Source of the DNA: a virus
DNA length: 22,678 bases
Strand: one strand, 5' to 3'
Virus record (IMG/VR): IMGVR_UViG_3300031749_000454
Coordinates: 1-22,678 of that record
This document shows, in pieces, positions 1-22,678 of this stretch (position 1 is its first letter; each line of letters starts with the position of its first letter). The notes beneath the pieces were generated by a model. It saw only the letters and a program-made list of their open reading frames with translations. It was not told the origin of the DNA and did no database searches. Position numbers and translations under genes: made by a program.

Positions 1-333
1 AATCACAAAGCCGGTCAGGTAGGGCAGCCCAACGGGGATGCCGTATTGCTTGCTGGTCTGGCGTCCAATCGTCCAGCCCATCCAGCGCCCTGTTGCCGCG
101 TGGATGGCGTCCTGCAGGGTCTTGCCCTCGTCCAGCGCGTTGTGCACGTCGTCGGCAAAGTGCCGACCAAAGCTGCTGTCGAGGAAAGCACGCACCGAGT
201 CGATGGACTGGCCGGTGGCGTTTGAGATGACGGTGCACGCCTGCGGCCATGCGTTGCTGGCCTGCTCCGACATCGCGCCGTAAAAGCCCCAGGTTTCGTT
301 CTGGGTGACGGGGATTGGCGTGGTGGTGCGCAT
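1..333 (-). CDS. Hypothetical accessory protein, 3' end cut by window edge
   Basis: Reading leftward from the ATG at 333, the frame stays open for 111 codons to base 1, so the protein is incomplete at its C-terminus. Visible motifs include ETWGFYGAMSEQA near the N-terminus, then FLDSSFGRHFADDVHNAL, then ATGRWMGWTIGRQTS and GIPVGLPYLTGFV. From memory, small proteins with this ETWGFYG...GRHFADDV...RWMGW...GLPYLTGF pattern are common, function unknown, in proteobacterial genomic islands, plasmids and prophages. I cannot assign an activity. Its ATG overlaps the stop codon of the 36-aa gene upstream (TGATG), so the two are probably translated together. Coding is supported by the long open frame and strong G/C third positions. 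The function is unknown. Confidence 0.75.
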   Translation of the reverse strand, partial: MRTTTPIPVTQNETWGFYGAMSEQASNAWPQACTVISNATGQSIDSVRAFLDSSFGRHFADDVHNALDEGKTLQDAIHAATGRWMGWTIGRQTSKQYGIPVGLPYLTGFVI

Positions 334-443
334 CAAAACGCGAACCCGTTGTAGTAGGCGTTCATCTTGGCGCAGTACAGAGTGGTGTAGCCGGGGGCGC
401 AGTTCTTGCGGGCTTCGGAGAATTTCTTGTAGTAGATGGTCAT
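333..443 (-). CDS. Small hypothetical protein, 36 aa
   Basis: A 36-codon frame begins MTIYYKKFSEARKN and ends NAYYNGFAF. It is preceded by a strong Shine-Dalgarno run (GGAAAGGA, about 7 nt before the ATG) and its stop overlaps the start of the next leftward gene. It is rich in Tyr and Lys, with two Cys, and has no membrane segment. Repeat copy C (466-545) lies 22 nt upstream of its ATG. A 33-codon frame read through that repeat stops in an ATGA overlap with this start. The good ribosome binding site and the coupling to an evidently coding downstream gene make it likely real. I do not recognise the family. Confidence 0.6.
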   Translation of the reverse strand: MTIYYKKFSEARKNCAPGYTTLYCAKMNAYYNGFAF

Positions 444-465
444 TTTGCTGTCCTTTCCTTGCTGC

Positions 466-545
466 GTTGCGATGACTGCATTACCGCGCTTCTGTTGGCA
501 CAAGCCAAGCGTTTGATGCCGTGTCCGAGTGATTCAGTCATGCAC
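466..545 (-). repeat. 80-bp repeat, copy C
   Basis: This 80-bp segment matches 1745-1824 at 78 of 80 positions by direct comparison; the two differences are G/T changes in the middle. It begins and ends with short inverted motifs (ATGACTG near one end, CAGTCAT near the other). It sits 22 nt upstream of the start of the 36-aa leftward gene, the same relative place the other copies occupy. It could be a promoter or operator, a leader sequence, or a small mobile unit. On the minus strand it contains a possible TTGGCT-N19-TAATGC promoter-like pair, which is weak because of the 19-nt spacer. Confidence 0.9.
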
Positions 546-576
546 TCGAGCTTGGCCTCTTGATCGATCTTGCTGA

Positions 577-651
577 TCAGGCGATGCGGTAGACCCGCTC
601 GCCGCCCTGCGGCTTGTCCGACACGATGGCCAGGCCAAGCTTTTTCTTTGC
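577..651 (-). pseudogene. Remnant of a second DUF3489 gene (C-terminal end only)
   Basis: Read leftward, these 24 codons plus stop give AKKKLGLAIVSDKPQGGERV followed by YRIA. This lines up with the last 25 or so residues of the intact DUF3489 protein at 889-1455 (FKKKLGLTITSEKPDGGERI then YKVQG). A stop codon lies immediately upstream in the same frame (652-654), so no full protein can be made. The rest of the second copy is missing. The piece lies between the small frameshifted gene and repeat copy C, consistent with duplication or recombination followed by deletion. The match is visible directly in translation; the history is inferred. Confidence 0.75.
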
Positions 652-677
652 TCATCAGCCAGTTGGGTGATACCAGA

Positions 678-883
678 TCAGTTTGCGAATGGCGGCTCGT
701 GCTTTCTGGCGTATTGCATGCCTTGCGGCGATCCTTGAAAGTCGCCACGGCAGTCCATGGAGCGCCGGGGACTTCGACATACCAGCGCCCATCGTCTGGA
801 TTCCAGGAAATGGCCCAACCATTGACGGAGGGTTGTACGACGGCGGGTTCGGCGCCGTTCATAGTCGGGTAGGTCTTCCGCAT
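678..883 (-). pseudogene. Small hypothetical gene, probably frameshifted
   Basis: The frame opens with MRKTYPTMNG at 883, five bases below the DUF3489 stop, with GGGTGA as a possible ribosome site. It contains VNGWAISWNPDDGRWYVEV and AVATFKDRRKA. Near 720 the sensible reading seems to jump frame: the continuation MQYARKHEPPFAN and a stop at 678 lie in another frame and fit well after FKDRRKA, as if one base had been lost. Without the shift, the original frame runs on to 440 through the DUF3489 remnant and repeat C in frames that do not look coding. The N-terminal part looks genuine (clean composition, Trp-rich motif). The family is not recognised. A sequencing error rather than a mutation is possible. 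Confidence 0.5.
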
Positions 884-888
884 GGTGA

Positions 889-1455
889 TCACCCCTGCAC
901 CTTGTAGATGCGCTCGCCGCCATCGGGTTTTTCCGAGGTGATGGTGAGCCCGAGCTTCTTCTTGAACGCTCCGGCGAAGGTGCCGCGCACCGTATGGGCC
1001 TGCCAGCCGGTGGCGGTGCAAATCTGGCCGATGGTTGCGCCCTCGGGGCGTTGCAGCATCCGGATCACTTCGGCCTGCTTGCTGTTGTTGCGGGTGCGTG
1101 GCTTGACCCACGTTGCTTCGGCGGCGGTCACGGCGACCTCCATTTCGGGATCGCCTGCGGTGGTTTGCATCCCTTCAGCGTTGGCGATGATCTGGTCGAG
1201 ATGGGCTTGGAATCGACCGATACGCTTCTTGTTGGCGCCGGGTCGCGCCATACCCATGGCATCAAAGCCCTCGGCGGCGATGCACCAGCCCTCGCCATCG
1301 GGCGCGATGAGGGCGCGCTTGAACAGGCCTTCCAGCACCTTCTTGCGCGCGCCCCCCTTGATGTGGTCGGGGAACCAGAGGATCTTGCCGCCGCTGGTGT
1401 GGATGGCCTTGGCCAGGATGGCGTGCTGGGCCGGGGTGAGCTGCGTGGTGGTCAT
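889..1455 (-). CDS. DUF3489 domain protein, 188 aa
   Basis: A leftward gene with an AAGGAG ribosome site before the ATG at 1455. Residues 1-70 resemble a small winged-helix-like unit (AQHAILAKAIHTSGGKILWF, then KVLEGLFKRALI). A polar linker follows. Residues 122-187 match DUF3489: KQAEVIRMLQRPEGATIGQI, ATGWQAHTVRGTFAGAFKKK, then LGLTITSEKPDGGERIYKV. The domain looks like a helix-turn-helix DNA-binding fold, so a regulatory role is plausible but unproven. Such proteins are frequent in proteobacterial phages and islands. Repeat copy B lies 26 nt upstream of the start. A C-terminal remnant of a second copy lies at 577-651. Confidence 0.9.
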   Translation of the reverse strand: MTTTQLTPAQHAILAKAIHTSGGKILWFPDHIKGGARKKVLEGLFKRALIAPDGEGWCIAAEGFDAMGMARPGANKKRIGRFQAHLDQIIANAEGMQTTAGDPEMEVAVTAAEATWVKPRTRNNSKQAEVIRMLQRPEGATIGQICTATGWQAHTVRGTFAGAFKKKLGLTITSEKPDGGERIYKVQG

Positions 1456-1481
1456 GGGATGCTCCTTCGTGGTGGTTTATG

Positions 1482-1521
1482 GTGATTGCATGACCGCGCT
1501 GTCTGCGAGAGAAGCCAAGCG
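1482..1521 (-). repeat. Diverged repeat, copy B (core)
   Basis: This 40-bp stretch lines up without gaps with the first half of copies A and C at about 29 of 40 positions. The conserved blocks are TGCAT, ACCGCGCT and AAGCCAAGCG. It lies 26 nt upstream of the DUF3489 start, equivalent to where copies A and C lie before their genes. The promoter-like TTGGCT block and the TCATGC block keep the same 19-nt spacing as in the other copies. The positional agreement is the main argument that this is a real third copy. Confidence 0.65.
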
Positions 1522-1536
1522 CGTTCCGCTTCGATT

Positions 1537-1725
1537 TCAGGTCTGTTTGGCGGCCTGAAGGCCGGCTTCATAGGCCGCTATCAGGGCGCTCTTGACACCC
1601 CAGACGCTGACCTCGTGGAAGTCCAGGCTGTCTGCGTGGCGGGTTTGCAGGGTGTCGATGAACAGGTGGTTCAGCGCGATCTGCTCGAGCAAGGTTTCAA
1701 GTGCTTTGTCGGCTTGCTTGTGCAT
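1537..1725 (-). CDS. DUF6900-like small protein, 62 aa
   Basis: The start is taken at MHKQADKALETLLEQIA (ATG at 1725), which has CGGAG about 8 nt upstream; a longer frame to 1782 would run into the repeat and lacks a better site. The body NHLFIDTLQTRHADSLDFHE followed by VSVWGVKSALIAAYEAG strongly recalls the DUF6900 pattern (a LFIPTLETRNSDRLDFHDVAV-type motif from memory). It appears to be a small helical protein without signal or membrane segment. These are common in plasmids, islands and phages; the function is unknown. It is the first gene of the leftward cluster and diverges from the small terminase gene. Confidence 0.8.
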   Translation of the reverse strand: MHKQADKALETLLEQIALNHLFIDTLQTRHADSLDFHEVSVWGVKSALIAAYEAGLQAAKQT

Positions 1726-1744
1726 GGTGTAACTCCGTGGTGGT

Positions 1745-1824
1745 GTTGCGATGACTGCATTACCGCGCTGCTGTGGGCACAAGCCAAGCGTTTGATGCCG
1801 TGTCCGAGTGATTCAGTCATGCAC
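1745..1824 (-). repeat. 80-bp repeat, copy A, in the divergent intergenic region
   Basis: Identical to 466-545 except at two positions. It fills most of the 122-bp gap between the divergent DUF6900-like and small terminase genes, ending 19 nt before the former. The internal ends carry ATGACTG and CAGTCAT as an inverted pair. Just outside, TGCAC-GAT-GTGCA (1820-1832) forms a perfect 5-bp dyad that could be an operator. Because lambda-type phages carry cos and terminase-binding sites just upstream of the small terminase gene, a packaging role is an alternative for this copy. No cos sequence is recognised. Confidence 0.9.
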
Positions 1825-1847
1825 GATGTGCAACACCAATTCATCTG

Positions 1848-2369
1848 ATGGGACTGTCGATTCGCGCCTACGCGCGCCACCGCGGTGTGACCGAATCCGC
1901 CGTGCGCAAAGCCATCGCCACAGGGCGCATCACGCCGCAAGTCGATGGCCTGATCGATGCCGACAGCGCCGACGCGCAGTGGGCGCGCAACACCGCGCCG
2001 CCGCGCATGGGGGCTGGCGCACGGACTGCGGCGTCCACTGCGTCACAACACATGGACGCCCAGTCGTTGCCCGCAGGGGGCGGCACATCCTTGCTGCAGG
2101 CGCGCACGGTCAATGAGGTGCTCAAGGCCAAGATCAGGCAAGTCGATCTGGCCGAGCGCAAGGAGGCGCTGATCGACCGCGCCAAGACGCTGGCGCAAGT
2201 GTTCAAGCTGGCCCGCACGGAACGCGACGCCTGGCTGAACTGGCCCGCACGGATCGCGCCCAGGATGGCCGCCGATCTGGCTGTGGACGAACACAGCTTG
2301 CACCAGGCGATTGACGCCGCCGTGCGCGAGCACTTGCAGGAACTTGGCGATCTCAAGGTGGATCTGTGA
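1848..2369 (+). CDS. Phage terminase small subunit (Nu1-like)
   Basis: A 173-aa protein whose N-terminus (SIRAYARHRGVTESAVRKAI, then ATGRITPQVDG) is a helix-turn-helix typical of terminase small subunits that bind the packaging site. A low-complexity linker follows, and then a charged helical region (LKAKIRQVDLAERKEALIDR and beyond) for oligomerisation and contact with the large subunit. This is the same layout as lambda Nu1 and related proteins. The assignment rests on this layout plus its place directly before GpA. The ATG at 1848 lacks an obvious Shine-Dalgarno sequence. Its stop overlaps the GTG start of the large terminase, indicating coupling. Confidence 0.85.
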   Translation: MGLSIRAYARHRGVTESAVRKAIATGRITPQVDGLIDADSADAQWARNTAPPRMGAGARTAASTASQHMDAQSLPAGGGTSLLQARTVNEVLKAKIRQVDLAERKEALIDRAKTLAQVFKLARTERDAWLNWPARIAPRMAADLAVDEHSLHQAIDAAVREHLQELGDLKVDL

Positions 2370-4309
2370 TCGAGGACGATTTTGACGGCGCAAACGATGT
2401 CGCGCTGGCCTGGCGACAAGGGATGACCCCCGATCCGCTGCTCACCGTGTCGGAATGGGCCGACCAGCACCGCCTGCTCTCGACCAAGGAATCGGCCGAG
2501 CCTGGGCGCTGGCGCACCCGCCGCACACCGTACTTGCGCGAGATCATGGACTGCATGTCACCCACCTCCCCAGTGGAGCGCGTGGTGGTGATGAAGGGCG
2601 CGCAGGTCGGCGGCACCGAGCTGGGGCTGAACTGGGTCGGCTACGCCATCCACCACGCGCCCGGGCCGATGATGATCGTCTGGCCCACCACCGAGATGGC
2701 GCAGCGCAACTCCAAGCACCGCATCGACCCCTTGATCGAGGAGTCGCCCGTGCTGCGCGAGATCATCGCCCCGGCCCGCAGCCGAGATTCCGGCAACACC
2801 GTGCTGATGAAGGAGTTTCGCGGCGGCGTGCTGGTGATGACCGGCGCCAACAGCGCGGTCGGCCTGCGCTCCATGCCGGTGCGCTACCTCTTCCTGGACG
2901 AAGTGGACGCCTACCCGCTGGACGTGGACGGCGAAGGCGATGCAATCAACCTGGCCGAAGCTCGCACGCGCACATTCGCTCGGCGCAAGATTCTGCTGGT
3001 GTCCACGCCGACGATTGCCGGGGCGTCGATCATCGAGCGCGAGTACGAGGCGTCCGACCAGCGGCGCTACTGCGTGCCCTGCCCGCATTGTGGGCACATG
3101 CAATGGCTGCGCTTCGAGCAGTTGCGCTGGGAGCGCGGCCAGCCGGAGACGGCGACTTACGTGTGCGCGTCATGCGGCGCGCTGATTGCCGAGCACCACA
3201 AGCCATGGATGCTCGACCACGGCGAGTGGGTTGCCCAGGCACAGAGCAAGACAGCCGGGTTTCACCTCTCAAGCCTGTACAGCCCGTGGCGAAAGTGGAG
3301 CGAGGTGGCCGCATCCTGGGAGAAAGCATCGATGTCCGAATCCAAGTCGGCAGCCACGATCAAGACGTTCAAGAACACCGAGCTTGGCGAGACATGGGTT
3401 GAGCAAGGCGAGGCGCCCGACTGGCAACGCCTGCTCGAACGCCTGGAGGACTACTCCGGCGTGACTGGTGGCGTGCTGCTGCTCACCGCAGGCGCCGACG
3501 TGCAGAAGGATCGCATCGAGGTGTCGGTGTGGGGCTGGGGTTTCAGGCGCATGGCCTGGCTGATCGAGCACCGCGTGTGCATGGGCGACACGGCAAGCGA
3601 TTCCCCTTGGGCGCAGTTGCAGGATGTGCTGGCGCAGACCTGGATGCATGCCGGTGGCGCCATGCTGCGGCTGTCGGCCCTGGCGGTGGACAGCGGCTAC
3701 AACACCCAGACGGTGTACGACTGGTCGCGTCGGGTGCGCGACAGCCGCGTGCTGGTGGTCAAGGGCTTGTCTCGCGGCGCGGCGCTGATCGGCACGCCAA
3801 CATCCATCGACGTGGCCGCCAACGGCAAACGCCTGCGGCGCGGTGTCAAGGTGTTCCCTGTAGTCGGCGCCATCGCCAAGCAGGAGCTGTATGACAACCT
3901 GCGCAAGACGCCCGATGTGGACGCAGACGGAACCACGGTCTACCCGGCAGGCTACGTTCACCTTCCGCGCATTGATGCCGAGTGGCTGCAGCAGCTCACC
4001 GCCGAGCAGTTGGTGACCCGCCGCAACCGCAACGGCTTTGCGGTGCGCGAGTGGCAGAAGATGCGCGAACGCAACGAAGCGCTGGACTGCTACGTCTACG
4101 CCCGCGCAGCCGCCGCCCATCTCGGCCTGGATCGCTTCGACGAGCACCACTGGGCGCGGTTGCAGCAACAGATCGCGCCGAACACCGAGTTACCCCAGCA
4201 GACTGCGCCGCAGCCCGCCCCTGTTGTCCAACCGGTCACCACACAGCCCGTGGCGGCCTCCACCCCACCGCAACGACGGCGCGTGATCCGCAGCCGCTGG
4301 ATGAGCTAA
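2366..4309 (+). CDS. Phage terminase large subunit, GpA family
   Basis: A 647-aa packaging motor and nuclease that cuts concatemeric DNA and pumps it into the prohead. The N-terminal ATPase carries the Walker A-like VVVMKGAQVGGTELGLN (about residues 73-89) and Walker B YLFLDEVD (174-181, acidic pair D178/E179). A zinc-ribbon-like insert follows with CPHC (239-242) and CASC (267-270). The C-terminal nuclease part shows LTAGADVQKDRIEVSVWGWG (candidate metal ligand D378) and ALAVDSGYNTQ (D442). The last 40 residues are Pro/Gln-rich. The length matches lambda gpA (641 aa). The start is GTG at 2366, overlapping the small terminase stop by 4 nt. Confidence 0.97.
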   Translation: MIEDDFDGANDVALAWRQGMTPDPLLTVSEWADQHRLLSTKESAEPGRWRTRRTPYLREIMDCMSPTSPVERVVVMKGAQVGGTELGLNWVGYAIHHAPGPMMIVWPTTEMAQRNSKHRIDPLIEESPVLREIIAPARSRDSGNTVLMKEFRGGVLVMTGANSAVGLRSMPVRYLFLDEVDAYPLDVDGEGDAINLAEARTRTFARRKILLVSTPTIAGASIIEREYEASDQRRYCVPCPHCGHMQWLRFEQLRWERGQPETATYVCASCGALIAEHHKPWMLDHGEWVAQAQSKTAGFHLSSLYSPWRKWSEVAASWEKASMSESKSAATIKTFKNTELGETWVEQGEAPDWQRLLERLEDYSGVTGGVLLLTAGADVQKDRIEVSVWGWGFRRMAWLIEHRVCMGDTASDSPWAQLQDVLAQTWMHAGGAMLRLSALAVDSGYNTQTVYDWSRRVRDSRVLVVKGLSRGAALIGTPTSIDVAANGKRLRRGVKVFPVVGAIAKQELYDNLRKTPDVDADGTTVYPAGYVHLPRIDAEWLQQLTAEQLVTRRNRNGFAVREWQKMRERNEALDCYVYARAAAAHLGLDRFDEHHWARLQQQIAPNTELPQQTAPQPAPVVQPVTTQPVAASTPPQRRRVIRSRWMS

Positions 4310-4516
4310 ATGAGCTACACCGCAGACCAACTCAGCGCCTTGCAGAACGCGCTCGCCCGTGGAGAAAAGCGCGTGACCTTTGGCGACAAGACCGTGGAGT
4401 ACCGCAGCGTGTCCGAGATCAAGGATGCGATTGCCACGATCCAGCGCAGCCTGAATCAAAGCGCAGGGCAGACGCCCGCGCGGCAGATTCGCATCAACAC
4501 CCATAAGGGATTCTGA
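4310..4516 (+). CDS. gpW-like head-tail joining protein
   Basis: A 68-aa protein starting immediately after the terminase stop (TAAATG) and overlapping the portal start by one base. The sequence LQNALARGEKRVTFGDKTVE followed by YRSVSEIKDAIATIQRSL fits the gpW pattern: helix, beta-hairpin around KRVTFGDKTVEY, then a second helix. In lambda, gpW binds below the portal after packaging and stabilises the filled head. Both size and position (between terminase and portal) match. Confidence 0.9.
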   Translation: MSYTADQLSALQNALARGEKRVTFGDKTVEYRSVSEIKDAIATIQRSLNQSAGQTPARQIRINTHKGF

Positions 4517-6006
4517 TGGGCTTCATGCAGACATTACGCCGCCGCTTGTTCGGCGGCAGTCCCCTCTATGACGCAGCAGGCGCAGGACGCCGCAGCCGAT
4601 CCTGGGTGGTCGGCAAGGTCGGGGCCGTCACAGCCCTTGCATGGTCGCAGGACAACCTGCGCGCCAAGAGCCGCGACGCCGTGCGCAAGAACACCTGGGC
4701 GGCAGCAGGCATCGAGGCCTTCGTCGCCAACGCCATCGGCACCGGCATCAAACCGCAGTCGATGGTGCAAGACGCCGCATTGCGCGAAGCCATTCACAGC
4801 CTGTGGTGGGACTGGTGCGAGGAAGCCGACGCCGCAGGGCTGACCGATTTCTACGGCCTGCAGGCGCTGGCCACACGCTCCATGCTCGAAGGCGGCGAGT
4901 GCTTTGTGCGCCTGCGCAGCCGCCGCCCGCAAGACATGGACACCGTGCCCATGCAGGTGCAGCTGCTCGAGTCCGAGCATGTGCCCATCACCTACAACGC
5001 CCTGGCCGACAACGGCAACTCCATCCGCTGCGGCATCGAGTTCGACGCCATCGGTCGGCGCGTGGCCTACTGGATGTACCCGGTGCATCCCGACGATCCG
5101 CTGGCCGCGCCCATGTCGGGCAGCGGCGCCGGTCTGAGCGAGCTGGTGCGCGTGCCAGCCGCCGAAGTGCTGCACCTGTTTCGCCCGCTGCGTCCTGGGC
5201 AGATTCGCGGTGAGCCGTGGTTGGCCCGCGCCCTGGTCAAGCTGCATGAGCTCGACCAGTACGACGATGCCGAGCTGGTGCGCAAGAAGACCGCGGCGAT
5301 GTTCGCCGGATTCATCCGCCGCGACAGCCCGGAGGATCGGCTGCTGGGCGAGACCAGCGACACAGGCGGCGGGCTGGTGGCCGGCATGGAGCCGGGCACC
5401 ATTCAGATTCTCGAACCCGGCGAGGACATCAGCTTCACCCAGCCCAGCGATGTGGGCGGCAGCTATGGCGAGTTCATGCGCCAGCAGTTCAGGGCTGTGG
5501 CCGCGGCGATGGGCGTCACCTACGAGATGCTCACCGGCGACCTCACGCAAGTGAACTACTCCTCCATCCGCGCCGGTCTGCTGGAGTTCCGCCGCCGCTG
5601 CGAGGCGATACAAGACCATGTGATCGTGCACCAACTCTGCCGCCCGGTGTGGCGTGCCTGGATGGATGCCGCCGTGCTGGCTGGCCTGCTCGACATGCCG
5701 GGATACACCCGGCGCAAACGTGACTATCGCGCGGCCAAGTGGATCGCGCAGGGCTGGCAATGGGTCGATCCGCTCAAGGAGATCAACGCGCAGAAAGCCG
5801 CCATCCGTGCCGGTTTGCTCAGTCGCGCGCAGGCCGTATCCGCCAGCGGTTACGACGTGGAAGACATGGACGCAGAGATCGCCTCAGACAACCAGCGGGC
5901 CGATGGATATGGGCTGGTGTTCGATTCCGATCCACGCCATGACCAGCCCGCGCAAACACAGGACAACACCCATCCCGTGCAACCACAGGACAACACCCAG
6001 CCATGA
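4516..6006 (+). CDS. Phage portal protein, lambda gpB family
   Basis: A 496-aa protein forming the dodecameric portal ring at one head vertex. Diagnostic stretches are YDAAGAGRRSRSWV (18-31), NLRAKSRDAVRKNTWAAAGI (47-66) and NAIGTGIKPQS (72-82). Others are SMLEGGECFVRL, a LHLFRPLRPGQIRGEPWLAR-type segment, and GVTYEMLTGDLTQVNYSSIR near residue 340, all typical of this family. The C-terminal tail is Asp/Gln/Pro-rich and includes a duplicated 16-bp DNA segment (5957-5972 and 5984-5999). The gene starts within the gpW stop codon region and overlaps the protease start by 4 nt (ATGA). Confidence 0.97.
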   Translation: MGFMQTLRRRLFGGSPLYDAAGAGRRSRSWVVGKVGAVTALAWSQDNLRAKSRDAVRKNTWAAAGIEAFVANAIGTGIKPQSMVQDAALREAIHSLWWDWCEEADAAGLTDFYGLQALATRSMLEGGECFVRLRSRRPQDMDTVPMQVQLLESEHVPITYNALADNGNSIRCGIEFDAIGRRVAYWMYPVHPDDPLAAPMSGSGAGLSELVRVPAAEVLHLFRPLRPGQIRGEPWLARALVKLHELDQYDDAELVRKKTAAMFAGFIRRDSPEDRLLGETSDTGGGLVAGMEPGTIQILEPGEDISFTQPSDVGGSYGEFMRQQFRAVAAAMGVTYEMLTGDLTQVNYSSIRAGLLEFRRRCEAIQDHVIVHQLCRPVWRAWMDAAVLAGLLDMPGYTRRKRDYRAAKWIAQGWQWVDPLKEINAQKAAIRAGLLSRAQAVSASGYDVEDMDAEIASDNQRADGYGLVFDSDPRHDQPAQTQDNTHPVQPQDNTQP

Positions 6007-7229
6007 CCATGCTGCACCACATTGCCACCCGCGTGCTCAACACGCCGCTGATGATCCACAGCTCCAAGTTGGACGTGATTCTGTCGGTTCTTGGGCCGCG
6101 CATCGGCATTGATTCCGAGCCGCATCTTGCAGCCTTCGATGCCGCGCCAGGCATGGCGCAAGTCGAAACAGTCGGGCGCATCGCCGTCGTTCCGGTTCAC
6201 GGTTCGCTGGTCAAGCGCAGCCTGGGCGTGCAAGCCATGTCTGGCCTGCTCTCCTATGACGACATCGGGGCCATGCTTGATGCAGCCATGTCCGATCCTG
6301 GGATCGACGGCATCCTGCTCGACATCGATTCACCCGGCGGCGAGGTCGGCGGCTGTTTCGAGCTGGCCGCGCGCATCCGGGGCATGACCAAGACGAAGCC
6401 GATCTGGGCACTGGCATCCGATAGCGCGTTCTCAGCAGCCTACGCCCTGGCGTGTGCCGCAGACCGCGTGCTGGTGACACAGACCGGGGGTGCTGGCTCC
6501 ATCGGCGTCATCGCCATGCACGTCGACCAATCCGCCGCCGATGCAAAAGAGGGTCTGCGCTACACCCAGGTGTTTGCCGGGTCGCACAAGAACGACTTCT
6601 CCCCGCATGCGCCGCTGTCCGACACCGCGCAGTCCACCCTGCAAGCCGAGATCGACAGGCTCTACAACCTGTTCACCGCGCACGTCGCATCCATGCGCGC
6701 CATGCCAGAAAGCACCGTGCGCGCCAGCGAGGCGCAGGTGTATTTCGGGCCGAATGCCGTACAGGCCGGTCTTGCAGATGCCGTCATGGACTTGCAGCAA
6801 GCCATCGCTTCATTCACCGCTTTTCTCACCCCGCAGGGCCGTTCGCGCAGTTCGGCTCGTGCGTCTGCTCAAGCCAACTGCGCACATCACCTGGAGACCG
6901 CTCCCATGCAAGACCAAGACCCTGTTCCCAGCGCGCCGCAGCCCGCAGCGGTTGCTGCGCAACCCACAGACGCAGCGGCAGTCGCCGCCGCCGCCCGCGC
7001 CGACGCGCAAGCCATCGTCGAACTCTGCACCCTGGCCGGGATGCCCGACGTCGCCATGAGCATGCTGGCCTCCGGCGCCACGGTGGACGCCGCACGCGCC
7101 TTCCTGCTCGATGCCAAAGCCGGGGCGCAGTCGCCCGAGATCGTCAGCGCCGTCGATCCGGCCAAGACCACCGCGCCGAAGTCCAACCCCGTTCTTCAGG
7201 CCGTTCGCCGTCTCACCCACAAGGAGTAA
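6003..7229 (+). CDS. Prohead protease, S49 family (lambda gpC-like), with scaffold C-terminus
   Basis: A 408-aa protein. Residues 55-270 are an SppA/S49 serine protease: IAVVPVHGSLVKR, ILLDIDSPGGEVGGCFELAA, then DSAFSAAYALACAADRVLV with the likely nucleophile S144. GGAGSIGVIAMHVD follows, and GSHKNDFSPHAP carries the candidate general base K196. The region from about 300 is Ala/Pro/Gln-rich, followed by helices (AIVELCTLAGMPDVAMSMLA) resembling a scaffold domain. In lambda, gpC processes the prohead and the nested Nu3 is the scaffold; the same arrangement is likely here. The start overlaps the portal stop (ATGA). Confidence 0.95.
   Translation: MTMLHHIATRVLNTPLMIHSSKLDVILSVLGPRIGIDSEPHLAAFDAAPGMAQVETVGRIAVVPVHGSLVKRSLGVQAMSGLLSYDDIGAMLDAAMSDPGIDGILLDIDSPGGEVGGCFELAARIRGMTKTKPIWALASDSAFSAAYALACAADRVLVTQTGGAGSIGVIAMHVDQSAADAKEGLRYTQVFAGSHKNDFSPHAPLSDTAQSTLQAEIDRLYNLFTAHVASMRAMPESTVRASEAQVYFGPNAVQAGLADAVMDLQQAIASFTAFLTPQGRSRSSARASAQANCAHHLETAPMQDQDPVPSAPQPAAVAAQPTDAAAVAAAARADAQAIVELCTLAGMPDVAMSMLASGATVDAARAFLLDAKAGAQSPEIVSAVDPAKTTAPKSNPVLQAVRRLTHKE
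6906..7229 (+). CDS. Possible internally started scaffold protein (Nu3-like)
   Basis: An in-frame ATG at 6906 inside the protease gene is preceded by GGAGA at 6893-6897 with 8 nt spacing, a good ribosome binding site. It would give a 107-aa protein starting MQDQDPVPSAPQ. The product would be an Ala/Pro-rich linker and helical scaffold region without the protease. Lambda makes Nu3 in exactly this way from the 3' part of gene C. The site and position are visible; expression is inferred. Confidence 0.6.
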   Translation: MQDQDPVPSAPQPAAVAAQPTDAAAVAAAARADAQAIVELCTLAGMPDVAMSMLASGATVDAARAFLLDAKAGAQSPEIVSAVDPAKTTAPKSNPVLQAVRRLTHKE

Positions 7230-7232
7230 GCC

Positions 7233-7610
7233 ATGACTGTTGCAATTCAACCCAAAACCGTGCAGGACATCGTTCTTTATGAGGAAGATGAACTGGGCCG
7301 CTATTCGCGCGAGACGGTGACCATCGCAGCGGGCCGCTGGCTGCCGCTGGGCACGGTGCTGGGCCGACGCAGCGCAGACGGCCTGTGCGTGGCGCTCGAT
7401 CCGGCCGCCACCGACGGCAGCCAACTGCCGTATGGCGTGCTGCTGGCCGACACCGACGCGTTTGTCGACAAACCGGCTGCGGCTATCGTGCGCCACGCCA
7501 TCCTCAAACGTCCTGCCTTGCGCTGGCCCGCGGTACTGGATGCCACTGGCATCAAGGCGATGGAAGACCTGGCGCAGACCCGCGGCATCGTGGTGCGCGA
7601 CGCCCTCTGA
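7233..7610 (+). CDS. Head decoration protein (gpD family)
   Basis: A 125-aa protein three bases after the protease stop, with a GGAG-type ribosome site before ATG. It is expected to form trimers on the outside of the capsid and stabilise the expanded head, as lambda gpD does. Family-like features are the VTIAAGRWLPLGTVLGR segment and SQLPYGVLLADTDAFVD followed by AAIVRHAILKRPALRWP. The N-terminus (VQDIVLYEEDELGRYSRETV) is characteristic. Its place between protease and major capsid protein matches lambda C-D-E. A terminator follows. Confidence 0.93.
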   Translation: MTVAIQPKTVQDIVLYEEDELGRYSRETVTIAAGRWLPLGTVLGRRSADGLCVALDPAATDGSQLPYGVLLADTDAFVDKPAAAIVRHAILKRPALRWPAVLDATGIKAMEDLAQTRGIVVRDAL

Positions 7611-7632
7611 TCCTCCCCTCCCCCACCGTCTG

Positions 7633-7673
7633 AACCCGCCTTGGGCCTTGGCGCCCGGGCGGGTTTGTTTTTT
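7633..7673 (+). terminator. Intrinsic terminator between decoration and capsid genes
   Basis: The arms AACCCGCC (7633-7640) and GGCGGGTT (7658-7665) pair over 8 bp. An inner GGGC (7643-7646) and GCCC (7653-7656) extend the stem, and TGTTTTTT (7666-7673) follows. This is a textbook Rho-independent terminator on the plus strand. It sits between two essential head genes, so late transcription must pass it, by antitermination or partial read-through, unless there is a separate promoter for the capsid gene. Confidence 0.85.
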
Positions 7674-7685
7674 CTGGAGCAAGCC

Positions 7686-8687
7686 ATGCAAAACCCGTTT
7701 TCCAATCCCGCCTTCGACATGGCCAGCCTGACGACGGCCATCAATGTCATTCCCAACCGCTACGGCCTCATCGGCCAGCTCGGTCTGTTCGCGCCCAAGC
7801 CGGTGCGCACCCGCACCGTGCTGGTGGAGGAGTATGCCGGACGGCTCACCCTGCTGCCCACCCGCCCGGTGGGTTCTCCCGGCACCACGGCGCAGGCTGG
7901 CAAGCGCAAGGTGCGCAGCTTCATCGTGCCGCACATCCCGCACGACGACGTGGTCATGCCCGAGGAGGTGCAAGGCCTGCGCGCCTTCGGCTCGGAAACC
8001 GAGATGGAGTCGCTGTCCACGGTGATGGCGCGGCACCTGGCCGACATGCGCAACAAGCACGCCATCACCCTGGAGCACCTGCGCATGGGCGCGCTCAAGG
8101 GCCAGGTGCTCGATGCCGACGGTTCCACCCTGATCGACCTGTTTGCCGAGTATGGACTCACGCAAACCGTGGTGCCGTTCGAATTGACCAATGCCGCGAG
8201 CAATGTGAAGAAGAAGTGCTATGACGTGCTGCGCGGCATTGAGGACAATCTGCTGGGCGAAGTGATGACCGGGGTGGTGGTGCTGTGCTCGCCGGAGTTC
8301 TTCGATGCCCTGACCACGCACCCCAAGGTCGAGGCGGCCTATGCCCGCTGGCAGGAAGGCGCCATCCTGATCAACGACAACCGCGGCGGTTTCCAGTTCG
8401 CCGGGATCACCTTCCGCGAGTACCGCGGCCAGGTGAGCACCCCGGACGGCACGGTGCGGCGCTTCATCGCCGCTGGGCAGGCGCATGCCTTCCCCGTCGG
8501 CACGCTCGACACCTTCGCCACCTACTTCGCCCCGGCCGACTTCAACGAGACGGTGAACACCCTGGGCCAGGAGCTCTACGCCAAGCAGGAGCCGCGCGAG
8601 TTCGACCGCGGCACGGCCGTCCACACCCAGAGCAACCCGCTGCCGATGTGCCACCGCCCCGCCGTGCTGGTCAAGCTCACGGTGTGA
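7686..8687 (+). CDS. Major capsid protein E
   Basis: A 333-aa HK97-fold main shell protein of the gpE family. The start MQNPFSNPAFDMASLTTAIN with GGAG 8 nt upstream is chosen; an upstream in-frame ATG at 7641 lies in the terminator stem and is rejected. Family stretches visible are IPNRYGLIGQLGLFAPKPVR, RTRTVLVEEY, then PHIPHDDVVMPEEVQGLRAF, and later LEHLRMGALKGQVLDADGST and GVVVLCSPEFFDALTTHPKV. The C-terminal FAPADFNETVNTLGQELYAK and a following CHRPAVLVKL end are typical. The length is close to lambda gpE (341 aa). Confidence 0.97.
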   Translation: MQNPFSNPAFDMASLTTAINVIPNRYGLIGQLGLFAPKPVRTRTVLVEEYAGRLTLLPTRPVGSPGTTAQAGKRKVRSFIVPHIPHDDVVMPEEVQGLRAFGSETEMESLSTVMARHLADMRNKHAITLEHLRMGALKGQVLDADGSTLIDLFAEYGLTQTVVPFELTNAASNVKKKCYDVLRGIEDNLLGEVMTGVVVLCSPEFFDALTTHPKVEAAYARWQEGAILINDNRGGFQFAGITFREYRGQVSTPDGTVRRFIAAGQAHAFPVGTLDTFATYFAPADFNETVNTLGQELYAKQEPREFDRGTAVHTQSNPLPMCHRPAVLVKLTV

Positions 8688-8696
8688 GGGGCAGCC

Positions 8697-8981
8697 GTGG
8701 TCATGCGCGTCGAGGACTTGTATGACGCGGCGCAGGGCTGCGGGTTTCTGACGGTGGTCACGGTGGCGGGGCAGACGGCGTGGTGCGCGTTTCGGGCGCC
8801 CGATGACGACGTGCTATCGGGCCTGGCGCGCTCCACCGACTACGCCATCGAGTATCCGGCCAGCCGCCTCACCCTGGCGGCCGGAGATGCGGTGGTCATC
8901 GGTGGCGCGAACTACCGGGTGCGCGAGCTCACCGCGCTGCGTGACGGCAGCGAAGTGCGCGCCACGCTGAGCAGGCTCTGA
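8697..8981 (+). CDS. Head-tail connector / attachment protein
   Basis: A 94-aa protein following the capsid gene. A GTG at 8697 has GAGGGG 5 nt upstream and is preferred to the ATG at 8703. The sequence MRVEDLYDAAQGCGFLTVVT, GQTAWCAFRAPDDDVLSGLA and later GDAVVIGGANYRVRELTALR with RATLSRL is consistent with a small beta-rich connector of the lambda gpFII type. I rely on size, position and the pattern rather than a firm family match. Confidence 0.7.
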   Translation: MVMRVEDLYDAAQGCGFLTVVTVAGQTAWCAFRAPDDDVLSGLARSTDYAIEYPASRLTLAAGDAVVIGGANYRVRELTALRDGSEVRATLSRL

Positions 8982-8984
8982 GCC

Positions 8985-9413
8985 ATGTCCAGCATCCGTG
9001 AGCGCATCGTGCGTGCCGTGATTGAGCGGCTGCGCATCGCCGTGGCCCCGGTGGAGGTGCTGCGCCAACCCGCCACCGCGCAGCCGCGTGAGGCCAGCCC
9101 TTTCCTTGCCGTGATCGCGCAATCAGACACCCGCGATGCCGACCTCAACACCACATCGCAGCGCGTCCTGAGCCTGCGTCTGACGGCCGTATCACGCGAC
9201 GCGGCAGACCCCTGGGGCCAGGCCGACGCGCTGCTGTGCGCCGCACACAGGGCGCTGCTGGCCGACCCGACGCTGGCGGGCCTGGCCTTGTCCACGACCC
9301 TGCAGGACGTGGATTTTGAAGCGGAGGACGCCGACGCCGCAGCGATTGCCGTCCCCGCCGTGTATGCCATCACCTACCGCACCGCGCGTGCGGACATCAC
9401 AGAAGGAGGCTGA
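8985..9413 (+). CDS. Tail terminator / completion-like protein
   Basis: A 142-aa protein beginning three bases after the connector. SSIRERIVRAVIERLRIAVA forms an amphipathic N-terminal helix. FLAVIAQSDTRDADLNTTSQ and RVLSLRLTAVSRDAADPWGQ precede a helix (ADALLCAAHRALLADPTLAG), and VYAITYRTARAD is the last strand. This helix-strand order is typical of gpU-type tail terminators, which cap the tail tube and join it to the head. The position between connector and tube protein supports this. The exact family is not certain. Confidence 0.65.
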   Translation: MSSIRERIVRAVIERLRIAVAPVEVLRQPATAQPREASPFLAVIAQSDTRDADLNTTSQRVLSLRLTAVSRDAADPWGQADALLCAAHRALLADPTLAGLALSTTLQDVDFEAEDADAAAIAVPAVYAITYRTARADITEGG

Positions 9414-9414
9414 A

Positions 9415-9615
9415 ATGCCCTTTGTCACCCTGAAGCAGCCCCACACCCACGGCGGTGTGGCCCATCGTGCGGGCGCGCGCATCGAGGTCGATGCCAACGC
9501 GGCACATTGGCTGGTCGATCTTGGGATCGCCACAGCAGATGCCCAAGCCCATCCTGCACCAAAGGCCACGGCCGATGCGGCGCCGTCCAAGACATTCACC
9601 CCAACCAAAGAGTAA
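9415..9615 (+). CDS. Small hypothetical tail-module protein (DUF7210-like)
   Basis: A 66-aa protein with a strong AAGGAGG ribosome site 6 nt before ATG 9415. The first 45 residues (MPFVTLKQPHTHGGVAHRAG, ARIEVDANAAHWLVDLGIAT) form a compact beta-alpha unit seen in small phage proteins next to tail tube genes. The tail is Ala/Pro/Thr-rich and probably disordered. It may assist tail tube assembly, but no function is established. DUF7210 is named from memory of the pattern and should be treated as tentative. Confidence 0.7.
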   Translation: MPFVTLKQPHTHGGVAHRAGARIEVDANAAHWLVDLGIATADAQAHPAPKATADAAPSKTFTPTKE

Positions 9616-9621
9616 ACCCCC

Positions 9622-10377
9622 ATGTCCTATTACGCCTCGTTCCAAGGCCGGGTCTATCTGGCCGAACGCAGCCTGCTCGGCCAGCCCGTCAACGCCCGGC
9701 AGGTGGGCAACGTCTCCAAGCTGAGCCTGGCCCTCAAGACCGAAGTGATCGAGCATTACGAGTCCATGAGCGGCCAGCGCAGCCAGGACTTGCGCATGAT
9801 CAAGCAGAAGTCCGCCAGCGTGAACCTCACCCTGGAAGAGTTCACCGCCGAGAACCTGGCCTTGGCGCTGTACGGCTCTTCGGTGCAGAGCGCTGCGGGC
9901 AGCGTGACCGCCGAACCCGTCGGCGGCGCGGCTGCGGTGGTCGGTGAACGCTATTTCCTCGCCCACCCGAAGGTGTCGGCGCTGGTGGTGACCGATTCGG
10001 CGGCCACACCCGCCACGCTCACTGCAGGGACACATTACACCGCCGACACCGACTTCGGTGCCCTCCAGTTTCTGGATACCACCGGCTTGACCGCGCCGTT
10101 CAAGGCGGCCTACACCTTTGGTGCCGTGTCGGACGTGGGCCTGTTCACCGCGCCGCTGCCAGAACGCTTCCTGCGCTTCGAGGGCGTGAACACCGCCTTC
10201 GGCAACGAGAAGTGGCTGATCGAGCTTTACCGCGTGGCCTTCGATCCGCTCAAAGGGCTGGACGTGATCGGCGACGATCTCAACAAGTTCGAGCTCGACG
10301 GCAGTCTGCTGGCTGACTCCACCAAGCCGTATGACGCCACACTGGGTCAATTCGGCCACCTGCTGCGCCTGGCCTGA
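9622..10377 (+). CDS. Major tail tube protein
   Basis: A 251-aa protein in the tube-protein slot. The N-terminus SYYASFQGRVYLAERSLLGQ, then VGNVSKLSLALKTEVIEHYE and SGQRSQDLRMIKQKSASVNL, fits the beta-sandwich tube family. An insert with ERYFLAHPKVSALVVTDSAA and TAGTHYTADTDFGALQFLDT looks like an added beta domain. The C-terminal NEKWLIELYRVAFDPLKGLD and DLNKFELDGSLLADSTK complete it. It should polymerise into the hollow tail tube. Its TGA overlaps the chaperone ATG (TGATG). Confidence 0.88.
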   Translation: MSYYASFQGRVYLAERSLLGQPVNARQVGNVSKLSLALKTEVIEHYESMSGQRSQDLRMIKQKSASVNLTLEEFTAENLALALYGSSVQSAAGSVTAEPVGGAAAVVGERYFLAHPKVSALVVTDSAATPATLTAGTHYTADTDFGALQFLDTTGLTAPFKAAYTFGAVSDVGLFTAPLPERFLRFEGVNTAFGNEKWLIELYRVAFDPLKGLDVIGDDLNKFELDGSLLADSTKPYDATLGQFGHLLRLA

Positions 10378-10763
10378 TGATCATGGAGCACTCCGTCACC
10401 CTGCCTTCTGGCGAGAGCCTGACCCTGGAGCCGGTGCGACTGGGCGCCCTGCCTGCCTTCGTGCGGGCGGTGCAGCCTTTGGCGCAACAGATCGCCAGCG
10501 GGACCTTCGATGTGCTGCAGGCTCTGGCCGACCACGGCGAGCGCCTGCAAACGGCGCTGAGCCTGGCCACGGGCCGCCCGCGTGCCTGGGTCGAGGCGCT
10601 GGCGCTCGATGATGCCGTGGTGCTTGCGGCGGCCGTCATCGAGGTCAATGCGGGTTTTTTGCAGCAGCGCCTGCTGCCGGCCATCGCCCAGGCCGGCGCG
10701 CAGGTGACGCCTGTGCTGCCGGCAAGCCCATCGATATTGACGCCACCCTCTGCGACTGGATGA
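10377..10763 (+). CDS. Tail assembly chaperone (gpG-like)
   Basis: A 128-aa zero-frame protein: MEHSVTLPSGESLTLEPVRL, GALPAFVRAVQPLAQQI, then helices ending AAAVIEVNAGFLQQRLLPAI. It is directly downstream of the tube gene and upstream of the tape measure, as lambda G. The last 40 codons, after the slippery site, have weaker coding character. In this family the short product coats the tape measure during tube assembly. The stop overlaps an ATG for a -1-frame reading (ATGA at 10760). Confidence 0.8.
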   Translation: MIMEHSVTLPSGESLTLEPVRLGALPAFVRAVQPLAQQIASGTFDVLQALADHGERLQTALSLATGRPRAWVEALALDDAVVLAAAVIEVNAGFLQQRLLPAIAQAGAQVTPVLPASPSILTPPSATG

Positions 10764-10984
10764 TCGACCTGACCACATCGGGCATCGACTACGCCCAGGC
10801 CTGCGCCCTGCCCTGGACGCAGGCGCGCGATCTGCGCGCGGCCGTGCTGCGCGCCCGCTCTGCCCATCTGCTCACCCACGCCGTGGCCTGCCGCGCGGCG
10901 CAACTCCCCGCCGACGCCTGGCAGCGCTGGCTCACCACCCTGGAGGAACACCCCGATGCCCGAGGAACTCAAGCCCCGCTTTGA
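10377..10984 (+). CDS. Tail assembly chaperone frameshift product (gpGT-like)
   Basis: A -1 shift at 10652-10661 fuses the gpG-like N-terminus to the -1 frame, which has no stop from 10613 to 10981. The fusion is about 202 aa. Past the slip, the -1 frame passes KPIDIDATLCDWMIDLTTSG and then IDYAQACALPWTQARDLRAA. Coding-like sequence is therefore present upstream of the ATG at 10760, which argues that the T part is normally made by frameshift rather than by separate initiation. In lambda the GT form recruits the tube protein to the tape measure. Separate translation from 10760 remains an alternative. Confidence 0.75.
10652..10697 (+). promoter_or_regulatory. Programmed -1 frameshift site with downstream hairpins
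   Basis: In the chaperone reading frame two overlapping X-XXY-YYZ heptamers occur: G-GGT-TTT at 10652-10658 and T-TTT-TTG at 10655-10661. A 6-bp hairpin CAGCAG/CTGCTG (10662-10676) and a 7-bp hairpin GCCGGCC/GGCCGGC (10676-10697, 8-nt loop) follow, and they share one base, so they may compete. Both the zero and -1 frames are open here. This is the expected arrangement for lambda G/GT. Confidence 0.75.
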
Positions 10985-11228
10985 CATGACCATCCGGCTC
11001 GATCACCTGCTCACCCTGATCGCAGTGCTGCTGGTCATCTTGCTGGAGTGGAACCCGCACCAGGCGGCGCTGGACAAGCGCATCAGCCTGCTGGAGCAAC
11101 AGAGCGTGCGCCAGCAGCAGATCGATGCGGCGCAGGATCAGCGGCTGCGCGAGGAACTGAACTCCATCCACGACGCGGTGCGCCGCATCGAGGACAAGCT
11201 CGACAGCAGGCGGGGGATAGGCCAATGA
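10956..11228 (+). CDS. Small membrane protein with coiled coil, holin/antiholin candidate
   Basis: A 90-aa protein. GGAGGA 8 nt before ATG 10956 supports the start, which lies inside the end of the chaperone T frame. One membrane segment, LLTLIAVLLVILLEW (about residues 18-32), is followed by a long heptad-rich helix (ALDKRISLLEQQSVRQQQID, LREELNSIHDAVRRIEDKLD). It precedes another membrane protein and the lysozyme, so a role as holin, antiholin or lysis regulator is plausible. No family match is certain. Confidence 0.75.
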   Translation: MPEELKPRFDMTIRLDHLLTLIAVLLVILLEWNPHQAALDKRISLLEQQSVRQQQIDAAQDQRLREELNSIHDAVRRIEDKLDSRRGIGQ

Positions 11229-11437
11229 TGCAGCTCGACCCCCGCTGGCGTGACATCCTGCGCCGCGCCTGGAGCGTGCGCCTGATGCTGCTGGCCGCGC
11301 TGCTGTCCGGACTGGAAGCGGTGTTGACGCTGTTCCCTGACGTGCTGCCGCTATCGCGCTCGATGCTTGCGGTGCTGACACCTGCTGTCATCGGCGCGGC
11401 GTTTGTGGCGCGGCTGTTTGCGCAACGAGGGCTGTGA
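11225..11437 (+). CDS. Two-helix membrane protein, holin candidate (DUF7940-like)
   Basis: A 70-aa protein whose ATG overlaps the previous stop (ATGA). LDPRWRDILRRAWSVRLMLL opens into a membrane helix (LMLLAALLSGLEAVLTLF). A turn follows, then a second helix (MLAVLTPAVIGAAFVARLFA). The DPRWR-ILRRAWSVRL motif recalls DUF7940 phage proteins often labelled holin. It lies two bases before the lysozyme, so it is the best holin candidate in the window. Holin activity is inferred from topology and position. Confidence 0.75.
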   Translation: MMQLDPRWRDILRRAWSVRLMLLAALLSGLEAVLTLFPDVLPLSRSMLAVLTPAVIGAAFVARLFAQRGL

Positions 11438-11438
11438 C

Positions 11439-11936
11439 ATGGCCAACACACGCATCAAGGCGGCGCTGCTGGCGCTCTCGGCCAGCGGCCTGATCGGCAT
11501 CGCCGTACACGAAGGCTATCAGCAGGTGGCGGCGCCGCCCGTCCAGGGCGATGTGCCCACGGTGGGTTTCGGCCACACCGCGCAAGTTCGTGCTGGCGAT
11601 ACCACCACCCCGGTGCGTGCGCTCATTGCGCTGCACGGCGATGTCTCGGCCACAGAGCGCGGCTTGCACGCCTGCCTGGGGGACGTTGCCCTCACCCAAA
11701 ACGAATGGGACGCCTACGTCGCGCTGGCCTTCAACGTCGGCGCGGACAAGGTCTGCCGCTCCACCCTGGCGCGGCTGCTGCACCAAGATCCGCCCGACTA
11801 CACCGGCGCGTGCCAGCAGATTTTGCGCTGGACGTTCTTCCAGGGCAAGAACTGCGCCGACCCCGCGCATCGACGGCTGTGCGGCGGCCTGCTCACACGC
11901 CGCCAGTCCGAGTACCAACGCTGCATGACACCATGA
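11439..11936 (+). CDS. Phage lysozyme, GH24, with signal-anchor N-terminus
   Basis: A 165-aa endolysin that cleaves peptidoglycan glycan strands. The start MANTRIKAALLALSASGLIG is chosen because it yields a signal-anchor-release-type hydrophobic helix (about 8-23). A catalytic Glu follows in HEGYQQ (E25), then GDVPTVGFGHT with T41, then LALHGDVSATERG-type text, NEWDAYVALAFNVGADKVCR and GGLLTRRQSEYQRCM. The usual Asp/Cys nine residues after Glu is Pro (P34) here. Several Cys residues may take part in disulfide control. SAR endolysins are exported by Sec and need holin-triggered membrane release. Confidence 0.93.
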   Translation: MANTRIKAALLALSASGLIGIAVHEGYQQVAAPPVQGDVPTVGFGHTAQVRAGDTTTPVRALIALHGDVSATERGLHACLGDVALTQNEWDAYVALAFNVGADKVCRSTLARLLHQDPPDYTGACQQILRWTFFQGKNCADPAHRRLCGGLLTRRQSEYQRCMTP

Positions 11937-12130
11937 CCCTTCTTTCCCCTTCGCTGCTGCGCATCGGCCAGGTGCGTCAGACCCACGCCTTCGGCGCGGT
12001 GCGCATCACCACCATCGAACGCCGTACCACCGAGCGCATCGTGCATTGCAAGGCCATCGACGGACAGGCCGATCTGATCCTCAGCCCAGTGTATTGCCAC
12101 CGCCTGCCGGTGGTCGCGTGCCATGCTTGA
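11933..12130 (+). CDS. Small hypothetical protein in the lysis cassette, 65 aa
   Basis: The ATG overlaps the lysozyme stop (ATGA) and the stop lies inside the start of the spanin gene, an arrangement typical of a coupled operon. The protein reads MTLLSPSLLRIGQVRQTHAF, then GAVRITTIERRTTERIVHCK, then QADLILSPVYCHRLPVV: a small, basic, beta-rich domain with no signal or membrane helix. No family is recognised. It could be a small nucleic-acid-binding or structural accessory, but nothing in the sequence settles this. Confidence 0.6.
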   Translation: MTLLSPSLLRIGQVRQTHAFGAVRITTIERRTTERIVHCKAIDGQADLILSPVYCHRLPVVACHA

Positions 12131-12701
12131 CCGCCTGCCCGGGCTGTTGTGGCTGCTCACCGCCTTGCTGGCCGCGCTGTTCAAGTGGCAAGCCCTACAG
12201 GCCGACCACGCGCTGCTGGCCCTGCAGGCGCGGACCGCAGCCGAGCGCCTGCACAGTGAACGCCAGGCCAGAGAACAAATCTCCCGCGCCGCTGCCGCGG
12301 CTGACGCCGCCGTGCTGCAAGCGCAAAGCCAGGCACAACGCGCGCTGGCGCAATCTGGAGAACTTCGCCGTGAACTTGCCCGTGTCTCGACTGCCCGTCC
12401 TTGCCTGTCTGCTGACACTCGCCGCCTGCTCCACACCAGCACCGCCTTTGCCAGCAACCACCTGCCCGCGCCCGCCGCAAGCGCTGCTGGCTCCCATGCC
12501 CCCACTGCCGCCGATCCCGAGCGGCAGTCTGCCCAGCAACACACCGCGCCCGTGAGCACCGAGGCTGATGTCGCCGGATGGATTCTCGACGCCGCCACGC
12601 TGTACACCCAATGCCGCGCCCGCCTCGATGCGCTGCGGCAATGGGACGCGCAGACCTTCACCACGCCAGAGCCACCCCATGCACCTGCGTCTGCGCATTG
12701 A
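12123..12701 (+). CDS. Inner-membrane spanin (Rz-like)
   Basis: A 192-aa protein beginning MLDRLPGLLWLLTALLAALF, an N-terminal signal anchor. A long Ala/Gln/Arg-rich coiled coil follows (LLALQARTAAERLHSERQAR, AREQISRAAAAADAAVLQ, AQRALAQSGELRRELARV). The remainder is periplasmic. Topology and place after the lysozyme match Rz i-spanins, which disrupt the outer membrane together with an o-spanin in the last step of lysis. A lipoprotein frame is embedded in it. The last residues overlap the next gene. Confidence 0.85.
   Translation: MLDRLPGLLWLLTALLAALFKWQALQADHALLALQARTAAERLHSERQAREQISRAAAAADAAVLQAQSQAQRALAQSGELRRELARVSTARPCLSADTRRLLHTSTAFASNHLPAPAASAAGSHAPTAADPERQSAQQHTAPVSTEADVAGWILDAATLYTQCRARLDALRQWDAQTFTTPEPPHAPASAH
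12370..12555 (+). CDS. Outer-membrane spanin lipoprotein (Rz1-like), nested in Rz
   Basis: A 61-aa frame (+1 relative to the Rz-like gene) beginning at GTG 12370, with GGAG 9 nt upstream. It has a signal peptide and lipobox: VNLPVSRLPVLACLLTLAAC, cleaved before Cys20. The mature protein is Pro-rich (STPAPPLPATTCPRPPQ, APMPPLPPIPSG), as in lambda Rz1. The nested position, lipobox and Pro content together are diagnostic of an o-spanin. Automatic callers may miss it because of the GTG start and full overlap. Confidence 0.88.
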   Translation: MNLPVSRLPVLACLLTLAACSTPAPPLPATTCPRPPQALLAPMPPLPPIPSGSLPSNTPRP

Positions 12702-13323
12702 TGACCATGACGCGCAGGCTCGCCTGCAGCGCCTGGCACGCACGCTGCCGGAACAGACCCGGCAGGCCGCCCGCGCCGCGCTCAAGGAGGAAGCGCAGTT
12801 CCTCACGCCCTTGCTGCGTGCGCATGTGGCGGCAACACTGCGCGTCTCGCGCCGCAGCTTTCTCTCCTCCATCAAGGCCAAGGTGTATGACGCCAAGACT
12901 GACCGCATGCCTGCGTTGTGGGCTGGGTCGAAAGTGCCCTGGCTTGGCGTGCATGAACACGGCGCGGCCATCGGCGGCAAGATGCTGATCCCCATCAACG
13001 GGCGCATCGGGCGCAAGACATTCAAGCGCATCGTGGATGGATTGATGCGGCAGGGCAATGCGTTTTTCGTGCGCAACAGCCGTGGACAGGTCGTGCTCAT
13101 GGCAGAGAACATTGCCGAGAGCGATCCGCTGCTGCGCGGCGTCAAGAGACGCTATCGCAAGGCCGAAGGCATCAAGCGTTTGAAGCGCGGCGTGGATGTG
13201 CCGATTGCCGTGCTGGTCAACCGCGTGACCGTCAAGCGCCGTTTGCGCGTGGAGCAGATCGTCATGGGGCGTGTGCCCGCCATCGGCGCGCGCCTCATCA
13301 AAACCATGCGAATCACAGACTGA
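12679..13323 (+). CDS. Phage tail protein, DUF6441-like
   Basis: A 214-aa protein. Start ATG 12679 gives MHLRLRIDDHDAQARLQRLA; earlier in-frame ATGs lie within the spanin frame with poor coding quality. Characteristic stretches are RAALKEEAQFLTPLLRAHVA, RVSRRSFLSSIKAKVYDAKT, WAGSKVPWLGVHEHGAAIGG and LIPINGRIGRKTFKRIVDGL, then VLMAENIAESDPLLRGVKRR and KRLKRGVDVPIAVLVNRVTV. I recall this pattern from DUF6441 proteins encoded just before tape measure genes. A tail-assembly or minor tail role is inferred. The protein is very basic (many Arg/Lys). Confidence 0.75.
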   Translation: MHLRLRIDDHDAQARLQRLARTLPEQTRQAARAALKEEAQFLTPLLRAHVAATLRVSRRSFLSSIKAKVYDAKTDRMPALWAGSKVPWLGVHEHGAAIGGKMLIPINGRIGRKTFKRIVDGLMRQGNAFFVRNSRGQVVLMAENIAESDPLLRGVKRRYRKAEGIKRLKRGVDVPIAVLVNRVTVKRRLRVEQIVMGRVPAIGARLIKTMRITD

Positions 13324-13327
13324 AGAC

Positions 13328-16300
13328 ATGGCCCAGCAAGACCGCATATCCATTCTGGTGTCGCTCGAAGGGGCCGATGCCAGCCTCAAGCAAGCCGTGG
13401 CGTCTGCGCGGCAGACGCTCGCCAGTTTCAGCGGCACGGCGCGCGATGCGGGCACTGCCGCACAGCGCAGCTTCGAGCAGGTGGGTGCTGCATCCGAGCG
13501 CATGTCCACCGCCCTGAAGGCCGCGCGCACGCAACTCGTGGCGCTGGCCGCAGGCTATCTGTCGTTCTCCGGGGCGAAGCAGATCATCAGTCTGGCCGAC
13601 GCCTATGCGGGCATTCAATCGCGCCTGAAACTTGCCACCGCCGGACAGCAGGAATTCCAGCGCGCCCTCGACGGCACCTTCGCCATCTCCACCCGCCTGG
13701 GCGCTCCGCTGAACGAAACCGCCACCCTCTACGGCAAGCTGCAAGGCGCCGTGCGCGCGCTCGGCGGCACACAGCAAGACGCGCTGGGGCTGACCGAATC
13801 CATCGGCCAGGCGCTGCGCATCTCCGGCGCCTCGGCGGGTGATTCCGCCGCCGCGCTGCTGCAGTTCGGCCAAGCGCTGGCCTCTGGCGTGTTGCGTGGA
13901 GACGAGTTCAACTCGGTCATGGAGAACGCCCCCCGGCTGGCCAAGGCACTGGCCGATGGCCTGGGCGTGTCCACCGGCAAGCTGCGCCAGATGGCCGAAG
14001 CCGGGCAGCTCACCGCCGACGTGGTGGTCAAGGCGCTGCAATCGCAATCGGGGGCCTTGAAGGCCGAGTTCGCGCAGTTGCCGCGCACCGTGAGCCAGTC
14101 GCTTGCCGCGCTGCAAAACGCCTTCATGCGCTGGGTGGGCGGCGTCAACGAATCCACCGGGGCCACGGCCAAACTCTCCGCTGCGCTGGGCTTCGTGGCC
14201 GATCATCTGGACGCCTTCATGACCGCGCTGCAAGTGCTGGCTGCGGGCGCGCTGGCCAAGATCGCCGCATCGCTGCTGCCGCAATTGGTGGCGTCTTTGC
14301 AGGCCGCAGGTGTGGCCGCCGTGGCAGCGGGCAACAAAATCCGCGCGGCCTTCACAGCCGCCACACTGCCGATCGAGTTCGCCACCGCCGCCGTGGGGCG
14401 GTTCAATGTGGCGCTGGCCGCCGTGGGCAGCTTTGTTGCCGGGTGGGAGATCGGCACCATGCTGCGCGAAAAGTTCGCGCCCGTGGCGGCCATTGGCGAC
14501 ATTCTCGGTGCGTCGCTGGGCGCGGTGGACGGTGCGGTGCGCGCCTTCACCGGCCTGCTGGGCGATGCCTTCACCCAAGGCCCGGTGCAGGCCGTGCGCG
14601 CCTTCGGGGCGACGATCGCAGGCCTGGGCACGGCCTGGCTGGACATGACGGCGCAGGCCCGCATCGCCCTGATGGGCACCGAGCAGCTCGTGCAAACGCA
14701 GGGCGCGAGTCTGCAAGAACTGCAAGCCCGTATCTCCGCCGTGCGCCTTGGACTGGCCGAGAGTGTGAGCAGCGGCATGAAGGCCGTGGAAGAGGCCACG
14801 GCCAAGCTCGACGCCGTGGTGAACAAGCTCGATCAGGACGCCTCGAAAGCGCAGGGCACGGTGAATGCCGCACTGTCGGGCATTGCCGCCGTGCGTGACG
14901 CGCAGACCGCCGCCATCGCCCAAAGCCTGGACGAGCAGACCGCCGCCGTGCAGCGCAGCGTGCAGGCGCAGAAGGACTTGCTCGACCGGCAGACCGTCAG
15001 CCAGCAGCAGCGCATCGCCACCGAAACCGCCCTGCTGGTGCAGCAGAACACCGAACAAGCCGCCATGCGCCAGCAGGCCACCGCGCAGACGCTGGACTTG
15101 CTGCAGCAAGAAACCGCCGCCAAACTGGCCGCCGCCGCCACCGATGGAAAAACCCTGGAAGAACGCCGCAGCAAGGCGCTGGGGGTGGAAGAGAGCATTC
15201 TCACCGGCCAGCGCGACGTGTGGGCGCGTGCGGCCACCGCGTATCAGCAGCACATCAACGCCCTGATCGGCGAAGAGCAACGGCACCTGCAAGCCGCGTT
15301 TGCCCTGGAGCAGTCGCGGCTGCTGATCAACGCCGACATCGAGAGCAAAATCCGCGAACTCCGGCGCCAGACCATGACCGATGGCGAGGCGCTGGAAGAT
15401 CGCAAGACGCAGATCGCGCAGTTGCAATCCGCCGCCCGCCAGGCCATCGCGCAGGGCGAGTACGACAAGGCCAAAGAATTCGCACAGCAAAGCGTGGCCC
15501 TGGCCGAAGCCGTGGGGCGCACCAAGGGCGAAGAAGAAGGCGCCATCACCAACCTGCGCTCCGCACAGACCCTGCTCAATCAGGCCATCGCCAATGAGGA
15601 AGCGGCGCACAAGCAGGCTGCCGCCGCAGCCGCCACGGCGAGAGCCGGGATCGAACAGCAGCTCGCCACCGCCAAGACGCAGGTGGAAGAACTGAACAAT
15701 GCCATCGCCCAGGTGCAGGCGGTGCGGCTGGAGGTGGACGCCAGCCGCATCACGCCGGCGCTGGCGGATGTGCAGAAGGCCATCGCAGAAAAAGAGGTTT
15801 TACTGCCCATTCAAGCCGATCTGAAAGCCGCGCAACAGAAGTTGCAGGAGTTCGACACCGCGCTCAAGGCAGGCAAGAGCATCACGCTCGACGCCGACAT
15901 CACCCAGGGGCGGGCCGCGCTGGACAGGCTGCAAGCCTACGCCAAGGAAAAAGCCAACATCGACCTGCAGTTGAGCACCGCCGCCGCGCAGGGCCGCATC
16001 GCCGATCTGAGCACGCGCATTCAGACCCTCAACACCCTGGAGACGGCCAGCCGCCATGTGGTGAAGGACAACGTGCCGCAGGTGCGCACCGAGATCGACA
16101 GCCTGCAAGGCCGCAACACCACCAGCACCCACACCATCACCGTGCGGCAGGTGGAGGCGCGTGCGACAGGCGGCATGGTGGGGGAACTATCCGGGGCGTC
16201 ACGCCGTCTGGCCGGTGGCGGGCGGGTGAGCGGCCCAGGCACCGAGACCTCGGACTCCATTCCGGCCCTGCTTTCGCGCGGCGAGTTCGTGGTGCGCGCC

Positions 16301-16543
16301 GCTGCGGTGCGGCAGTTCGGCGAAGCCTTCTTTGCCAGCCTCAATGCCGGGTTCATGCCGCCGCAGCCCGCGCGCTTTGCCGCGGGCGGCCTGGTCGGCG
16401 TGGACAGCACAGCGCCCGCGCCCATGACAGGCGCACCCATCCATCTGCACTTTGGGCAACAGCAGGTCGGACCGCTCTACGCCGCGCAGGACGTGGCCGA
16501 GCAACTGCGCCAGGCTGCATTGATGTTTGGAGCCGTGGCATGA
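13328..16543 (+). CDS. Tail tape measure protein
   Basis: A 1071-aa protein that sets tail length and leaves the tube on infection. Residues about 80-240 match the tape-measure N-terminal domain: LADAYAGIQSRLKLATAG, LGAPLNETATLYGKLQGAVR, SGVLRGDEFNSVMENAPRLA, and GVSTGKLRQMAEAGQLTADV. Hydrophobic segments (about 290-380) may insert in the host membrane. Long Gln/Ala coiled coils fill 480-920. The C-terminus has the typical SGPGTETSDSIPALLSRGEF followed by VVRAAAVRQFG. At roughly 0.15 nm per residue the tail would be about 160 nm. The start is ATG 13328; an upstream in-frame ATG (13271) overlaps the previous gene. Confidence 0.95.
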   Translation: MAQQDRISILVSLEGADASLKQAVASARQTLASFSGTARDAGTAAQRSFEQVGAASERMSTALKAARTQLVALAAGYLSFSGAKQIISLADAYAGIQSRLKLATAGQQEFQRALDGTFAISTRLGAPLNETATLYGKLQGAVRALGGTQQDALGLTESIGQALRISGASAGDSAAALLQFGQALASGVLRGDEFNSVMENAPRLAKALADGLGVSTGKLRQMAEAGQLTADVVVKALQSQSGALKAEFAQLPRTVSQSLAALQNAFMRWVGGVNESTGATAKLSAALGFVADHLDAFMTALQVLAAGALAKIAASLLPQLVASLQAAGVAAVAAGNKIRAAFTAATLPIEFATAAVGRFNVALAAVGSFVAGWEIGTMLREKFAPVAAIGDILGASLGAVDGAVRAFTGLLGDAFTQGPVQAVRAFGATIAGLGTAWLDMTAQARIALMGTEQLVQTQGASLQELQARISAVRLGLAESVSSGMKAVEEATAKLDAVVNKLDQDASKAQGTVNAALSGIAAVRDAQTAAIAQSLDEQTAAVQRSVQAQKDLLDRQTVSQQQRIATETALLVQQNTEQAAMRQQATAQTLDLLQQETAAKLAAAATDGKTLEERRSKALGVEESILTGQRDVWARAATAYQQHINALIGEEQRHLQAAFALEQSRLLINADIESKIRELRRQTMTDGEALEDRKTQIAQLQSAARQAIAQGEYDKAKEFAQQSVALAEAVGRTKGEEEGAITNLRSAQTLLNQAIANEEAAHKQAAAAAATARAGIEQQLATAKTQVEELNNAIAQVQAVRLEVDASRITPALADVQKAIAEKEVLLPIQADLKAAQQKLQEFDTALKAGKSITLDADITQGRAALDRLQAYAKEKANIDLQLSTAAAQGRIADLSTRIQTLNTLETASRHVVKDNVPQVRTEIDSLQGRNTTSTHTITVRQVEARATGGMVGELSGASRRLAGGGRVSGPGTETSDSIPALLSRGEFVVRAAAVRQFGEAFFASLNAGFMPPQPARFAAGGLVGVDSTAPAPMTGAPIHLHFGQQQVGPLYAAQDVAEQLRQAALMFGAVA

Positions 16544-16878
16544 GCGTGTTTGCTGAACCCCTGACCCTCAACGGCGTGGCCGTGGCCGACATGGCGCAAC
16601 TGGGCTTGCGCTGGAGCGATGCCCCGCTGTCCGGGTCTGTCGTGCAACGCCTGTGCAACGGCCAGGCGGTGAAGCAGACCGCCTGGCGCAAGCGCCGCCT
16701 GACCCTCAGCGCAGAAGGCACGGTGCCACCGGCGCTTGCCGACATCGACTGGTCGGCGCCGGTGACGGTCTCCGGGCCGCGCCTGACGCCACTGCGCGGG
16801 TTTTCTGAAGGGCCGCAGCTGGGGTTCGACCATTTTGCCGCGCTGTGGACATGGCAACTCACCATCGAGGAACTGTGA
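16540..16878 (+). CDS. Minor tail protein, 112 aa, unrecognised
   Basis: The gene overlaps the tape measure stop (ATGA) and its own stop overlaps the next start (TGATG). The sequence SVFAEPLTLNGVAVADMAQL, GLRWSDAPLSGSVVQRLCNG, then KQTAWRKRRLTLSAEGTVPP suggests a compact beta-rich structural protein with no signal peptide or membrane helix. Position between tape measure and tail-tip proteins makes a tail-tip assembly role likely (compare lambda gpM). No family is recognised. Confidence 0.8.
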   Translation: MSVFAEPLTLNGVAVADMAQLGLRWSDAPLSGSVVQRLCNGQAVKQTAWRKRRLTLSAEGTVPPALADIDWSAPVTVSGPRLTPLRGFSEGPQLGFDHFAALWTWQLTIEEL

Positions 16879-17282
16879 TGCGGGTGTATCTGAACAATTT
16901 TTCAGCGGCGCTGACGGAACAGGTGTCCGATTCTGCCGGGTTCATCCAGATCGAAGCCGACAAGTACGCGCTGCTGAAAGCAGCGTTTGATGACGCCGTG
17001 GCGGCCTATGGACGCGCCGAGGTCGAACTCGACCTCACCTTGGATGATGGCCTGCACGTGGAGATCGTGCGCGTGCTGTCGTTTGACGATGCGGCGACCA
17101 TCCTTGTTGAGCGTGCGCAGCAAGGCACGGTGGCCTCGACCTTCTCTGTCGCTGCAACCCGAGTGGAACTGCGATTGACGGCGCAAGCCCTGCGCGACCT
17201 GCCGCATGAGGTCGCCAGCCGCATCGCCACCAATGGATCGTCCGTGCTCATCGGCGCGGACGGAACGGTTTTGACCCACTGA
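16878..17282 (+). CDS. Minor tail protein, 134 aa, unrecognised
   Basis: Start ATG 16878 overlaps the preceding stop, so MRVYLNNFSAALTEQVSDSA is the N-terminus rather than a longer frame at 16845. FIQIEADKYALLKAAFDDAV, VELDLTLDDGLHVEIVRVLS and ATRVELRLTAQALRDLPHEV follow. The mix of strands and short helices and the ending GADGTVLTH suggest a small structural protein of the tail tip. Nothing points to an enzyme. The family is unknown to me. Confidence 0.8.
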   Translation: MRVYLNNFSAALTEQVSDSAGFIQIEADKYALLKAAFDDAVAAYGRAEVELDLTLDDGLHVEIVRVLSFDDAATILVERAQQGTVASTFSVAATRVELRLTAQALRDLPHEVASRIATNGSSVLIGADGTVLTH

Positions 17283-17295
17283 ACAGGAGCCCATC

Positions 17296-17868
17296 ATGGC
17301 CCAGCATGTCTATACCGGGCGCGGCGCGCCTGACACCATCGACCCGCCCATCTCCGACCCGTCCCTCGGGGCGCATTACATCGACCTCGACACCAACACC
17401 CAATACCTCTTCAATGGCCTGGAGTGGGAGGTGGGCGGTGGCGCAGCGCCAGTGGTCACGCCAGTGGAAACGAGCAACAAGATGACCGCGCGTTTTGTCC
17501 AGCAGGACAACACGATGTACCCTGGCACAGAGCAGGAGTCGTACTCCATCATCCTGGGCCAGCCACAGACGGTCGTGCTGGACTTCTCCCAGGGGCTCGA
17601 TCCCGATATTTACTCAGGCAAAACATTGACCAATATGCAAGTGACCTGGGTGTTTCTGTCGCACGTCACGGTGGAACTGTCCAACTACATCTCGCAGATC
17701 ATCCTGTTGACCAATGGAGTGACTTACACCCCCGCGTCCGGTGGTGCCAATCCGCGTCTGGAGCCCGCAGACCCAGAACGTGGCATGACGCTGCGCATGT
17801 CGCAGTTGGGCGCGAGTGGATCGCGCACCATGCTGATCGAGGCCAGTGCCGACACCGCACGGTTCTAA
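17296..17868 (+). CDS. Tail-associated structural protein, 190 aa
   Basis: AGGAG lies 7 nt before ATG 17296. The N-terminal unit HVYTGRGAPDTIDPPISDPS followed by LGAHYIDLDTNTQYLFNGLE is a short motif seen in phage tail and fibre proteins (VYTG-GAP...GAHYIDL...YLF). The rest is beta-rich and rather less basic: NTMYPGTEQESYSIILGQPQ, LSNYISQIILLTNGVTYT. It could decorate the tail tip or connect to a fibre. The exact role is unknown. Confidence 0.75.
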   Translation: MAQHVYTGRGAPDTIDPPISDPSLGAHYIDLDTNTQYLFNGLEWEVGGGAAPVVTPVETSNKMTARFVQQDNTMYPGTEQESYSIILGQPQTVVLDFSQGLDPDIYSGKTLTNMQVTWVFLSHVTVELSNYISQIILLTNGVTYTPASGGANPRLEPADPERGMTLRMSQLGASGSRTMLIEASADTARF

Positions 17869-17896
17869 TCGTCCGTAGCGACTTCCCCGGCGTAAA

Positions 17897-19951
17897 GTGA
17901 TCAACCAATCTGCCATCAACGCGGCGTCGATCAATGGCGCCCAGGGCAACAGCGCGTGCCTGTTACGCCTGCGGGCACGGGTGTTGCAAACTGGCGTTGC
18001 ACAAGTTGGTGTGCGGGCCAGCGTGCGCTACGCCGACAGGGCCGCCCTGGCGATCCGCGCCTCTGCGGGGTCCACGGTGGCCACCGGCACAGCCCTTGCC
18101 CCGCTGCGCTCCCGCACCGTGGCATTGGGGGTGGCGCAAACGCCTGTGGGGTCGGTTTGGGCCAGCGTCCGTCAGAGCGTGTCGGTGGTGCCGGTCGATA
18201 CCGGGCAACCCGTCCCCGCAGGATCGGTCGGCGGGACTTATCACCGCTGGTGCGTACAGGCCAGCACGGAGACCTCCTTGCAGGTGACCGGCACCGTCAC
18301 CGTCAGCGCCGAGGAGAACGGCGCCCGTGCGGCCAGCCTGTCGGTGCTGGGCGATGCCACGGCGCAGGCGGGCAAGACCATCACCATCACGCTCGCCGTG
18401 GATGCGGCGCAATCGCTGCTTTATCGGGGGCGCATCGAGCGTGCGCAGTACAGCCCGGACACGGACAGCACGTCGCTGTCGTGCAGCGATGGCCTGCAAG
18501 CCATCGCCGACAGGCTCAGCCGTGCGCAGATCGAGAGCCTCACACCAGGGGCGGTCAGTGCCCCAGGTGACAACACGCTGGGATACGCCTATCTGATGGC
18601 GCGACTGTCCACCCTCCCGAACTCTGCCGTGGTGCGCTCGGACGGTGTGCTGGACATCGTGCCGTGGGCGGCGTCGTCGGCCAGCCGAACCCTCACCCGC
18701 ATCCTGCACGGCAGCTTTGTCGTGGAACAGAATGCGACAGTGGACACCACAGCGCCCGTCATTCGCCGCAAGGGATGGGACATCACCCTGGAACTGTCCT
18801 GGGTGCGCGCCGCACGCATGCGCTACAGCAGCGGCTGGCGGGCTGGCGAGGTGGGTCTGTGCAAGTGGCTGGATAAATGGCCGCTGCCCGACGAGGACAC
18901 GGTGCGCCGCGCCGTCGAGGGCTGCGGCTGGACGGTGGACAGCCTGTCCACTGGCCAGATGGCCTTGCAGTCCGGCTGGGTGACGTGCAACGGTTCGACC
19001 TTCGGCCTGCTCATCGCCCCCGGCACCACGCCGCCCACAGTAGCCGCGCAGTGGACTCTGTCACGGCGCTACACCCGCACCATGAAGGCGGTCTGCACCC
19101 TGCAACTGCGCGATCGCAGTGCCGCTGCCACCGACCCGGTGGACATCACGACCATGCGCCTGAGCGTCAAAGACCCGCGCGACGGGCGCGACTGGATCGA
19201 CTACGGCGCCGGGGTAGACGCCATGTCCACCGACCCCAACGGCGATGACTACGCCGACCTGATCGACATCCGCGAGGCCGGAGCGCAGTTCGGCACCCCG
19301 CTGAGGGACGCGCAGGCGCAAATCTCCAGCGCCATGCAGGCGGTGGCCGTCACCATCGCCCAGGCCGCGACCCAGCGCGTGAAGGCACGCAGAAGGCGCA
19401 CGGCCAGCGCCACCACCCTGATCGACCCGACGCTCGACATCGGCCAGGCCCTCACGCTCGAACACCCCAAGATGACGTTCACGGGCATGGTCACGCGCGT
19501 TTCCCACACGCTGGATACGCAGCGCGGCAGTGCCATCACCACGGTGCAGGTGGCGCAGGTGGAGACGCCCACGGCGCAAGACCCGCCTCCAGGCTGGCCC
19601 GCGAGCTCGGTGCACACGATCACACCAGGGGACTGGACGGGCGGGTTTGTGGCGAAGGCCTTGCAGCGGTCTGCGCGGGTGGCAACACGCGATGCCTCGG
19701 CCCCGCTGCCCAAACCGGCGCAGACGCTCATCGGCGGTACCCAATCCATGCTGCCCAGCGACCCCACGCTCGACCCGCTGTTTCAGGGCTGGGTGGCGAA
19801 CAAGCCGCAATCGCGCATCGTCGTGGGAACCGCGCCCCCTGTGCTCTACCCGGAATACCCCAACACAGGTTTTTTTGTGCGCTCGCCCGACATCAAGCTG
19901 CCCGATCAGGACACGCCCATCAACCTGGGCAGCGCTCTTCTCCTTTACTGA
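17897..19951 (+). CDS. Tail tip / baseplate-hub-like protein
   Basis: A 684-aa protein with a GTG start at 17897; no clear Shine-Dalgarno is seen. It opens with INQSAINAASINGAQG, a short Asn/Ser/Ala motif found at N-termini of some tail proteins, then a Val/Ala/Arg-rich region with an imperfect internal repeat (TGVAQVGVRASVR; LGVAQTPVGSVWASVR). The middle (about 150-620) has hub-like text: LLYRGRIERAQYSPDTDSTS, SCSDGLQAIADRLSRAQIES, and SATTLIDPTLDIGQALTLEH followed by MTFTGMVTRVSHTLD. This beta-barrel pattern resembles tail-hub proteins of long-tailed phages. Host-contact function is inferred from size and position. Confidence 0.7.
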   Translation: MINQSAINAASINGAQGNSACLLRLRARVLQTGVAQVGVRASVRYADRAALAIRASAGSTVATGTALAPLRSRTVALGVAQTPVGSVWASVRQSVSVVPVDTGQPVPAGSVGGTYHRWCVQASTETSLQVTGTVTVSAEENGARAASLSVLGDATAQAGKTITITLAVDAAQSLLYRGRIERAQYSPDTDSTSLSCSDGLQAIADRLSRAQIESLTPGAVSAPGDNTLGYAYLMARLSTLPNSAVVRSDGVLDIVPWAASSASRTLTRILHGSFVVEQNATVDTTAPVIRRKGWDITLELSWVRAARMRYSSGWRAGEVGLCKWLDKWPLPDEDTVRRAVEGCGWTVDSLSTGQMALQSGWVTCNGSTFGLLIAPGTTPPTVAAQWTLSRRYTRTMKAVCTLQLRDRSAAATDPVDITTMRLSVKDPRDGRDWIDYGAGVDAMSTDPNGDDYADLIDIREAGAQFGTPLRDAQAQISSAMQAVAVTIAQAATQRVKARRRRTASATTLIDPTLDIGQALTLEHPKMTFTGMVTRVSHTLDTQRGSAITTVQVAQVETPTAQDPPPGWPASSVHTITPGDWTGGFVAKALQRSARVATRDASAPLPKPAQTLIGGTQSMLPSDPTLDPLFQGWVANKPQSRIVVGTAPPVLYPEYPNTGFFVRSPDIKLPDQDTPINLGSALLLY

Positions 19952-19959
19952 GGTGCATC

Positions 19960-20376
19960 ATGGCGATTTCTTTGCAGTTTTTCAGTGACGCGCAGCTTGC
20001 GTCCCCCTTGGCCTCTTCGGTGCTGTCATTGGATCGGGAGATCGGCGCAGCCCCGGTGGATCGTGTGGTCTATCTGGGCAGCACGGTGGCAGGGCGCTTG
20101 TTCGCCGCCGCAGATGGCGGGCCGATCAGCGTCTCGCTGGTGGATACCGTGCCCGACAATGGGGGCTTTGTCGCGAGCGATTTTGTGCTGGCGGCCTCTC
20201 AGGCCGGTCTTGACGCGGTGGATGCCAGCGCGACGCTACTGATCAACGGCGGCATCATCAGCGGCGTCAACAACGCCGTGCCGATCTGGCTGCGGTTCAA
20301 GGGCACCTCTGCCACGCCCAAGACCAGCACCGATCTGCAACTGATCACCAACCCGATCCAGGAGACCTCGGCATGA
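19960..20376 (+). CDS. Tail protein, 138 aa, unrecognised
   Basis: GAGGTG 6 nt upstream supports ATG 19960. The protein is beta-rich with a tidy N-terminus (MAISLQFFSDAQLASPLASS) and a C-terminal GTSATPKTSTDLQLITNPIQ. It contains a central VYLGSTVAGRLFAAADGGPI and SVSLVDTVPDNGGFVASDFV. There is no signal peptide or enzyme motif. The 4-nt overlap with the next gene and the late-operon context make it a tail-tip component. The family is unknown to me. Confidence 0.78.
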   Translation: MAISLQFFSDAQLASPLASSVLSLDREIGAAPVDRVVYLGSTVAGRLFAAADGGPISVSLVDTVPDNGGFVASDFVLAASQAGLDAVDASATLLINGGIISGVNNAVPIWLRFKGTSATPKTSTDLQLITNPIQETSA

Positions 20377-20759
20377 GCAGCAAAGAAGTTGTCGATGCCA
20401 TCCGGCGCATCGTCGCCGTGCGCGATGGCGTCGAAGTGACGGTGGGCTATGAGCAGGCGGGCCTGCGCGATGGCGGTGCGGCAAACGTCCCCTACGCTGC
20501 ACGTCCTGACATTCACGGCAAAAGGGGCCGCGCTGGCCAGCGTCCCGATCAGCCTGGTGGGATTGCCAGTCCGCTGACCGAAGTGGCCGGAACAGGCGGC
20601 TATGCCGTGCGGGAAACCTACCCCACACAACTGAAAACCAGCAGCGACGGGCTGTTCGTGTTCTCCATCCGCCCCATCAAGCGCATGTCATTCACCGATG
20701 CCGGAGGGGCTTCCGTGGACATTCTGCTGGCCCTACCCCATCCAGACCCCACACCATGA
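20373..20759 (+). CDS. Tail protein, 128 aa, unrecognised
   Basis: Start overlaps the previous stop (ATGA) and its stop overlaps the next start (ATGA). MSSKEVVDAIRRIVAVRDGV starts with a helix. A Gly/Arg/Pro-rich loop follows (AARPDIHGKRGRAGQRPDQP), then strands LKTSSDGLFVFSIRPIKRMS and GASVDILLALPHP. It is likely structural. The charged, Pro-rich middle is unusual for such a short protein. No family is recognised. Confidence 0.75.
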   Translation: MSSKEVVDAIRRIVAVRDGVEVTVGYEQAGLRDGGAANVPYAARPDIHGKRGRAGQRPDQPGGIASPLTEVAGTGGYAVRETYPTQLKTSSDGLFVFSIRPIKRMSFTDAGGASVDILLALPHPDPTP

Positions 20760-22678
20760 TCGTCGATTCCACCCTGGGCAGCGCGGTACTCGACACCAGC
20801 CAGCCGTTTGGCATCCCCTACCACGGTTGGATCAACCTGCCTGACGACCTCAGCACGGCGACGTTTGAACTGCCCAATGGGGAACAGCGCCCCTACCAAC
20901 CAGGCTCGCAACAATATGCGGTTTGGTTGTGGAACAGCACCCGCTATGGGCACGGCACCCAGGTGTTCAAGATACGCGACGGCGCACCGCAGCAGACTGC
21001 CGCGCAGCGGGCCGCAGGGCAGCGTTTCACCGACTACGCCATCATTCATTCTTTCGGAGGAAGCGACGGCACGAGTGCCTTGATCGGCGGCGCGGTGGTG
21101 GCCAACGGCAGCTACGTCTATCACTCCCCGATCAGCGGAAACTGGTTGGTCGGTGTGCGCGGAATGGTGGTGAACAACGTCGCCACCGTCCAGATCACCC
21201 TCACACCGTTTGGCGTGATCGGGGAGGATGCCAGACAGCCCATCACCCGCACGTTGACGCTGCAAGACGCCGGGCAGAACGATGCCGACAGCAAACCAAT
21301 TCTTCGCAGCCATGATCCTTGGGTGTACAACACCGTTCACTTTGCGCAGTCGCGGTTCGGGGTGGCGCTGCATACGGCCAGCCATGATGGCGGGCATGCC
21401 AGTCTGGTGGTGTGGACGGACTACACGGGTTATCGGTCTTTCGGCAGCATCGTCTCCGATTGGAACTGGAAGCGGAACTTTCCGGTGGGCTGGCTTGCGC
21501 TGGAATTGTCTGACCCGCAGGACGCCACCGCATTGGCCCCGCCGGACGCTTTGCTCTCGGTGCAGTTTGACCGGGTGCAGACCATGGGCGTGCGTTTCAC
21601 CGACGATTACACCGGCTGCACCTTGCACGATCAATCGTATATGAGTTGGTCTGGCGATAGCTCGTGGGCCACGCGACCGACTACTCATGCCGTGACCGAT
21701 GGCATTCAGGAGGTCATCAAGAAGAGCGCATGGGGGCCGGACTACGACGACCTGCACGCCGATTTGACGACAAGCTACACCAATGACCCGGACAGAAAGG
21801 TCGATATATATAAGACCATCCAGGGGTACGACAAGCGCATCGTCTCCCTGTGGTACGCGCCCGGAGAGTCAAAGCCCACTCCGGTCAAACTCACGCATTA
21901 CAAGGCCATTGCAAGGAGTTATGACGATTCCGTGGATGTGCAGGGTTCAGGACATGAGGAGTGGACGGAGACGTGGCAGTACGACGCACAAGGCGTTCCC
22001 GTTGGTGTGTATCTTGACTATGAGAAAACGCTCAACGTATCCGGTGGTGTGATCTGGAGAAATCTCACAAAAACATCGACGCGGGTGGCGGTCATGCTGG
22101 GAGATGAGATCATTCTGGAGCGTGACAAGAAATCAACTCAGGCTGAAGTGTTGACATTTGATTACACGACAAACAAGCAAGTCAGCTATCACGGAGAAGA
22201 AAAAACAGCGCCATTTATACCGAGCTTCATCCAACTTCCAATTTACTATTCTGGTTACGACAGAGGCCCTACAACAAAAGAGTACAAAACCACCGTCGAT
22301 AGCGATGAAATGGATGTTGGCAACTTCTCGCCGGAGTTCAATCTGAGCGCCATCGAGTATGACGCAGGCCAAGACTACATCCTGCCCCACCTGATGGACA
22401 TCGGCAACGAGCCGCTGACAGTTGCGCTGGTCGTCGATGACCAGCCCAAACTTCTGCTCTGGCCAGATATGCGCATGGTTGATCCGCAAACCGATCCGCG
22501 CAGCTCAGGCGGCGTCTCAGGAACGTATGCCCTCTCTGCCCCGCTGCTCTTGCAATGCGCCACACACCCCATCCAGGACGACCCAGCAAACCAGGTGCCA
22601 CGGGTCTATTTGAGCTACAGGTCAGCCAACCTTGGTAGCGCCCCGCATGAGCAGAAGGTCAATCTGATCTGTATTTGA
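20756..22678 (+). CDS. Probable distal tail / receptor-binding protein, 640 aa
   Basis: A complete gene whose TGA ends at the last base of the window. It is beta-rich, with many aromatic and Gly residues: IPYHGWINLPDDLSTATFEL, QQYAVWLWNSTRYGHGTQVF, YAIIHSFGGSDGTSALIGGA and later YEKTLNVSGGVIWRNLTKTS. No coiled coil or chaperone motif is seen. Size, position after the hub and sequence style fit a receptor-binding or spike-like protein. Bases 22141-22320 are about 43% G+C by hand count, well below the neighbours, with more Lys/Asn/Thr codons. This suggests a swapped segment. The specific receptor is unknown. Confidence 0.65.
   Translation: MIVDSTLGSAVLDTSQPFGIPYHGWINLPDDLSTATFELPNGEQRPYQPGSQQYAVWLWNSTRYGHGTQVFKIRDGAPQQTAAQRAAGQRFTDYAIIHSFGGSDGTSALIGGAVVANGSYVYHSPISGNWLVGVRGMVVNNVATVQITLTPFGVIGEDARQPITRTLTLQDAGQNDADSKPILRSHDPWVYNTVHFAQSRFGVALHTASHDGGHASLVVWTDYTGYRSFGSIVSDWNWKRNFPVGWLALELSDPQDATALAPPDALLSVQFDRVQTMGVRFTDDYTGCTLHDQSYMSWSGDSSWATRPTTHAVTDGIQEVIKKSAWGPDYDDLHADLTTSYTNDPDRKVDIYKTIQGYDKRIVSLWYAPGESKPTPVKLTHYKAIARSYDDSVDVQGSGHEEWTETWQYDAQGVPVGVYLDYEKTLNVSGGVIWRNLTKTSTRVAVMLGDEIILERDKKSTQAEVLTFDYTTNKQVSYHGEEKTAPFIPSFIQLPIYYSGYDRGPTTKEYKTTVDSDEMDVGNFSPEFNLSAIEYDAGQDYILPHLMDIGNEPLTVALVVDDQPKLLLWPDMRMVDPQTDPRSSGGVSGTYALSAPLLLQCATHPIQDDPANQVPRVYLSYRSANLGSAPHEQKVNLICI

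Follow-up and report, generated by a model that had tools for sequence, protein, structure and literature searches.

A candidate -1 programmed frameshift at a conserved T run in the tail assembly chaperone genes of an IMG/VR virus

The stretch of DNA analysed (the window; 22,678 bases) spans the whole of the viral record IMGVR_UViG_3300031749_000454 and encodes a lambda-type terminase with GpA_ATPase and GpA_nuclease domains. The gene for a tail assembly chaperone, G, follows that for the major tail tube protein and precedes the tape measure gene, with lysis genes in between (Table 1). G ends in a TGA (10761–10763), while the -1 frame has no stop between 10613 and 10981 and is closed by a TGA at 10982–10984. 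A product of slippage from G into this frame (GT) would be about 202 aa long. The preliminary description, made from the letters of the DNA alone, had proposed such a frameshift. The two heptamers that it named are in the G frame, and the positions that it gave for the open -1 frame and for an internal ATG (10760–10762) proved to be exact.

Table 1. Features of the chaperone region, in window coordinates
Feature	Position	Strand	Evidence or remark
Gene for the major tail (tube) protein, 5' of G	9622–10377	+	phrog_807, E 2.4e-78; NCBIfam tail_tube_6XGR, E 1.3e-60
G, 0-frame tail assembly chaperone, 128 aa	10377–10763	+	phrog_1442, E 8.4e-22; Pfam DUF6631, E 1.4e-6
-1 frame, stop-free stretch; would code for linker and T after the slip	10613–10984	+	Reading-frame check
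SD-like GAGG, candidate stimulator	10641–10644	+	10 nt before T TTT TTG
In-frame heptamer G GGT TTT	10652–10658	+	G frame; D3112 has the same G GGT TTT TTC arrangement
In-frame heptamer T TTT TTG, conserved slippery site	10655–10661	+	Aligned T_TTT_TTN in relatives
Possible hairpin 1, touching the heptamer	10661–10677	+	Folding; no better than shuffles
Possible hairpin 2, 30 nt downstream	10692–10723	+	Folding; no better than shuffles
T domain with recognisable homologues (start approximate)	10730–10984	+	54% identity to T of L141; HMM matches
Internal ATG in ATGA overlap, probably a geometric coincidence	10760–10762	+	GTC in relatives; no SD seen
Tape measure gene	13271–16543		Profile match

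Ahead of the tape measure gene and 3' of T (10956–12701), the window carries genes for a small protein of unclear family, a DUF7940 protein, a lysozyme and an Rz-like spanin, and these lysis genes precede a DUF6441 gene. A search of IMG/VR with the DUF6441 gene gave no match. By eye, a DUF6441-like ORF lies directly 3' of T in locus L001, and similar lysis-region ORFs are found in a different order at 4304–5988 in L141, the nearest relative of the window.

The heptamers GGGTTTT and TTTTTTG are the sole in-frame X_XXY_YYZ sites within G. They overlap, as had been claimed, and in the window either may be used. The slip codons there encode Gly-Phe-Leu, in place of the Asp-Phe-Phe of the family, and the relatives in the first set described below offer the T heptamer alone because their preceding codon is GAT. 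The expectation by chance was estimated by resampling synonymous codons (20,000 draws, with the codon usage of 17 window genes whose coordinates were set by hand). At least one in-frame heptamer with an A/T slipping codon arose in 4.0% of the draws, two or more in 0.16%, and an in-frame T6/A6 site in 0.48%. Taken on its own, the window thus has a slippery site moderately beyond chance. The openness of the -1 frame is weak evidence, since the GC-rich record contains 132 ORFs that are 80 aa or longer.

The preliminary description had proposed a comparison with relatives as a check on the heptamers, and most relatives keep the T heptamer. The first set consisted of 135 loci, one found via G, 54 found in genomes via the tail tube protein and the best 80 of 179 found in viral contigs. 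Of these 135, 124 have an in-frame T_TTT_TTN at the codon pair that aligns with the site in the window (121 TTTTTTT, two TTTTTTC and one TTTTTTA). The 11 loci without a counted site were mostly truncated, broken or made up of other sequence at this position. In four (L066, L068, L007 and L010) the sequence stops shortly past the tail tube gene, one (L054) is rearranged at the locus, and in another (L055) two N's adjoin six T's. A cut contig (L047) and a locus with a broken G frame (L016) contain the T run and were left uncounted, and no T6 was found within 600 nt past the tail tube match in three others (L012, L021 and L044). The G frame is also broken in L023, which is short of one T in the run; in both L023 and L016 this may be decay or sequencing error. 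A second search, based on G, gave 76 loci (the best 80 of 384, minus four already collected), and T_TTT_TTN was found in all 76 (58 TTTTTTT and 18 TTTTTTC). These include 42 loci that are new relative to the first set, the contigs being partly common to both searches.

Codon choice at the site was compared in 71 representatives less than 93% alike, among them the window and the phages D3112, Summit and VW-6B; these sequences are related and not independent. The first Phe codon is TTT in 71/71, against a TTT background of 22%, and the second codon is TTT in 67 of 70 and TTC in the remaining three. The preceding Asp codon is GAT in all 69 (background 34%), while AAC and AAT vary freely at a conserved Asn just upstream of the site. 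Constraint is strongest at the T of GAT, at TTT and at the codon that follows. Elsewhere in the loci of the first set, in the tail tube genes and the remainder of G, 360 Phe codons are TTT and 1662 are TTC, so that TTT TTT is almost invariant in genes with a general preference for TTC. Weaker skews were seen 3' of the site (ACG in 36/37, GTG in 57/59 and ACC in 37/41 representatives), for which the overlapping frame or the relatedness of the sequences may be responsible. Some of the codon bias may then have nothing to do with slippage.

Both hairpins suggested earlier as stimulators do fold, but they are not stronger than those of shuffled sequences (z -0.7 to -1.6), which lends no support to a stimulatory role. 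Folding of nine stretches from six sequences gave z values from 1.0 to -1.6 and no shared structure by eye. A better candidate is the GAGG upstream of the run. One of five SD-like 4-mers of our own choosing was found 7–13 nt before the run in 53 of the 71 representatives, compared with 109 of 1633 other in-phase places, and 87 of these 109 control matches came from a single upstream stretch (29/71 at each of the offsets -33, -30 and -27). The Glu codon that supplies the GAGG is GAG in 52/55 representatives, against a background of 64%. When the pattern GAGGTNAAYGCNGGNTTTTTTB was searched for, a single contig (L140) was found, and this gene arrangement was not seen in the stretch listed for it.

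L141 has a T_TTT_TTC site, and its G and T are 52% (over the alignment) and 54% identical, respectively, to those of the window. Direct searches with the window T gave no match in IMG/VR or phages, and those with the L141 T gave none in plasmids or phages. A two-row T profile (A2) matched only L141's own contig in IMG/VR and nothing in seven genomes. In 369 genomes of the class it gave one doubtful match, which contains a stop, and in 399 genomes of the order it matched six places in four genomes. HMM matches to T were found in genomes G417, G465, G394 and G423. T lies in the -1 frame behind a T run in L141 and in the loci of G417, G465 and G394, though the G394 copy looks decayed and has no T stop within the stretch; the match in G423 is a T tail without its G. 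G417 has three copies of the chaperone module (L219, L223 and L224), two of which are identical in the parts displayed and the third of which has a different G N-terminus. At approximately bases 1–1500 of L222, a T-like tail fragment appears by eye to run straight out of a CRISPR-like repeat array, which may be an insertion or an assembly artefact.

A profile of the T of 113 distinct relatives did not match the -1 frame of the window significantly (E 3.4), and the fused GT of the window matched neither phrog_13355 nor phrog_14432. The homology of the window T is thus carried by L141 and the loci of the four genomes. An HMM of fused GT scored the window fusion at 100.6 bits and the window G frame alone at 91.9 bits. 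Among other relatives, phrog_13355 matched the T part in three of the four tried. Together with phrog_14432 (191 aa), likewise a family of unknown function, it accounts for matches in L003, L005 and L001. Phrog_14432 covers T and, in L003, part of G in the fused product, residues 59–192 aligning near-colinearly to profile positions 54–189 (E 8.3e-6). Recognisable homology between the T of the window and that of L141 begins about 9–10 codons before the ATG at 10760, which bears out only in part the earlier claim that the -1 frame is coding-like well before this codon. Over the ten codons before the ATG, however, frame 0 is at least as conserved (6/10 identical by eye, against 4/10 in the -1 frame), and that part of the claim is accordingly unproven.

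The ATG at 10760 had been put forward as a second way to make T. Re-initiation there, alone or beside frameshifting, would yield T as a separate protein, and such a reading would draw on the ATGA overlap of the window, on an ATGA at another place in L141, on a T-frame ATG near the G stop in D3112 and on a GTG or ATG there in L219, L220 and L224. In PaMx73 a putative AUG overlaps the stop (PMC4378225). The window ATG, however, is replaced by GTC in all five T-clade loci compared (L141, L219, L224, L220 and L221), and no Shine-Dalgarno sequence was seen before it in the window. The ATGA of L141 lies 14 codons later than that of the window, and a start at that position would remove the conserved beginning of T.

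Start codons were also surveyed in 116 distinct G/T pairs, which include the window and three named phages and leave L141 outside. In 68 pairs the T frame has no ATG, GTG or TTG between the slip and a point 30 nt beyond the G stop, and there T seems to be reachable by frameshift alone. Such a codon exists in the other 48 pairs, and in eight of these it occurs at most 2 nt beyond the beginning of the stop. The stop context is CTGA in 107 of the 116 pairs and ATGA in one, the window. As the -1 frame across a TGA stop always reads NTG, a start-like codon is to be expected there without any function, and the ATGA overlap in the window is probably a coincidence. On this evidence we consider it improbable that T is made by re-initiation, and the second route suggested earlier is not upheld.

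The seven T's present in most relatives would suit slippage of RNA polymerase, which is known to occur on T or A runs in bacteria. Runs of six T's are short for this, and no more than six, followed by G or C, are present in the window and in several relatives. The run is also codon-phased as X_XXY_YYZ, and the constraint includes the T of GAT, as tandem tRNA slippage needs. Because of this phasing, and of the short T6 in several members, slippage of tandem tRNAs is favoured and a transcriptional origin is very improbable. An incidental T run within coding sequence, accompanied by a -1 frame that is open by chance in GC-rich DNA, can be set aside as exceedingly improbable, for the many long ORFs in the record and the occasional T6/A6 site among the resamplings are countered by the near fixation of TTT TTT despite the preference for TTC and by the conservation of T at the protein level.

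We conclude that the locus very probably encodes a lambda-type G/GT chaperone in which programmed -1 frameshifting on the T run would make a G-T fusion. The frameshift proposed in the preliminary description is thereby strengthened, since the in-frame site is conserved and the T frame often lacks a start of its own, the opposite of relatives that lack the heptamers or keep T only as a separately started gene. Translation of G by most ribosomes would end at the stop codon that begins at 10761. While the P and A sites hold GGT-TTT or TTT-TTG, a minority of ribosomes would move back by one base within 10652–10661 and continue in the -1 frame as far as 10984, which would produce GT. By analogy with lambda, G is expected to coat the tape measure protein, with the T part bringing in the tail tube protein.

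In the window, 99 nt separate the slippery site from the G stop, and the corresponding distance is 81–138 nt in 115 of the 116 distinct pairs, with a median of about 96 nt. The average distances quoted for other phages, 26 and 36 nt, are shorter (PMC10885494). A structure model was built with AlphaFold2 on 48 G sequences (pLDDT 83.8). DUF6631 was matched by 43 of 48 G proteins, and phrog_1442 also matches the fused proteins of L003 and L001. The model consists of strands and helices, with the last helix at residues 92–109 and the slip codons at residues 93–95. Given the position of the site, 99 nt before the stop, GT would be without most of this predicted helix and without the end of G that follows it, while acquiring T. 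It is conceivable, if somewhat doubtful, that the frameshift swaps the end of the chaperone and does not merely extend it, that the two forms could differ in how they bind the tape measure protein, and that the GAGG and not a hairpin sets the rate.

Comparison of the model with solved structures placed the HK97 chaperone 2OB9 in the first row, with a Z score of 5.2, which is below the tool's clear level (rmsd 4.0, 82 residues aligned), and 3klu and 5ir0 tied with it at the top; the result is weak, though it makes sense for a chaperone. With Foldseek there was no match in the PDB at E <= 0.001 (2OB9 had an E of 2.5), and a search of this type in BFVD gave one match, an uncharacterised protein of Stenotrophomonas phage DLP_5. 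The collection of papers searched contained none on DUF6631, and none on Delepquintavirus with a frameshift. The frameshift reading suggests a function for families that are otherwise blank, DUF6631 as the G part and phrog_13355 as the T part in three of four relatives tried. T parts of this kind can readily be overlooked or listed as small genes of their own, and the family provides a large natural set for testing a shift site so far upstream and an SD-like stimulator ahead of it.

The slippery site of lambda is GGGAAAG and lies near the 3' end of G, unlike the T run of the window. That the T run differs from the lambda site, as had been pointed out, is correct and is not new. P2 itself uses TTTTTTG for the -1 shift in its E/E+E' genes, the same heptamer as in the window (PMC3091744). 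Long-tailed phages commonly have a -1 shift in their chaperone genes, and the lambda G/GT genes occupy the same position between the tail tube and tape measure genes and yield a short and a long chaperone (PMC5009743). In an HK97-like cluster of chaperones, shift efficiencies of 6 and 7% were measured for two genes (PMC3711429). The Mu-like Burkholderia phage KS10 was reported to be without such a site (PMC2628397).

The E/E+E' proteins of P2, a phage with a contractile tail, appear to differ in family from the window G, and the P2 GpE family was absent from the Pfam matches of the window G (E 0.1) and of 48 G proteins (E 0.01). No hairpin was found in the P2-like phages of one study (PMC3091744). 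PaMx73, of the D3112 group, has a T_TTT_TTC 43 codons before the stop and an AUG further downstream (PMC4378225). D3112 has a tail tube protein homologous to that of the window, and it has T_TTT_TTC at the same aligned codon pair together with an overlapping GGGTTTT, as in the window, yet its G is only 19% identical to the window G. Both are Mu-like phages, whereas the window has a lambda-type terminase. Stenotrophomonas phage Summit (MZ326862) has a homologous tail tube protein, a T_TTT_TTT site and an annotated frameshift product, but its tape measure gene directly follows the chaperone, with no lysis genes between them.

The tail tube protein of the window matched 231 phage records, all at less than 60% identity, and 13 plasmid records, while the phage collection held no match for the window DNA from 9622 to 11936 or for the G protein. 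The frameshift of dnaX has an upstream SD-like stimulator, which the GAGG in the window family resembles. The type of frameshift is therefore already known from P2, PaMx73 and lambda, and the family in which it is proposed here is little annotated. Added here are the family-wide conservation of the site, the probable upstream stimulator, the position of the site about 96 nt before the stop, and the likely identity of DUF6631 and phrog_13355 as the G and T halves.
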